Source: Chlorobiota bacterium
GTDB lineage: Bacteria; Bacteroidota; Ignavibacteria; Kapaibacteriales; UBA961
Length of the DNA: 64,000 nucleotides
Direction of reading: 5' to 3'
Assembly (NCBI GenBank): GCA_014191195.1
Contig: BJGZ01000001.1
Coordinates: 62,001-126,000, forward strand
Shown: one piece after another, positions 1 through 64,000 of the stretch
Numbering within the stretch: position 1 is the stretch's first letter
Layout of the letters: each line of letters opens with the position of its first letter
Program-made: the position numbers and the translations under genes
Notes under the pieces: model-generated
Told to the model about the DNA's origin: nothing
Seen by the model: only the letters and a program-made list of their open reading frames with translations
The model's database searches: none

Positions 1-428
1 TTTGGCTCTTGGGCAGCATGCGGATGCTCTGCACCTGCATATACTTTAAGTTTTTTACCCATCTTACGGCCTAAAGTATTCTTTGGAAGCATACCTCTAA
101 CCGCTAATTCTATAACTTCTTCAGGCTTGCTTTTAACAAGATCCTTGAAAGAACGATAGCGATCGCCACCTGGATATCCAGTATAATGGAAATATTCTTT
201 TTGTTCTTCTCGTTTGCCTTTAACTTTAATCTGGGCAGCATTAATAACAACAACAAAATCACCACAATCAACATGCGGTGTAAAGTCAGGCTTATGCTTG
301 CCTCTGATAAGAAATGCTACTTGGGAGGCTAATCTACCCAAAGTTTTGCCTTCCGCATTAACAATATGCCATTTTGCTATAACATCTTGTTCGCGGACAG
401 ACTTCGTAATTTTACCGGATAATATCAC
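1..428 (-). CDS. rplM: 50S ribosomal protein L13 (3' end cut by window edge)
   Basis: Ribosomal protein L13, an early-assembling protein of the large subunit. The minus-strand frame reads through family landmarks: a Trp followed by HIVNAEGKTLGRLAS, then GKHKPDFTPH, the VINAA segment, FHYTGYPGGDR and the RGMLPKNTLGR block. About 142 codons are visible and the C-terminal few lie outside the window. I chose a GTG start at 426-428 because the residues after it align with the usual L13 N-terminus and no ATG lies in frame nearby. In most bacteria rpsI (S9) follows, which would be just outside. Identity is secure; the start is less so. Confidence 0.93.
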   Translation of the reverse strand, partial: MILSGKITKSVREQDVIAKWHIVNAEGKTLGRLASQVAFLIRGKHKPDFTPHVDCGDFVVVINAAQIKVKGKREEQKEYFHYTGYPGGDRYRSFKDLVKSKPEEVIELAVRGMLPKNTLGRKMGKKLKVYAGAEHPHAAQEP

Positions 429-489
429 TTCTAATCCTTGCTTGAAATAAGGAACTCTAATAGAGCTGGCAAAAATAAGACATTAAAAG

Positions 490-550
490 TTATCCACAAA
501 GTTTTTTTTTACACATGTTATCAACATCGTTAAAAAACATATGTGGAAAC
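490..550. promoter_or_regulatory. Cluster of DnaA-box-like 9-mers upstream of rplM
   Basis: The gap between rplM and the RNA methyltransferase holds a perfect consensus DnaA box TTATCCACA at 490-498, a one-mismatch copy TTATCAACA at 518-526, and a weaker inverted copy (GTTTCCACA on the minus strand) at 542-550, beside a T-run at 502-510. Such clusters mark replication origins or DnaA-controlled promoters. Here it could also be chance in an AT-rich spacer or part of the rplM promoter. What is seen is the motif cluster; function is inference. Confidence 0.35.
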
Positions 551-575
551 CTATCTAATCTTCATATATGGATAG

Positions 576-1364
576 CTATTTCCGAAGTTTTGCAGCATAC
601 ATAAAAACTGCTGAACTAGAAGAAACATTGAGAGATTTTACATTATTGTACATTGGAATATCTATGATTTCATCAGCTATTGATAATATCTTTGATTCTA
701 TGCCTTGCCCTTCGCTACCAAAAACCAAAGCAAAGTTTTCAGGAAATGTATAATTTTGCAAATGATGTGATCGTTCAGATATTTCTGCACAAATGATATT
801 GCAGCCTTGATTTTTTAGTGTTATCAATGTATCTACTAAATTATTTTGGATGCTGATATTAGCTTTTGAAATATAACCCATAGACACTCTAACTGCTCTT
901 CTTAGATATGGACAGCTAGTAGCATTATCTGCAAGAATAGAGGTAAATCCGAATCCAACGGCATTTCTAATGATGCCACCAACATTATCAGAATTGATAA
1001 TATTGTTCATTACGATATAAGGAGGTTTTAAAGTAGCAAAGTGTTCATTTTTTGGTTGCGTAGCAATTGCCATAACACCAGAATGAAGTCTAAAACCTAC
1101 AATTGATTCCATTAATTTTTTAGAAGCAGTAAAAACTTGACCTTCTGGAACTTTTGCTTCAAGTAAAGTTTTGTATTGATTTATAAAGTCTTCGATAGCA
1201 AAAACAGATTGAATTTGTAGGTGACTTTCTAATACAACCAAAGTTACTTTATCGCCATCACACAAAAATATTTGTTCTTGAGTATGATGTGTTTGCGATT
1301 CTTTCAATGAAAGATAATTACTTATCCTTTCATCAGTTATATCATTAATATGTATGATTTTCAT
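576..1364 (-). CDS. TrmH/SpoU-family RNA 2'-O-methyltransferase
   Basis: SPOUT-fold methyltransferase that would transfer a methyl group from SAM to a ribose 2'-OH in tRNA or rRNA. The 262 residues show the three family motifs: motif 1 at about 121-135 (NIINSDNVGGIIRNA), motif 2 at about 211-222 (ALVFGSEGQGI) and the knotted C-terminal motif 3 at about 236-250 (IPMYNNVKSLNVSSSSA). The N-terminal ~100 residues form the substrate-binding part seen in TrmH/RlmB relatives. ATG start at 1362-1364. It stands alone, divergent from the desaturase. Substrate (rRNA versus tRNA position) cannot be told from sequence. Confidence 0.88.
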   Translation of the reverse strand: MKIIHINDITDERISNYLSLKESQTHHTQEQIFLCDGDKVTLVVLESHLQIQSVFAIEDFINQYKTLLEAKVPEGQVFTASKKLMESIVGFRLHSGVMAIATQPKNEHFATLKPPYIVMNNIINSDNVGGIIRNAVGFGFTSILADNATSCPYLRRAVRVSMGYISKANISIQNNLVDTLITLKNQGCNIICAEISERSHHLQNYTFPENFALVFGSEGQGIESKILSIADEIIDIPMYNNVKSLNVSSSSAVFMYAAKLRK

Positions 1365-1429
1365 TAATATTTAAGAGAGTAATGAAACATTTCTTATGAT
1401 TTACATGATATTCAATAGAAGTAAAACAC

Positions 1430-1437
1430 TATTTTTG
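1430..1437 (+). promoter_or_regulatory. Bacteroidota-type -7 promoter box (TATTTTTG) for the desaturase
   Basis: TATTTTTG matches the TAnnTTTG -7 element known for the Bacteroidota primary sigma factor. It lies 37 bases before the desaturase ATG, a sensible leader length. No clear TTG -33 element is visible at the expected spacing, so this is a motif match only. Confidence 0.4.
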
Positions 1438-1474
1438 TACTGTATATTACATAAGTAACCATTATAAGAGAAAT

Positions 1475-2542
1475 ATGACAACACCAAGATTTAATAAGAT
1501 CCAATCAACTTTCAATCTAGAATTAAGAAATAGAATCACACAATACTTTAAAGAAAATCAGATATCTCCAACAGGTAATACAAAGTTATATTTTAAAGCG
1601 ATAATTCTTATACTTACATTCATTGCTGTGTATATTCATTTGATAATCTTTACACCGTCTTTATTGATAGCATTATCAGAATGTATTGTTTTGGGTTTTT
1701 TGACATCATTTATTGGTTTTAATATAATGCATGATGGATCGCACGGTTCATTTAGCCAATCTACATTCATAAATTCCATTGCTGGAATGTCTATGAACTT
1801 TTTAGGTTCAAATGTACATTTCTGGAATACAAAGCACAATGTTATCCATCATACATTTACTAATATTGATGATATTGATGATGATATTGATGTAAAACCA
1901 TTTCTTCGTTTAAGTCCAACTCAAGAATATCATTTTTTTCATAAGTTTCAGCATGTGTATTTTCTTGCTGCTTATTCGATTTTCTTTTTATTCTGGATTT
2001 TTTATACTGATTATGTGAAATATTTTACAAGAAAAATTGGTGATTATCCAATGCCACCTTTTAATGCTAAAACACATATTTCTTTTTGGGCATTTAAATT
2101 GATTCATGCGGTATTATTTATTGTTTTACCAATAATTCAATTTGGATTTCTTAACTGGCTTATGGGTTTTTTACTTTATACCATAGCTACTGGTTTAGTA
2201 TTAGCTATAGTGTTTCAAATGGCTCATACTGTTGATGGAACAGAGTTCCCAATTATCAATGAACATAATTCATTAGAAGATGAATGGATGATTCATCAGC
2301 TAAAAACAACTGCAAATTTTTCAACAAAGAACCCAATTCTATCGTGGTTTGTAGGCGGCTTAAATTTTCAAATTGAACACCACTTATTTCCTAAGATATC
2401 CCATGTTCATTATCCAGCAATAAGTAGGATTGTTAAGAAAACATGTCAAGAATTCGATGTTCAGTATATAGAATTCCCTTCAATATTTGATGCTTTTTTG
2501 TCTCATTATAGACATTTAAAGTTTTTAGGACAAAATGCTTAA
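1475..2542 (+). CDS. Membrane fatty acid desaturase (acyl-lipid/front-end type)
   Basis: Di-iron membrane desaturase that would introduce a double bond into acyl chains and so adjust membrane fluidity. The 355 residues carry the three histidine boxes: HDGSH at 86-90, HNVIHH at 121-126 and QIEHH at 299-303. The Gln at the start of the third box is the signature of front-end (delta-5/6 type) desaturases rather than stearoyl desaturases. Hydrophobic membrane segments lie near residues 40-80, 160-175 and 210-250. There is no fused cytochrome b5 domain, so electrons must come from a separate donor. Monocistronic, with a promoter-like box upstream and a strong terminator after it. Regiospecificity is not predictable. 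Confidence 0.9.
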   Translation: MTTPRFNKIQSTFNLELRNRITQYFKENQISPTGNTKLYFKAIILILTFIAVYIHLIIFTPSLLIALSECIVLGFLTSFIGFNIMHDGSHGSFSQSTFINSIAGMSMNFLGSNVHFWNTKHNVIHHTFTNIDDIDDDIDVKPFLRLSPTQEYHFFHKFQHVYFLAAYSIFFLFWIFYTDYVKYFTRKIGDYPMPPFNAKTHISFWAFKLIHAVLFIVLPIIQFGFLNWLMGFLLYTIATGLVLAIVFQMAHTVDGTEFPIINEHNSLEDEWMIHQLKTTANFSTKNPILSWFVGGLNFQIEHHLFPKISHVHYPAISRIVKKTCQEFDVQYIEFPSIFDAFLSHYRHLKFLGQNA

Positions 2543-2543
2543 A

Positions 2544-2569
2544 AAAAAACCGGTGAATACCGGTTTTTT
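2544..2569. terminator. Bidirectional rho-independent terminator between desaturase and serS
   Basis: A perfect ACCGGT/ACCGGT stem with a GAAT loop is flanked by an A-run on the left and a T-run on the right, so it can end transcription of both convergent genes. It begins two bases after the desaturase stop codon. Confidence 0.9.
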
Positions 2570-2572
2570 CAT

Positions 2573-3832
2573 TTAGATACTGTCAAATCTACAATAAGGC
2601 TTTAATACTTCTGGTAGAGTGATATGTCCATCTTCTGTTTGATAATGTTCTAAAATTGCTACCATCAATCTAGATGTTGCTAGGCCACTACCATTAAGAG
2701 TATGTAAAAACTCGAGTTTTCCAGCTGAATTTCTATAGCGAATATTAGCTCTTCTTGCTTGATATGACTCGAAATTAGAACAGCTAGACACTTCTAACCA
2801 TTTATTTTCGCATGGTGACCATGCTTCTAGATCATAGGTTTTTGCACTTGAAAAACTTGTGTCACCACTGCATAAAAGTAATACTCTATAAGGAATTAAG
2901 AGTGCTTTTAGAATATCCTCTACATCTGTAACTAATATTTCTAATTCATTATAAGAATGTTCAGGTTTAACAAATTTTACTAATTCTACCTTATTGAATT
3001 GATGAACTCTTAAAAATCCTTTTGTATCCTTGCCATAACTTCCAGCTTCCCTTCTGAAACAAGCAGAATATCCACAATATTTAATTGGAAGGCTATCATG
3101 AGATAATACTTCATCACGATGAAAATTAGTTAGAGGAACTTCTGCAGTAGGAATAGCATATAAACCATCTAAGGGCATGTGATACATATCTTCTTCCATC
3201 TTGGGTAATTGTCCGGTGCCGCGCATAGAAGCAAAATTAGCAAGAAATGGAGGCATCATTTCTGTATAACCATGTTTTTCTAGATGAAAATCTATCATAA
3301 AATTAATAAGGGCTCTCTCTAAACTGGCTCCTTTGCCAACATAGAAGCCAAACCCGCTACCACTTACTTTTGCTCCTCGTTCAAAATCTAGAATATTTAA
3401 TTGTTTAGAAATTTCAACATGATTCTTTCTAAATCCACAGTCTATTGTCTGGCCAAATCTGCGGATCTCAATATTATCGGCTGCGCTTTTACCAATAGGG
3501 ACAGAGCTATCTACCATATTTGTAATTCGTAGTTGAATATCTTCCATTTGAGATTCTATTGAACGAAGTGAGTCATCAAATGACTTTATGTTTTCAGAAA
3601 CAATTCGCATTTCTTCGATATACTGATCTGCATTTTGCTTCGATTTTTTTAAAACTGCTATTTGTTCAGATACAGTATTTCTGGTGCTTTTTAATGATTC
3701 AACTTGTTGTATGATTGCTCTGCGTTGTTCATCAAGTTCTAAGAATGTATCGATATCAGCAGATTCATTTTTATTAATAATATTTTGCTTTACAGCTTGG
3801 GCATTTGTGCGTATAAATTTTAAATCAAGCAT
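2573..3832 (-). CDS. serS: Seryl-tRNA synthetase
   Basis: Class II aminoacyl-tRNA synthetase charging tRNA-Ser (and tRNA-Sec) with serine. At 419 residues it has the usual length. Residues ~1-110 form the long antiparallel coiled-coil arm that grips the tRNA variable arm. The catalytic core shows motif 2 (FRREAGSYGKDTKGFLRVHQF) and motif 3 (NGSGLATSRLMVAILEHYQ), followed by the typical GHITLPEVLKPY end. ATG start at 3832. Transcribed alone, divergent from the EamA transporter, with a promoter-like box at 3878-3885. Confidence 0.97.
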   Translation of the reverse strand: MLDLKFIRTNAQAVKQNIINKNESADIDTFLELDEQRRAIIQQVESLKSTRNTVSEQIAVLKKSKQNADQYIEEMRIVSENIKSFDDSLRSIESQMEDIQLRITNMVDSSVPIGKSAADNIEIRRFGQTIDCGFRKNHVEISKQLNILDFERGAKVSGSGFGFYVGKGASLERALINFMIDFHLEKHGYTEMMPPFLANFASMRGTGQLPKMEEDMYHMPLDGLYAIPTAEVPLTNFHRDEVLSHDSLPIKYCGYSACFRREAGSYGKDTKGFLRVHQFNKVELVKFVKPEHSYNELEILVTDVEDILKALLIPYRVLLLCSGDTSFSSAKTYDLEAWSPCENKWLEVSSCSNFESYQARRANIRYRNSAGKLEFLHTLNGSGLATSRLMVAILEHYQTEDGHITLPEVLKPYCRFDSI

Positions 3833-3877
3833 GTATTTCTTTCCAGATTAATTCATCATATGAGAATAGTAACATAA

Positions 3878-3885
3878 CAAAAGTA
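3878..3885 (-). promoter_or_regulatory. -7 promoter box (TACTTTTG) for serS
   Basis: On the minus strand this reads TACTTTTG, matching TAnnTTTG, 46 bases before the serS ATG. Motif match only. Confidence 0.35.
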
Positions 3886-3934
3886 CTGAATTTCCATATT
3901 TCTTAAGGTATTAGGGTGAATGATCTCAACAAAG

Positions 3935-3942
3935 TATCTTTG
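3935..3942 (+). promoter_or_regulatory. -7 promoter box (TATCTTTG) for the EamA transporter
   Basis: TATCTTTG matches TAnnTTTG and sits 27 bases before the ATG at 3969. Together with the box at 3878-3885 on the other strand it makes a divergent promoter pair in the 130-base gap. Motif match only. Confidence 0.4.
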
Positions 3943-3968
3943 TAAATACTATTTATTGGAATGATTTG

Positions 3969-4895
3969 ATGTCTATTAATAGAAAGCAAAAAGCTGACTT
4001 ATTTATGCTTTTAATCACTATTATTTGGAGTGGTACTTTTATTATTATTAAGAATGCTTTATTTGATGTACCTCCATTTTTATATACTTCTTTACGTTTT
4101 TTTGCTGCTACATGTATAGGCTTGGTTTTATGGCATAAGCAGTGTAGAAATATTACTCTACAACAGTGGAAACAGGGCAGTATTTTAGCTTTCTTTTTCG
4201 CTCTTGGATTTATGAGCCAAACGTGGGGTTTACAGTATACAAGTGTTGCTCATTCATCATTTATTACGGGGTCAATGGTTGTTTTTACACCGATTGCAGC
4301 ATACTTTATTGAAAGAAAAAATATTACAAGAATCCAGGTTTTGGGTGTAGGTATTGTATTGATAGGGCTTTGGTTTTTTACTCAAGCAGATAGTATTGGT
4401 ACTTCTTTTAATGCAGGTGATATAGCAACACTTTTTTGTGCTGCTATTTGGGGATTATATATAACATTTACTGATAAATTTATGCGAGATGCTAAAGATA
4501 TTCAAACAGCATCTGCAAGATTAACATTAGTTCAATTTGGGGTTACAGGTATCATATCTTTAATTGCTTCATTATTGTTTGAAGTGAAGCCTTATCAGAT
4601 TCCAGATGCTATCTTTTCAGCTTTTCAATCTAATAGTTTTATCATCGCATTTTTGTATACAGCTATTCTTGCATCAGTGGTAGCAACATATATACAAACC
4701 CGTTATCAACATGAAACATCGCCGGTAAAGGCAGCTCTTATGTTCTCTACAGAACCTGTTTTAGCTACTTTATTGGCTGTTGCTTTTTCTGCTGAATATG
4801 TTTCAACAGAAAAATATGTTATTGGGGCTATCGTTTTGGTAGGAGTGCTTTTTGCACAGATAGAAGACTTTTTTCCACGATTATTTAAAAAGTAA
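3969..4895 (+). CDS. EamA/DMT-superfamily transporter
   Basis: Inner-membrane protein of the drug/metabolite transporter superfamily, probably exporting or importing a small metabolite. The 308 residues form two repeats of about five hydrophobic helices. Repeat 1 opens with TIIWSGTFIIIKNAL and repeat 2 with AAIWGLYITFTDKFM, the usual EamA helix-1 pattern; TEPVLATLLAVAFSAE is the helix-9 signature of the family. ATG at 3969 is preferred over an in-frame TTG one codon earlier. Substrate unknown. Confidence 0.88.
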   Translation: MSINRKQKADLFMLLITIIWSGTFIIIKNALFDVPPFLYTSLRFFAATCIGLVLWHKQCRNITLQQWKQGSILAFFFALGFMSQTWGLQYTSVAHSSFITGSMVVFTPIAAYFIERKNITRIQVLGVGIVLIGLWFFTQADSIGTSFNAGDIATLFCAAIWGLYITFTDKFMRDAKDIQTASARLTLVQFGVTGIISLIASLLFEVKPYQIPDAIFSAFQSNSFIIAFLYTAILASVVATYIQTRYQHETSPVKAALMFSTEPVLATLLAVAFSAEYVSTEKYVIGAIVLVGVLFAQIEDFFPRLFKK

Positions 4896-4897
4896 AT

Positions 4898-6244
4898 TTA
4901 CACATCAATCTCTGTAAATATTTGTGGGCTACCAAAGGGTGAAAGCTGTTCTGTTAATATGTCTATATCACCAGAAGCTGCTATAATTAGAGTTTCGGGA
5001 GCAAAAAACTGTTTCTGTATTGCAAATAGATCATGTGCGCTTGCTTTAGATAAAGCTACGAATTTTTGGGTAAAATAATCTTCGGGAAGATTGTAGCTTT
5101 CTATAGTTTTTGCTCTACCTGATAATTGTTGAGCTGTTTCCATCCCTTGTACCATAGACCCAAGCAGATATTGCGCTGCAATTGTACATTCTTCTTCTAG
5201 AATAGGTTCATTGCTTATTCTTTGTAATTCTCGTAAAATTTCTTCTACTGAATGTCTAGTAACTTCATTGCCAATATTTGTTTGTATGATATAAGAAGAG
5301 CATGCTTTTCTTGTATCTTGATATGAATATGCACCATAAGTGTATCCATGTTTTTCTCTTAATAGTACATTTAATCTAGAGGCAAAATAGCCTCCAAAAA
5401 TGGTAGAACATATTTGAAACAAAGTATAATCAGGGTGATATATACTAATAGATGGCATTGCTATTTGAAGAGAAGTCTGTACAGCACCTTTTTTTTCTGC
5501 AAATACCAATTGTTTACCAATTTTAAACTGTGGTTTTTTAATGAGAATTGACTGATTTATAGGTTTCCATGTACCAAAAAACTCCTCTAACATATTGAGA
5601 ATAGAATCAATATCACAATTGCCAGATATGATAAAAAATGAACCAGCAGTTTGAATTAATGATGAATGCCAATGTTTACAATCTTCGGAATGTATAGAGT
5701 TAATTGTAGATGCCGTTCCATTTCTGGAATGGCCATATATATGGTTTTCATATAAAGTGCCATTGCAAGCTCTAGAAACTAGGTATTCTGGGTCTGAAGA
5801 AAGATATTCTAAATCTGCAAGTATCAATTGTTTGCGTCTTTTGATTTCATCTTCTGGGAATATTGAATATAGCAAGCATTCAGACATCAGTTCTATGATA
5901 TCTCTGGTATATGTAGCCAAAACAAGGGCATTCATATCGGTAGAATCCCAATTACACGATACCCCAAAACTTGCTCCTATTACATCTGATTGTTGGGCAA
6001 TTTCTTCCGCATTTTTTTTACTATTACCCATAACCATAAGTTTAGCAACGCATCTTCCAAGGCCAGGTATATGTTCTTGGGCAGCTCCCATTGGTATAGA
6101 TAGGCCAATATTCACCAATGGTTGAGAATTATCCTGTACAATCAATACTTTTAAACCATTACTTAGAATATGCTTTTGTGATGGAGGAACATTAAAAACT
6201 GGCATTTCTTTAGATATGGGGGGAATGGATCTGTCTAGTATCAC
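4898..6244 (-). CDS. M16-family peptidase homologue, zinc site lost (regulatory-type subunit)
   Basis: Related to M16 zinc peptidases (pitrilysin/processing peptidase family) with the two-lobed fold: 448 residues, a single M16B-type chain. The catalytic HxxEH motif expected after the GLGR turn near residue 61 is replaced by CVAKL at 65-69, so no zinc ligands are visible. The Arg/Tyr signature of the partner subunit is retained at about 295-304 (LREKHGYTYG). In heterodimeric M16B enzymes one chain carries zinc and the other this R/Y pair; this looks like the latter. The catalytic partner is not in the window. GTG start at 6244 is supported by family-like residues (LDRSIPP) after it; no signal peptide is visible. 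Confidence 0.83.
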   Translation of the reverse strand: MILDRSIPPISKEMPVFNVPPSQKHILSNGLKVLIVQDNSQPLVNIGLSIPMGAAQEHIPGLGRCVAKLMVMGNSKKNAEEIAQQSDVIGASFGVSCNWDSTDMNALVLATYTRDIIELMSECLLYSIFPEDEIKRRKQLILADLEYLSSDPEYLVSRACNGTLYENHIYGHSRNGTASTINSIHSEDCKHWHSSLIQTAGSFFIISGNCDIDSILNMLEEFFGTWKPINQSILIKKPQFKIGKQLVFAEKKGAVQTSLQIAMPSISIYHPDYTLFQICSTIFGGYFASRLNVLLREKHGYTYGAYSYQDTRKACSSYIIQTNIGNEVTRHSVEEILRELQRISNEPILEEECTIAAQYLLGSMVQGMETAQQLSGRAKTIESYNLPEDYFTQKFVALSKASAHDLFAIQKQFFAPETLIIAASGDIDILTEQLSPFGSPQIFTEIDV

Positions 6245-6353
6245 AAGTTTTCCTATAATTTTTAATTCAATTTAAGCAATTGTAATAATTCATGCTTTTA
6301 TCGTACAAATCTGTTGTGTTTTTCAATGCTAAGAACTAATAGGATATTTTACT

Positions 6354-6809
6354 ATGAAAAAAAGAGCTTATAGAAGCAATGAAGGAAAAGTTATAGCGGG
6401 TGTTTGTAGTGGATTAGGAGATTATTTACAAATAGATCCTTTATTTATTCGTATTGTTTTTATACTTTTTCTTTTTGAACCCCCTATTGCAGTCCTTGGT
6501 TATATAGCACTATGGATTGCAATGCCAATGAAACCAATTGGGCTAATCCAAGAAACAGATGAAGAAACAATTCCACTTTTTAAAGATTTTGTTGAAGAAG
6601 TAGAGAAAACTGCCAAGCAGACAATTAACATTAAGGGTGAAGTAAAATCTGGACTGATTGGCGGCAGTTTATTAATAATCTTAGGCTTTCTATTTCTTGC
6701 TAATAATTTTTTGCCAGATTTTGATTTTGGGAAATTTTGGCCTATTATTTTAATAATTATAGGATTAATTTTATTACTTGGAAATAATAAATTCAAACAA
6801 GGTAAATAA
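6354..6809 (+). CDS. PspC-domain membrane protein
   Basis: 151 residues. Residues 1-62 are a PspC domain (YRSNEGKVIAGVCSGLGDYLQIDP, then FIRIVFILF and a hydrophobic stretch), a domain known in phage-shock and LiaF-type envelope stress proteins. After an acidic linker come two more hydrophobic segments near 100-145 resembling the LiaF/DUF5668 transmembrane pair. It ends one base before the next gene, so the two are almost certainly co-transcribed. Likely role: membrane-stress sensing or bilayer maintenance; exact function unknown. Confidence 0.82.
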   Translation: MKKRAYRSNEGKVIAGVCSGLGDYLQIDPLFIRIVFILFLFEPPIAVLGYIALWIAMPMKPIGLIQETDEETIPLFKDFVEEVEKTAKQTINIKGEVKSGLIGGSLLIILGFLFLANNFLPDFDFGKFWPIILIIIGLILLLGNNKFKQGK

Positions 6810-6810
6810 T

Positions 6811-7809
6811 ATGAAACCAGCACGTCTTTTTTATAGTTTTTTTCTGATTTCTACAGGTACTTTGTTCTTACTACATAATTTTGGTATCATATCATACTTT
6901 GCGGTAACTACAGAGATATGGCCCATTATTTTGATTTTATGGGGATTATCTTCTATAGTCAATAACCAGATATTTAAGAATATTATTGCTTCTGTCAGTG
7001 GAATAATTGCTTCTGTAATTTTAGCAGGTTTTATTATCGATAAGAGCCCAGACTCTGAATCTTTGGACATTATCATTGATAATAAAGAACAAAGTTATAA
7101 TAAAGTTGATACTCTCTCACTTCCTTATGACTCAACTATAGTTAAACCTGCAAATCTTAATATTGATGCTGGTGTTGCTGTAATTTCTATTAAAGGTGGC
7201 GGAACAGATCATTTATTGATGATAAAAAGATATATCAATAGTGATTCTTCAGAAAAAAATCCTAAAAGTACATTTAAAATATTGAATAAAATCTTTGATG
7301 GAACACACACTATCGATTTAGAATTTGGCACTGATATAGAAATCTTTAAACATAATGTATTGCAGACTTCAGAAATAAGTCTTCATCCTAATACTTTGTG
7401 GAATATAAACCTGCAAGGTGGTGCATCCATGAGTTCATTGGATCTTTCCGACTATAAAATACAATCGGTATCTCTAGAATCTGGAGCTTCATCGGTGTAT
7501 TTAAAACTTGGCAATCAACAAGAGATAACAAAAGTACAATTCGAAGGTGGTATGTCTACATTTACAGCAGAAATTCCAGAGTCTGCTGGTTGTAGAATAC
7601 ATAATGAAAGTGGTTTATCTGCAAATGATTTCGAAGGCTTTAATGAAATTTCTGAAAATATATATGAAACGCCAGAATATTCTAAAGCAAAACAAAAAAT
7701 TGAAATGAATATTGAATCTGGTGTAAGTACTATAAAGGTAAAAAGATATAAAGATATTGTTTCACCCAAAAAAGATATTGTTCCAAATAAAGAATCGGTA
7801 ACAATGTGA
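6811..7809 (+). CDS. LiaF-like membrane protein with beta-rich C-terminal domain
   Basis: 332 residues from the ATG at 6811 (an in-frame TTG lies 11 codons upstream inside the previous gene). The N-terminus has three to four hydrophobic helices with the repeated WPIILILWG pattern of DUF5668/LiaF-TM. After residue ~90 follows a long extracytoplasmic region rich in short beta repeats (LQGGASMSSLDLSDY, LESGASSVYLKLGN, FEGGMSTFTAEI, IESGVSTIKVKRY), typical of the LiaF C-terminal/toastrack type of stacked beta structure. Paired with the PspC gene. The repeats look like a short beta-helix; a stress-sensing role is inference. Confidence 0.72.
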   Translation: MKPARLFYSFFLISTGTLFLLHNFGIISYFAVTTEIWPIILILWGLSSIVNNQIFKNIIASVSGIIASVILAGFIIDKSPDSESLDIIIDNKEQSYNKVDTLSLPYDSTIVKPANLNIDAGVAVISIKGGGTDHLLMIKRYINSDSSEKNPKSTFKILNKIFDGTHTIDLEFGTDIEIFKHNVLQTSEISLHPNTLWNINLQGGASMSSLDLSDYKIQSVSLESGASSVYLKLGNQQEITKVQFEGGMSTFTAEIPESAGCRIHNESGLSANDFEGFNEISENIYETPEYSKAKQKIEMNIESGVSTIKVKRYKDIVSPKKDIVPNKESVTM

Positions 7810-7899
7810 GAAAAATGTGAGTGATATACTATCATCTTTCATTGTACATTGCAAACATTACAAAGAGTGAAACACATTGTTGAATTTCAGGGGTAATGT

Positions 7900-9441
7900 A
7901 TGTATTCTCGTTTATATTCAGGATCAGTTTTTGGAATTTCTGCTTTTCCTGTTGAAATTGAAACGCATTTAGAAAATGCTGTTCCAGTTTTTCTTATGGT
8001 AGGGCTCCCAGATTCTGCCGTAAAAGAGTCAAGAGAAAGGGTTTCAGCTGCAATAAAAAATTCTGATCTTCCATTTCCTAATAAAAAAATCACTGTCAAT
8101 TTGGCCCCAGCAGATATAAGAAAAGAGGGATGTGCATTTGATTTACCGATAGCACTTGGAATAATATCAGCAATGGGCCTTTTAGATGAACAAGCATTGC
8201 AAGAATCAATGTTTGTAGGAGAACTTGCATTAGATGGATCTTTACGGTCTGTGCATGGTACTTTATCTATAGCATTGATGGCCAAAGAACTTGGAAAAAA
8301 ACAAATGTTAGTACCATATGATAATGCAGAAGAAGCTGGTATGGTAGAAGACATACATATTATTCCTGTGAATTCATTAGCCCAATCTTTGCGATATCTA
8401 AAAAACGAAGAGAAGATTGATCCACATAAATCGGATATTGCTTCACTTTTTTCTCATAAAAGTTCAAGTGATATTGATATTTCTGATATAAAAGGACAAG
8501 AGAATGTAAAAAGAGCTTTGGAAATAGCAGCTGCTGGCGGACATAATATTATAATGATTGGGCCACCTGGAAGTGGAAAAACGATGATTGCCAAACGATT
8601 GCCAGGAATTCTACCTCCTTTAAGTATGCAGGAAGCACTTGAAACAACAAAAATTCATTCTGTTGCCGGACAATTAACAGCGGGTTTGTCTTTGCTTACA
8701 AATAGGCCTTTTAGAGCTCCTCATCATACTATCAGTGATGCTGCTTTGGTTGGTGGAGGCGTGGGTATTGTTAGGGCAGGAGAAATTAGTTTGGCTCATC
8801 ATGGTGTTCTGTTTTTAGATGAATTGCCCGAATTTGCTAGAAATGTATTAGAAGTATTAAGACAGCCTTTAGAAGATAAAAAAATATGTATTTCACGTAC
8901 AAAAATGAGTGTAGAATATCCCGCTAATTTTATGCTTGTATGCTCCATGAATCCATGCCCGTGTGGACATTTTGGTAATCCTCTTCAACAATGTTCTTGT
9001 TCTACTCCACAAATTCAAAGATATATGGGCCGAATTTCTGGTCCTTTATTAGATAGAATTGACATTCATATTGATGTACCTGCCTTGCCATATCAAGATT
9101 TATCAGAAAAAGGTAGAGGAGAAACATCTGAAGTAATACGAAATCGTGTTATTGCTGCAAGGATTATTCAGAGTGAGCGTTTTGACAATAGACAAGCTTG
9201 TTATAAAAATGCAGATATGCTTCCTTCTGATTTAAGAATATTCTGTGTTCTAGATGATATGTCTAAGCAATTATTAAAAACTGCTATGAATAAATTGGGT
9301 CTATCTGCAAGAGCTTATGATAGAATTCTAAAAGTATCTAGAACCATTGCAGATTTAGAAGGAGTTGATTCTATCAAGGCAGTTCATATAAGTGAAGCTA
9401 TTCAGTATAGAAGTTTAGATAGACAATATTGGAATGGTTAA
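7900..9441 (+). CDS. comM: ComM/YifB-family AAA+ ATPase (Mg chelatase-like)
   Basis: AAA+ helicase-like ATPase that in transformable bacteria promotes branch migration of incoming DNA. Length 513 residues fits the family. Residues 1-170 form the Lon-protease-like N-terminal domain. Walker A is GPPGSGKT at 221-228 and Walker B VLFLDELPEF at about 303-312. A cysteine cluster (CSMNPCPCGHFGNP, then CSC) and the C-terminal Mg_chelatase_C part (LGLSARAYDRILKVSRTIADL) follow. Its last four bases overlap the convergent DUF2723 gene. Natural competence in this organism is not shown by this gene alone, since it is very widespread. Confidence 0.93.
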   Translation: MYSRLYSGSVFGISAFPVEIETHLENAVPVFLMVGLPDSAVKESRERVSAAIKNSDLPFPNKKITVNLAPADIRKEGCAFDLPIALGIISAMGLLDEQALQESMFVGELALDGSLRSVHGTLSIALMAKELGKKQMLVPYDNAEEAGMVEDIHIIPVNSLAQSLRYLKNEEKIDPHKSDIASLFSHKSSSDIDISDIKGQENVKRALEIAAAGGHNIIMIGPPGSGKTMIAKRLPGILPPLSMQEALETTKIHSVAGQLTAGLSLLTNRPFRAPHHTISDAALVGGGVGIVRAGEISLAHHGVLFLDELPEFARNVLEVLRQPLEDKKICISRTKMSVEYPANFMLVCSMNPCPCGHFGNPLQQCSCSTPQIQRYMGRISGPLLDRIDIHIDVPALPYQDLSEKGRGETSEVIRNRVIAARIIQSERFDNRQACYKNADMLPSDLRIFCVLDDMSKQLLKTAMNKLGLSARAYDRILKVSRTIADLEGVDSIKAVHISEAIQYRSLDRQYWNG

Positions 9442-11318
9442 GGTTTTTGAACTACACCATTGGGATTGTTTTCTATTGCTTGTTTTAACTGTAATAAGAT
9501 GCGGTTTTTTGGATCAATGCGCTCTGCTTTTTGTAGAAATTCTGTTGCTTCTTTTATGCGACTTGTCATCCAGGCATATTGGGCCATATTTAATATTTGA
9601 TTTGCCGCCATCTGCTTGATTCCATCGTATAGATGCCCTTTTCTATTCTTGATTGATGCAGCAAAATAAGTTATGTCCATATTATGCGCAGAAAGGGGCA
9701 AAAAGGGCATCCCATTTGCCTTTGGCTTCACTAATTTAAAAGCTAATCCTTGTGGAATTTTTTCATACAAAGCAGCCACTTTTGGCTCTTGCTGTAATAC
9801 TTCTGCTGTAATATAAACGGGACGTCCACTTTCAATAGATTGGTCTATCCAAGAATTAATCAATTGCTCATATCTAGATTGTAATTCGACAGCTGAATAC
9901 TCTTGATCTTGTTCAAATTTCTCTAATTCTTGATTGTATATCTCTATCTTTTGTTTAGACTTATATAATTCAGGATACATTTTAACTAGAAAGTGAGGAT
10001 ACCATGTTCTTCTTAATAATTCCTGCTCTATTAATATTATGTCTGGTCTATAATGTTCCACCGATTGTTTATACCAAAATGCGGAACAGAAATAGTCCCA
10101 CTGTGAACTAATGATCACAGCATTCTTTTCCATACTTGATGTCATCAATGCTGTATATGCAGGAACTGTTTTATCATTTTGATGATTATTTGTTGTCCAA
10201 TTTAATCCTACATTGATAATTGGAAATATCATCACTAACCATACAAATTGCTGTCTATTGTTAAGTAAAACATGTAAACCAATTGCAAAAAACACAAAAA
10301 GCGCAATAAAACATGTTAGAAAATAGGTATCAATATCATGAATCTGATATTGTAAGGAATAGAATAGATTTCCACTTATCAGTAATATCAAAAAAAAGAA
10401 TAATCCTTTACTTTTCTTCCATATAGAATAGATTCCTAATACTACAGGAATCAAACCAATCCAGGCAAAATTAGCAGGTAATAGTTTCCATAAAATTGGA
10501 AAATTTATAGCAGATGTGCCTTTTTTGAACATCCAAACCTGATATTGCTTTCCCATTGCATGATAGATAAACTTATCCCAATTGCGATGCACTTCTCCCC
10601 AATTAAATATTGGATCTTGAGAACTTCTAATAGGTAAATATAGCCAGAGGGATAAACCAATCAAGAAAGGGATAATGATAGAAGATAATTGTATCCATTT
10701 CTGTTTATTAATATGAAATTTATTGTCTTTCCAATCATAGAAATATCCAAAAAGCATTGCTGGAGCAAGTAAAATAGTTGTCCCATGATTTGTAAAACTT
10801 AATCCAATTAAAAAGCCCCATAAAATCCAAAGATGTGTATTCTGATTAAGCCATACTGCCTTCAAAAATATCAGTAATGATAGGTTAATAAGTACTAATT
10901 GTAATGAATATACTTCCAATCCAGATGCTTGAGACCACACTGTTGCAGCTGTAGCAAATGTAAGAGAAGTACCTGCTGAAATTACCAGATGTATTGTCAA
11001 TTTTCCATATAGTTTTTCTAATATTTCTCTGATTATAACAAACATTATACCCGCTGATGCTGCTGTGCATAAGGCTGCAAATAGGTTGAGACTATACACT
11101 GGTGAAAATGGAAGAATTTTGGTTATGATAAATCCCAATATTGTATATAGTGGATATCCTGTTGGATGAGCAATACCCAGAGTGCTACATGTTGCTGCTA
11201 ATTCTCCAGAATCTGTAAAGCCTAAATCTGGTAACATTGTAATGATATACAAGAATGCTGAGCCAAGGAATATCAACAATGCCTGAATAGATAAAGAATT
11301 CGCATACTTATTCATCAT
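9438..11318 (-). CDS. DUF2723 polytopic membrane protein, probable GT-C glycosyltransferase
   Basis: 626 residues with roughly ten hydrophobic helices in the first 390, then a soluble C-terminal region ending in TPR-like helices (ILNMAQYAWMTSRIKEATEFLQKAERIDPKNR). The first loop has the DUF2723 hallmark FTDSGELAATCSTLGIAHPTGYPLY, with an acidic site typical of GT-C enzymes. DUF2723 proteins of Bacteroidota are thought to mannosylate secreted proteins, which would fit the secreted protein in this operon; that link is inference. The ATG at 11318 has a clear Shine-Dalgarno (AAAGGAG) and overlaps folP by 11 bases. Confidence 0.85.
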   Translation of the reverse strand: MMNKYANSLSIQALLIFLGSAFLYIITMLPDLGFTDSGELAATCSTLGIAHPTGYPLYTILGFIITKILPFSPVYSLNLFAALCTAASAGIMFVIIREILEKLYGKLTIHLVISAGTSLTFATAATVWSQASGLEVYSLQLVLINLSLLIFLKAVWLNQNTHLWILWGFLIGLSFTNHGTTILLAPAMLFGYFYDWKDNKFHINKQKWIQLSSIIIPFLIGLSLWLYLPIRSSQDPIFNWGEVHRNWDKFIYHAMGKQYQVWMFKKGTSAINFPILWKLLPANFAWIGLIPVVLGIYSIWKKSKGLFFFLILLISGNLFYSLQYQIHDIDTYFLTCFIALFVFFAIGLHVLLNNRQQFVWLVMIFPIINVGLNWTTNNHQNDKTVPAYTALMTSSMEKNAVIISSQWDYFCSAFWYKQSVEHYRPDIILIEQELLRRTWYPHFLVKMYPELYKSKQKIEIYNQELEKFEQDQEYSAVELQSRYEQLINSWIDQSIESGRPVYITAEVLQQEPKVAALYEKIPQGLAFKLVKPKANGMPFLPLSAHNMDITYFAASIKNRKGHLYDGIKQMAANQILNMAQYAWMTSRIKEATEFLQKAERIDPKNRILLQLKQAIENNPNGVVQKP

Positions 11319-12144
11319 AATTTTCTCCTTTTGTATTTTTATTCTGTTCCAATAATGAATACAATACCCGTAATTGATCCATTAGCTTAACATTATGAAC
11401 TCTAAGTATGTGCATCTTTGTATGAAGTAACATTGCATGCAATAAAGCAGTTGTTATGTCTCTTTCGGCTGGAGTATCTATAAGTAAGCTTTTTCCAATA
11501 AAGGATTTTCTGGAAATGCCAAGCATTAATGGATATCCTAATGTAGCAAAAGTTGATAATGAAGATAATAATTGCCAATTATGATCTACTGTTTTACCAA
11601 ATCCTATACCGATATCTAGAATAATATCTTTGACACCACATTCCTTTGCTATGTGTGCTTTTTCTAATAAAAAAGAAGCAATTTCTTGTACAATATCATG
11701 ATAATAAGGATTGATTTGCATTGTTTGTGGCGTCCCTTTGCTATGCATAATAATTAACGATGCATCATATTCAGCAGCTATTAATGCTAATTCTGTACCT
11801 AATGCCAAACCACTTATATCATTGATTATAGTTGCTCCTGCTTCAATTGCTTTTCTGGCTACTACTGGTTTAATGGTATCTATAGAAATAGGTAATTCGC
11901 AACCTGCGTCTCTAATCCCTTGTATTACAGGTATAACTCTGATTAATTCTTCTTTGGCTGATATAGAAATTGCACCTGGCCGAGTACTTTCACCACCAAT
12001 ATCTAAAATATCTGCCCCTTGGCTTGCTAATAACAATGCATGATTAATTGCAGAATCAGCTTGTAGATGTAAGCCGCCATCAGAAAAAGAGTCGGGCGTT
12101 ACATTAATAATGCCCATAATTAATGGAAAATTATTGTTTGTCAT
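11308..12144 (-). CDS. folP: Dihydropteroate synthase
   Basis: Condenses p-aminobenzoate with hydroxymethyl-dihydropterin diphosphate in folate synthesis, the sulfonamide target. 278 residues as a TIM barrel. Signatures: IMGIINVTPDSFSDGG near the N-terminus, ADILDIGGESTRPGA, the SIDT strand, GATIINDISG, and LGISRKSFIG at the pterin site. ATG at 12144 is chosen over an in-frame TTG at 12156. It overlaps the lipoprotein gene upstream by 14 bases and the DUF2723 gene downstream by 11, so translation is probably coupled. folA and folC lie elsewhere in the window. Confidence 0.96.
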   Translation of the reverse strand: MTNNNFPLIMGIINVTPDSFSDGGLHLQADSAINHALLLASQGADILDIGGESTRPGAISISAKEELIRVIPVIQGIRDAGCELPISIDTIKPVVARKAIEAGATIINDISGLALGTELALIAAEYDASLIIMHSKGTPQTMQINPYYHDIVQEIASFLLEKAHIAKECGVKDIILDIGIGFGKTVDHNWQLLSSLSTFATLGYPLMLGISRKSFIGKSLLIDTPAERDITTALLHAMLLHTKMHILRVHNVKLMDQLRVLYSLLEQNKNTKGENYDE

Positions 12145-12538
12145 TTTGTATGTCAACTATATACCATTGATTATCAATTTTTTTTGTTGTAAAAATATAC
12201 GTTTTCAAATAATCAAATTCTAATATGATTCTATGTGAATCATTTTGTAATGTATCGGTTCTATATAATGAGATAGTTCGATTAGCTAATATTCTTCCTA
12301 ATCTTTCCATTTCTGATTGCATTTCATATCTTTCTCTTGCTAAATATTTAGTCCCATCTGATTTTGCTAATATCTGAACTGCTGCATGAGAATTATTACT
12401 ATCTAATTCGGCTTTAAATAAATAGACAGAACCTATAGAAGTTTCTCTGCTTAGTATTATGACTCCACTGCTATTGGGGCCGATTCGAATGAGTTCGCAA
12501 CCTGCAATTAATAACAATAATAAAAACATGTATTTCAT
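12131..12538 (-). CDS. Small lipoprotein of unknown function
   Basis: 135 residues beginning with a short signal peptide and lipobox (LLLLLIAGC), so it should be lipidated at Cys14 and anchored in the envelope. The mature part alternates short beta strands (KTYIFTTKKIDNQWYIVDI at the end resembles NTF2-like or DUF4878-like lipoproteins), but I cannot assign a family. The start overlaps the hydrolase stop as ATGA, and the 3' end overlaps folP. No function inferred. Confidence 0.78.
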   Translation of the reverse strand: MKYMFLLLLLIAGCELIRIGPNSSGVIILSRETSIGSVYLFKAELDSNNSHAAVQILAKSDGTKYLARERYEMQSEMERLGRILANRTISLYRTDTLQNDSHRIILEFDYLKTYIFTTKKIDNQWYIVDIQNDKQ

Positions 12539-13368
12539 GATAAAAAAAACTCTCTTGTTATTTCTAGTACTTGTTCTAGTGCTTTTGTACTAGATGAAAA
12601 TGGATGGCGTATCCCAAATGTATGGCCTGTTGATGGTATTATCTTTAATCCAAAAAGATGTTTTGAAGCAGATGCTAATGCTTCTGCATCTCTTTTAGAA
12701 ACAGTTATATCTTGCTCTCCATGAATAATCAGCAAACTGATGTCGATATTGCTTAAAGCAGATATAATAGAAAAATGCTCATTGTGTAATTCTAAGTCGT
12801 CTAAATATGTACTATTAATACATAGTGAATCTGGTGATTTATAGTGTTCTGCTGTTATATATCCTTGTTCTCTCCATAATACTTTTTGTCTTGCAGAAAA
12901 ACGGTCAAATCTTGCTATTGAATTCCACACGGCAACTTTGCTAATTATTGGAAAATCTCTGGCGGTTAAAATCGATAAAGCCCCACCTCTAGAATGACCT
13001 AGTATAAAGATTCTCCCGTCCCAATCTTGTAATGTTCCTTCCCCCTTTTTTTGTATAAACTCCATAATTTCTTGTATATCTGATAATTCTCTTGTGATAG
13101 TGTTTGATGCGAATTTATGCGGATACATCAATGCATCACTTTTGCTTCCATAACCATTCAAAGATAGATTGCAACAGATTGCTATTGCTCCATGTTGAGC
13201 AAAGTAATCACAGATATATGGAAAAAATCCCCACTGTTTATGTGCTTTAAATCCATGAATTATCAATATTATAGGCTTTAAATCAGGAGTATTATTCGCT
13301 CGATATATATCACCTGAAATAAAATCTGATGTATTAATATCAATCGTAAATTCACTCTTTATAATCAT
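12535..13368 (-). CDS. Alpha/beta hydrolase (dienelactone hydrolase/esterase-like)
   Basis: 277-residue serine hydrolase fold. The nucleophile elbow is GHSRGG at about residue 125; an acidic residue in IIHGEQDITVS and a histidine in STGHTFGIRHPF near the C-terminus complete the likely triad. The opening ILIIHGFKAHKQWGFFPY matches the oxyanion-hole HGF pattern. No signal peptide, so cytoplasmic. Fourth-to-last gene of the folP operon; it starts 19 bases after the T9SS cargo gene. Substrate unknown. Confidence 0.86.
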   Translation of the reverse strand: MIIKSEFTIDINTSDFISGDIYRANNTPDLKPIILIIHGFKAHKQWGFFPYICDYFAQHGAIAICCNLSLNGYGSKSDALMYPHKFASNTITRELSDIQEIMEFIQKKGEGTLQDWDGRIFILGHSRGGALSILTARDFPIISKVAVWNSIARFDRFSARQKVLWREQGYITAEHYKSPDSLCINSTYLDDLELHNEHFSIISALSNIDISLLIIHGEQDITVSKRDAEALASASKHLFGLKIIPSTGHTFGIRHPFSSSTKALEQVLEITREFFLS

Positions 13369-13387
13369 AGCAATTAGTACTATTACT

Positions 13388-16300
13388 TTATTCAGTTACT
13401 AAAATCATATTATGCTGAATTATACCGTCTTCTGATTTTAACTCAATAAAATAAGCACCAGAAAGAAGTTGATATGGAATAATATATTCTTTCTCAAGGC
13501 TACTCGCTTGAAGCCTTGTCTTAAATAATAATGCTCCCTGAATATTATATATATTCATATCACCATAAATAGACTCTTCCCCAGTAGACTTATATACTAA
13601 CTTTATCGTAGAACTAAATTGTTCGGATGGAATAATTCTTAATGAAAATAGTGATCGATTCATTAAACCAATTGATATATTATTACAGTATGGCGATATT
13701 GTTAAATGACCATTTATAATATCAATTGATATAGTTCTATTTGTTTCGGCTTTTATAGAGTCAATAAGTAGATCGCATTCATTAGGACTAGATATCAAGC
13801 TTTTACCCTTAACGGTTGCAATAATGCCTCCTAATAAAGGGATGTCTTTTGCAGGTATAGACCACCTGATTGTACTGTCGCCAATAAATGATATTGCCTT
13901 TGGATTAGTCTCATTTACTTCAAATAATTTGCCATCTAAATGCAGTGAAAAATCAAGGCTTTGTACCCTTGCCTTGCTAATATCTCCTTGTAAAGAAACT
14001 GCAATGAGATTTGTATCCCCATAATTAAATGCATATCTCTCTGTTCTTATCATTGCGGTATATTCTTCTTTAGGTACCGTCATGTTTATTTGGCAAAAAA
14101 CATTGGTCTTACAGCTAGATTGCCCTATAACTACAAGAGAATCAATAGGTTGTGTCCCTTCTATTAAACCTTTAGCTTTTACTGTTATAAAAATACTGCT
14201 ATCTGGTAATAATATATATGGAATAGTAACATTATAAGAGAATGAATATTCGGTTTTATTAAATAATAATGAAACAGAGTTAATATTTACAGAGAATTTT
14301 CCATTATTTTTTATCTCTACTATTTGAGATAATGAGTCATCTCTTAAGATTTGTCCAAAATTAATAACATTAGGTACACATAATAAGGAAGCATTATCGA
14401 TTTCGCCTTGTAGGGGTATTTTAATAATATAACCGCATGTTTTACTAACTAAAGTAAGTGTATCATACCATATTCCTAAAGATGATTTATTAGGTGAATA
14501 GTTGATAGTAATAGTATTAAATGAGGAGTCTTTAATAAACAGAATATTTGTATTTGCATCTAAAGCAATATTATTAAAGGGAAGAACAGTTAATGTATCA
14601 GAAGCTAGGCCTTGATTATTAAAAGTAATTGTAAAGCTTTTATCATTCGAACATTGCTCGTTTATTCCAAAATCGTGATTAGTAATAGTAGATGAGATTA
14701 CTGGAGCAAGCCAAAATCCAGATATATGAATAGTATCAGATGGAGCATTAACTCTTTTTTCAGCGGCAGTAAGAATATCTAATTTTACAGAATAATTACC
14801 TTGTTTTAGGGGATTAAAAATAATGATAATAGGTATAGAATCTAAAGGTTGTAGAGGATAAGGAAAAGTAATGGGTATTATAGAGAATGTAGATACTGGC
14901 CCATTAACAGGTAAAAGATTAGCAGCAAGAAGTGTATCTGGTAATTGCCCATAATTGGCTATCCATAGAGTATCTAGTTGACTCTTATTTTTACATGTTA
15001 TAGAAAAAGCTAGTGAAGTATCTGAATAACTTAGACTAGCTTGTCTAATTGTAATTCGAATGGGAAAGCATTGAGAATATGGGCACATGCTGGAAGCATC
15101 AATACACATAGTATCAATTAATACAGTATCATTTGCACCTGGTTTTACAGTAGCTTTAATAATTCCTTTAGCACCTGGAATTAAATAAGCAGGCGAAGGT
15201 AATGTAGTAGATAATTGTATTTCTTGATTACTCTTTAGTCGCATTCTTATAATATCAGCATCTGCTGTACCGGTAGAAATAATATTCCATTCTATATCAG
15301 TTGATTTACCCTGATCTACGGTAGCTGTAAGTATAGTATCTGGTGCAAAAGAAAAAGCAGTATAATAGGCTTCACCTTTTACAATCAGTTTGGTTATTTC
15401 TTTGCAAGGACCAGAAACAAAAGTGAGTGTATCTGAATACAATCCAGGAGTAGATACCGATGTTGATATCTCAATCTGCCCAGTATCAGATATATTATAT
15501 GGAAATTTCTGAGGACTTACAATGCTAGCTATTCCTAATGAGGATTGTATGGAAGAGATTGCCGCAATACCTAATCCAAGTTTATATACTACAGCAGCAG
15601 CCCTTCCTTTATTTTGAACACAGTGTTTACCAGCAAATACGATTTGCAATTTAGATTTTACCAATGCATAACCTGGTTTACCAAATAGTAGAATTTCTTT
15701 AGGAGAAGTTCTATTGCCTAGGGTATCTGAATGATATACAAAAAGTGAAGCGAAAAGTACAGACATAGTATCAGAAGATGGCCTTAAAAACTGGATGGTA
15801 ATTGGCATCTTTTGTTTTGGAAGTATAGTAAATGGCAATAAAGGAGAATTTTTGATTAAAAAATATGCTCCATCTTTTCCAATAATTTTTAGCTTATCTA
15901 TATATAGAGGCGCATTTCCAAAATTGCTGATATAGAGAGTAGAATCGGAAGTAGTGGTACATTTAGATAATATAGTAAAATCATAAGGAGTTGATATTAA
16001 GGGTGTTATACCATAACTTTTAACAGTTATAGTTTTATCACATAATCCAAATAAAAATGAGAATCTTTGATATACCCAACCAGTATCTGTCATTGATACT
16101 TTATAAGGAATAATTACAGAGTCTTTTGGCAAGATCACTATGGGTAAAGCTTTATTCCAAAGAACAAGTTGACTAGAAATATTATCTAGATATTTAATTG
16201 CTGTAAGAGTTATAGGAATATTTGTGTTATTAGTAAATACTACTGAAGTATCCTTGGTATAACCTACAGGAATGGAGTCTGCAGATACAGTATCCTTTCC

Positions 16301-17605
16301 AGAGGAAATCTCATTTGCTAAAGCGTTCACCCTAATTGTTTGAGAATTAAGTGGATCACTAAAAGAAATTCCAATATCAGCAGTTCTGATTCCGGATACA
16401 AGAGGATTACATTGGACAATTACTCTTTTTGTTTCGCAAGAGCCTAAAATTACAGTATAAGCTGATAATGTTATATCACTTGCGGCGGGCCCCGATACAG
16501 CCAATGTAGCAATTGTGCCATTAAAGGAATAATTAGTTATAGTTATTGTATCTACTTTAGATGAGAGAACGCATAAAGATCCAAAATTGATTTCAGGTTT
16601 TGGTGACACTATTTGTTTAGCATTTTTTAATGTGTAAACACCTTCTCCTACTACCCATCCTTCGGTGTCAGAAAACATTTTGATATCATCTAAACTGCCA
16701 TTTGTTCCACAATTTCTTTTCTCCCAATTTTTCCCAGCATCGCTTGTATAATATACACCTTGATTGGTGCCACAAGCCCAGCCTGTTGTGGGTGATGTTA
16801 AATATGTTCCAAACATTGATGCAGGAGTAGAAACGCGAGTCCAACTATTACCTAAATCAGATGTAAAACACATGCCCCCACCAGCACCTCCACCAGCACA
16901 TGTTGTTCCAGAAAAAGGCACAAGAAATGAATTATCTAGCCAAGCTAATTCTTCTTGCCATGCATTAACGGTATTGGATTGAGAAAACAATGCCCAAGTT
17001 GTTCCTTTGTCAATAGTTCTCCAAATATGTCCACTTCCGGAGGCATAACCGGTATCTTTACCAGGTTCAAGAATTAAATCACATAAACCTATATTAGGTG
17101 CATTTGCAGTGAATACTGTCCAAGAAATCCCACCATTTGTTGTCTTAAAAAACTGCTGGGCCATGCCACAACCACCACCAATAACAAATCCTGTATCAAT
17201 AGTTGGAAAATAGCAGCCCCATAAATTATTGGCAGCAGCTGGCGTAATTTCCGCCCATGTTGCGCCACCATCTTGAGATTTCCATATTCCTTGAGAACCA
17301 GATGCATATCCTATAGAAACACTTGGAAAATGAATACTTTCCAGCATAGGATTTTTTCCTAAATCTACATTGTAGCCCGTCCAATTTGCTCCACCATCAA
17401 TAGTTTTAATTACTTTTCCATTATAACCACATATCCATCCTAATTGTTTATTGGTAGGCAAAAAGTAAACATCTAGCCAATAATTATTAGAATAACCAGC
17501 AGGAATATTTACTTTTTCCCAGTATTGAGACTGCGCACTACTATTGAAATAGTTGCAGAAAACTATGCTGATGATAAAGAGTATATACAGATGTTTTTTT
17601 ATCAT
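13388..17605 (-). CDS. Very large secreted protein with YCF48-type repeats and a T9SS sorting tail
   Basis: 1405 residues. A signal peptide covers about 1-24 (FIISIVFCNYFNSSAQ). Residues ~30-330 hold at least six repeats of the DGGxxW kind (IDGGANW, QDGGATW, TNGGISW, IDKGTTW, SDLGNSW, SDAGKNW), typical of YCF48/BNR-like beta-propellers. Then come many Ig-like beta repeats with the choice-of-anchor-D pattern (INFGSLCVLSSKVDTITITNYS; VINFGQILRDDSLSQIVEIKNNG). The last ~75 residues look like a type A Por sorting domain (IYNIQGALLFK ... LSGAYFIELKSEDG). Expected to be exported by T9SS and anchored or released at the surface. Overlaps the metal permease by four bases. Ligand unknown. Confidence 0.87.
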   Translation of the reverse strand: MIKKHLYILFIISIVFCNYFNSSAQSQYWEKVNIPAGYSNNYWLDVYFLPTNKQLGWICGYNGKVIKTIDGGANWTGYNVDLGKNPMLESIHFPSVSIGYASGSQGIWKSQDGGATWAEITPAAANNLWGCYFPTIDTGFVIGGGCGMAQQFFKTTNGGISWTVFTANAPNIGLCDLILEPGKDTGYASGSGHIWRTIDKGTTWALFSQSNTVNAWQEELAWLDNSFLVPFSGTTCAGGGAGGGMCFTSDLGNSWTRVSTPASMFGTYLTSPTTGWACGTNQGVYYTSDAGKNWEKRNCGTNGSLDDIKMFSDTEGWVVGEGVYTLKNAKQIVSPKPEINFGSLCVLSSKVDTITITNYSFNGTIATLAVSGPAASDITLSAYTVILGSCETKRVIVQCNPLVSGIRTADIGISFSDPLNSQTIRVNALANEISSGKDTVSADSIPVGYTKDTSVVFTNNTNIPITLTAIKYLDNISSQLVLWNKALPIVILPKDSVIIPYKVSMTDTGWVYQRFSFLFGLCDKTITVKSYGITPLISTPYDFTILSKCTTTSDSTLYISNFGNAPLYIDKLKIIGKDGAYFLIKNSPLLPFTILPKQKMPITIQFLRPSSDTMSVLFASLFVYHSDTLGNRTSPKEILLFGKPGYALVKSKLQIVFAGKHCVQNKGRAAAVVYKLGLGIAAISSIQSSLGIASIVSPQKFPYNISDTGQIEISTSVSTPGLYSDTLTFVSGPCKEITKLIVKGEAYYTAFSFAPDTILTATVDQGKSTDIEWNIISTGTADADIIRMRLKSNQEIQLSTTLPSPAYLIPGAKGIIKATVKPGANDTVLIDTMCIDASSMCPYSQCFPIRITIRQASLSYSDTSLAFSITCKNKSQLDTLWIANYGQLPDTLLAANLLPVNGPVSTFSIIPITFPYPLQPLDSIPIIIIFNPLKQGNYSVKLDILTAAEKRVNAPSDTIHISGFWLAPVISSTITNHDFGINEQCSNDKSFTITFNNQGLASDTLTVLPFNNIALDANTNILFIKDSSFNTITINYSPNKSSLGIWYDTLTLVSKTCGYIIKIPLQGEIDNASLLCVPNVINFGQILRDDSLSQIVEIKNNGKFSVNINSVSLLFNKTEYSFSYNVTIPYILLPDSSIFITVKAKGLIEGTQPIDSLVVIGQSSCKTNVFCQINMTVPKEEYTAMIRTERYAFNYGDTNLIAVSLQGDISKARVQSLDFSLHLDGKLFEVNETNPKAISFIGDSTIRWSIPAKDIPLLGGIIATVKGKSLISSPNECDLLIDSIKAETNRTISIDIINGHLTISPYCNNISIGLMNRSLFSLRIIPSEQFSSTIKLVYKSTGEESIYGDMNIYNIQGALLFKTRLQASSLEKEYIIPYQLLSGAYFIELKSEDGIIQHNMILVTE

Positions 17606-18474
17606 ATTTCAATCATTTTTTGTTTTGCTAAAGAATGAAGCTGAAATTTGACTCTAGAAATGATAATTGCACAAAGCACTTCGATTCCTGTGATAAGCGC
17701 CATAGCACCTGCAATAGAACCATTCATCCAAATAGCTAAAAAGTAGCCCGCTATTGCAGCAATTACACCAAATAAAGAAGCAAGTATTAATACATGAGAT
17801 AATCTTGAACTTAATAATAAAGCTGCACTTGGTGGAGCAGTAAATAGAGCCACAACAATAATAGCCCCAACTGCATCAAAAGCAGCAACTGTAATTAAAG
17901 AAACACATCCCATAAGAATATAATGCCACATGGTGGTATTTATTCCAATAGATTGAGCATGTTCAGGATCAAATGTTGAAATTGTTAATTCTTTAAATGC
18001 TATGAAAATAATGATGAGAGTAAGTAATAAGACACTACCCATAGAAATTAAAGCTTGTGGAATAAGAATATTGCCAATAGAAAATAAATCCAATGGCACA
18101 TAGGCAATTTCACCATAAAGCACGCAATCAGGATCTATGTCTATATTACCACCCATAGTAGATATCAATATAATTCCCAAAGCAAAAAGCCAAGTAAAAG
18201 TTACGCCGATAGAAGCATCGGATTGTACACGACCCCTTTTATGCAGATATTCAATCAGAAATGAACTTAATAAACCAACACTTCCAGCACCAATAAGTAC
18301 AGGAAAACCAGTTCTAGATCCAGTAAGTAGGAATGCAGATACTATTCCAGGTAAGACAGCATGGGAAATTGCATCGCTAAGCATAGACATTTTACGAAGC
18401 ACTAAAAAAGTACCTGCCAATGCACAAGCTATAGCGGTTATTGATCCAGTTAATATTATCCAAAAAGCATCCAT
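17602..18474 (-). CDS. Metal ABC transporter permease (ZnuB/TroC/MntB family)
   Basis: Inner-membrane permease for Zn, Mn or Fe import. 290 residues with about eight to nine hydrophobic helices; landmarks include VLRKMSMLSDAISHAVLPGIV (the ABC-3 family helix with the conserved Asp-Ala-Ile-Ser-His), DPDCVLYGEI and FDAVGAIIVVALFTAPPSAALLL. No ATPase or second permease is adjacent; a matching solute-binding lipoprotein lies at 57337. It leads the folP operon, coupled to the T9SS cargo through an ATGA overlap. Metal specificity cannot be read from the sequence. Confidence 0.9.
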   Translation of the reverse strand: MDAFWIILTGSITAIACALAGTFLVLRKMSMLSDAISHAVLPGIVSAFLLTGSRTGFPVLIGAGSVGLLSSFLIEYLHKRGRVQSDASIGVTFTWLFALGIILISTMGGNIDIDPDCVLYGEIAYVPLDLFSIGNILIPQALISMGSVLLLTLIIIFIAFKELTISTFDPEHAQSIGINTTMWHYILMGCVSLITVAAFDAVGAIIVVALFTAPPSAALLLSSRLSHVLILASLFGVIAAIAGYFLAIWMNGSIAGAMALITGIEVLCAIIISRVKFQLHSLAKQKMIEI

Positions 18475-18550
18475 GTTGTAAAATAGGTAAAATTAAGATA
18501 GGTAAAACCCTTAAAACATAATAACTTTTACAGTGTTTTTCATATCAGAA

Positions 18551-20392
18551 TTACTCCATAAAATATCCTAATTCTTCCAATCTTTTCTTTAGCTTAAAAA
18601 CATCACTTTTAGCAATAATTATTCTGAAACCTTCTGCTCTTTTAACAAGAGATTTTAATATTGAATCTTGGGCAAAGAGCTCTGCGATTGCACCTTGATT
18701 TTTTAACTTAAAAACAATATCTAAAGGTTCTGGTATTAATGGATTGGCTTTTTCTAATAATTGCTGAAAAAATTGAGTGAAATGATCGGGTAAATCTTGA
18801 TGTATGATTTGTTTGAACTGTACTATTTTTCTTTCGATATCACTTACAGAATGACATCCCTTTAGAAAAGCTGTAGGATTTAAAGAGAAAATGTGTGTTC
18901 CCATCGATGTTGCAAATGGAGATAATGCTATACTTCGATGTGAAGAATCACCTTTAATAGTTAGTATAAGCCTTTGATTATCAAGCAAATAAGAACTATC
19001 CTGGCTACTTTTCTTTTTAGTAGCACTATGCTTTTTCTTACCAATAATATATTCACCCATTTCAGTTAGGCGTACATACATAATTCCATCTGCAATAGTA
19101 AGATATCTAGTATTTCTTAACTGATATTGATAATGAGAAGGTTTTTGTAATAGAATATCTATTATTCCAAGACTTGCAAGAATAGCTAAAACACCTTTAA
19201 ACAGTGAGGGATGTATTGCTTCTCTGATAACTATTGGGTCTAAAATTGGTTTTTCAAGTGACGATAATTCTAAAAAAGCACCATCATCAGGAAGAGGCTC
19301 TGTATTATAGAATGGCGGCACATGTCCATGCATAAATGATCTAATAATCATAGAATCAACTTGAATCCATTTATTAGATTGTATTAATTGCAATGTATGG
19401 GTAATTGAGTTCATAAATTCTACACTATTATTTGGATGATTATCATCATGTAAAAAGTGTAGAAGAAAGTCTTTAATGGGAAGATTTCCGCTTATTAATT
19501 CATTATAGCAATATTGAATTGCTTCAAAACCTGAAGGTATATCGGTTTTATTATTTTCAAAAACATGAATGATAAGCCAGGATACATATTGGAAAGAAAA
19601 AGTATCAAATTCAGCAATATTGGGATAAAATTCTGGCAAATCGTACAGGTTTATGATAGATTTTGCTTTTTTCCTTAGTAATGCACCTGGGATATTTATT
19701 TCCTCTGAGCTAATTTCATGAAGAACAGCGGCGCATAATTCAGTAAATACTTCGGAAGTTCTTTCATTATTTTGATAAGAATAAAATGAACTTGCAAGAA
19801 ATTCATCAGAATGATTTGTGGTTTCAAAAATAGAAGGTTCTGGGGAAGCAATACACCTTTTTAAGGCATTTGTCATTAAAGGAGGAAGATAAAACCATAC
19901 ATTTAAAAAACGTGGAGTTTGAATCCTTTGAATTTTTCTATTCATTGGAGGATGAAATTCCTGAATTGCTATAAGAGAGTATTCGGGTCTGGCAATAGCA
20001 TGTGAAGGAAGTACAGAATCCTCCGAAAATTGCAAAGTAGTAATATCTTCAACCCTTTTTATGTCTGGATTTGCTGCAGGAACTGCACCTGTCCACACCA
20101 CATTTTGCATGAGATCTAGAACATGTTGAGGGATAAACTTGATAAAATCTTTTAACAGTTTTGGTTCAATAATAAGATGGGTTAAAATCATCGCAATCTC
20201 ATCTTTAGATGGATATATATTTGATTTTGCCATATGTAAAAACTGCTGTAAAGCTTTATTAGAAGCTCGAATGATTATCTGTCCTCTTAGATATTCATTA
20301 TAAATAAGATTTAATTCCCCAATACTAAAGTGTTCAACAATTTCCGCTGATAGAGCTAAAAACTCTTCTTTTTGTGTCTGCTTAGATTTCAT
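18551..20392 (-). CDS. Unnamed protein coupled to the SNF2 helicase, helicase-associated-domain-like
   Basis: 613 residues from the ATG at 20392, supported by a Shine-Dalgarno (TAAGGAG) eight bases upstream; another in-frame ATG lies at 20428. The start lies inside the end of the SNF2 gene. No catalytic motif is seen. The N-terminal ~100 residues are helical. At about 390-450 there is a winged-helix-like stretch (LFKGVLAILASLGIIDILL ... YLTIADGIMYVRLTEMGEYI). From ~475 to the end the layout (SLNPTAFLKG ..., then RIIIAKSDVFKLKKRLEELGY) resembles the helicase-associated/XPB-like C-terminal module of some bacterial proteins. I propose an accessory subunit of the helicase; this is inference from fold-like pattern and gene order. 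Confidence 0.72.
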   Translation of the reverse strand: MKSKQTQKEEFLALSAEIVEHFSIGELNLIYNEYLRGQIIIRASNKALQQFLHMAKSNIYPSKDEIAMILTHLIIEPKLLKDFIKFIPQHVLDLMQNVVWTGAVPAANPDIKRVEDITTLQFSEDSVLPSHAIARPEYSLIAIQEFHPPMNRKIQRIQTPRFLNVWFYLPPLMTNALKRCIASPEPSIFETTNHSDEFLASSFYSYQNNERTSEVFTELCAAVLHEISSEEINIPGALLRKKAKSIINLYDLPEFYPNIAEFDTFSFQYVSWLIIHVFENNKTDIPSGFEAIQYCYNELISGNLPIKDFLLHFLHDDNHPNNSVEFMNSITHTLQLIQSNKWIQVDSMIIRSFMHGHVPPFYNTEPLPDDGAFLELSSLEKPILDPIVIREAIHPSLFKGVLAILASLGIIDILLQKPSHYQYQLRNTRYLTIADGIMYVRLTEMGEYIIGKKKHSATKKKSSQDSSYLLDNQRLILTIKGDSSHRSIALSPFATSMGTHIFSLNPTAFLKGCHSVSDIERKIVQFKQIIHQDLPDHFTQFFQQLLEKANPLIPEPLDIVFKLKNQGAIAELFAQDSILKSLVKRAEGFRIIIAKSDVFKLKKRLEELGYFME

Positions 20393-23186
20393 AATCTGAC
20401 TCCTTACCCAAAATATATTCGATATCATCTTCTGTTAACGATTTTAATGATGCAGAATCTGTAGAAATTATTGCATCAAAAAGTTCTTTCTTTTTTTCTT
20501 GAAGGCGTAATATTTTTTCTTCAATTGTTCCCCTTGCAATAAGCTTATAGCTAAGAACGGTATTATGCTGTCCAATTCTATGAGATCTATCAACTGCTTG
20601 GTTTTCAGCCGCAATATTCCACCAAGGATCATACATAAAGATGGTATCAGCAGCTGTTAAATTTAAGCCCAATCCACCAGTTTTTAATGTCATAATAAAT
20701 ACCTTTATATCAGGATCTGTCTGAAATAAATGCACTATATCTTGTCTATTTGTAGAAGCCCCCGTCATCGATACATGCCCTATATTAGCCAATAGCAAAT
20801 CTTGAGTGATACATTCTACAGCACCAAGATAATTAGTAAAAATCAGTACTTTATGTCCATTTGATACAGCATCTTGCACTTGTTCAATAAGAATTTCTCT
20901 TTTTGGAGAAATAATTTTCCCTTCTGTTTTTACTTCTGGAGAAGAAGCAATTTGCCTTAAATCGCTAAGTGCTTGCAATATATGAAATTGAGACTTTTCA
21001 ATCCCTTCATTAACAATTTCTTCTCTAATGGTTTGATAATAGAAATTTCTTCTTTGTTCATAGTAAGTAGCTTGTTCAGGAGACATTTCAACAAAAAGGG
21101 TTTGTTCTATTTTGTCTGGTAATTCTTTGGCTACTTCTTTTTTCAATCTTCGCAGAATAAATGGGAAAATTTTTCTTCTTAATTCTGCAGCAGCATCCTT
21201 ACTATTTTCTTTTTGAATTGGAATTGCATATAGCCTAGAAAATTCTTCTGATGAACCAAACATTGCAGGATTTAAAAATCTAAAAAGAGAATATAATTCG
21301 CCAATATTATTTTCTATGGGTGTACCACTTAAAGCAAGCCTAAACTTACCATGTAATAGCATTGCTGCTTTTGCTGTTCTTGAATTTAGGTTTTTGATAT
21401 TTTGTGATTCATCAAGTATTATGGCATGAAATTCTTTTTCTTTTATATGTTGAATATCATGTCTTAAGACTGAATATGTTGTTAGAATCACTTCTGCTTT
21501 GCCGGCTAATTCTAAATCTCTGTATTGTCCATAATAGGTATAATATTTAATATTAGGAGCAAATTTTTGCAATTCTTGTTCCCAATTAAACAGCAAGCTT
21601 TTGGGCATTACAATTAATGTGCTTTTTTGTGCTTCGGGATAAATCGAGGCTAATAATGCAATTGTTTGCAGTGTTTTTCCAAGCCCCATATCATCGGCCA
21701 AGCAGCCCCCTAAATTATGTTCATGTAAATATCTAAGCCATTTATACCCAAGTATTTGATATGGCCTTAACTCTGCATTCAGAGTGGGCACTTTATACTT
21801 TGCTTTATGATATGTTGTAAAACCCCTAAAAATAGATTTTGCATAAGGAAAAGATTTTTCTGCTGCATTTTCTTCTAATAAATCTTCGATAATTGGTAAA
21901 TCGAAAAATGAGAGTTTTACCTTCTTTTTATGTTTTAAAAATATCCTTTCCAATTTTCGCATATAGTCGACATTTGGTATTGCTTGAGTGCCATTAGAAA
22001 GTTGCACATAACCATGTTGCTTATAAAAAGTGAGAGCATCAAATAATGTAAAATGCTCTTCATCAATAATAAAATCAACTTCTCCTTCTAGAAAATCTAT
22101 TCCATGGCTAAAATTTACAGATAAAGTAGGATTGACAGATTTAATTTTATAAGATTTTAAGTTTTCAGCTCCAAAGACAGCAAATTTATCAACTAATAAT
22201 GATAATTCTTTTCTAATAAATTCTCTTGCTAATTCTTCATGAATGATGAACAAAGTACCATCAAGAATAAAATCAGATGAAGTCCTTGCAATTTTTTTTA
22301 TATGGTTTAACTTTTTAGATAAATTCTCTACAAAAGCACTTAAATCAATTTCTTGTATTCGGCTTATAAGTATTCTTTTTTCAGTATCATTTACAGAAAC
22401 ATATTTTTGAATATCATATTGTTCCATCAAAGTTGGTTCTGTTTCTGGTATAGACTGAGATACTCGCAGATAAAGGGTATTATCAGCATCAACTTTTTCA
22501 AAAAACAAGCTAGGAAAAGTAGAACGGATTTCACCTTCTTCTACTTGGTATTTTTTATAGGAAATGTGAATACCTGGATAGGCAGACAAAAGTAATGAGA
22601 GATAGTGTTCTAATTCATGGGGAAAAATCAATGTTTGAAATAGTCTCAATAATTGAGGTTTGCCACCAGTAGGATAAATCTCATAAATTTTTCCATTTGC
22701 ATAGACGCTATTTTCAGTAAGCGCCATAACAGGGCTAATAGTTTTTCTTTTATATAATAAAAAGAAATTTGTTTCATATTGAGCTTCATGAGACTGAATG
22801 GAAACGTGTATTTGCCCTTTTATATCTTCTGAAGCAAACTGAATGTGACGCATTGCAGCATCAATAACATTTGGGCATTTTTTAAGAAGCCAAATAAGAT
22901 GATCATGTTCTGCAAAATAGATTCTACCTGAAGGTTTGTCCCAATTTATATTAAAAGCAGATTTCAATATAATGGCATCTACTGCTTGTAAAAATTCTCG
23001 TATTGGCCCTTTATATTCTTTTGAATCTGGCTCTATTTCTTTTCTTTCTTCATCGATTATACGAAGATAAGCCCCATGTTCATCAAAATTTAATTGAAAC
23101 AGTAATTGCTCAGGTGTTTGTGTTAAACTTCTAGAATGTAAAGATCTTTTTTTCATTGTCTCAAAAAGCGATGTTCTATGTTCCAT
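20382..23186 (-). CDS. SNF2/SWI2-family helicase-like ATPase
   Basis: 934 residues from the ATG at 23186 (an in-frame TTG lies at 23219). The N-terminal ~430 residues are a bacterial SNF2-associated region ending near YVQLSNGTQAIPN. The motor follows: motif I DDMGLGKTLQTIAL, motif II DESQNIKN (DExx box), motif III LALSGTPIEN, motif V GGLGLNLTAADT and motif VI DRSHRIGQ. Such proteins translocate on double-stranded DNA to remodel protein-DNA complexes, or recycle RNA polymerase (RapA). No zinc SWIM domain is seen. It is directly followed by an overlapping gene of unknown function, suggesting a two-subunit machine. Confidence 0.92.
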   Translation of the reverse strand: MEHRTSLFETMKKRSLHSRSLTQTPEQLLFQLNFDEHGAYLRIIDEERKEIEPDSKEYKGPIREFLQAVDAIILKSAFNINWDKPSGRIYFAEHDHLIWLLKKCPNVIDAAMRHIQFASEDIKGQIHVSIQSHEAQYETNFFLLYKRKTISPVMALTENSVYANGKIYEIYPTGGKPQLLRLFQTLIFPHELEHYLSLLLSAYPGIHISYKKYQVEEGEIRSTFPSLFFEKVDADNTLYLRVSQSIPETEPTLMEQYDIQKYVSVNDTEKRILISRIQEIDLSAFVENLSKKLNHIKKIARTSSDFILDGTLFIIHEELAREFIRKELSLLVDKFAVFGAENLKSYKIKSVNPTLSVNFSHGIDFLEGEVDFIIDEEHFTLFDALTFYKQHGYVQLSNGTQAIPNVDYMRKLERIFLKHKKKVKLSFFDLPIIEDLLEENAAEKSFPYAKSIFRGFTTYHKAKYKVPTLNAELRPYQILGYKWLRYLHEHNLGGCLADDMGLGKTLQTIALLASIYPEAQKSTLIVMPKSLLFNWEQELQKFAPNIKYYTYYGQYRDLELAGKAEVILTTYSVLRHDIQHIKEKEFHAIILDESQNIKNLNSRTAKAAMLLHGKFRLALSGTPIENNIGELYSLFRFLNPAMFGSSEEFSRLYAIPIQKENSKDAAAELRRKIFPFILRRLKKEVAKELPDKIEQTLFVEMSPEQATYYEQRRNFYYQTIREEIVNEGIEKSQFHILQALSDLRQIASSPEVKTEGKIISPKREILIEQVQDAVSNGHKVLIFTNYLGAVECITQDLLLANIGHVSMTGASTNRQDIVHLFQTDPDIKVFIMTLKTGGLGLNLTAADTIFMYDPWWNIAAENQAVDRSHRIGQHNTVLSYKLIARGTIEEKILRLQEKKKELFDAIISTDSASLKSLTEDDIEYILGKESDYEI

Positions 23187-23249
23187 ATTTTTGGCATTGT
23201 AATTGCGTTTAATATTCAACTCAAGTATATGTACAATTAGAGTTGATAA

Positions 23250-23516
23250 ATGAATACTGCAATGTGTTCGGAAGTTATTGTTAAAGCAGTTCCATCATTT
23301 GGTGATGTAAATGGAGCTGATTTTGGTTTTTCTGTTCAAAATGGCACTCTTATACACGGTATGATGTCTGCATGTAAAGAAGCAATATTGTCTGCAAAAG
23401 AAGTTGATTCTATGCAAACCTTGCTTTTGCGTTGTTTTCCATCTGCTGAGGGCACATTTACAGTTGAATTTTTAGAAGAATTTCAAGCTGATTCAACTTT
23501 TGCTATGCTACCTTAA
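23250..23516 (+). CDS. Small protein of unknown function
   Basis: 88 residues, ATG at 23250, stop just before queE (convergent). The composition and AT-rich third codon positions look like the neighbouring genes, and no overlapping ORF competes. No signal peptide, membrane segment or recognisable motif; a few Cys and many Ala/Ser. It may be a real conserved small protein or a lineage-specific gene. Confidence 0.55.
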   Translation: MNTAMCSEVIVKAVPSFGDVNGADFGFSVQNGTLIHGMMSACKEAILSAKEVDSMQTLLLRCFPSAEGTFTVEFLEEFQADSTFAMLP

Positions 23517-23526
23517 TAAAGTGTGT

Positions 23527-24237
23527 TTATACTCCTCTGGCCATTGGGTCCCAGATAAATTTGTGCATTTGTAATTGCATTTTCACATTAAGTCTATCTT
23601 CTAATATCCATTCTGCAAGATCAGTAAATGCTAATTGATTAAATACGCATGAAAAAAGCACAGCACTACATTTGTTGCTTAATTGATATTGATCTATGAT
23701 CTGTTTTGCCCATTGATAATCTGTTCTTGAAGCAAGGACAAATTTTATTTCATCATGAGCATTAATTAAGCGCAGATTATCGTAATTATTTAAAGAACTC
23801 ATTTTAGAATCTGGGCATTTCATATCAATGATTTTTATTACCCTTTTATCTACAAATTGAGTATTAATATGTCCACCTGTTTCGATTGCCACTGTATATC
23901 CTTTATCGCATAATAATGTCATTAATGGATAGATATTAACTTGTTCTAATGGCTCACCGCCGGTAAACTCTATAAAATTGCAATTAAACTCTTCTATCTT
24001 TGATACTATTTCTTCACCTACCATATCAAAACCACCTTTATTGTGGTCTAAAGCATATGCGGTATCACACCAAGAACAACGTAAGGAGCATCCTTGTAAG
24101 CGTATAAAAACACAACGTTCACCTGCCCTTAAACCTTCTCCTTGCAATGAATGAAATATTTCACTTATAGAAAAATGTAGATTTAAAGGACTTTCTATAT
24201 CTAAAACGCTAATATCTGGCTGTATGAATTTACTCAT
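23527..24237 (-). CDS. queE: 7-carboxy-7-deazaguanine synthase (radical SAM)
   Basis: Radical SAM enzyme of the queuosine/7-deazaguanine route, converting 6-carboxytetrahydropterin to 7-carboxy-7-deazaguanine. 236 residues. The N-terminus shows IFHSLQGEG, then the [4Fe-4S] motif C50-x3-C54-x2-C57 (GCSLRCSWCDT), followed by EFTGGEPLEQ. The C-terminal LQLQMHKFIWDP is typical of QueE. It starts five bases after the heptose kinase stop, so both are probably one transcript although functionally unrelated. Other que genes are not in the window. Confidence 0.93.
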   Translation of the reverse strand: MSKFIQPDISVLDIESPLNLHFSISEIFHSLQGEGLRAGERCVFIRLQGCSLRCSWCDTAYALDHNKGGFDMVGEEIVSKIEEFNCNFIEFTGGEPLEQVNIYPLMTLLCDKGYTVAIETGGHINTQFVDKRVIKIIDMKCPDSKMSSLNNYDNLRLINAHDEIKFVLASRTDYQWAKQIIDQYQLSNKCSAVLFSCVFNQLAFTDLAEWILEDRLNVKMQLQMHKFIWDPMARGV

Positions 24238-24242
24238 TGAGA

Positions 24243-25235
24243 TTATTCTTCATCTAATTGTATTGCTTCTATTAATTGATCTGGTTGTATAGAAACTATA
24301 CCAGGTAATTCGCAAACATAACCAGCTGCAAAATTGCTCATAATAGCGGCCTCTTGCATGGTTGCACCACCTGCAACCGCGGCTGCCAATGTTGCAATTG
24401 CAGTATCGCCTGCACCAGAAACATCAGCTACTTTTCTTGCCCTTGTAGGCACAGAAGATATAGCGCCATTATGTTCGAATAACATCATTCCTTTTTCCCC
24501 AAGTGTTAAAAGCACATTTTGACAATGAAGTTTTAACAATAATTCTTTTCCTGCCTTAATGATATCTTCGTTTGATGTTAAAGCAAATCCCAAAGCTTCT
24601 TGAGCTTCTTTCTTATTTGGTTTGAACAAAGCAACATATTGATAAGAAAAAAAATGTTTAAACTTTGGGTCAACAAAAACAGGGATTTTATGTTCTAAAG
24701 CAAAAGAGCAAATATTATGAATCATATATTCTGTCATTACTCCTTTATTATAATCTTCAAGAATAATTCCAGATAAATGATCTGCTTTTTTAAGTGTTTG
24801 TAATATAATGTCTGCTTCTTGATTTGTAATATCAGTTCTTACTTCTCTGTCTAATCGAACTATTTGTTGATTATTCCCTATAATCCTAGTTTTAACCGTT
24901 GTAGGTCTAGTTTCTAAGCATACAATACCATTAGCTGAAGATCCATTTTCTTTTAAGATTTCTAATAAGGAATGTCCTGAAGTATCTGAACCTACAATAC
25001 CACAAAGTAAAGGTTTAATTCCTAATGCTTTAAGATTTCCTGCTACATTTGCTGCGCCACCCAAATGCAATGATTCATGTTCTAAATCAATTACAGGGAC
25101 AGGTGCTTCTGGTGAAATCCTTGTTACGCTTCCCCAAAAATATTTATCTAACATGATGTCTCCTACAACGGCTATAGTAGAGCCATTGCAAGACGTTAAA
25201 ATTTCTTTTGCACGAAGAGATGTAATTGTATCCAT
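24243..25235 (-). CDS. rfaE1: D-glycero-beta-D-manno-heptose-7-phosphate kinase (PfkB/RfaE1-type)
   Basis: PfkB-family sugar kinase for the ADP-heptose pathway of lipopolysaccharide core. 330 residues. Hallmarks: VVGDIMLDKYFWGSVTRISPEAPVPV near the N-terminus, LGGAANVAGNLKALG, and the C-terminal PfkB signature DVSGAGDTAIATLA with the catalytic Asp. It lacks the nucleotidyltransferase half found in bifunctional HldE, so rfaE2 should be separate. ATG at 25235 is chosen; the frame extends upstream only to a TTG at 25265. It implies a Gram-negative outer membrane. Confidence 0.92.
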   Translation of the reverse strand: MDTITSLRAKEILTSCNGSTIAVVGDIMLDKYFWGSVTRISPEAPVPVIDLEHESLHLGGAANVAGNLKALGIKPLLCGIVGSDTSGHSLLEILKENGSSANGIVCLETRPTTVKTRIIGNNQQIVRLDREVRTDITNQEADIILQTLKKADHLSGIILEDYNKGVMTEYMIHNICSFALEHKIPVFVDPKFKHFFSYQYVALFKPNKKEAQEALGFALTSNEDIIKAGKELLLKLHCQNVLLTLGEKGMMLFEHNGAISSVPTRARKVADVSGAGDTAIATLAAAVAGGATMQEAAIMSNFAAGYVCELPGIVSIQPDQLIEAIQLDEE

Positions 25236-25623
25236 GGTACCATGATTAACAGTAGAAAAAACCAATAATGTAATTACAATTCAAAAAAAAAGCAAGTTGC
25301 AAAAATAACAAAATTTTAAGCGGTTTTAGGGGATTCATTTGTAATGTTAAAAAAGAATACTGTTATCATGAGAGTATAAATAACAAAGATTATCGTATTT
25401 TTGCATATTGATAGTGTTTGTTTAGGTTTTTTAAACAATTGCAAGTATAAATAAAGCCTTGTTGGTGGGGATCTTATACTATGTAGTTTATTATCGCACA
25501 TTGTGTTAGATGTTGCTTTAAGCAGACTACAATCATCATATTCAATTTTTATGTTGATACTAAATATTCTTTGAAGAATGCGGCCGACATATTATCCATT
25601 TAGATTGCGGAGTGTATGGTTCT
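25236..25623. other. Intergenic region between divergent rfaE1 and ybeY
   Basis: A 388-base spacer without a convincing gene. It holds a minus-strand TATTTTTG at 25300-25307 (possible rfaE1 promoter), a plus-strand TATTTTTG at 25396-25403 (possible start of a long ybeY leader), and a small perfect inverted repeat ATTCTT-TG-AAGAAT at 25566-25579. A 61-codon minus-strand reading frame (25316-25501) has no supporting feature. I see no RNA gene or riboswitch. Confidence 0.4.
25300..25307 (-). promoter_or_regulatory. -7 promoter box (TATTTTTG) for rfaE1-queE
   Basis: Minus-strand TATTTTTG, matching TAnnTTTG, 64 bases before the rfaE1 ATG. No clear -33 element. Motif match only. Confidence 0.3.
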
Positions 25624-26058
25624 ATGAGTTCAAGAAATAATAAAATACAAGTACAGGTATTTAATGAATCTAATCAAAAACCTGTCCCTCGTACAAAGAT
25701 TCAAGAAGTGGTTCGCCGTGTATTTGCAAGTGAAGGAATAAAGGAAGCAGAGATTAATGTTATCATTGTAACAGATGAAAAAATCCATGAATTAAATCTT
25801 GAATTTTTACAACATGATTATACTACAGATGTAATTACTTTTCCTTTAAGCGAGAACCCTTTGGAAGGAGAGGTTTACATAAGTGCAGACACTGCACGTA
25901 ATCAAGCGGTTGAATTTGGTATAACATTAACAGAAGAGATATTAAGATTGGCTGCTCATGGTGCATTACATTTAGCTGGATATAATGATGCTACGCCGGA
26001 AGAAAAGAAAATAATGAGTACACTTGAAACAAAGTATATGCATGCTGGTCAATCTTAA
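25624..26058 (+). CDS. ybeY: Endoribonuclease YbeY (rRNA maturation factor)
   Basis: Zinc-dependent single-strand endoribonuclease acting in 16S rRNA 3'-end maturation and ribosome quality control. 144 residues from the ATG at 25624 (a GTG lies four codons upstream). Landmarks: the LNLEFLQHDYTTDVITFPL segment, GEVYISADTA, and the metal motif HGALHLAGYND near residue ~115. The third ligand is not the usual DH; the same GY-x-D form is usual in Bacteroidota relatives, so it is probably not a defect. smg follows after 15 bases. Confidence 0.93.
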   Translation: MSSRNNKIQVQVFNESNQKPVPRTKIQEVVRRVFASEGIKEAEINVIIVTDEKIHELNLEFLQHDYTTDVITFPLSENPLEGEVYISADTARNQAVEFGITLTEEILRLAAHGALHLAGYNDATPEEKKIMSTLETKYMHAGQS

Positions 26059-26073
26059 TCAAATATATCTGGC

Positions 26074-26538
26074 ATGTTCATGTACGAAAGAATTATCAAA
26101 ATTATAGCTGAATTTTTACAGCATATGCAAATTAGCGGACAACCCTCTGGAGACAAACTGCAGGAATTAGAAAGGAGAGGTTTTACTGTTGTAGAAATTT
26201 CAACTGCACTTAGCTGGATTGCAGAAAGGATTGAAGCTGGAAATCTTATCATTAGGTCTCAAACTAGTGAAACTTCATTCAAACATAGAATTCTTAATGA
26301 TATAGAAAAAGAAGTATTCTCGCCCGAGGCCTGGGGCTTATTAGTTCAATATCAGGAATTGGGCATCTTAAAACAAGAGCATATAGAGCAGATAATTGAT
26401 AGGGGAACATTGATGAATTTGTATCAAGCCGATATACATGCATTATCTTTGTTAATAATTGCTATTATGTTTCATCAGCCAGAATCCAATCATTCAATGT
26501 ATAGATTGCTTTTACAAGCAGATGAGCGTATTCATTAA
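26074..26538 (+). CDS. smg: Smg/DUF494-family protein
   Basis: 154 residues, mostly alpha-helical. The opening MYERIIKIIAEFLQHM and the middle LGILKQEHIEQIIDR resemble the Smg (DUF494) family, which in other bacteria is often found beside smf/dprA and topA. The role of Smg is unknown. It lies 15 bases after ybeY and just before tRNA-Arg. Two in-frame ATGs (26074 and 26080) are equally good starts. Confidence 0.72.
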   Translation: MFMYERIIKIIAEFLQHMQISGQPSGDKLQELERRGFTVVEISTALSWIAERIEAGNLIIRSQTSETSFKHRILNDIEKEVFSPEAWGLLVQYQELGILKQEHIEQIIDRGTLMNLYQADIHALSLLIIAIMFHQPESNHSMYRLLLQADERIH

Positions 26539-26542
26539 ATTA

Positions 26543-26616
26543 GACCCCGTAGTTCAGCTGGACAGAACGCAAGTTTCCTAAACTTGATGTCGGAGGTTCG
26601 AGTCCTCTCGGGGTCG
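26543..26616 (+). tRNA. tRNA-Arg (CCT)
   Basis: 74-base cloverleaf. Acceptor stem GACCCCG pairs with CGGGGTC, the D stem GTTC pairs with GAAC, the anticodon stem is CAAGT/ACTTG around loop TTCCTAA, giving anticodon CCT (reads AGG). The T arm GGAGG/CCTCT encloses TTCGAGT. Discriminator G; the CCA end is not encoded. It sits five bases from the end of obg on the opposite strand. Confidence 0.95.
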
Positions 26617-26620
26617 CTTC

Positions 26621-27634
26621 TTAATTCGATTCTTCTTCCCATGATTTTTTTAGTACTGCCCACATCATTTTTTTAAGATCTTCAATTTTTTCACCAGAAA
26701 CAGCAGAAATTTGCATTATTGGATAATCGCCACTATGTGCAAAGTTCAATGTATCCAATATATCTCTATCTGGCTGAGTAACTGTATCCATTTTGCTTAT
26801 ACATATAACCCTTGGTTTTAATAACATATCTGGATTATATTTTTCTAATTCTTGGCATAGTACAGTATACTCGGTAACGGGGTCTCCACTCATTGCATCT
26901 AACAGGAATACTAATAGTCTTGTTCTTTCTACATGACGTAAAAATTGTATTCCCAAACCTTTTCCTTCGTGGGCTCCTTCTATTAATCCTGGAATATCAG
27001 CTATAGTAAAAGAGCGTTCTTCTCCAACATATACCATTCCTAAATTTGGAACTAAAGTGGTAAAAGGATAATCGGCAATTTTAGGTTTTGCAGCTGATAT
27101 AACAGAAATCAAGGTCGATTTTCCAGCATTTGGAAAACCTACTAATCCAATATCTGCAAGTATTTTTAATTCTAAGGTTAATTTAAGTTCTTCTCCAGAT
27201 TCTCCTGGTTCTGCATTTCTTGGTGCCTGATTTACTGATGTAGTAAATTCCGAGTTTCCTCTTCCACCTCTTCCACCACGAACCAGAGTATACTTTTGTT
27301 TGTCTCTTGTTAAATCAACTAATGTTTCACCAGTTTCAAAGTTTATAATTACTGTTCCAGCTGGAACACGAACTATTTTATCTTTTCCACTTTTACCTGT
27401 AGAACGTGATAATCCACCAGCTTTACCATCTTCGGCATCATATCTACGTTGATAACGAAAATCTAAAAGAGTTGTTAGTTGTCTATCTGCTTCAATAACT
27501 ACATCCCCACCTTTGCCTCCATTACCACCATCTGGCCCACCCAATGGAACATATTTTTCTTTTCTAAAACTAACATGCCCTCTGCCGCCTTTGCCTGAAC
27601 TAACTTCTATAACTGCGCTATCTATAAAATTCAT
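26621..27634 (-). CDS. obg: Obg-family GTPase (ribosome assembly)
   Basis: Essential GTPase acting in 50S assembly and stress control. 337 residues. The Gly-rich Obg fold occupies ~1-158 (GGPDGGNGGKGGDV, VRGGRGGRGN). The G domain follows: G1 GFPNAGKST, G3 DIPGLIEGAHEGKGLG, G4 SKMD, G5 SAVSG. It lacks the variable OCT C-terminal domain, as is common. ATG at 27634; a minus-strand TAATTTTG box at 27701-27708 is a candidate promoter. Confidence 0.96.
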   Translation of the reverse strand: MNFIDSAVIEVSSGKGGRGHVSFRKEKYVPLGGPDGGNGGKGGDVVIEADRQLTTLLDFRYQRRYDAEDGKAGGLSRSTGKSGKDKIVRVPAGTVIINFETGETLVDLTRDKQKYTLVRGGRGGRGNSEFTTSVNQAPRNAEPGESGEELKLTLELKILADIGLVGFPNAGKSTLISVISAAKPKIADYPFTTLVPNLGMVYVGEERSFTIADIPGLIEGAHEGKGLGIQFLRHVERTRLLVFLLDAMSGDPVTEYTVLCQELEKYNPDMLLKPRVICISKMDTVTQPDRDILDTLNFAHSGDYPIMQISAVSGEKIEDLKKMMWAVLKKSWEEESN

Positions 27635-27700
27635 GCTATTTCTTTCATTGTATATTAAAGATTAAAGAAAGCATTTCTAATGTTGATAATGCTGTCAGTG

Positions 27701-27708
27701 CAAAATTA
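27701..27708 (-). promoter_or_regulatory. -7 promoter box (TAATTTTG) for obg
   Basis: Minus-strand TAATTTTG, matching TAnnTTTG, 67 bases before the obg ATG. Motif match only. Confidence 0.3.
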
Positions 27709-27742
27709 AACCTTATTACTCCGATTACAGCAAGAAACTGAA

Positions 27743-27805
27743 ATGAATATTGTAGATTTGCAAGAATTATGTACTAAATATCAAGCTTTTGATATACCTT
27801 TTTGA
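27743..27805 (+). CDS. Possible 20-codon leader ORF before paaB
   Basis: ATG at 27743 opens a 20-residue frame (begins MNIVDLQELC, ends DIPF) that stops six bases before the paaB ATG. It spans a TAGATTTG box at 27753-27760 that could equally be the promoter of paaB-dnaX; both readings cannot easily hold together. No ribosome site is evident. Could be a leader peptide, a gene remnant or chance. Confidence 0.2.
   Translation: MNIVDLQELCTKYQAFDIPF
27753..27760 (+). promoter_or_regulatory. -7 promoter box (TAGATTTG) for paaB-dnaX
   Basis: TAGATTTG matches TAnnTTTG and lies 52 bases before the paaB ATG. It overlaps the short ORF above. Motif match only. Confidence 0.3.
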
Positions 27806-27811
27806 ATATTG

Positions 27812-28207
27812 ATGAGTAGTATTATGCCAACAATTTCATCACTCGATCCACGCATTAACAGGGCAGGCATTCCAGAAGATCCAGAAACTGCCTTCATCCC
27901 AAAAGAACAACTTGATCAATTTCACACCTATGAAGTATTTGTTCAAACAAAAAGTGGTGGACATCATAATCATGTGGGATCGGTACATGCTCCTGACCCC
28001 GAAATCGCGATGGCTTTTGCAAAAGAACAATATTGTCGTAGAGGCCAAACATTTAATGTATGGGTTGCAGTTACTTCTTCTATATTTTCACTGGATATTC
28101 AAGATTCAGATTTTTTTGAAACAGTACCCGATAAAACATATAGAGAAGTAAACGATTATATAAATACTCGTGAAAAAATCGAAGCATTTAAGAAGTCTAA
28201 ACAATAA
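27812..28207 (+). CDS. paaB: PaaB-family protein (phenylacetyl-CoA epoxidase subunit B), orphan
   Basis: 131 residues. The core TYEVFVQTKSGGHHNHVG, then SVHAPDPEIAMAFAKEQYCRR and VWVAVTSSI, follows the PaaB pattern closely. PaaB is a small non-catalytic subunit of the PaaABCE oxygenase that converts phenylacetyl-CoA to its ring epoxide. No paaA, paaC or paaE lies in the window; the next gene is dnaX, 16 bases on. So the role in this organism is uncertain: either the partners are elsewhere or the fold has another use. ATG 27812 is preferred to an in-frame TTG at 27809; 27824 is also possible. Confidence 0.82.
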   Translation: MSSIMPTISSLDPRINRAGIPEDPETAFIPKEQLDQFHTYEVFVQTKSGGHHNHVGSVHAPDPEIAMAFAKEQYCRRGQTFNVWVAVTSSIFSLDIQDSDFFETVPDKTYREVNDYINTREKIEAFKKSKQ

Positions 28208-28223
28208 ACTTATCTATATCATT

Positions 28224-29945
28224 ATGTCCCAAGAACCAAACCAATCTGAACACTATATTGTCACTGCCCGTAAATGGCGGCCAATGACATTTGCACAGAT
28301 TGTTGGGCAAGACCACATCTCTACTACCCTAAAAAATGCGATTTTGTCTGGAAGAGTTCATCATGCTTATTTGTTCACTGGGCCAAGAGGTGTAGGAAAA
28401 ACTACATCAGCCAGAATTATTGCGAAAGCACTTAATTGTTTACAGCCCGGACCAGATGCAGAGCCATGTAATATTTGTGCATCTTGTAAAGATATTGTAG
28501 ATGGCCGTTCCATCGATGTTATTGAAATTGATGGTGCCTCAAATAATAGCGTCGATGATGTTAGAAAGTTAAGGGAAAATTCACGTTATCCGCCAGTTCA
28601 CGGAAAGTACAAGCTGTACATAATCGATGAAGTTCATATGTTATCTACTTCTGCATTTAATGCATTATTGAAAACATTAGAAGAACCTCCTCCTCATTTA
28701 ATGTTCATATTTGCAACTACAGAAGTTCATAAAGTTCCAGCAACTATTTTGTCAAGATGCCAAAGATTCGATTTTCGCAGAATGGAAATTGATAGTATTG
28801 TTAGCCAACTTAGCAAAATTGCTGTGCATGAACATATTTCCATTGATGAAGAATCGTTAATTGCAATAGCAAGGAAAGCAGATGGTTCCATGCGTGATTC
28901 TCAAAGTATTTTCGATCAGGTAAGGGCTTTTTGTGGTAATACAATTGTCTCTAGCGATGTTCATCAAGCTTTGCATTTAATTGATACCGAATTCTTTTTT
29001 AGAATTACAAAAGCTATTCGAGATAGGAATATTGCCGAGATGTTTATCATTGCTAATGAAGTGCTTCTTAAAGGATATGATATTCAAGAATGTATGAATG
29101 GTATTTTAGAGCATCTAAGAAATTTATTGACAGTGCTTGCTATTGGCTCTACAAAACTCATCGAAACTTCTTCTATTTATCATGAAATATATATTAAAGA
29201 GGCAGCATATTTTACTCAAAGCCAATTGCTGCGATTAATGAATATTATTTCTAATTCAGAACAAAGCTTGCGATATGCTACCCAACCTAGAGTTAGATTC
29301 GAACTTGCTTTAACACAAATGGCTTCTCTGGATTCTACTATAGAAATTTCTGCTTTGATAAAAGAAATTCAGTCTGGTGAATATAAATCAATTCCTGCAG
29401 CAACACATTCACGCAATGATATTACAGATATCCAGAAAAAAAAAACTCCTGAACACATAATTAATGTCGCAAATCAAGTCACCAAAGAAATACCAAGTCT
29501 TCCACAAGATTGGGATTCATTTGTAAAGACTTGTGATCCAGGTTTACAAATTTTACTTCAGTCAGTTTCGCTACAATTCAAAGAAAATACTATAAAATTG
29601 AGTGCTAAACAGCAATTTATTGCAGATCAATTACAATCCAGATCTAAAGATATTTCTGTATTAATTTCCACTTTCTTTCAAATAACTTATATCCTCCACA
29701 TAAATTGCGAAGGCTCTGTTTCTCAAGCAGCTCAGTCTCACTCTTTTCACATATCTACAGATCATATTGTACATGATATTCCAAAAACACAAAATCAAGG
29801 TGGTTTGGAATCTTTATCATCAAATGCCTCTTTCTTGAAAAAAGAAGAAAAAATAATCCCTACTCCGCCCCCTCAAAGACCTCTTAACCCAACAGAAAAG
29901 CATATAGTTGATGTGTTTGGTGCAAGAGAAATACCAATGAAGTAA
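28224..29945 (+). CDS. dnaX: DNA polymerase III gamma/tau subunit with internal slippage site
   Basis: Clamp-loader ATPase of the replisome, 573 residues from ATG 28224. Walker A GPRGVGKT at 53-60; zinc cysteines C72, C82, C85, C88; Walker B IIDEVHMLS; sensor 1 FATTEVHK; and SRC arginine finger (LSRCQRFDF). Residues after ~370 are the tau-specific tail. At codons 405-407 a run of ten A (29436-29445) encodes KKK. Slipping into the -1 frame gives Asn-Ser-TGA; losing one A gives a TAA within five codons. Either would end the protein at about residue 410, the length of a gamma form. Start chosen because residues from MSQEPN lead directly to the conserved ARKWRP motif. Confidence 0.95.
   Translation: MSQEPNQSEHYIVTARKWRPMTFAQIVGQDHISTTLKNAILSGRVHHAYLFTGPRGVGKTTSARIIAKALNCLQPGPDAEPCNICASCKDIVDGRSIDVIEIDGASNNSVDDVRKLRENSRYPPVHGKYKLYIIDEVHMLSTSAFNALLKTLEEPPPHLMFIFATTEVHKVPATILSRCQRFDFRRMEIDSIVSQLSKIAVHEHISIDEESLIAIARKADGSMRDSQSIFDQVRAFCGNTIVSSDVHQALHLIDTEFFFRITKAIRDRNIAEMFIIANEVLLKGYDIQECMNGILEHLRNLLTVLAIGSTKLIETSSIYHEIYIKEAAYFTQSQLLRLMNIISNSEQSLRYATQPRVRFELALTQMASLDSTIEISALIKEIQSGEYKSIPAATHSRNDITDIQKKKTPEHIINVANQVTKEIPSLPQDWDSFVKTCDPGLQILLQSVSLQFKENTIKLSAKQQFIADQLQSRSKDISVLISTFFQITYILHINCEGSVSQAAQSHSFHISTDHIVHDIPKTQNQGGLESLSSNASFLKKEEKIIPTPPPQRPLNPTEKHIVDVFGAREIPMK
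29436..29445 (+). other. Ten-A transcriptional slippage or -1 frameshift site inside dnaX
   Basis: Ten consecutive A in frame AAA AAA AAA A. Both alternative frames hit stops at once: AAC TCC TGA if one A is added or the ribosome slips back, and CTC CTG AAC ACA TAA if one A is lost. This is the arrangement known from Thermus dnaX, where polymerase slippage on nine A makes gamma, and functionally equals the E. coli ribosomal frameshift. No obvious downstream hairpin was seen, which favours transcriptional slippage. Confidence 0.6.
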
Positions 29946-29979
29946 TCTATAATTTATCCTTGAAAAAGAAAATATAAAA

Positions 29980-29999
29980 ATATGTGTTGCAACATATAT
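29980..29999. promoter_or_regulatory. Near-perfect 20-bp palindrome, likely MarR operator 1
   Basis: ATATGTGTTG/CAACATATAT: nine of ten base pairs match around a centre between 29989 and 29990. It ends on the first in-frame ATG (29998) of the MarR gene, so binding would block transcription or initiation. Length and symmetry fit MarR dimer operators. Confidence 0.6.
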
Positions 30000-30002
30000 G
30001 TT

Positions 30003-30018
30003 CAAACACATATGTTTG
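30003..30018. promoter_or_regulatory. 16-bp palindrome, likely MarR operator 2
   Basis: CAAACACA/TATGTTTG pairs at seven of eight positions, three bases after palindrome 1 and sharing the TATGT-type half-site. It lies just before the ATG at 30022, supporting that start and autoregulation by the encoded repressor. Confidence 0.5.
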
Positions 30019-30021
30019 TAT

Positions 30022-30510
30022 ATGGCAATTACACATTTACATAATCGCTTGAAGCAAACTACATTTGAGTCCTCTACGCATGAGGTTATACTTAGTTTGC
30101 TTGTTTGTGCCGATATGATAAGAAATCAATTAGAAAAGGCATGTCTAGAATTTGCTATAACTTCCAATCAGTATAATATATTAAGGATATTGAATGGAGT
30201 ATATCCAGAAGGACATGCAAGGTGTGAAATTAGTTCTAGAATGTTAGAAAAAGCCCCTGATATTACAAGATTAATCGATGGCTTGGTGTCTTTAGGCTAT
30301 GTAGAACGTTGTAAATCTGAGCAAGACAAACGTTTATCGGTAACGAAGATTTCAGAACAAGGACGAAATATTTTACAAGAAATATTTCCTAAGATGAAGG
30401 AAACCATTCGAACATTGAGTAATGCATATACAGAAGAAGAGTGTAGGCTTTTTATTCAGTTATGTGAGAAATTAATTGTGTTGGATACAAAGTTTCAGGA
30501 AGGATTTTGA
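30022..30510 (+). CDS. MarR-family transcriptional regulator
   Basis: 162 residues from ATG 30022. The winged helix spans about 45-115: ITSNQYNILRILNGVYPEG, the recognition part CEISSRMLEKAPDITRLIDGLVSLGYVER, and the wing CKSEQDKRLSVTKISEQGRNIL with the conserved Asp-x-Arg. Helices at both ends make the dimer. Two palindromes lie directly upstream. It overlaps the pirin gene by one base, and a YceI gene follows, so it probably controls that operon in answer to a small ligand or redox signal. An alternative ATG at 29998 would sit within the palindrome. Effector unknown. Confidence 0.9.
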   Translation: MAITHLHNRLKQTTFESSTHEVILSLLVCADMIRNQLEKACLEFAITSNQYNILRILNGVYPEGHARCEISSRMLEKAPDITRLIDGLVSLGYVERCKSEQDKRLSVTKISEQGRNILQEIFPKMKETIRTLSNAYTEEECRLFIQLCEKLIVLDTKFQEGF

Positions 30511-31220
30511 TGAGCACAATATTTCATTCAGCTGAATCTCGTGGATATGCACATCATGGATGGTTAGAAACATATCATACATTTAGTTTTGCTCGTTATT
30601 TTAATCCAGAACGCATGAATTTTGGTGTTTTAAGAGTATTAAATGATGATAAAGTAGTTGCTGGAGAAGGATTTGGCAGACATGGCCATGACAATATGGA
30701 AATCATTTCTATTCCTTTAGAAGGAACATTGGTGCATGAAGATAGTTTAGGAACCAAAGGAACAATCAAAAAAGGCGAAATTCAGATAATGTCTGCTGGA
30801 TCAGGAATTATCCATTCTGAAAGTAATAATAGCAGTACTGAGCCTGTAGAATTTTTGCAAATCTGGATTTTACCCAAGCATAGAGATATTACCCCATTAT
30901 ATGATCAAAGAATGTTTGGTCGATTAGAAAAAACTAATACATTTAAAACTATTGTCTCGCCGGACATAGATGATGAATCCTTATGGATAAATCAAGATGC
31001 ATATATTTCTATAGGTGAATTTACAGTTGATAAAGAATATATATATACGATGAAGAAACCAAATAATGGCTTATATATGTTTATAATTAATGGAAATGTT
31101 AAAGTAGAAGATACAGTTCTGCACAGAAGAGATGGTTTCGGAATAACCGAGAAATCCTCAATTAAGTTGGAGATTTCAAAAGATTCAACAATACTCTTAT
31201 TAGATATACCGTTGAACTAA
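30510..31220 (+). CDS. Pirin-family cupin protein (YhhW-like)
   Basis: 236 residues, bicupin fold. The N-terminal cupin shows HHGWLETYHTFSFA, GFGRHGHDNMEIIS with the metal-binding His and Glu, and GSGIIHSESN. These are pirin/YhhW traits; YhhW has quercetin 2,3-dioxygenase activity, while the natural role of most members is unknown. ATG 30510 overlaps the MarR stop (TGATG), so translation is coupled. Cytoplasmic. Regulated by its neighbour in all likelihood. Confidence 0.92.
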   Translation: MSTIFHSAESRGYAHHGWLETYHTFSFARYFNPERMNFGVLRVLNDDKVVAGEGFGRHGHDNMEIISIPLEGTLVHEDSLGTKGTIKKGEIQIMSAGSGIIHSESNNSSTEPVEFLQIWILPKHRDITPLYDQRMFGRLEKTNTFKTIVSPDIDDESLWINQDAYISIGEFTVDKEYIYTMKKPNNGLYMFIINGNVKVEDTVLHRRDGFGITEKSSIKLEISKDSTILLLDIPLN

Positions 31221-31254
31221 TGTTCACTTTTTTATACAAATTGGAGTTTTTTCA

Positions 31255-31839
31255 ATGAAAAAATTTGTAATTATCGCAGTTGTTCTTGTATGTGGTGGTT
31301 TTGGCATCAATGCACAAAACACAAAATGGAATTTAGACCGTTCGCATTCTTCTATTAAGTTTTCAGTAAGCCATATGGTTGTATCTGAAGCTGATGGAAA
31401 ATTCGGTGATTTTGATGTAAAAGTAGCTTCAGACAATGCAGATTTTTCAGATGCTAATATTGATGTAACAATCAAATCAGCTTCTATAAATACTGATGAT
31501 GCAAAACGTGATGAGCATTTAAAAAGCGCTGATTTTTTTGATGTAAATACATATCCATCAATCACTTTAAAGAATGCGAAATTATCTAAATCAGGTAATG
31601 GTTATGTGTTGACAGGTGATTTTACAATGCATGGCATCACAAAAAAAGTATCTTTAGATGCTAAATTTGGTGGAATTGCTAAAAGCCCATGGGGACAAAC
31701 CGTTGCAGGCTTTAAAGTGCAAGGAAAAATTAATCGTAAAGATTATGGTGTTTCTTGGAGCAAAGTGCTAGACACTGGTGGAGCACTTGTTGGTGATGAA
31801 GTTGAATTAAATGCTTCTTTGGAACTTATTAAGCAATAA
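31255..31839 (+). CDS. YceI-family secreted lipid-binding protein
   Basis: 194 residues with a cleavable signal peptide (VIIAVVLVCGGFGINAQ, cut after about residue 20). The mature part is the YceI lipocalin-like barrel: KWNLDRSHSSIKFSVSHM, HLKSADFFDVNTYPSITLK, the GDFTMHGITKKV segment and KINRKDYGVSW. Members bind polyprenoids or fatty acids in the periplasm. A GGAG site lies before the ATG. Third gene of the MarR-pirin-YceI unit, closed by the terminator after it. Confidence 0.93.
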   Translation: MKKFVIIAVVLVCGGFGINAQNTKWNLDRSHSSIKFSVSHMVVSEADGKFGDFDVKVASDNADFSDANIDVTIKSASINTDDAKRDEHLKSADFFDVNTYPSITLKNAKLSKSGNGYVLTGDFTMHGITKKVSLDAKFGGIAKSPWGQTVAGFKVQGKINRKDYGVSWSKVLDTGGALVGDEVELNASLELIKQ

Positions 31840-31876
31840 TTGAAAACATATTATTTTAATGATAATAAATAGAATA

Positions 31877-31931
31877 GCGACATTATCTTTAAAGGCTTCC
31901 CAATGTCTTAAAGGATATGTCGCTTTTTTTT
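31877..31931 (+). terminator. Rho-independent terminator after the YceI operon
   Basis: GCGACAT at 31877-31883 pairs with ATGTCGC at 31917-31923, extended by an inner TTAA-type stem, and is followed by eight T. It shows that the next gene starts after it, at 31980, rather than at the upstream in-frame codon 31917, which lies in the hairpin. Confidence 0.85.
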
Positions 31932-31979
31932 ATATCTTTAGTTTATAATAACAATCAATATCATATAGTATTTATAATC

Positions 31980-33368
31980 ATGCTGCACATATACTCTCCT
32001 TTCACAAGGGAAAAAATAGATGAAATCCCATTACAGAATTTTGAGCAAGCTCAACAAAAGCTTGATATAGCATATACATTGTTTAAGGATCAGAGTAAAC
32101 AGTTACCTGCATATCAAAGAATTTCTATTCTAGAAAAACTTATCGATATTATGCAAAGTTCGATAGAAGAATTGACAATAATTGCTGTAAAAGAAGGTGG
32201 AAAGCCATATAGTGATTCTAAAGTTGAGGTATTTAGGGCAATTCAAGGAGTAAAAAGCGCAATTGATACAATGCGTACAATGCATGGTGAACAAATTCCA
32301 ATGGGAATAACGGAATCATCTAAAGGGAAACTTGCTTTTACTATCTATGAACCTATTGGAGTAGTATTTGCGATTAGTGCATTTAATCATCCTTTAAACT
32401 TGATTATACATCAAGTGATACCTGCCATAGCAGCAGGAACCCCAATAATTATTAAGCCAGCTGGATCTACACCAAGATCATGTATTACATTAGTAGACAT
32501 GATATATAGTGCTGGATTGCCCAAAGAATGGTGTCAAACCCTTATATGTGCATCTCATATTGCCGAACAATTAGTATCAGATTCACGTATTGCATTTTTA
32601 TCATTTATAGGTTCAGCAGAAATCGGTTGGAAATTGCGCTCATTATTAGCTCCGGGAACTCGTTGCGCTCTTGAACATGGTGGCATAGCACCAGTAATTA
32701 TGACAGAAGATGCGGATTGGACATCGGCTTTGAAACCACTAATAAAAGGTGCATTTTATCATTCTGGGCAAGTATGTGTTTCGGTACAAAAAATATTTGT
32801 TCATCATTCAATATGTTCTGATTTTACTGAACAAATGGTAAAATTAGCAAATACATTTAAGATTGGCGACCCCTTACATCCTTTAACAGAGGGTGGCCCA
32901 TTGATACATCCATCAGAAATACAGAGAGTACATTTGTGGGTTCAGGAAGCTATTCAGGCAGGTGCAACATTAGCATTTGGTGGTGAGGCTATCTCTGAAA
33001 CACTATATATGCCAACAATATTAATTAATCCTCCAGATGATGCAACTGTATCGAGAAAAGAGATATTTGGTCCTGTAGTATGTATGTATTCTTATAAAAC
33101 TGTAGATGAGGCAATACATAGAGCCAATGCATTACAATTTGGTTTTCAAGCATCTGTATTTACAAAGAATACAGATACTGCATTTTATATCATGAAGAAA
33201 CTGAATGCTAGTGCTGTGATGTTAAATGACCATACAGCATTTAGAGTAGATTGGATGCCATTTGGTGGAAGGGACTCATCAGGATTAGGATGGGGTGGTA
33301 TTCCATATAGTATTAAAGAATATTCCAGAGAAAAAATGCTGGTTTTTTCTTCACCAGCTTTAGAATAA
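31980..33368 (+). CDS. Aldehyde dehydrogenase family protein
   Basis: NAD(P)-dependent oxidation of an aldehyde to an acid. 462 residues from ATG 31980. Catalytic residues visible: N136 in SAFNHP, E232 in ALEHGG, and nucleophile C266 in SGQVCVSVQ. The C-terminal EIFGPVV and the MPFGGRDSSGLGWGG signature are typical. Slightly shorter than most ALDHs, with the GQVC rather than GQ-x-C-T pattern seen in glyceraldehyde-3-phosphate/lactaldehyde-type enzymes. It is followed 11 bases later by the small barrel gene and folA. Substrate not assignable. Confidence 0.92.
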   Translation: MLHIYSPFTREKIDEIPLQNFEQAQQKLDIAYTLFKDQSKQLPAYQRISILEKLIDIMQSSIEELTIIAVKEGGKPYSDSKVEVFRAIQGVKSAIDTMRTMHGEQIPMGITESSKGKLAFTIYEPIGVVFAISAFNHPLNLIIHQVIPAIAAGTPIIIKPAGSTPRSCITLVDMIYSAGLPKEWCQTLICASHIAEQLVSDSRIAFLSFIGSAEIGWKLRSLLAPGTRCALEHGGIAPVIMTEDADWTSALKPLIKGAFYHSGQVCVSVQKIFVHHSICSDFTEQMVKLANTFKIGDPLHPLTEGGPLIHPSEIQRVHLWVQEAIQAGATLAFGGEAISETLYMPTILINPPDDATVSRKEIFGPVVCMYSYKTVDEAIHRANALQFGFQASVFTKNTDTAFYIMKKLNASAVMLNDHTAFRVDWMPFGGRDSSGLGWGGIPYSIKEYSREKMLVFSSPALE

Positions 33369-33379
33369 AAAAGGTTTAT

Positions 33380-33676
33380 ATGAAATGTTTTATGATAACA
33401 GTTGCATTACCTGGTACATTTACACCAGAGTTTAGTTCATTAATACCTCCTCAGCGTGCTTATATAAATAAGCTTATGGGTAGAGGAATTGTTTCTACAT
33501 ATACATTATCGGCAGACAGAACAAAATTGTGGATTATCATGTTTGGCGAAGATATGGAAGAAATTGAAGAATGCTTATCTAAGTTTCCGATGCAAAGATA
33601 TATGGATGCAGAAATTGATGAGGTAATGTTTCATAATAATGCAGCCCATTATGTATTTCCTATGTCATTAAACTAA
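33380..33676 (+). CDS. Small muconolactone-isomerase-like/dimeric alpha-beta barrel protein
   Basis: 98 residues resembling the YCII/muconolactone isomerase ferredoxin-like fold: MITVALPGTF, a helix with PPQRAYINKLMGRGIV, a strand LWIIMFGEDMEEIEECL and KFPMQRYMDAEIDEVM. No catalytic residue can be identified. Its stop overlaps the folA start as TAATG, so it is co-translated with folA and probably with the aldehyde dehydrogenase. Function unknown. Confidence 0.65.
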   Translation: MKCFMITVALPGTFTPEFSSLIPPQRAYINKLMGRGIVSTYTLSADRTKLWIIMFGEDMEEIEECLSKFPMQRYMDAEIDEVMFHNNAAHYVFPMSLN

Positions 33677-34185
33677 TGAAAACCCCAGTTGAACTTGAAG
33701 CAATAATGGCTATAGCAGATAATGGAGCTTTTGGAATACATCAAGGCCTACCATGGCATATTCCTTCTGAATTGCAATATTTTAAATCTATTACCATGAA
33801 TAATCCAATGATTATGGGGTACAATACATTTAAGTCTATTGGGAATTTATTACCAGGTAGAGATCATATTGTTATAACTTCAAAAAAAATTCCAACACAA
33901 GAAGCCCTTTATATTGTTGATTCTTTTTCGGAAGCTTGCTCTGTATTACAAACATTACATTGTAAGAAAGCTTTTATTATTGGGGGTGCAACATTATTTA
34001 CAGATACACTAGACTTTTGCTCTTTGGTACATGTATCTAGAATCCATATAGAGCCTAAAGCAGATATATTTTTTACTTTCCCTGTAGATAATTGGCATTG
34101 CATTCAAGAATCCGATAAGATAGTAGATCAAAAAACGGCTATCTCTTATACTTTACAGAAGTGGAAGAAAATCAAAGGATTATGA
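33676..34185 (+). CDS. folA: Dihydrofolate reductase
   Basis: Reduces dihydrofolate to tetrahydrofolate with NADPH, the trimethoprim target. 169 residues. Signatures: MAIADNGAFGIHQGLPWHIPSELQYFK near the start with the active-site acid in the PSEL segment, MIMGYNTFKSIG, LPGRDHIVITS and FIIGGATLFT. ATG at 33676 overlaps the stop of the previous gene. Its 3' end overlaps the convergent LolC/E gene by six bases. folP and folC are also in the window but in other transcripts. Confidence 0.95.
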   Translation: MKTPVELEAIMAIADNGAFGIHQGLPWHIPSELQYFKSITMNNPMIMGYNTFKSIGNLLPGRDHIVITSKKIPTQEALYIVDSFSEACSVLQTLHCKKAFIIGGATLFTDTLDFCSLVHVSRIHIEPKADIFFTFPVDNWHCIQESDKIVDQKTAISYTLQKWKKIKGL

Positions 34186-35403
34186 AAATCGCAAAGCTTT
34201 AGTGGGTTCTATTCTAGATGCAATATATGCTGGAATAAAAGTTGAAATAAGCGATAAAAGGAGGGATATACTGCACACAAGATAATAATGCCATGCAGAA
34301 ATCTTAATTGGAAGTGTATCTACAAAATATAAATCTGCTTTTAAGGTAATCAAACCATAGTGTTGTTGCAAAGAGCATAATCCAAAACTAATTGCACATC
34401 CAAGAAATATCCCAGAAAGTCCAACAATTAAACCCTGCCATATAAACATCAAGACTATAGACTGTTGATTCATGCCAATAGATCTAAGAATGCCAATACT
34501 TTTAGTTTTTTCGAGCACCGATATTAATAATGAAGTCAGAATATTCAACACTGCAACTACACTTATCAAGCTTAAAACAATAGGAATTGGTTTTTTCTGC
34601 AGCTCTATCCAATTGAACATTCCTCCATGTAAATCAAAAACATTTTGAACAAAAAGCGGATAAGGAACTTGTTCTTGGATCCATTCTGATAATTCTTTTA
34701 TTGGATAGTTTTCATGAGCCATCATTTCATAATGAGTAAATTCATGTTTATCCAATCCAATTATTGTATTAAGAGTCGTTTTTGGAATAAAAATATATAA
34801 ATCATCGTATTGTGCCATACCAGTGGAATATATCCCTTTGATAATACATTTTGCATTAATCGGAATAGGAATATTAGGCTGTGAAGGATTAAATGTCATT
34901 ACTGTAAAAATCACCGAGCTATCAGTAGACACATTAAGCTTATCAGCCAATGTTTTGCTTATGATAATTTCTTTAGATGAATCTGTAGAAAAATTGAAAG
35001 ATCCGCCCTCTTTATGTTTCGGCCTTAATCTAAATTCTTGTTGATCATCTATCCCTTTTAATAGAACCCCTTCAATTTCACCTTGAGAATTTTTTCTGAT
35101 AAGACCTTCTCTTTGAATAGATTTTTCAATTGATTGAATGCCTGGATATTGAAGAACTATATCTGGCAATTCTTCTGGTTTTTCGCCATTAAAGGATTGA
35201 ACTCTTATATGAGCTGTAAACTTAATAGCATTTTTTTCTAAAGATTCTTGAAAACCATCTAATACAGCTAAACTTAACAATAATGCAATACAACCAATTG
35301 CAATACTTCCAGTTGCAACACTTTTAGTAAATGCAATAAAACCTCTTTTTCTTAAAGAGGTTCCAAAGCGATGAGAAATCCAATGTAAATGTTTAAATAA
35401 CAT
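34180..35403 (-). CDS. LolC/LolE-type ABC transporter permease
   Basis: 407 residues with four transmembrane helices: one near the N-terminus (SVATGSIAIGCIALLLSLAVLDGF) and three near the C-terminus, with a large periplasmic MacB-type domain between. The FtsX-domain motif around EKTKSIGILRSIGMNQQSIVLMFIWQG is diagnostic. LolCDE extracts lipoproteins from the inner membrane. The ATPase (LolD) is not adjacent. It follows leuS by four bases. Lipoprotein export versus another MacB-type role cannot be separated on sequence alone. Confidence 0.87.
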   Translation of the reverse strand: MLFKHLHWISHRFGTSLRKRGFIAFTKSVATGSIAIGCIALLLSLAVLDGFQESLEKNAIKFTAHIRVQSFNGEKPEELPDIVLQYPGIQSIEKSIQREGLIRKNSQGEIEGVLLKGIDDQQEFRLRPKHKEGGSFNFSTDSSKEIIISKTLADKLNVSTDSSVIFTVMTFNPSQPNIPIPINAKCIIKGIYSTGMAQYDDLYIFIPKTTLNTIIGLDKHEFTHYEMMAHENYPIKELSEWIQEQVPYPLFVQNVFDLHGGMFNWIELQKKPIPIVLSLISVVAVLNILTSLLISVLEKTKSIGILRSIGMNQQSIVLMFIWQGLIVGLSGIFLGCAISFGLCSLQQHYGLITLKADLYFVDTLPIKISAWHYYLVCSISLLLSLISTFIPAYIASRIEPTKALRFS

Positions 35404-35407
35404 ACAG

Positions 35408-37981
35408 TTAATTTGCGATGAAATTCACCAATTTTCCAGGAACAATAATCTTTTTCCTAATAGTTAAGCCTTCTAGATTCTTTTTCACCAGTTCTTCAGC
35501 AAGTGCTAAAGTTTCTAGTTTTTCTTCGGTAGCATCTGCAGAAACAGATATTCTGGCTTTTATCTTACTATTTACTTGAACAACAATTTCTACAGTTGAT
35601 TGAATACATTTTGATTCATCATATAATGGCCAATCATGAGTGAAAATACTTGTAGTATTTCCTAAAATAGACCATAATTCTTCGGCAATATGTGGGGCAA
35701 ATGGTGCTAAAAGTCTAACGAATGAATTCATAGCTTCTAAAGACTTATATTCTAAAGCTGTAAATTCATTAACAAATATCATCATTTGAGATATTGCAGT
35801 ATTGAAACCTAAAGTTTCGATATCCTCGCCTATTTTTTTAATTGTAGTATGAAGAATGTATTCATGTTCAGGATTATGAACATAGTTCTTTTTAATAAAC
35901 TGTGATAATTGTCCATCTTCGGTAACAATTAATCTCCAAGCCCTATTTAAAAATCTATTAACACCTTCTACACCTTTAGCAGCCCATGGTTTTGTGGCTT
36001 CTAAAGGGCCCATAAACATTTCGAATAAACGTAAAGAATCTGCTCCATATAGCTTTACAATATCATCTGGATTTACAACATTTCCTAGTGATTTGGACAT
36101 CTTGCGTCCATCTTCACCTAAAATTAATCCTTGATGAAAAAGCCGAGCAAATGGCTCTTTTGTAGATACTAATTGATAATCGAATAGAAATTTGTGCCAA
36201 AATCTAGCATATAATAAATGTAATACTGCATGTTCGGAGCCACCAACATATAAGTCTACACCACCACTATCGGGATTTCCACCCATCCAATATTGTTCTT
36301 TTTCTTTAGAACAGAATATGTCATGATTATGAGGATCTGTATATCGTAGATAATACCAACATGAACCTGCCCATTGAGGCATAGTATTGGTTTCTAATTT
36401 TCCTGTTTTACCTGTTTTTTGATCTTGCCAATTAATCCAAGAATCTACAGTTGCTAATGGTGATTCTCCGGTTCCAGCGGGCTTATATTCTTTAACTTCA
36501 GGCAATGTTAAAGGTAATTCATCTAAGTCTAAAGAGCGTCTTGAGCCATCGGGAAAATGCACAATTGGAATTGGTTCGCCCCAATAACGTTGACGTGAAA
36601 AAAGCCAATCTCTTAATCGAAACTGTATTTTCCCTTTTCCTATTCCATGTTGTTCAAGCCATTCTATACATTTCTTTTTTGCATCTATTGTGTGCAATCC
36701 ATTTAATTGTACAGTACGATCATTTGATGAATTATATGCAATTCCATATTCAGTAAATGCTGCATGAAGGATATCAACTAATTCATTTTTACTATGTTTT
36801 ACTACTTGAATACATGGTAAATCATTTTGCTTGGCAAAAGAATGATCTCTTTCATCATGTCCAGGTACTGCCATAATTGCTCCAGTTCCATAGTGAGCAA
36901 GTACATAATCGGCAATCCAAATAGGAATATTTTCTAAAGTAGCTGGATTCACAGCATAAGCACCAGTACATACTCCCGTTTTATCTTTGGATAATTCTGT
37001 TCTTTCTAAATCACTTTTTGTGCTTGCTTGATGAATATACAGCTGCACTTTAGGTAAAAATGTATCGGTAGTAATCTGTTGAACAAGTGGATGTTCTGGA
37101 GCTAAAACAATATATGTAGCCCCAAAAACGGTATCTGGTCTTGTAGTAAAAACAGTGATATATTCTGATTGATATTCTGCTAATTGAAACTGTATTTCAG
37201 CACCTTCAGAAATCCCAATCCAATGTTTTTGCATTTCTTTGGTACTTGATGGCCATTCAACGATCTCTAAATCTTGCAATAAGCGTTGGGCATAAGCGGT
37301 AATGCGAATCATCCATTGACGCATTGGGCGGCGTTCAACGGTATAGCCTTTATCTTTCCATTCGTCTACTTCCTCATTCGCAAGAACAGTTCCTAAGGCT
37401 TCGCACCAATTAACAGGAATATTAGCAGTATAAGCCAATCGGAATTCATCTTTATATGCTTCAGTTTCTTTTGGTTCAATGATATGATGAGGAATAGGTA
37501 ATTCAGAAATTGGCCTGGCTTTTTGAAGATCTGTATCATACCATGAATTATAAATTTTTAAGAACATCCATTGTGTCCATTTATAATACGATGATTGAGT
37601 AGTATTTACTTCTCGTGACCAATCATACCCTAATCCTAATAGATTTAATTGTCTTTTAAAAGTATTGATATTGTTTTCTGTGGCAAGTGCTGGATGAATT
37701 CCAGTAACCATCGAATATCTCTCGGTGGGTAGGCCAAAAGCATCAAATCCCATGGGATGTAATACATTAAATCCCTTCATTTTTTTATATCGAGCAATAA
37801 TATCAGTAGCTGTATATCCTTCTGGATGACCGATATGTAATCCGGCACCACTAGGATATGGAAACATATCTAAGATATAATACTTAGGTTTAGAAAAATC
37901 ATCTTCAACCTTATTGATATGATGATCTATCCAATACTGCTGCCATTTAGGTTCTATGTCTGAAAAAGGATAAGAAGCCAT
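35408..37981 (-). CDS. leuS: Leucyl-tRNA synthetase
   Basis: Class I synthetase, 857 residues, bacterial type. HIGH motif [14 protein letters not shown] near residue 50; the editing (CP1) domain follows with [19 protein letters not shown]; the KMSKS signature is [10 protein letters not shown]. The C-terminal anticodon and leucine-specific domains end the protein. ATG at 37981. An MsbA-like gene lies upstream on the same strand. Confidence 0.97.
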
Positions 37982-38011
37982 ATGTATAGTAAACTAAAAA
38001 AATTGTCAAAT

Positions 38012-39835
38012 TTATTGTATATCAATCGTTTGTAAAGAGCATAGGCGAAAATAAATCCCACCTTTTTCTAATAATTCTTTATGTGTTCCAGATTCTGCAA
38101 TAGAACCATTATCAAAAACATAAATACAATCAGCATCGATAATTGTAGATAATCTATGGGCAATGATAAGTGCAGTTCTGCCATGTAATAAATTGTGTAT
38201 TGCTTCTTGTACTAAATATTCTGATTCTGCATCTAATGCAGAAGTGGCCTCATCAAAAATAAGTATTTGGGGTTTGCGAACAAGTGCCCTAGCAATTGCT
38301 AAACGCTGTTTTTGTCCGCCAGAAAGCAATACACCTCTATCACCAATTTTTGTTTGATATCCCATTGGTAAGCTGATAATAAAATCGTGTGCATTAGCCA
38401 TTTTAGCAGCATAGATCATTTCATCTTCAGATATTATGTTTTTACCAAAACAGATGTTTTCAGCTATGGTATCATTAAATAAGAAAGAATCTTGAGAAAC
38501 GATGCCAAATAGTTGACGATATTCTTCAATAGAAAATTCTTTGATATTGATTCCATCTATGCATATACTACCTTTATTTGGATCATATAATCGCACAATC
38601 AGATCACTCATTGTAGATTTTCCGCTTCCACTTTGTCCAACCAATGCAATGGTTTTTCCTTTATCAATGCTAAGATGAATATCATGTAATACTTCATGAT
38701 TACCATCATAAGAAAAATGCAGATTATCTACACTAATTGATGAAGTAAATGTATGGATTGAAGTATTACCATTTTTTACTGTTGGTTGTTGATCTATAAT
38801 GTCAAACACGGTTTCTGCCGCTACAATCCCTTTTTGAATAACTGCAGGAGTATTGGTTAGCTGTGCTATAGGAGACATAATACTAAAAAGGGCAAAAAGG
38901 AAAGTCATTAATTCCTGTGGTTTTAACTCTTTATCATATACTTGATTTCCACCAACATATAAAACAGCACATAAAGCAGAAATGGCAAGTATCTCATTTA
39001 ATACAGGTACTAAGTCTACCAATTTCTGATTTTTTACAGATGCCTTTACATATCTTTGAGTTTCTTGTTCAAATTGAGTAGTCGCTTTATCTTCTGAAGC
39101 AGTAGTTTTTACCAAACGGATACCAGAAATCATTTCTTGAATTAACGATGTAAGTGCATGCATAGAAAACAACATTCTACTTGCATACATTTTGATTGCT
39201 TTTGTACTCAATTTGATGATAAGCAAACTTCCAATACTAGTACTGAAAGCTATCATTGTTAAAAATGGAGAATAAGAAAATAAAACAGCCAAGAATAATG
39301 CAATTTCTATGGGTTGTCTAAACACTGTTAAGAATAAAGGAGACACGGCTCCATTCATAGTAGCAACAGAGTTTGTTATAAAAGATATATTATCTCCTAC
39401 TTTAGATCGATTGAAATAATCCATTGATAAAGACATCATTTTTCTAAATAATTGATCTCTAATGGATTTAGAAATTCCTTCTCCTAAACGAACATTTACA
39501 TTGTTTCCAAGATATTTTGTAAGATTTTTTACAATAAAGAGAAATAGAATCAATAAGCCTAAATGCAATAATGTTGTAGAGTGGGAATCACTTTGCACAA
39601 TACCTAAAACTGTGGTAAAGAACCATTGTTTGATAGCTGCAGAAATAGACTCATTATTAGATAGTAATGGATGTGAATTCATTGATTCGGGATTAAACAA
39701 AGCTTCTAATACAGGTTGAATTACCATAATAGTTACTGTACTAAGTACCGAGAACATAGTGTTCAAAGTAATAGAAAGAAACAGAAGTAATTTAAAATCT
39801 GATAGATAGCTTAATACCCGAAATACTGTTTTCAC
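38012..39835 (-). CDS. MsbA-like ABC exporter (fused permease-ATPase)
   Basis: 607 residues. Residues 1-330 hold six transmembrane helices; the ATPase half has Walker A GQSGSGKST, Q-loop, signature LSGGQKQRLAIARALV, Walker B ILIFDEATSALD and the H-switch in IIAHRLSTI. MsbA-type half-transporters work as homodimers flipping lipid A or lipids. The start is GTG at 39835; there is no nearby in-frame ATG. Lipid A versus drug export is not resolvable. Confidence 0.93.
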   Translation of the reverse strand: MKTVFRVLSYLSDFKLLLFLSITLNTMFSVLSTVTIMVIQPVLEALFNPESMNSHPLLSNNESISAAIKQWFFTTVLGIVQSDSHSTTLLHLGLLILFLFIVKNLTKYLGNNVNVRLGEGISKSIRDQLFRKMMSLSMDYFNRSKVGDNISFITNSVATMNGAVSPLFLTVFRQPIEIALFLAVLFSYSPFLTMIAFSTSIGSLLIIKLSTKAIKMYASRMLFSMHALTSLIQEMISGIRLVKTTASEDKATTQFEQETQRYVKASVKNQKLVDLVPVLNEILAISALCAVLYVGGNQVYDKELKPQELMTFLFALFSIMSPIAQLTNTPAVIQKGIVAAETVFDIIDQQPTVKNGNTSIHTFTSSISVDNLHFSYDGNHEVLHDIHLSIDKGKTIALVGQSGSGKSTMSDLIVRLYDPNKGSICIDGINIKEFSIEEYRQLFGIVSQDSFLFNDTIAENICFGKNIISEDEMIYAAKMANAHDFIISLPMGYQTKIGDRGVLLSGGQKQRLAIARALVRKPQILIFDEATSALDAESEYLVQEAIHNLLHGRTALIIAHRLSTIIDADCIYVFDNGSIAESGTHKELLEKGGIYFRLCSLQTIDIQ

Positions 39836-39845
39836 GTATATACCT

Positions 39846-41402
39846 TTAATGACGAAAATGTCTCATACCAGTAATAACCATGCTGACATTATGTTGATTT
39901 GCAGCTTCGATAACTTCTGCATCACGAATAGAACCTCCGGGCTGAATTACTGCTGTTGCTCCTGCTTCTATTGCTTGTAGCATTCCATCTGCAAAAGGGA
40001 AGAATGCATCTGATGCAACTGCGCAACCTTTTAGATTTATTCCAGCATCTTGAGCTTTTTTAACTGCAATTCGAGCGGAATCTAATCTAGACATCTGGCC
40101 TGCGCCAATAGCAAGCGTTCTATCAGAAGCAGCATATACTATGGCATTAGATTTTACATGCTTTGCAATTTTCCAAGCAAACATCATAGCTTTATATTCT
40201 TCTTCGCTTGGTTGTCTATTGGTAACTATCCGTAAATCAGATGCTCTTAACAATTCATTATCTTCAGATTGCATTAATATACCACCTGCAACTGATTTTA
40301 CTTGATACCCTTGAATTGCCTTTTTTAATGCATCAAATGAACATTGTAATAATCTTCTATCCTTTTTCTTTATTAATAATGCTAGGGCATCATCTGTAAA
40401 TGACGGAGCAATTAATACTTCAGCAAATAATGGATGAATTGTTTCGGCTGTTTCGATGTCTATTGTTCTATTAAAAGCTAAAATGCCTCCAAATGGAGAC
40501 ACAGTATCTGTTGCAAATGCTTTGTGATATGCTTCTGATAATGTATTTCCTATTCCAGCCCCGCATGGATTTGTATGTTTGATTATAACAGTAGCTGGAT
40601 CATCAAATTCTAATACCAATCTACCAGCGGCATCTATATCTATAATATTATTATAGGATAATTCTTTACCATGTAATTGGGTGAAAATTTTGGTAAAATT
40701 TCCATAGAGAAATGCTTTTTGATGTGGATTTTCACCATAACGTAAGGATTGTTCGGCTTTATAGGGCAATGTTAATTGCTGCGGAAATTCAATTCCATTT
40801 TGTTTAGCAAACCATCCCGAAATTATGCTGTCATAATATGCTGTATGTGCAAATGCTTCCCCAGCTAAAGATTTTCTTAGATCATAATTAATGCATCCAG
40901 TTGTGTGAATTTCCTGGAGAATTGTATGATAATGAGCTGGATTAACGATGATGGCTGTCCAATCAAAATTCTTTGCAGATGCTCTTACCATTGCCGGGCC
41001 ACCAATATCAATATTTTCAATCGCATCTTGAAAACCAATATCATCTTTTGATATTGTATGTTCAAAAGGATATAAATTAACAATCACAAGATCTATAGAG
41101 TGTATTCCATGTAATTCCATGGCTGCTGTATGATTTGTATCATCTAATCTTGCCAATAAACCACCATGAATAGCTGGGTGTAATGTTTTAACACGCCCAT
41201 CCATAATCTCAGGAAATCCAGTTATATCTTTTACTGGCTTTACAGGAATACCAGCTTCATGCAATAAATTAGCAGTTCCACCTGTAGAAATTATTTCTAT
41301 ACCTAATAGATTCAATGATTTAGCAAAATCTATGATACCTTCTTTATTAGATACACTGATTAATGCTCTTTTTATAGGATAGGAGTTTGAATTCATATAC
41401 AT
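39846..41402 (-). CDS. purH: Bifunctional AICAR formyltransferase / IMP cyclohydrolase
   Basis: Last two steps of purine synthesis. 518 residues. The N-terminal MGS-like IMP cyclohydrolase half shows RALISVSNKEGI, STGGTANLL and FPEIMDGRVKTLHPAIHGG. The C-terminal transformylase half shows LRYGENPHQKA, VIIKHTNPCGAG and IQPGGSIRD. Two in-frame ATGs (41402, 41396). Ten bases separate it from the MsbA-like GTG. Confidence 0.97.
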   Translation of the reverse strand: MYMNSNSYPIKRALISVSNKEGIIDFAKSLNLLGIEIISTGGTANLLHEAGIPVKPVKDITGFPEIMDGRVKTLHPAIHGGLLARLDDTNHTAAMELHGIHSIDLVIVNLYPFEHTISKDDIGFQDAIENIDIGGPAMVRASAKNFDWTAIIVNPAHYHTILQEIHTTGCINYDLRKSLAGEAFAHTAYYDSIISGWFAKQNGIEFPQQLTLPYKAEQSLRYGENPHQKAFLYGNFTKIFTQLHGKELSYNNIIDIDAAGRLVLEFDDPATVIIKHTNPCGAGIGNTLSEAYHKAFATDTVSPFGGILAFNRTIDIETAETIHPLFAEVLIAPSFTDDALALLIKKKDRRLLQCSFDALKKAIQGYQVKSVAGGILMQSEDNELLRASDLRIVTNRQPSEEEYKAMMFAWKIAKHVKSNAIVYAASDRTLAIGAGQMSRLDSARIAVKKAQDAGINLKGCAVASDAFFPFADGMLQAIEAGATAVIQPGGSIRDAEVIEAANQHNVSMVITGMRHFRH

Positions 41403-41486
41403 ATCTGATTGAATAATAATACGAAAATAAGTTATTAGATTCTAAACCGCTGGTTTTTCTACAGAAATACAAGAAAATGGTTTGTT

Positions 41487-42959
41487 TTATCTGCCTAATA
41501 GCACAGTAAGTTCATGAAGATCTTTTAAAGCATCATAGTTGATGTCTGATGATTGTGCCCGCCATTGCCAATTACCTTCGCTTGTTCCTGGTGTATTCAT
41601 TCTTGCATCAGAATATAAGCCTAAGATATCTTGTAAAGGAAGAATTGTCAGCTTTGCTTTGCATGATAAAGCTAATCTGTTTATATGCTTATGGGCATCT
41701 TTATCATCAAAATCACAAAGACAATACTTTCTAATTAATGTTTGCTGTTGTTTGCTTAACTCACTTATAAACCAACCATTTGTAGTATTATTATCATGTG
41801 TGCCAGTAAACACAATAGAATATTCTTCAATATTATGAGGTGCATATGGATGAATGGCGATATCATCTCCAAAGGCAAATTGAAGGATTTTCATACCTGG
41901 CGCACCGCTTTTACATAATAAGTCTTTTACATCTTGATCTATAGTTCCTAAATCTTCGGCAAAAATAGAGGCATCAGGAACTGCATTCTTTATTGCATCG
42001 AATAATGGAATGCCTGGACCTTTTTTCCATTTTCCATGAATTGCTGTAGGTGCGGAATAAGGGATTGCCCAATACGAAGCAAAGCCTCTAAAATGATCTA
42101 TACGAATACTATCATATAAAGAAAGCATGTATTGGATTCTTTTAATCCACCAATTAAAGACAGCTTTTTTTTCTTTTTTCCATAGATATAAAGGATTTCC
42201 CCATGATTGTCCTGTACTACTAAAATAATCAGGAGGAACACCTGCGATATGTTTTGGAATTCCTTTTTTTGTTAAATCAAAAAGAGATTGATTAGACCAA
42301 ACATCGGCGCTATCATGGGATACATAAATAGGAATATCACCAATAATTGCAATCCCTTTTGATTGAGCATAAGCATGCAATTGTTGCCATTGATGATAAA
42401 ATAAGAATTGAATGATATACTGTCTATCCCATATATCTATTATTTCTTCAGTTTTTTGCCATTGCCACCATGGCTTATATGCATGTGCTTCTTTTTTATG
42501 AATAAATAGCACATAATCATCTAGCCAATACGATTGAAGTTCACAAAACTGATGAAAAGCCTTATGAAGATGTTGGCCTTTAATCTTAAAATTTTGGGCT
42601 GCTTCATACAGTAAAGGCATTCTTGTATGTAAGGCTTCATGATAATGTACTTTAAGATTATTTTCAGTTCTATCAGAAAAAATTGGATTTTTTTCTAATA
42701 ATCCCTCTTTATATAAATGTATTGGGCTAATAAATAAAGGATTTCCAGCAAAAGCGCTAGGGCTGCTATAAGGAGAAGATTGAGTAGCTGTATCTATAGG
42801 GTTTAGTGGTAATATCTGCCAATATTTCTGTTTAGCTTTTGCTAAAGAGTCAATCCATAGATAAGCATTATCGCCAAAATCTCCACATCCGAATGGGCCT
42901 GGTAAACTAGAAATATGTAATAAGACACCGGAAGCTCTTGTACAAGAAAATGGATTCAT
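41487..42959 (-). CDS. malQ: 4-alpha-glucanotransferase (amylomaltase)
   Basis: GH77 enzyme that transfers maltodextrin chains, 490 residues. Landmarks: SGVLLHISSLPGPFGCGDFG at the N-terminus, DIPIYVSHDSADVW, the catalytic nucleophile in RIDHFRGF, the acid/base in FAEDLG, and TGTHDNNT. The ATG at 42959 gives the usual family start, one base beyond the rsmB stop codon. It points to storage or use of alpha-glucans. No other glycogen genes are nearby. Confidence 0.95.
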   Translation of the reverse strand: MNPFSCTRASGVLLHISSLPGPFGCGDFGDNAYLWIDSLAKAKQKYWQILPLNPIDTATQSSPYSSPSAFAGNPLFISPIHLYKEGLLEKNPIFSDRTENNLKVHYHEALHTRMPLLYEAAQNFKIKGQHLHKAFHQFCELQSYWLDDYVLFIHKKEAHAYKPWWQWQKTEEIIDIWDRQYIIQFLFYHQWQQLHAYAQSKGIAIIGDIPIYVSHDSADVWSNQSLFDLTKKGIPKHIAGVPPDYFSSTGQSWGNPLYLWKKEKKAVFNWWIKRIQYMLSLYDSIRIDHFRGFASYWAIPYSAPTAIHGKWKKGPGIPLFDAIKNAVPDASIFAEDLGTIDQDVKDLLCKSGAPGMKILQFAFGDDIAIHPYAPHNIEEYSIVFTGTHDNNTTNGWFISELSKQQQTLIRKYCLCDFDDKDAHKHINRLALSCKAKLTILPLQDILGLYSDARMNTPGTSEGNWQWRAQSSDINYDALKDLHELTVLLGR

Positions 42960-42960
42960 A

Positions 42961-44214
42961 TTAAGAACTCGAATCAAGTTTTTTTCTTAGTCGTGCGATA
43001 TAAAAACCATCAAATCCATCTTTTGCCGGACATATTCTGCGTTCTTCTTCTAAAGTCCAAGATGCACCGTTTTCAGATGTAAGAAAAGCTAAAATTTGCT
43101 TTTCTCCTTCTGATGGTAAAATGCTACATGTGCAATAAACAAGGCATCCACCTGGTTTTACTGTCTTATGAAATGTATGAAGTAATTCTTGTTGAATCTG
43201 AAGGACATCTTGAATAAAAGTTGATTTACGAAACAATAATGCATCAGGATTTCTTCTTAAAACACCAGAACCACTACAAGGCGCATCAATCAGTATTGCA
43301 TCTGCGGTAGCAGTATGTTTTTTGATAGTTTTTGCTTCAATCACAACTGTTTGTATATTCCAAGCCCCTGCACGCCTTGCTCTTCTTTTTAACTCGTCTA
43401 ATTTATATGAGTGAATATCCATTGCAATGAGTCTTCCAGTATTTTCCATCATTGCAGCTATATGTAATGTTTTTCCCCCTTCTCCCGCACATGCATCAAT
43501 AATTCTATCTTTTGGTTTGGCTAGAAGAAAAGTAGATACCATTTGTGAGCCAACATCTTGCATTTCAAAAAAACCTTCGGCAAAAGCTTTTGTCTTAAAA
43601 ACTCTTGAGTTTCTAGCTACTTCTAAAGCAATATCATTTTCTGCTATAATGGACGCATTAATCATTTCCTTTCTTAAAGCATCTTTAAGATTTTCTCTTG
43701 TGATTTTTAGGGTATTTGTTCTGATATAGACTTTAGGTTCAGTTAATTGAGCTTTTGCAATTTCTTGCCATGTTTCATTTCCTAATTCTTGAATACATAA
43801 ATCATGAAACCACCCAGGATAGAATGCTCCAGTTTTGTTTTTTTCAAGATAATCTTCAACCCTTTTTATTGCTTGGTCAAGATGATCTGGTGTGAAATCT
43901 TTTCTTTGTGAAGAATGTAATGTTCCACCAGATAAAATAAACCAAAATCCAACCGCCAAAGCAGAGTCTAACTGTTTACCTTGTAATCCGATTGATAATA
44001 ATTCCCAACATTTAAAAAGAGAGTAAGCACATTCTGCTAATAAACCTCTTTGTTTTTCTGTAAATACTTTTTCTTTAAAAGTATCTCTTAAAGCAATATC
44101 TAATCTGCCTTGTTTAACAAAAACTCGTTCAACAACTTCACGTAAATCTTTAAGAACAGAGGTAATGTCCGAATGTTGTAATCTGGGTAACTCTAAAGGG
44201 TTTTTTGCAGACAT
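42961..44214 (-). CDS. rsmB: rRNA cytosine-C5 methyltransferase (RsmB-type)
   Basis: 417 residues from ATG 44214 (the frame extends 23 codons upstream into nagZ without support). The N-terminal ~130 residues are a NusB-like helical RNA-binding part. The SAM domain has DACAGEGGKTLHIA, the catalytic-cysteine motif IDAPCSGSGVLRRNPD and the second cysteine motif VYCTCSILPSE. Family: NOL1/NOP2/Sun. In E. coli RsmB modifies 16S C967. It begins one base after the nagZ stop. Confidence 0.9.
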   Translation of the reverse strand: MSAKNPLELPRLQHSDITSVLKDLREVVERVFVKQGRLDIALRDTFKEKVFTEKQRGLLAECAYSLFKCWELLSIGLQGKQLDSALAVGFWFILSGGTLHSSQRKDFTPDHLDQAIKRVEDYLEKNKTGAFYPGWFHDLCIQELGNETWQEIAKAQLTEPKVYIRTNTLKITRENLKDALRKEMINASIIAENDIALEVARNSRVFKTKAFAEGFFEMQDVGSQMVSTFLLAKPKDRIIDACAGEGGKTLHIAAMMENTGRLIAMDIHSYKLDELKRRARRAGAWNIQTVVIEAKTIKKHTATADAILIDAPCSGSGVLRRNPDALLFRKSTFIQDVLQIQQELLHTFHKTVKPGGCLVYCTCSILPSEGEKQILAFLTSENGASWTLEEERRICPAKDGFDGFYIARLRKKLDSSS

Positions 44215-44215
44215 T

Positions 44216-45871
44216 TTAGCTATGATCTCCTTGAAAACAACCGGCATCGTGGGGTGTCCAGGCTTTTGCAGTAGCCCTGCCACTTATTGTTAATGCCGCT
44301 GCTGACAATGATGGTAGTGAATCTGAATAAGAACAGATATAGGCGTCTGCAGGTAGATATGAATGAAGATAGGGGCTTCCTAAAAGCATTGCTATAACTG
44401 GTTTATCTTGTGTTATGTGGTCTAAAGCATGAAGTAAATATTCTGATAAGCCTACTGTTCCTTTATAAGACATAGGCTTAACAAATACTGCTAAAATGAT
44501 GATATCTACTGCTTGTACAGAATCCCTTAATTCATAAGCATCATTTGGTTCTATTTCAGAATTTATGAAGCCAAAATCACATTCATTCTCTAGAGTTTGT
44601 GCTAATACCCTAAAAAAAGCTACTCCTTTATCTAAGGTTTTTTGATCATCTCCATCTAAAACTGCAAAAGCTGCAAATGAAGTTTTTTCTGAAATGGGTA
44701 ATAGGTTTTTTGGATCATGAATAACCAATGCTTGTTTGGCAATATCCAAAGCTAACATTGCATGATTTTCCATTGTTTTGCTGTTTAAAGCTATTTTTTT
44801 TGAAGTAATTTTCTTAACAATAGTATCTCTGTTTTTATCGGAATATTCTATTGCTATAGGTGCTTCAGAAATCAATCCACACCATTGTTTTGCTTTGGCA
44901 ATTAAATGACAATTTTCCACAAGTAATTGATAAAAGTCTGGATCTTGTTCTGCTTTTCTTGCAACTGCATCTAATGCTTCTAAGGCATTATCTGGAACAA
45001 GTGCAATAGTGGCCCCTGCTTGTAAACATAGTATTGAAGCTTCGGCAGAAGTATAATATTTGCTGATTGCATGCATATCCAAGGCATCTGTAATGATAAT
45101 CCCTTTAAATTTCATGTGTTGTCTTAACAAATCTATCATGATTGTAGAGGACAAAGAAGCTGGTAGCCCAGAAGGGTCTAATGCAGGAATTGATAAATGC
45201 CCTATCATTATCGATTGTACATCTGCTTCGATAGCTTTTTGAAATGGAACTAATTCTCTTTGTTGCAATTGTGTTAAAGAATCATGTACTATGGGTAATG
45301 CAGAGTGTGAATCGGTTATTGTATTACCGTGTCCAGGAAAGTGTTTTGCACAAGCTAGAACAGATTGTGATTGCGTTCCTTTGATAAATTCTTTGATATG
45401 TTGTTCGGCATGAGATGGATATTCTGCAAAAGATCTAATATTAATAATTGGATTTTCTGGATGTGAGTTTATATCGCATACTGGCGCAAAATTCCAATGA
45501 ACTCCAATAGTTTTTGCTTCTAAAGCTATAGCTACTGCTGCCTTATATGTTAAATCTGGTTTTTTAGCTTGGGCAAGTGCCATTGCATGCGGAAAATCTG
45601 TCCCACCTTCTAAACGCATTGTTAAGCCATGCTCATAATCTGCACTAAATAATAGTGGTATAGCTGCTTCTTTTTGTAATTCATCAATAAGTGTAGCGGT
45701 ATATTCGACATCTCCTTGAAATACGCAAAAACCACCAATTCCTTGAGCAATTAAAGACATAATCTCTTGTTTACTAGAATCACTTTCTTGAATGGAATTA
45801 GGAACCAGTCTTGGCATTATGCATTGAGCAGCTGCTTCGCGTGGAGTAAGTTTCCAGATATGTTGAGGCAT
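44216..45871 (-). CDS. nagZ: Beta-N-acetylhexosaminidase, GH3 (NagZ-like)
   Basis: GH3 glycosidase, 551 residues. The NagZ loop motif KHFPGHGNTITDSHSALP carries the His/Asp general acid pair, and IIITDALDMHAI holds the nucleophile Asp. No signal peptide, so probably cytoplasmic, in peptidoglycan recycling. The C-terminal ~200 residues form the second GH3 domain but without a beta-lactamase fusion. First gene of nagZ-rsmB-malQ. A minus-strand TAATTTTG box at 45904-45911 is a candidate promoter. Confidence 0.88.
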   Translation of the reverse strand: MPQHIWKLTPREAAAQCIMPRLVPNSIQESDSSKQEIMSLIAQGIGGFCVFQGDVEYTATLIDELQKEAAIPLLFSADYEHGLTMRLEGGTDFPHAMALAQAKKPDLTYKAAVAIALEAKTIGVHWNFAPVCDINSHPENPIINIRSFAEYPSHAEQHIKEFIKGTQSQSVLACAKHFPGHGNTITDSHSALPIVHDSLTQLQQRELVPFQKAIEADVQSIMIGHLSIPALDPSGLPASLSSTIMIDLLRQHMKFKGIIITDALDMHAISKYYTSAEASILCLQAGATIALVPDNALEALDAVARKAEQDPDFYQLLVENCHLIAKAKQWCGLISEAPIAIEYSDKNRDTIVKKITSKKIALNSKTMENHAMLALDIAKQALVIHDPKNLLPISEKTSFAAFAVLDGDDQKTLDKGVAFFRVLAQTLENECDFGFINSEIEPNDAYELRDSVQAVDIIILAVFVKPMSYKGTVGLSEYLLHALDHITQDKPVIAMLLGSPYLHSYLPADAYICSYSDSLPSLSAAALTISGRATAKAWTPHDAGCFQGDHS

Positions 45872-45903
45872 AGTTTAGAAATAGAATAGAGGAATAGTAT
45901 GTG

Positions 45904-45911
45904 CAAAATTA
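45904..45911 (-). promoter_or_regulatory. -7 promoter box (TAATTTTG) for nagZ-rsmB-malQ
   Basis: Minus-strand TAATTTTG, 33 bases before the nagZ ATG, matching TAnnTTTG. Motif match only. Confidence 0.35.
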
Positions 45912-45972
45912 GATAATGTATGCTTTATTATTATAGATTATCAAAAGAAATACTAGCAAAAAGAGAAATGAA

Positions 45973-48900
45973 TTATTGTTTACGGAATGAAGATACCATT
46001 ACAAAATATCCAGGAATGGTATAAAGCGTTAAAATTAAAGAGAAAATCAAGCCACCAATAACAGCGATTCCCATAGAAATACGGCTTTGAGAGCCACCCC
46101 CAATTGCAAGAGCAATAGGTAAAACACCTAAAATTGTTGCAAGTGATGTCATTAATATTGGACGGAATCTGCCACTTGCAGCCTCTAATACTGCTTCGAA
46201 TGCTGGTAAAGATGTATTTTTTTTATGTGCAAATTCTATGATAAGAATAGCATTTTTAGTTACTAAACCAATGAGCATAATTATGCCGATTTCACTAAAA
46301 ATATTAAGTGTTTGTTTAAAAAGCCATAAAGAAAATACTGCACCTGCCAAAGCCATGGGTACACATAAAAGAATAATTAATGGGTCGACAAAACTTTCGA
46401 ATTGAGCAGCCAATACAAGATAAATCAGAATTAATGCAAGGATAAAAGCAAAAAGTAAACTAGATGAGCTTTCTGCGAAGTCTTTAGATGGGCCAGTTAA
46501 AGCTGTGGTAAAAGAAGGGTCTAATTGAGTATAAGCAATTGATTTCATAGCACTTATACCATCTCCTAAAGTATAGCCTTCGGCTAAGCCTGCAGAAACA
46601 GTTGCAGAAACTGATCTATTATAATGGTATACAGATGGTGGGGCACTACTTTCATTAAAATGTGTAACATTATGTAATTGAACAAGCGACTCTGTATTAG
46701 ATTTTACATACATAGATTGAATATCAATAATATCATTTCTTGTATTTCTTTCTGCCTGGCCAATTACTTGATATTGCCTTCCATCTTTTACAAAATAACC
46801 ATAGCGTTGTCCAGCTAAGGCAAATTGCAATGTTTGTGCAATATCACTTGTATATACTCCTAATGATCTAGCTTTTTCTCTATCAATAGACACTCTGAGT
46901 TCTGGTTTGGTAAATTTTAAATTAACATCTACGATGGCAAATTCTGGTCTTTTAGAAGCTTCCTCTAAAAATCCAGGTAAGATTGAACGTAATTTTTCTA
47001 AATCTGAAGCTTGAATTACAAATTGAACAGGAAGTCCGGCTTGGCCAGAACCAGCAGTAGATATTGTTTGTTCTTGAATCACCACACCTTTTGCTGCAGG
47101 TAATTGTTTAATTAATCGATTAACTTGGTCTGCAATCTGCATTTGACTTCTTTTTCTATCTTTTGGATTTACTAGCATCAATCGAGTCATTGCTGTATTT
47201 GTAGAACTTGTGCCGAAAGTTGGTGAAGTTACTGTTAGAATCGAGCTTTTTTCGGGGATTGAATCCATTAATAGGCTATAAATAGAATGCACATAAGAAT
47301 CCATAAATTCGAATGTTGCTCCCTCATGTGCAGTTGCGCTAATTCTCATTCTACTTTTATCTTGTAAAGGAGCAATTTCTGAACTTAAGTCCTTTCCAAA
47401 AAACCATATCATTAAAAAAGAAAAGAAGGTAATGAGAAGGGTATATACAGGTTTTTTTAGGAAGGATTCAAGAGAGTTTTTATATGCTTGAATACATCTT
47501 AGTAATATATTTTCTGACCATATATATAATGATCCATGCTTTTCTACAGGTTTGATAAGCCTAGAACTTAGCATTGGAGTTAATGTTAACGATACAAAAG
47601 CAGAAATAAGAACAGATCCAGCTACAACTATTCCAAATTCTCTAAAAAGTCTACCTGTTAATCCTTGTAAAAAGATAATTGGAAGAAAAACTGCCGCTAA
47701 TGTGATTGTGGTAGACAAAACAGCAAAAAAGATCTCTTTGGCACCTTCATGCGATGCTTGTAAGGGGTCCATTCCTTGTTCTGTTTTCGAAAAAATATTT
47801 TCTAATACCACAATGGCATCATCAACAACAAGTCCTGTAGCTAATACAATACCTAATAGAGTAAGAACATTGATTGAATAATCTAAAACATACATTATAA
47901 AGAATGTACCAATCAAAGAGATAGGGATAGCCAAAACAGGAATGAGAGTTGTGCGCCAATTTCTAAGAAAAACAAAAAGGATTAATACAACCAAAAGGAA
48001 TGCAATGAATAATGTTTCAGCAACCTCTGTAAGTGAGTCTTTAATTGATTCTGTGGTATCAAGCAGGATTGTTAAACGAAGATCTTCGGGTAAGTCTTGT
48101 TTAATTTGATCTATTCTTTTATAAAATTCTTTAGCGATTGCTATATGATTAGCCCCGGGTTGAGGAGTAATAGCAATACCAAACATTGGTTTGCCATTTG
48201 TTCTTAATATTGTTTTGATATTTTCTGCTTCTAATCTAGCTATTCCTATATCAGAAAATTTGACTGTTTTTCCATCAAAATATCGAATAATCAGATTATT
48301 GAAATCTTCAGTAGTTTGTAATCTACCCAAAGTTCTTACTGTAACTTCGGTAGTATTTCCTTCTACACTACCAGAAGGTAATTCTATATTTTCTTTATCT
48401 AAAGCATATTTTACATCTAAAGGAGTAAGCCCATAAGCAGAAAGTTTTTGAGGATTCATCCATAATCGCATTGCATATTTTTTTTCACCCCAAATACGTA
48501 TTTCACTAACACCTGGAATTGTTTGTAAGCTTTTTCTAATCGTATTTGTAGCTATATCGCTTATTTCTAGGATATCTCTTTCATCGCTTTGTACTGTAAC
48601 TACAAGTATTGCATCACTATTTGCATCAGCTTTTGATACAGTTGGTGGGTCCATATCAGCTGGTAATTGTCTTTGCGATCTCGAAACTCTATCTCTTACA
48701 TCATTGGCGGCATTTTCTAAACCACTTCCTAATTCAAATTCTGCTGTAATTGTACATGCGCCATCACGGCTAACTGAAATAAGTGAAGTAATGCCAGCTA
48801 TTCCATTAAGAGATTCTTCTAAAGGTTCGGTAATTTTTGATTCAATAATATCAGCATTTGCACCAGGATACACTGCATTAACTGTGATAATTGGTGGTTC

Positions 48901-49020
48901 TACAGCAGGAAATTCTCTAATTCCTAAATATGTATAGCCAATTGCGCCAAAAAGGACAATTACTATAGACATCACGATAGTAAGAACTGGCCTTGAAATA
49001 CTGATAGAGGATAATTGCAT
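45973..49020 (-). CDS. RND-family multidrug efflux permease (AcrB/MexB-like)
   Basis: Proton-driven exporter of the inner membrane, 1015 residues, the HAE1 type. It begins with SSISISRPVLTIVMSIVIVLFGAIGY, has the TM4 proton-relay pattern VVDDAIVVLENI, and a second half with 11 further hydrophobic helices ending near LYTIPGYFVMV. Large periplasmic loops after TM1 and TM7. No membrane-fusion protein or TolC-like channel gene is adjacent: the upstream neighbours are tcdA and tatD. ATG at 49020, six bases from tcdA. Substrate unknown. Confidence 0.93.
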   Translation of the reverse strand: MQLSSISISRPVLTIVMSIVIVLFGAIGYTYLGIREFPAVEPPIITVNAVYPGANADIIESKITEPLEESLNGIAGITSLISVSRDGACTITAEFELGSGLENAANDVRDRVSRSQRQLPADMDPPTVSKADANSDAILVVTVQSDERDILEISDIATNTIRKSLQTIPGVSEIRIWGEKKYAMRLWMNPQKLSAYGLTPLDVKYALDKENIELPSGSVEGNTTEVTVRTLGRLQTTEDFNNLIIRYFDGKTVKFSDIGIARLEAENIKTILRTNGKPMFGIAITPQPGANHIAIAKEFYKRIDQIKQDLPEDLRLTILLDTTESIKDSLTEVAETLFIAFLLVVLILFVFLRNWRTTLIPVLAIPISLIGTFFIMYVLDYSINVLTLLGIVLATGLVVDDAIVVLENIFSKTEQGMDPLQASHEGAKEIFFAVLSTTITLAAVFLPIIFLQGLTGRLFREFGIVVAGSVLISAFVSLTLTPMLSSRLIKPVEKHGSLYIWSENILLRCIQAYKNSLESFLKKPVYTLLITFFSFLMIWFFGKDLSSEIAPLQDKSRMRISATAHEGATFEFMDSYVHSIYSLLMDSIPEKSSILTVTSPTFGTSSTNTAMTRLMLVNPKDRKRSQMQIADQVNRLIKQLPAAKGVVIQEQTISTAGSGQAGLPVQFVIQASDLEKLRSILPGFLEEASKRPEFAIVDVNLKFTKPELRVSIDREKARSLGVYTSDIAQTLQFALAGQRYGYFVKDGRQYQVIGQAERNTRNDIIDIQSMYVKSNTESLVQLHNVTHFNESSAPPSVYHYNRSVSATVSAGLAEGYTLGDGISAMKSIAYTQLDPSFTTALTGPSKDFAESSSSLLFAFILALILIYLVLAAQFESFVDPLIILLCVPMALAGAVFSLWLFKQTLNIFSEIGIIMLIGLVTKNAILIIEFAHKKNTSLPAFEAVLEAASGRFRPILMTSLATILGVLPIALAIGGGSQSRISMGIAVIGGLIFSLILTLYTIPGYFVMVSSFRKQ

Positions 49021-49026
49021 GTATGC

Positions 49027-49812
49027 TTATTCTTTTATATGTTGTTCTAGAATAGGAATAGGTTTTTTTAGATGTATCGTGCCCATTAAATCTCTTAATA
49101 CCACCGATGCACAATGTCCACCAAATAATGCTGGTATATAGGAAACTGTTCCATAATAAGAGCGCTTATTTAATGTATTTTCTGTTAACTGCATAGCTTG
49201 TTCAGAAACCTCTTCGGGTGAAAATACTGCTGTAATACCAGATCTGATGCCACTTCTATATAATTTTTTCTTTAAATATCTGGCAAGCTTACAATGGTGA
49301 ACTTGATTAAAGTCTGCAATGTCTATCAGTGTGGGGTCTGTTTTACCACCCGCGCCCATTGAACTAACAATCGGATAGCCTTTTGCATATGCTTTTTTTA
49401 ATAAACTTATCTTAGGTGCTAAAGTATCGATACAATCTACTACATAATCAAAATTAGGGACTAATATTTCATCAATAATTTCACGCATAATAAATGTATT
49501 ATGAACAGTTAATCGCAAATCTGGATTTATATCTAATAATCTTTCTTGCATGATTTCTGTTTTCCATTTGCCAATTGTAGACACCAAAGCTGGTAATTGT
49601 CTATTGCGATTTGTTGTATCTACTGTGTCTCCATCTACAATTGTTAAGGCCCCAATTCCACCACGAACTAAGAATTCGGCAGCATATGAGCCCACGCCAC
49701 CTAGTCCGACAACTAATACATGTTTATCTAATAATGAACCTAATGTATCATTACCAAATAATAAGGCAGAACGACTATTCCAATGTGGAACTTTTGATTC
49801 AGATATGTCCAT
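49027..49812 (-). CDS. tcdA: tRNA threonylcarbamoyladenosine dehydratase (ThiF/TcdA type)
   Basis: E1-like ATP-dependent enzyme cyclising t6A to ct6A in tRNA. 261 residues. Nucleotide motif GLGGVGSYAAEFLVRGGIG, then VDGDTVDTTNRNRQ, the DCIDTLAPKISLL segment and SSMGAGGKTDPTLIDIADF. Family relatives include MoeB/ThiF, but the NQ-VHHCKLARYLKKKL part and the lack of a zinc CxxC pair favour TcdA. Overlaps tatD by 14 bases. Confidence 0.9.
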   Translation of the reverse strand: MDISESKVPHWNSRSALLFGNDTLGSLLDKHVLVVGLGGVGSYAAEFLVRGGIGALTIVDGDTVDTTNRNRQLPALVSTIGKWKTEIMQERLLDINPDLRLTVHNTFIMREIIDEILVPNFDYVVDCIDTLAPKISLLKKAYAKGYPIVSSMGAGGKTDPTLIDIADFNQVHHCKLARYLKKKLYRSGIRSGITAVFSPEEVSEQAMQLTENTLNKRSYYGTVSYIPALFGGHCASVVLRDLMGTIHLKKPIPILEQHIKE

Positions 49813-50485
49813 ATATTGAGTGTATTGTATGTTCTATTGAAAAAGTTAAATCTTCTAATGTCATTTGTTTTGCTTTTGATGCTGCTTTGTAGATTTCTGA
49901 AATTGATACTGTAGATATATCTGTTTCAAATACTAATTGCTTATCTGGTATCATGTTCATCATATCTACTATAGATTGTCGATTATCTAATAAAACGACT
50001 CCAATGCTAAGAATCATATTTCTGTTCAATAATAATTCTGCAATTTCTGGATTTCTATTGAATCCATGAACTATCCATGGCATTTTTGGGCTAAAATCTT
50101 TATGAATTCTTAATAATTCATTAAATGCTTTTACACAATGAATTATTAATGGTTTCTTAAATGTTTCTGATAATTCTGCATGTTTAATAAATATTGTTTC
50201 TTGCGCAGACATGTCAGCTTTTGCATATCGATCTAATCCACATTCACCAATACCGATAATCGATTGTGCATGTTCTTTTATGAAAGAAAAAAAACTATCT
50301 ATGTTTACAACATGACAATTCCACGGATGAATGCCAATTGTATAGAGTGAATATTTATTGATATTATTAAGAATATGAAATTGCTCTTTAGGCAATGATA
50401 TATCTAATGAAATGATAGGTTTTGACAGCTCTTTATCATGCTGTACACTATAAGAATCTATATGTGTATGATTATTAAAAAACAC
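49799..50485 (-). CDS. TatD-family metal-dependent hydrolase
   Basis: 228 residues, TIM-barrel deoxyribonuclease-like hydrolase. Metal ligands: the HxH pair in NHTHID at the N-terminus, IGECGLD, IIHCVKA, the VHGF histidine and FETDIS near the end. Shorter than typical TatD (~260). The start is GTG at 50485 because the HxH motif lies only six residues in. Substrate may be DNA or a nucleotide; not resolvable. Heads the tatD-tcdA-RND transcript. Confidence 0.87.
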   Translation of the reverse strand: MFFNNHTHIDSYSVQHDKELSKPIISLDISLPKEQFHILNNINKYSLYTIGIHPWNCHVVNIDSFFSFIKEHAQSIIGIGECGLDRYAKADMSAQETIFIKHAELSETFKKPLIIHCVKAFNELLRIHKDFSPKMPWIVHGFNRNPEIAELLLNRNMILSIGVVLLDNRQSIVDMMNMIPDKQLVFETDISTVSISEIYKAASKAKQMTLEDLTFSIEHTIHSIYGHI

Positions 50486-50556
50486 AATTTTGCTAAAAAT
50501 ATTTGCAAAAGGTAAAAAAATCTCTATTTTCGCATCTCGATTTTAGAGAGCAAGAA

Positions 50557-50629
50557 GCCAACTTAGCTCAGCTGGTAGAGCAGCTGATTTGTAATCAGCA
50601 GGTCATCGGTTCAAGTCCGATAGTTGGCT
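50557..50629 (+). tRNA. tRNA-Thr (TGT)
   Basis: 73-base cloverleaf: acceptor GCCAACT/AGTTGGC, D stem GCTC/GAGC, anticodon stem GCTGA/TCAGC with loop TTTGTAA giving anticodon TGT, T arm with GTTCAAGTC. CCA is not encoded. A terminator follows at once. Confidence 0.96.
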
Positions 50630-50633
50630 CTCA

Positions 50634-50663
50634 AGCCGGAATAGTTAATATTCCGGCTTTTTT
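50634..50663 (+). terminator. Rho-independent terminator after tRNA-Thr
   Basis: Ten-base stem AGCCGGAATA/TATTCCGGCT with a GTTAA loop, then a T-run. It ends the tRNA transcript before folC. Confidence 0.92.
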
Positions 50664-50731
50664 ATTTATATGCAAAGTTAGTAAACTGACACTTGATACT
50701 TGATTTTGTCTTATTTCTTTTTTGATTTCTT

Positions 50732-52039
50732 ATGTCTCAAAAAGATTCGATTCAGGATTTACTTAACTATTTATTTTCCCTACATCGCTTTGGTATAAAG
50801 CCTGGTTTAGATAGAATACAGTTTTTATTGTCTTTTTTAGAAAATCCTGAAACCTTGTATCCATGCATTCATGTTGCTGGAACCAATGGAAAGGGTTCTG
50901 TATGTTCCATTTTAGCATCAATTTTACAAAGTGCAGGATATAGAACTGGCTTATATACTTCGCCTCATATACGCTTATTCAATGAAAGAATAAGAATAAA
51001 TGGAGAATGTATTCCTAATGAAGATATTGCCCGTTTAGCTTCTAAGTTGATGCCTGAAATTGAAAAAGAACATACTACATTTTTTGAAGTTACTACTGCA
51101 ATGGCTTTTGCTTGGTTTGCAGAGCAGAATGTAGATATTGCAATTATAGAAACTGGCATGGGTGGAAGATTAGATGCTACTAATGTTATCGAATCGCCAT
51201 TAGCTACAATCATTACTTCTATAGATTTAGATCATACTGAATATTTAGGGTCTGATTTACTTTCTATTGCGAGCGAAAAAGCTGGTATTATGAAAATTGG
51301 TTCACCTGTTATTATAGGAGAATCTAGAATCGAATTACTGTCGTTTTTTAAAAGTTTTGCAATACATAAACAAGCATCTTCTTGTATAATTATAGATGAA
51401 AAATCTGCTGTATATTCTGTTCTATACAATAGGGATCTTTCTATGCATATAGATCTTTCTATTGGAAATCAGAAGTATGTAGAAGTAAAATCAGAAAGAG
51501 CTGGCCTTCATCAAATTCGAAATATTCAAACTGCTCTTCTTGCTTTACATGAAATATCTGAATTATTCCCTTGTGATGAGCTTTCAATAAGAAAAGGTAT
51601 AGAATTCACTTCTTTGATTTCTGGTATTCATGGTAGAATTCAATTATTACAGACAAATCCTCCTGTAATAATTGATGTTGGGCATAATCCTGCTTGTATT
51701 AAGCGTCTTCTTGAAACAATAGATATGTGTGGTTATTCACATAATAAATGGCAAATAGTGTTTGGTGCTATGGCTGATAAGCCTATACAAGAAATGATTA
51801 GATTATTTGCGCCTTATTGTGATGTTTTATTAGCATGCTCGCCTAATATAGAAAGGGCCATGCCGGCTTCACAACTAGCTTTATTATCTAAAGACTTTAT
51901 ACAGGATACTGAATATTTCCAATCTGTTGCCGAGGCAGTTTACCAAGGAATTGATTCAAAAAAACCATTGCTAATTACGGGATCATTTTATCTAGCAGAA
52001 GAAGCATTCCGCGCTTTAGATACAATTCAATTCACGTAA
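50732..52039 (+). CDS. folC: Folylpolyglutamate synthase / dihydrofolate synthase
   Basis: Mur-ligase-like enzyme adding glutamate to folates. 435 residues. P-loop HVAGTNGKGSVCSILASIL, TSPHIRLFNERIRI, the metal site MGGRLDATNVI and the C-terminal substrate domain with VIIDVGHNPACI. ATG at 50732. Monocistronic, convergent with the HEPN gene. Together with folP and folA it gives three folate genes in the window. Confidence 0.95.
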   Translation: MSQKDSIQDLLNYLFSLHRFGIKPGLDRIQFLLSFLENPETLYPCIHVAGTNGKGSVCSILASILQSAGYRTGLYTSPHIRLFNERIRINGECIPNEDIARLASKLMPEIEKEHTTFFEVTTAMAFAWFAEQNVDIAIIETGMGGRLDATNVIESPLATIITSIDLDHTEYLGSDLLSIASEKAGIMKIGSPVIIGESRIELLSFFKSFAIHKQASSCIIIDEKSAVYSVLYNRDLSMHIDLSIGNQKYVEVKSERAGLHQIRNIQTALLALHEISELFPCDELSIRKGIEFTSLISGIHGRIQLLQTNPPVIIDVGHNPACIKRLLETIDMCGYSHNKWQIVFGAMADKPIQEMIRLFAPYCDVLLACSPNIERAMPASQLALLSKDFIQDTEYFQSVAEAVYQGIDSKKPLLITGSFYLAEEAFRALDTIQFT

Positions 52040-52051
52040 AAACATTCAAAG

Positions 52052-52690
52052 TTATAATGGTGGATACATTAATAATCCCCAATCGACATCTGGATTCTGA
52101 ATAATGATATTCATAATAATTGGCACAAATTGATTCATTATAAGTAGGCATTGTTGTAATTGTTGACGGTTCATTTTTCCGCCATGCGTAGACCCACCAT
52201 GAGTAAGTTGATTTCTCAGAATATAAATTCTTTCAATTACTGTCATGCAGTATAAAAGAATATTCCTTTGCTCTTTACATTGTTTTGCTTTCTGTATTGA
52301 TTGTTCAAAATTAAATTCCCATTCTGTATCATCACCATGGACAGTTTGCCAAAAATCACGGAATAAATAAGGGTTGTCGATAATATCTTCTGCTTGTTCA
52401 AAACAATCTTCCCACAAACATTGAGATATACTATTATGCTTATCATGATCAATAAGTTTAGATAAGAATTCCCACATTTTTCCCCTTTCATCTTTATATA
52501 TTTCTTCTAGTAAAGAAGCATAGCAAGCATTAAAAGATGTCCACAAACACATAAAACGTAAATCATCTGATAAAGATTCGTTTTCTGAAGCCTTTAGCCA
52601 AGAAATACCCCTATGAACTCGAGTTCTTGTATCTTCATTTATTATAGAAGATTGTATTAAGCGAATCTTCAATTCATGTGATATGCTCAT
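52052..52690 (-). CDS. HEPN-domain protein, possible RNase
   Basis: 212 residues, helical. The HEPN motif Rx4H is R159-NQLT-H164, in the context ILRNQLTHGG, which in HEPN toxins and Cas13-like enzymes forms the RNase site. The rest (LWTSFNACYASLL and helices to ~150) resembles stand-alone HEPN proteins of bacteria. No partner nucleotidyltransferase antitoxin lies next to it; it follows the M28 peptidase by three bases at the end of the ybbR-dnaG operon. RNase activity is inference. Confidence 0.75.
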   Translation of the reverse strand: MSISHELKIRLIQSSIINEDTRTRVHRGISWLKASENESLSDDLRFMCLWTSFNACYASLLEEIYKDERGKMWEFLSKLIDHDKHNSISQCLWEDCFEQAEDIIDNPYLFRDFWQTVHGDDTEWEFNFEQSIQKAKQCKEQRNILLYCMTVIERIYILRNQLTHGGSTHGGKMNRQQLQQCLLIMNQFVPIIMNIIIQNPDVDWGLLMYPPL

Positions 52691-52693
52691 TCT

Positions 52694-54277
52694 TTATTCC
52701 TGTAATTCATCACCCGGCATAGATGTAAATGGAAGTCTGCCCTCCAAATTAGCTGTCTTCTGTGCTGTATGAATACACAATGTGGTAATCTTTACAATCT
52801 TTTCTAGATTAATTTTTTCAATTTCATCTCCAACTTTATGATAATCTTCGTGCTCTCCTGTAAAATAAAAGATAACAGGTATTTTCTTTAATGCAAAGCT
52901 GGCCTGATCACTACGATAAAAGAAATTTTCTACGGTATATTCAAGTGTAAATTTATCTTGACCGAATAATCGTTCATTTTCTTCTTCATTAAGAGTGATC
53001 AGTTCTTTGCATCTAGTATTACCACCTATAAAAAGGGAAGAGACATCATTTCTACCGATCATATCCATATTAAGCATAGCAACACATTGTTGAATTGGCA
53101 AAGGAGGATTATCTACAAAAGCTTTAGATCCCAGAAGACCTTTTTCTTCGCCGCTAAAGTTTACGAATACAATATTTCTTTTGGGTTTGTGTTTTGCATT
53201 AACAAAAGATTCAGCAGCTAATAAAACTCCTGTAGTACCACTTGCATTATCATCAGCCCCATTATAGATAGAATCTTCACCAGGTTTGCTAGGTTTTCCA
53301 GTGCCGATATGATCATAATGTGCACCTATAACGACATATTCATCAGTTTTTTCTTCAGCTGGAAGCATGCTCATAACATTTCTGACAGGTACTTTTTCTG
53401 TAGTTAATGTAATATATAATGAATTAACAGTAGCAGAAAGATCTTTTGACACTGGAATAAGGGATATTTCTATGGGATTAATGAGAGATTTTAGGGAATC
53501 TACGCTACCGAATATATATTCGGCAACTTTTTCACCAACATGAATAATTGGAAAATCTGGAGAGCCTTGTCTTTTTCTAGATAAAGGTAATGCATCTGCA
53601 GGAATATTAGGATAAAGCGATGGCCAAGGAAAGCCAATTGGTTTTAAGCGTAAAGTAGTAAGTGGATCATTGATAATGATCATGCCGATTGCACCTTTTT
53701 GCGCAGCCAAGCGAATTTTAGATGTCATTCTAGAATATTTTGTGTTCTTTTTTCCATCGAAAATGCTTTTTTCATTATTTGATTGAGGTTCACCTCTAAG
53801 AATGACAACAATTTTCCCTTTTACATCTATCGAAGCATAATCATCATATGAAAATTCGGATGCAGTGATCCCATAACCTACAAACACCATAGCCGCATTA
53901 TGAACTTTCTGTTTTCCTGAGTACTCAAAAGGAATAAAGTCATCTTTTAAAGCAAGTGGTAATTGTGTCCCATTTTTTTCTAAGATACATACTGTAGGAG
54001 TGTCTAAATGAAGTCTTTCTAGAGTATAATTATGGAAATATGAACCTTGAATAGGTGATAAGCCTAAAGACTTATAATGATTAGCGATATATTCCGCAGC
54101 TTTTTCGAGTTCTGGGCTAGGAGTATTTCTGCCACGCATAGAATCAGAGGCAAGAAAACCTAAATGTTGTGCGGCCTTTTGTGCAGAAATTGAGGGTAAA
54201 TTATGAGTTATATCTTGAGCTTGAATTACATTGAGGGCATTACATGCTATAAGGATAGAAAGAATAATATAATTCAT
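52694..54277 (-). CDS. Secreted M28-family aminopeptidase with PA domain
   Basis: 527 residues with an N-terminal signal peptide (ILSILIACNALNVIQAQ). A PA insert lies around residues 120-260 (IDVKGKIVVILRGEP). The M28 zinc site is visible: AHYDHIG, NGADDNASGT, FVNFSGEEKGLLGS, LNMDMIGRND and the final His in TGEHEDYHKVGD. It should trim peptides in the periplasm or outside. Third gene of the ybbR-dnaG-M28-HEPN unit. Confidence 0.93.
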   Translation of the reverse strand: MNYIILSILIACNALNVIQAQDITHNLPSISAQKAAQHLGFLASDSMRGRNTPSPELEKAAEYIANHYKSLGLSPIQGSYFHNYTLERLHLDTPTVCILEKNGTQLPLALKDDFIPFEYSGKQKVHNAAMVFVGYGITASEFSYDDYASIDVKGKIVVILRGEPQSNNEKSIFDGKKNTKYSRMTSKIRLAAQKGAIGMIIINDPLTTLRLKPIGFPWPSLYPNIPADALPLSRKRQGSPDFPIIHVGEKVAEYIFGSVDSLKSLINPIEISLIPVSKDLSATVNSLYITLTTEKVPVRNVMSMLPAEEKTDEYVVIGAHYDHIGTGKPSKPGEDSIYNGADDNASGTTGVLLAAESFVNAKHKPKRNIVFVNFSGEEKGLLGSKAFVDNPPLPIQQCVAMLNMDMIGRNDVSSLFIGGNTRCKELITLNEEENERLFGQDKFTLEYTVENFFYRSDQASFALKKIPVIFYFTGEHEDYHKVGDEIEKINLEKIVKITTLCIHTAQKTANLEGRLPFTSMPGDELQE

Positions 54278-54287
54278 ATATAAAACT

Positions 54288-56204
54288 TTAAATAAGTGAA
54301 GTATGAAACTTCATTGGAATTTCATGCCTTTCTTGCAGGATTTCCTGAAGACGCATCATAATTTGTTGTTCTTTTTCATTATGGGGATTTTGCTTTAGTT
54401 CGGCTCTTAAAAAATCTAATTCAATTTCTAAATGTCTTAATCGAAGTTTAGCTAAAGATTCCATTAGAGCTCGCCTAACATTTTCTTGCGGAATTTCTAC
54501 CTTGAATTTTGTCCAATTAGCACTAATGTCTTCTTTAAGAAATACAATATCCATTATTAAATTACGAACATCTTCAGGTAAATCGTTGCGATCTGTAAGA
54601 TGTTGAATAAGTATTGTATCACCTTTATCAATATAGATATCTAAAGTATATTGATATAATCTTGAAGCTGAAGGAGATAAAAATGCTTCTTTTGAAATAC
54701 CAAGAACTTCCGTCATATATCGCAGAGCATTATCAGAAGTAAGTGCAATACGTAAAATTTCTTTTTCTTCTGGAAAAACCTTTATGTAACTAGAAGAAGT
54801 TTCTTGAGCAGATATAATGTCTTTTTCGGTATGTTCTTGTGCAAGAATTTGATCGGGGTATATGTTCTTTTGTTGATCGTTTTTGATAAGTGAAAATTTA
54901 GCTTTTCTTAATTCTTCGTATACTTTTTCTAATTGAGAATAACTCAATTGCATAGAATCGGCTAATTGTTGAATAAGAAAATCATGTTGAAGAGTATCAG
55001 GAACTTTTGCAATAGTTTCAACTAAAGATCTAATGGCTTGAGCTTTTCCAGAAGCAGTATCAAATAAACCTTGTTTTTTTAATGCATCGGATTTATACTG
55101 AAGAAAAGATTTAGCATCTCTTAAGGCTCTTCGAAAATCGTCTGGACCACGCATTTTAATAAAACTGTCTGGATCTTCGCCTTCAGGTAAAGTAACCATC
55201 CAGACATCCAATCCGGTCTCAACGGCTAATTCCATTCCCCTCAATGCAGCTTGAATTCCTGCGCTATCGCCATCGTACACTATATATAATTTTTTACAAT
55301 ATCTACTTAGCAATTGTAATTGTTCAATGGTTAAAGCTGTTCCACTAGATGCAATTACATTAGTAAAACCAGATTGAACTAATGCAATTGTATCGGCATA
55401 ACCTTCTGTTAGAATTGCTTTCCCTTCGGATCTAATGGCTGATTTTGCCTGTGCCAAACCGTATAATACTTTACTTTTATCATATACTAAACTTTGAGGA
55501 GAATTAATATATTTTGGCTGATTATCATCATCATTCATTCTTCTGGCCCCAAAGCCAATAATTTTTCCTAAAGGATCATGAATAGGAAAAATTGCTCTGC
55601 CCCTAAATCTATCATATGGTTTGCCATCTTTTTCTCGCCTTAAAATTAAACCAGCATCTTCTAGAGCTTGTTCTGAAAAGCCAAGTTTTTGCATTTCTAA
55701 TAAGGTGTCAGACCAAGAGTCTGGAGCATAACCAAGGCCAAAAAGTTCTTGAATTGATATGTCAAATCCTCTGCCAAGAAAATATTTTATTATGCTTTCG
55801 CCAATAGGAGAGTGAAGTGTATTTTGATAATATTTGCCAGCTGCAGCCAGAACTTTAAATGCAGCTTCTCTGCGATTATAGACTTCATTTGATTGATTAG
55901 TAACTTCTTGATCATCAGGCAAAGGAATATTAGCTTTGTAGGCAAGAGATTTAATAGCTTCTGTAAATGTAAGCCCTTGTTTATCCATGAGGAATGTGAT
56001 AACATTTCCACCCTTGCCACAAGAAAAACATTTAAAAATGCCCAAATCTGGATTAACATTCATAGAAGGTTTTTTATCTGGATGAAATGGGCATAAACCA
56101 ATAAATCCACGACCAGATTTCCTTAACTGCACTGTTTCGCTGATCACTTCTATGATATCAGACTGTGCTCTGATTTGTTCTATAAGATGTTCGGGGTAGC
56201 GCAT
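54288..56204 (-). CDS. dnaG: DNA primase
   Basis: Makes RNA primers at the fork. 638 residues. Zinc ribbon C38-H41-C59-C62 (LCPFHPDKKPS ... CFSCGKGG), the RNAP-basal/TOPRIM part with FGARRMNDD, EGYADTIAL and YDGDSAGIQAALRG, and a C-terminal helicase-binding region. The canonical EGYMD is EGYAD here, a mild change. Lies between ybbR and the M28 gene with gaps of about ten bases. rpoD is not adjacent. Confidence 0.96.
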   Translation of the reverse strand: MRYPEHLIEQIRAQSDIIEVISETVQLRKSGRGFIGLCPFHPDKKPSMNVNPDLGIFKCFSCGKGGNVITFLMDKQGLTFTEAIKSLAYKANIPLPDDQEVTNQSNEVYNRREAAFKVLAAAGKYYQNTLHSPIGESIIKYFLGRGFDISIQELFGLGYAPDSWSDTLLEMQKLGFSEQALEDAGLILRREKDGKPYDRFRGRAIFPIHDPLGKIIGFGARRMNDDDNQPKYINSPQSLVYDKSKVLYGLAQAKSAIRSEGKAILTEGYADTIALVQSGFTNVIASSGTALTIEQLQLLSRYCKKLYIVYDGDSAGIQAALRGMELAVETGLDVWMVTLPEGEDPDSFIKMRGPDDFRRALRDAKSFLQYKSDALKKQGLFDTASGKAQAIRSLVETIAKVPDTLQHDFLIQQLADSMQLSYSQLEKVYEELRKAKFSLIKNDQQKNIYPDQILAQEHTEKDIISAQETSSSYIKVFPEEKEILRIALTSDNALRYMTEVLGISKEAFLSPSASRLYQYTLDIYIDKGDTILIQHLTDRNDLPEDVRNLIMDIVFLKEDISANWTKFKVEIPQENVRRALMESLAKLRLRHLEIELDFLRAELKQNPHNEKEQQIMMRLQEILQERHEIPMKFHTSLI

Positions 56205-56213
56205 AATTACTTA

Positions 56214-57164
56214 TTAATCCAATAATTTGATGATACTACGATGAATAAGTTTTTTGGGTTCCATTCCTATAATATGAATCCCAGCAGGAATGCTAATTGA
56301 AGGCTTAATATGTCCAATTGAATCGTTTATTAATGAAGAATAGTCTACAAATACTTTAAAATCTTGAGAAGTAAGAGTAGATAGTTTTTTTACTCCACCA
56401 CGAACATGTAAAGTAATTAAAGCAGGCTCGATTTTGTGTTGATGTCCATCGGGTGCTCCAATAATTTCTACTTTAATATCAGAAACTGAAATTTCCGCGG
56501 ATTGCTGAATATCACCTGATATTGTTACTTCTTTTACAGCGCTTGTAATTAGATTTTTAAGTGAGTCTTTTAAGGGAACTATATATGAAAAAGGGCCAGC
56601 CAAATCTTTGAATTCTAATTTTTGAGTAGCCCAAGAAGATATTGAATTTACTATCTTACTATTGCCCCTTAAAACGATACTATCAGGCTTTACAGATATA
56701 GTACCAACAATATCAAATCCATCACGTGGAATTATAGATACTTTGGATTCTACAGGAACAGTTCCTCTAAATAACATGCCTGTAGAAAGAGAAATTGTTT
56801 CGGGATTGAGTTCAACAACTTTTTCTAAACTTATTGAAGGCCTTATCCCTTGAAGAATATCCATTTTATTAATGAGTAATTCTCCATTTCCAGATATTCT
56901 ACCTGTCATTTTAGAAGCATCAACATGACATTCTGGTTCTGAACTAAAATATTGTAAATACAATAATTGCCAACCTGAGGTTCTTACTTTTATAGAAATC
57001 TCGCTTGGTGGTTGAACTTCTAATGCTCTTTCTTCTGGTAAATCAATTACCAAAGGAAATCTCATATAAATGGTTGCTGGGGTAGTCATACTCACATAAC
57101 CCCATAATCCTATTGCTAGGGCTACACACCAGAGTAATTGTACTAATGAGATTCTTGGCAACAT
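56214..57164 (-). CDS. YbbR-like domain protein, membrane-anchored
   Basis: 316 residues from ATG 57164 (an in-frame TTG lies at 57215). One N-terminal transmembrane helix (LLWCVALAIGLWGYVSM) then several YbbR-type beta repeats outside the cytoplasm, with a PERALEVQPPSEISIKVRTSG-like repeat start, VVELNPETISL and a second set near GIHIIGMEPKKL. YbbR neighbours CdaA in other bacteria, but no cdaA is in this window. Promoter box TAAATTTG on the minus strand at 57200-57207 gives a 29-base leader to the chosen ATG. Confidence 0.78.
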   Translation of the reverse strand: MLPRISLVQLLWCVALAIGLWGYVSMTTPATIYMRFPLVIDLPEERALEVQPPSEISIKVRTSGWQLLYLQYFSSEPECHVDASKMTGRISGNGELLINKMDILQGIRPSISLEKVVELNPETISLSTGMLFRGTVPVESKVSIIPRDGFDIVGTISVKPDSIVLRGNSKIVNSISSWATQKLEFKDLAGPFSYIVPLKDSLKNLITSAVKEVTISGDIQQSAEISVSDIKVEIIGAPDGHQHKIEPALITLHVRGGVKKLSTLTSQDFKVFVDYSSLINDSIGHIKPSISIPAGIHIIGMEPKKLIHRSIIKLLD

Positions 57165-57199
57165 AGATGAGAGAGATATGTAAGTAATAAATTGATATG

Positions 57200-57207
57200 C
57201 AAATTTA
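57200..57207 (-). promoter_or_regulatory. -7 promoter box (TAAATTTG) for ybbR-dnaG
   Basis: Minus-strand TAAATTTG, matching TAnnTTTG, 35 bases before the ATG at 57164. It lies downstream of the alternative TTG start, which argues for the ATG. Motif match only. Confidence 0.4.
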
Positions 57208-57280
57208 CGAAACAATCCATCCTTTATTTCGGCATTAATTCAATTATATCAATAGGTTTACTTTAGAATGTAAATATTGA

Positions 57281-57288
57281 TATTTTTG
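57281..57288 (+). promoter_or_regulatory. -7 promoter box (TATTTTTG) for the metal-binding lipoprotein
   Basis: TATTTTTG, 48 bases before the ATG at 57337. No Zur- or Mn-type palindrome was recognised near it. Motif match only. Confidence 0.35.
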
Positions 57289-57336
57289 AAGAAATAAGTG
57301 TTCGAAAAGTTTTTAAAAGCAAAAGTTAATCATTAA

Positions 57337-58242
57337 ATGATGCAAATTATTGTCCTTACCATTTTTATAGCTGTAACCTTTTATGGTTGTGTATCACCCA
57401 AAAAAAATGATGGGAAAATACATGTACTTGCTACTACAGGAATAATTGCAGATATATTAAGCAATAGTTTAGATAGTTCATTTGTAGTTGAGTCGTTGAT
57501 GGGGCCAGGAGTAGATCCACATTTATATAAAGCTTCAGCTAAAGATGTCGGTTTATTAAGCTCGGCAGATATTATCGTGTATAATGGACTTCATTTAGAG
57601 GGTAAAATGACAGAAATACTTAAAAAAGTGGGAAGACATAAAATGGTGATTGCTGTATCAGATGGCATTCCGGAATCATCTCTTATGTCTTTAGCAGAAG
57701 ATATTCATGACCCACATATATGGTTTGATATCTCTTTATATAGTAAGGGTTTACAACATATATATATGACATTAAACAGGCATTATCCAATTCAAGCTAA
57801 AAGTTCTCGAAATAAATATGAGAAGTATCTTAAAAAACTTAATGATATGCATGTTTGGACGAAACAAAGAATCGAGTTAATTCCTGCAAAACAAAGAATC
57901 TTGATAACTGCTCATGATGCATTTGGATATTTTGGCCGTGCATATGGCATGAGAGTAGTAGGCTTGCAAGGAATTTCTACAGTAGCAGAATTTGGTATTC
58001 AAGATATTATGCGTTTAAGTGCATTAATAAAACAATATTCAATCCGTTCGATTTTTATTGAATCGTCTGTTCCTAAGCGATCTATAGAGTCTGTAATGTA
58101 TAATGTACAAGCTTCCGGAGGAAGCGTATGCATTGGTGGACAACTTTTTTCTGATGCTTTAGATAGTAAAAGTAAAAAGGCAGGAACATATCTTGGAATG
58201 TTAGAATCAAATGTACAAACAATTGTATCATCACTTAAATAA
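57337..58242 (+). CDS. Zn/Mn ABC transporter solute-binding lipoprotein (ZnuA/TroA family)
   Basis: 301 residues with a lipobox (FYGC) after the signal, so lipidated. Cluster-A-I metal ligands: GVDPHLYKAS (His), NGLHLEGKM (His), DPHIWFD (His), AHDAFGYFGRAYG and an acidic end part FIESSVPKRSIESV. The NGLHLEGKM pattern is typical of TroA/MntA-like Mn or Zn binders. It lacks a His-rich loop. The permease of this family is at 17602 and no ATPase is in the window. pdxH follows 11 bases later. Confidence 0.9.
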   Translation: MMQIIVLTIFIAVTFYGCVSPKKNDGKIHVLATTGIIADILSNSLDSSFVVESLMGPGVDPHLYKASAKDVGLLSSADIIVYNGLHLEGKMTEILKKVGRHKMVIAVSDGIPESSLMSLAEDIHDPHIWFDISLYSKGLQHIYMTLNRHYPIQAKSSRNKYEKYLKKLNDMHVWTKQRIELIPAKQRILITAHDAFGYFGRAYGMRVVGLQGISTVAEFGIQDIMRLSALIKQYSIRSIFIESSVPKRSIESVMYNVQASGGSVCIGGQLFSDALDSKSKKAGTYLGMLESNVQTIVSSLK

Positions 58243-58253
58243 TAGAGTTTTCC

Positions 58254-58901
58254 ATGGCATTGACACATAATCTTGCTGATTTAAGACAGCATTACACAAA
58301 AGGTGGTTTAGAAGAACATCAGATTCCAGATTCTCCATTTACATTATTTAATGAATGGTTTAAACAGGCAGGAGAACTTGGTGTTTTAGAGCCAAATGCT
58401 ATGGTATTAAGTACAGTTTCTGCTGATAATAAGCCTTCATCAAGAGTGGTATTATTAAAGGGAATAGATGATGCAGGATTTATTTTTTATTCTAATTATG
58501 AAAGCAGAAAAGGGAAAGAATTAGAACATAATCCATATGTAAGTATTCTTTTCTTTTGGCCAGAGGCAGAAAGACAAATGAGAATAGAAGGTAAGGTTAG
58601 TAAAATAAGTAGAGAATCTAGCAAAGAGTATTTTGTATCAAGGCCAAGAGAAAGCCAATTGGGTGCTTGTGCTTCTGCGCAAAGTAGCATTATTAAGGGT
58701 AGGCACATCATAGAAGAATCGTATAAGCAATGTTTGGCCCAGTATGAAGGCAAGGATATTCCATTACCAGATTTTTGGGGTGGTTATATCATTCATCCAT
58801 CATCTTTTGAATTTTGGCAAGGACGTCCAAGCAGATTACATGATAGAATGAAGTATACTAAAGAGCAAGATTCTTGGCTTATTGTTAGATTAAGTCCATA
58901 A
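58254..58901 (+). CDS. pdxH: Pyridoxamine 5'-phosphate oxidase
   Basis: FMN enzyme making pyridoxal 5'-phosphate. 215 residues. Landmarks: MVLSTVSADNKPSSRVVLLKGID, GFIFYSNYESRKGKEL, ILFFWPEAERQMRIEGKV, SRPRESQLGACASAQSS, and the C-terminal WGGYIIHPSSFEFWQGRPSRLHDR. Co-transcribed with the metal-binding lipoprotein. Convergent with clpB. Confidence 0.96.
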   Translation: MALTHNLADLRQHYTKGGLEEHQIPDSPFTLFNEWFKQAGELGVLEPNAMVLSTVSADNKPSSRVVLLKGIDDAGFIFYSNYESRKGKELEHNPYVSILFFWPEAERQMRIEGKVSKISRESSKEYFVSRPRESQLGACASAQSSIIKGRHIIEESYKQCLAQYEGKDIPLPDFWGGYIIHPSSFEFWQGRPSRLHDRMKYTKEQDSWLIVRLSP

Positions 58902-58904
58902 AAT

Positions 58905-58938
58905 ATGCCCCCAAAAAAATGTATTTGATTGGGGGTAT
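58905..58938. terminator. Stem-loop between pdxH and clpB
   Basis: ATGCCCCCAA pairs with TTGGGGGTAT across a 14-base loop. There is no long T-run on either side, so it may be a weak bidirectional terminator or an RNA-stability stem. It directly follows the truncated clpB. Confidence 0.6.
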
Positions 58939-58956
58939 TGTACTCATAACTTTTTA

Positions 58957-60267
58957 TCATTTATCTACTTGTAATTCTCTTAATAAAGCTTGTTTTTCGA
59001 TTTCTAATTGGCGTATTTTTCTGTCTAAATTATCAAGTTCTTCTGGCATAGAATCAATTTCAATACGTAGTTTACTAGCAGCTTCATCTACCAAATCAAT
59101 AGCTTTATCTGGTAAAAATCTGTCTGTTATATATCGTGAAGATAATTGAGCGGCCGCCACAATTGCAGCATCGGTAATCCTTACGCCATGATGCACTTCA
59201 TATCGTTCTTTGAGTCCACGCAAAATTGAAATGGTATCATCTATAGTTGGTTCATCTACTCGTACCTTTTGAAATCTTCTTTCAAGTGCTGAATCTTTTT
59301 CTATATATTTTTGATATTCATCTAATGTAGTAGCGCCAATACATCGCAAATCACCCCGGGCTAAAGCAGGTTTAAGAATATTAGCGGCATCCATAGAGCC
59401 ACCAGTTGCACCAGCGCCAATTAATGTATGAAGTTCATCAATAAAAAGGATGATTTCTCCATCAGACTCTGTTACTTGTTGAACAATAGCTTTTAAACGT
59501 TCTTCGAATTGCCCTCTAAAACTTGTACCAGCAATCAAAGAACCCATGTCTAAAGATACAATAGTTTTAGATTTTAGAGTATCTGGAACATCCCCACTTA
59601 TAATTCTTTGTGCAATACCTTCTACTATTGCTGTTTTACCAACACCAGGCTCTCCAATAATAACTGGATTATTTTTGGTCCTTCTGGATAAAACTTGCAA
59701 AATTCTTCTTATTTCATCTTCTCTTCCGATTACAGGATCTATCTTTCCTTTTCTAGCTTCATCATTCAGAATTCTTCCATAACGCTGTAAAGCTTGATAT
59801 TTATCTTCGGGATTTTGATCTGTAATTTTAGAATTACCTCTGGTTTCCAATAGTATTTTTTTTAGGGAATCTTTGTTAATACCTTGATCTTTAAGTAATT
59901 GAGAAGCTTGAGATTGAAACTGAGTAAAACCAAGTAATAAATGCTCTACACTAACATATTCATCTTTCATAGAAAGTGCTTCTTTTTGAGCAGTTTCCAG
60001 GATCTGTGTTAATCCATTAGAAATATATGTAGAAGTTGATCCAGACACTTTAGGCAAGGACTCCATGAATTCATTTGCTTTTAATTTAAGATAATTTAAA
60101 TTAGCGCCAATTTTCATGAGAATTGGTGGTACAATTCCTGCTGAATCTTGTAATAATGCTGCAAGTAAATGTATTGGCTCGATAGACTGATTTGAGTATC
60201 CATTTGCGATCTCTTGTGCAGTTTGTAAGGCTTCTTGGGCCTTTAATGTAAATTTTTGGAGATTCAT
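58957..60267 (-). CDS. clpB: Shortened ClpB-like AAA+ protein (N domain and first ATPase only)
   Basis: 436 residues, about half of a normal ClpB (~860). The N domain covers 1-150 ([16 protein letters not shown]). The first AAA domain has Walker A GEPGVGKT at 205-212 and Walker [11 protein letters not shown] at about 273-282, then [10 protein letters not shown] and [15 protein letters not shown]. The middle domain begins ([24 protein letters not shown]) and stops at once in QVDK-TGA. The middle coiled coil and second AAA domain are absent; only about 55 bases separate its stop from pdxH. Either a truncated gene or a split form whose second half is elsewhere. Confidence 0.88.
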
Positions 60268-60407
60268 ACTTTTTTTCTGATGAATAATCTGATTAGGTGC
60301 TTATTTGTGAATCATGTGTTTTTTAGACGATTCAGAATGAAAGAAATTTCTACAAACTGAATTAACTCCGTAATTTGTTCTATTATTATTTACAAAACCA
60401 ACATTAT

Positions 60408-61526
60408 ATGTATATCCGAACAATTTCTCTGGAGCATCTTAGAAATCATGAACAGAGCAGTTTGGAGTGTTCTCCATTATTGAATATCATTACTGGTTTA
60501 AATGGTTCAGGAAAAACAACAATTTTAGAAGCTATCTCTATTTGTGGATTATCTAAAACATTTTTACCATCTGCTGATAGCGACCTTATAAAAAAGGGAT
60601 TTGACTCGTATACAGTTGCAGTGCAGGCTATTTCTGATCTTGGTGTTCCTTATCGAGTGGGTGTTCATTATAAAGAAGGATCTAGAAAATTGATTCATTC
60701 TAGTTTAGGTGATAGAATGAATCCAAAAGATATTTTAGGCGAAATTCCCTTGATTGTTTTATCTCCTGATTTTAAAGAAATTACTTTTGGAGCACCCGAT
60801 GATCGAAGAAGATTTATGGATGCTTTATTATCCCAGGCAAGAAAAATCTATGTAGAAGATGCAATAACTGTAAAAAAGATAATCAAACAAAGGAATGCAT
60901 TATTGTATCAAGCAAAGATTCAAGGAGTTTCTGTAGATAAAGGATTATTTGATGTACTTACTGATCAACTTATAGAATACGGTGCTAGAATTGGTGCTGC
61001 CAGAGCATCTTTTATAGAAGAATTTACACCACATTTTTTAAAAGCATATCAAACAATGTGTGGTACAAAAGAAACAGTTTCAATTGAATATTTTCCAGAT
61101 ACTCAAAAAGAAAAAAAGCTTATCTCTTTTAAGGATTTTGCAGACTCATATACAATTGCCGCCAAACAATTAGAAATTGATGAGTACAGAAGAGCTACCA
61201 CTTTATTTGGTCCGCAAAAAGATGATATTCATATTATGATACATGGTGGTAGAGCAAGAGAAACTGCATCACAGGGACAACATAAATCATTGTTAATTAG
61301 TATTAAATGGGCTGAATTCACATATCTACAAGAAGTAAGAAATGAAACACCAATTTTACTTTTTGATGATATATTTAGCGAATTAGATGCTGAAAGAACT
61401 CATAGAGTGTTAGAGCAAGTATTAGAGTCTGGGGCACAAACTTTTATTACAACAACAGAGGGTGAAAAGCTGATTGAATCTGTAAAAGGTGACTATAAAC
61501 TCTTCACTTTACCCTTCTCTTACTAA
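60408..61526 (+). CDS. recF: DNA replication and repair protein RecF
   Basis: SMC-like ATPase that loads RecA at gaps. 372 residues from ATG 60408 (the frame opens earlier without support). Walker A GLNGSGKT at 30-37 after LNIIT; APDDRRRFMDALLSQ; signature TASQGQHKSLLISIKWAE; Walker B ILLFDDIFSELDAERT. It is not beside dnaN or dnaA, unlike in many bacteria. Followed by a stem-loop with A/T-runs. Confidence 0.93.
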   Translation: MYIRTISLEHLRNHEQSSLECSPLLNIITGLNGSGKTTILEAISICGLSKTFLPSADSDLIKKGFDSYTVAVQAISDLGVPYRVGVHYKEGSRKLIHSSLGDRMNPKDILGEIPLIVLSPDFKEITFGAPDDRRRFMDALLSQARKIYVEDAITVKKIIKQRNALLYQAKIQGVSVDKGLFDVLTDQLIEYGARIGAARASFIEEFTPHFLKAYQTMCGTKETVSIEYFPDTQKEKKLISFKDFADSYTIAAKQLEIDEYRRATTLFGPQKDDIHIMIHGGRARETASQGQHKSLLISIKWAEFTYLQEVRNETPILLFDDIFSELDAERTHRVLEQVLESGAQTFITTTEGEKLIESVKGDYKLFTLPFSY

Positions 61527-61529
61527 GAA

Positions 61530-61561
61530 AAAAGGATATCTACTTGGTAGACATTCTTTTT
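61530..61561. terminator. Terminator-like stem-loop between recF and the nitroreductase
   Basis: A run of A, then TCTAC-TTG-GTAGA, then a T-run: a short hairpin lying between two convergent genes and usable in both directions. The stem is only five bases, extended by A:T pairs. Confidence 0.55.
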
Positions 61562-62283
61562 TAATGCTTTACAACTACTTCTTGAAATGGCAATCTATAT
61601 CTTGGACCCCATATTCCTGGCTCGGTTCCTTTACCAATGGCAATAATCATGGATATCTCGGCTCCTTTTGGAAGCTTAAGAGCTTTCTTTACTCTTATAG
61701 CATCAAAGCCCTCCATTGGGCATGTATGAAATCCTTGTGAAGCAATTGACAACATAAATGTCTGTGCAGCTAAAGCACAAGATTTATGTACTGTAATTCG
61801 TTGAAAAGCTTTGCCACCAGCACGAAAAAATGGCTTGTTAAATCCAAGAAAAAAACTGATTGCTCTTCTGATTAATCCCATAATTCCAAAAATATCTTGC
61901 ATATATAGCAATGGCATAACCTTTTTATAATAATCTATTCCACCTTTTTGAATAGCATTTGGTTCACCAATAATTGTTTTTCTTACATTGTCTTCATTCC
62001 ATTGTGCTCGGGATTTCCATTTGTCTTGTCTAGTTACAAATACAACCATCTGCTGTGCTGTTTTAGCGGCTGATTGGCTTAGGCAAAGTGGTATAAATTC
62101 TTCGATTGTATCTTTAGAAGAAATCCAATGGAATTCCCATAATTGCATATTGCTACTATTTGGCGACAAGATAGCATGTTCAAGTGCATTTTGAATAATT
62201 TCATCAGATACTTTGATATTGGGATCGAAGGATCTGTTGGAGCGTCTAAACTGTACGATTTTATCAAATTCTATTGAAAACAT
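61561..62283 (-). CDS. Nitroreductase-family FMN oxidoreductase
   Basis: 240 residues, FMN flavoprotein fold. FRRSNRSFDPNIKVSDE at the N-terminus is the FMN-phosphate motif; LSPNSSNMQLWEFHWI, CALAAQTFMLSIASQGFHTCPMEGFD and MIIAIGKGTEPG follow. Members reduce nitro groups, quinones or flavins with NAD(P)H. It starts six bases after the Fe-S oxidoreductase stop, so they form one transcript. Substrate unknown. Confidence 0.88.
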   Translation of the reverse strand: MFSIEFDKIVQFRRSNRSFDPNIKVSDEIIQNALEHAILSPNSSNMQLWEFHWISSKDTIEEFIPLCLSQSAAKTAQQMVVFVTRQDKWKSRAQWNEDNVRKTIIGEPNAIQKGGIDYYKKVMPLLYMQDIFGIMGLIRRAISFFLGFNKPFFRAGGKAFQRITVHKSCALAAQTFMLSIASQGFHTCPMEGFDAIRVKKALKLPKGAEISMIIAIGKGTEPGIWGPRYRLPFQEVVVKH

Positions 62284-62289
62284 ATCTTA

Positions 62290-64000
62290 TTAATGATGAT
62301 TATTAGTGTGTATCGATTCTAATAAGATTTCAGATATATCGCGTACTCGAACACTATCAACCATATCGACTGCCTTAATGCCATCTGTAATCATTGTAGT
62401 ACAAAATGGACAATTCACAGCAATTGTTTTTGCTCCAGTAGCTAGTAATTCATTGGTTCTTGTAATATTTACTCTATCACCAACGGTTTCTTCCATAAAC
62501 ATTCTTCCGCCGCCCGCACCGCAACAAAATCCTTTATCTTGAGATTTCTCTACCTCTATTATCGTTAAACCTGGTACATTCTCTAATAGTGCTCTTGGGG
62601 CTTCATATTCATTATTATAACGACCTAAATAACATGAATCATGATATGTTATAGCATCTAAACTTACTGTAGTTTTTTCTTTATCAATAGAAAGTTTACC
62701 CGATTCGATTAGTTCTTTCACATATTGAGAATGATGCATCACATCGTAAACTCCTCCAAATTGAGGATAATCATTTTTTAATGTATTAAAGCAATGTGGA
62801 CATGTTGTAACAATTGTTTTAACATGATAAGCATTCATTGTTTCTACATTCATTTTGGTTAGCATATCAGCAAGATATTCATTACCCGATCTTCTTGCTG
62901 GGTCTCCAGTGCAGCGCTCTTCAGTACCAAGAATGCGAAAATTTATATTTGCAATCTGCATAAGTTCTGCAAATGCCGAAGTAGTTTTCTTAGCTCTTTC
63001 ATCGAAACTTCCTGCGCAACCAACCCAGAATAAAACATCCATTTCTGGGTCTTCTGCAGCGGTTTTAATTCCTTTTCCATCTGCCCAATTTGCTCTGTCT
63101 TGCTCGCTAAATCCTCCCCAAGGAACAGAATTTGTTTCCATATTTCCATAAATATCTGGAAGTAAGGCACTTTCCTCATTAAATGATGATTCCATCATTA
63201 CCATAGAGCGTCTCATTCCAACAATTGCTGGAACATGTTCAATATTAACTGGACATTCCTGCATACATGCAGCACAAGTTGTACAAGCCCACAATGCATC
63301 TGGATTTACATAATCTCCAACAAGCTTTTTATTCCAAATATTCTGTTCATCATCATTCAATAATAAAGTAAAAAGCTGTGATTCATCAGAATCAAATTCA
63401 TCTGATTTTTTTCCAGTTAATAATCCATCTGCAGCTTTTCGTACATCTTGTCTAGAAGCATTTTTCTTATAATCAGTTATTTTATCTAATAATGGAGCCT
63501 TATCCATTATTCTATCATAAATACCAACAATAATCATTCTTGGGTCTAAAACTTTTCCAGTTTGATTTGCAGGGCAAACGCTTGTACATCTTCCACAATG
63601 TGTACATGTATAGCTGTCTACATATGTTTTCCACGAAAAATCCTCTATATCTGTGATGCCAAATTTGATAGCATCTTCTTTCTCAAAATCAATTTTTTCT
63701 AGAGAATTAACTGGTCCTAAATTGCTCAAAAACACATTTGGAATAGAAGTTAAAACATGCAAATGTTTACTAAATGGCAAATAATTGGTAAAGCAAAAAA
63801 TTAAGATAATATGCATCCACCAAAATATTTCAAATGAGATATGGCCCAAAGGAAGAATAGATGCAATAATGTTTGATACAGGCCTTAAAGCCCAAGAAAA
63901 ATCTGTCCCCATAGCAACTCTGGCAGAGTTCTGAAGCAATAAAGAAGTAACGATACTAAAAATTATTAGTAAAATCATTCCAGCTTCAACTTTTTCATTC
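62290..64000 (-). CDS. Membrane-bound Fe-S oxidoreductase, HdrD/GlpC-like (5' end cut)
   Basis: At least 562 residues; no stop is met before the window edge, so the N-terminus is missing. It opens with hydrophobic helices (respiratory gamma-subunit-like), then a 4Fe-4S pair CTHCGRCTSVCP and CTTCAACMQECP, then two CCG cysteine-rich domains (FWVGCAGSFDER, TTCPHCFNTLKND; YHDSCYLGRYN, FCCGAGGGRMF). This is the heterodisulfide-reductase/lactate or glycerol-3-phosphate dehydrogenase Fe-S architecture, moving electrons from a cytoplasmic donor to quinone. Partner and donor are not in the window. Confidence 0.87.
   Translation of the reverse strand, partial: NEKVEAGMILLIIFSIVTSLLLQNSARVAMGTDFSWALRPVSNIIASILPLGHISFEIFWWMHIILIFCFTNYLPFSKHLHVLTSIPNVFLSNLGPVNSLEKIDFEKEDAIKFGITDIEDFSWKTYVDSYTCTHCGRCTSVCPANQTGKVLDPRMIIVGIYDRIMDKAPLLDKITDYKKNASRQDVRKAADGLLTGKKSDEFDSDESQLFTLLLNDDEQNIWNKKLVGDYVNPDALWACTTCAACMQECPVNIEHVPAIVGMRRSMVMMESSFNEESALLPDIYGNMETNSVPWGGFSEQDRANWADGKGIKTAAEDPEMDVLFWVGCAGSFDERAKKTTSAFAELMQIANINFRILGTEERCTGDPARRSGNEYLADMLTKMNVETMNAYHVKTIVTTCPHCFNTLKNDYPQFGGVYDVMHHSQYVKELIESGKLSIDKEKTTVSLDAITYHDSCYLGRYNNEYEAPRALLENVPGLTIIEVEKSQDKGFCCGAGGGRMFMEETVGDRVNITRTNELLATGAKTIAVNCPFCTTMITDGIKAVDMVDSVRVRDISEILLESIHTNNHH

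Follow-up and report, generated by a model that had tools for sequence, protein, structure and literature searches.

The dnaX gene of a Chlorobiota bacterium carries a run of ten A in the coding strand, with a stop close behind it in each of the two alternative reading frames, and RNA-polymerase slippage on this A10 tract probably yields the gamma form of DnaX beside tau, as in Thermus. Roughly half of the Bacteroidota sampled have an A-run cassette at the equivalent point of dnaX, and it is at this comparative level that the claim is made. The gene lies in a window of 64,000 nucleotides, the whole stretch of DNA that was analysed, and has the following features.

28224..29945, plus strand: dnaX, encoding tau of 573 aa (ATG at 28224, stop at 29943-29945), assigned from the open reading frame, Pfam and relatives
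Parts of the dnaX product, in order: clamp-loader AAA+ domains, lid, domain III, linker, tau tail
29436..29445, plus strand: A10 putative slippage tract, codons 405-407 plus base 1 of codon 408
29449..29451, plus strand: TGA, first stop in the +1A (-1 ribosomal) frame
29458..29460, plus strand: TAA, first stop in the -1A (+2A) frame
28224..29445, plus strand: predicted gamma-coding part, from the reading frames, product about 409-411 aa
29446..29942, plus strand: tau-only tail, translated when the run is A10 or A10 plus/minus 3n
Broken-run version of the A10 tract, as control sequence: AAGAAGAAG

Pfam matches to the dnaX product (PF13177, PF22608 and PF12169) define AAA+ domains at residues 29-187 and 192-238 and domain III at residues 244-379, and the gene shares 72-97% identity with its counterparts in the genus and the family. 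Because the Pfam domain III match ends at residue 379, the tract at codon 405 lies beyond the clamp-loader core, in the linker, where the end of gamma is to be expected. The tau-only tail had no Pfam match, and an Rfam scan of the dnaX region returned nothing relevant. In frame the tract reads AAA AAA AAA ACT. The original prediction had put a ten-A run at this place in dnaX, with both alternative frames closed and a product near 410 residues against 573 for tau, and all of this is seen directly in the window: one extra A gives KKKNS and a stop, for a computed product of 409 aa, and one A fewer gives KKKLLNT and a stop, for 411 aa.

In the mechanism proposed, RNA polymerase would slip on the A10 tract during dnaX transcription and produce mRNAs with varied numbers of A. 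Those with 10 or 10 plus/minus 3n would be translated into tau of 573 aa, and all other counts would end translation within a few codons, giving a gamma of 409 or 411 aa that lacks the tau tail, so that, as in Thermus, the clamp loader would receive both of its DnaX subunits from a single gene. The gamma/tau slippage reading of the original prediction is supported by the comparative sequence evidence given below, from which we infer slippage, its efficiency and the use of gamma.

Taken alone, the A10 tract of this dnaX is weak evidence and proves nothing by itself. Tracts of ten A are strongly avoided in the source genome: pattern searches of the 2.41-Mb genome found seven tracts of at least ten A on both strands, against about 96 expected from the dinucleotide frequencies of the 64-kb window (a depletion of about 14-fold), and 89 of at least nine A against about 269 expected on the same basis. 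Only two of these seven tracts are well within a long open reading frame. The other of these (L059:1501-1510, or G000:C1:195743-195752) is an A10 near the start of a gene for a secreted-looking VWA-domain protein, where it could serve slippage or phase variation. Within dnaX itself, AAA makes up 80% of the lysine codons, and a non-functional origin, in which the lysine-rich linker of an AT-rich gene happens to hold ten A and the off-frame stops fall nearby by chance, draws on the outcome of synonymous recoding: given the KKK and the codon usage of the gene, 59% of recodings contain at least nine A (P 0.59), and 7% have stops as near as those of the window (P 0.07). Since this test on a single gene is weak, the claim was shifted to the comparative level, and it is the comparison that decides.

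The dnaX genes of relatives were compared, as the original prediction had proposed, and every one of the five genus-mates with data for this part of the gene keeps the A-run and the paired stops. Each retains A9-A10 followed by CTCCTGA, with A10 in one (N-terminal part 97% identical) and A9 in four (80-82%). The string AAA AAA ACT CCT GA is spelt identically at the site in all six dnaX genes of the genus; elsewhere in dnaX about half of the shared codons differ between the two branches of the genus, and the linkers are otherwise so diverged as to be hardly alignable between them. Both alternative frames terminate 5-8 codons from the start of the run in the same six genes, the -1A frame doing so at 6-8 codons. 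This conservation, like the tract, is a direct observation. Among the other family members, A9 with paired stops is kept in two and the run is lacking in four, in which no convincing substitute was found. The absence of the tract from 4 of 12 family members and from 33 of 55 genes of the order indicates that it is dispensable, and the several relatives without an A-run are a further point for a chance origin.

The wider sample comprised dnaX genes found by profile search in 231 genomes from 48 families, together with 80 named loci. Counted by gene and bin over the 231 Bacteroidota genes, 134 of 140 occurrences of at least nine A fall at codons +300 to +359 from the P-loop, just behind domain III, and they are A9 in 62 genes, A10 in 63 and A11 in 9, with each of the three codon phases represented. 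In the +160 bin 100 genes have KK, yet no run of at least eight A occurs there. The A-run cassette was found in 31 of the 48 families. The layout of the window, with tau in the zero frame, is present in 101 genomes (one of them with G8 instead of A), and the named genera that have it include Rufibacter, Hymenobacter, Pedobacter, Mucilaginibacter, Chitinophaga, Terrimonas, Longitalea, Proteiniphilum and Aureispira. In 30 genomes the layout is reversed: the zero frame terminates at the tract, and tau is encoded in a shifted frame. The cassette persists at high GC, though it is rarer there (21 of 66 loci above 55% GC), and it is carried even by genes of genomes whose GC content approaches or exceeds 60%.

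Stop positions behind the tract were ranked against the rest of the same frame in each gene, and stops come early in both alternative frames, with mean ranks over 25 families of 0.14 and 0.225 (p = 6e-6 and 3e-8). Assignment of layouts required stops within 30 codons; only two of the A-run genes that have a full tau frame were lost to this filter, so that any bias from it is small. Recurrence at the same position in 31 families, GC-rich genomes included, the lack of runs at other KK sites, the paired stops and the reversed layouts together leave a chance origin for the cassette very improbable.

Some further cases were observed in the survey. G-runs stand at the same point of dnaX in L155 (codon +342, G8) and L118 (codon +325, G7), each with both off-frame stops 4-9 codons away, and are possibly a G-tract version of the cassette. 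L095, from a record titled Verrucomicrobia and thus outside Bacteroidota, has A9 at dnaX codon +380 with paired stops at 5 and 9 codons and 60% GC. The genes of family f15 (L227, L232, L236-L244) mix the window and reversed layouts and have unusually short tau tails, the open frame behind A10 being about 40-110 codons whichever frame is taken.

On a FastTree tree the window-type and reversed layouts are separated by at least 14 switches. The two closest pairs of opposite layout differ as A9 versus A10 (L300 and L302; L296 and L303, the first of each with A9), and within each pair one dnaX reads gamma-length and the other tau-length. A flip of layout by one A among close relatives would be tolerable only if both frames are expressed. 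Homopolymer sequencing error was considered and rejected as a general cause; it could make single cases, but not a layout that is common to several species of one genus, as the reversed layout is in genus g104 of family f39. The same observation bears on phase variation, by which replication slippage would alter the length of the DNA tract, so that tau would be switched on in some cells and off in others. The hypermutability of long homopolymers and the difference of one A between near relatives fit that explanation, but dnaX is a core replication gene, several g104 species hold the reversed layout in common, and genus g1 has a uniform frame instead of an on/off mix, all of which make phase variation scarcely credible here. 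What appears somewhat better than an even proposition is that Bacteroidota dnaX is frame-indifferent: a tract of 9-11 A would give gamma and tau from either frame, one-base indels would flip the annotated open reading frame repeatedly and harmlessly, and some lineages would have swapped in an A_AAU_UUU ribosomal cassette.

The latter cassette was found in family f23, of the same class, where the A-run is missing in all six genes sampled (L163, L164, L165, L167, L168 and L178). At codons +338 to +365 from the P-loop, all six instead have A_AAT_TTT_AA with a -1 stop immediately after it. The cassette is preceded at 10-12 nt by GGAGG or GAGG, and about 5 nt downstream there is a hairpin of the C5/G5 type. 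It follows the same ribosomal plan as E. coli dnaX with a different heptamer, illustrates the form that a ribosomal cassette takes in these bacteria, and suggests that members of this class benefit from a short DnaX. It also lends some weight to ribosomal -1 frameshifting in the window gene, since it suggests that ribosomes do this job within the class. By that account tRNA-Lys would slip back on A_AAA_AAA and translation would stop at TGA 29449-29451, giving gamma as in E. coli. In a test for an E. coli-type heptamer at the window site, A_AAA_AAA is indeed in frame with that -1 stop, the +1A-frame stop is the nearest and most constrained, and nearly all reversed genes need the same, -1 type shift. 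The stimulators of such a shift are absent from the window site by direct observation: no SD-like element was found about 10 nt upstream of the tract, where the best match is 4 nt (TGAT), and no stable 3' hairpin was found (MFE -1.4 kcal/mol, z +1.09 over 65 nt). The genus likewise has no SD-like element and no conserved hairpin, with a z below -2 in one of six genes, and the median downstream-fold z over 61 A-run cassettes is -0.2. This absence at the window site favours transcriptional slippage, as does the maintenance of the tract at 9-11 A in any codon phase, where a heptamer would suffice for the ribosome. Early stops in both alternative frames point the same way, because a -1 shift needs one stop and never reaches the other frame. 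Moreover, A_AAA_AAA shifts more weakly than A_AAA_AAG in E. coli (PMC5009743). Ribosomal frameshifting at this tract is therefore considered unlikely, though a better contender than either chance or phase variation, and slippage by RNA polymerase is the preferred reading.

If RNA polymerase does slip at these tracts, Thermus-type gamma production would extend to a lineage, and probably to a phylum, with cultured genera. It is further implied that many short or frameshifted-looking DnaX genes of Bacteroidota would be complete tau/gamma genes. The evolutionary evidence would also speak for gamma in the debate on whether it is worth keeping. Slippage that yields a truncated product has been regarded as hard to judge by comparative sequence analysis (PMC1088944), and the paired-stop statistic offers one way of doing so.

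Several systems that give a shorter DnaX from one gene are known. Caulobacter, according to work cited in PMC5009743, makes gamma by proteolysis of tau; it obtains the shorter form from a single gene, as the window gene would, but its route is post-translational and requires neither a tract nor off-frame stops. E. coli dnaX uses -1 programmed ribosomal frameshifting on A_AAA_AAG (PMC1088944, PMC5009743), stimulated by an upstream SD element and a 3' hairpin, neither of which was found in the window. Closer in kind is a GeneTack cluster of 17 reversed A-run dnaX genes from 12 genera, Chloroherpeton and Chlorobium included, nine of them with A10, for which transcriptional slippage was suggested (PMC3711429, 2013). 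These share with the window gene an A-run at the gamma/tau border and predicted transcriptional slippage, but they reach tau by a shift, their zero frame terminating at the run, whereas tau lies in the zero frame of the window gene. The suggestion in the original prediction that the case may be undescribed thus holds in part: reversed A-run dnaX genes and the Thermus layout had been described, but no account of this lineage or of a phylum-wide pattern was found in a search that most subscription papers lay outside, so that priority is uncertain. The nearest counterpart is Thermus thermophilus dnaX, in which A9 gives gamma by transcriptional slippage (Larsen et al. 2000, as described in PMC1088944 and PMC5009743). 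Both genes have a coding-strand run of 9-10 A, tau in the full-length frame and nearby stops in the two others. They belong to different phyla, with the A-run at 71% of the gene here, and slippage that is proven in Thermus is predicted from sequence in the window. The kind of cassette is thus known from Thermus; its breadth in Bacteroidota and the flipping of its frame are what is new here.
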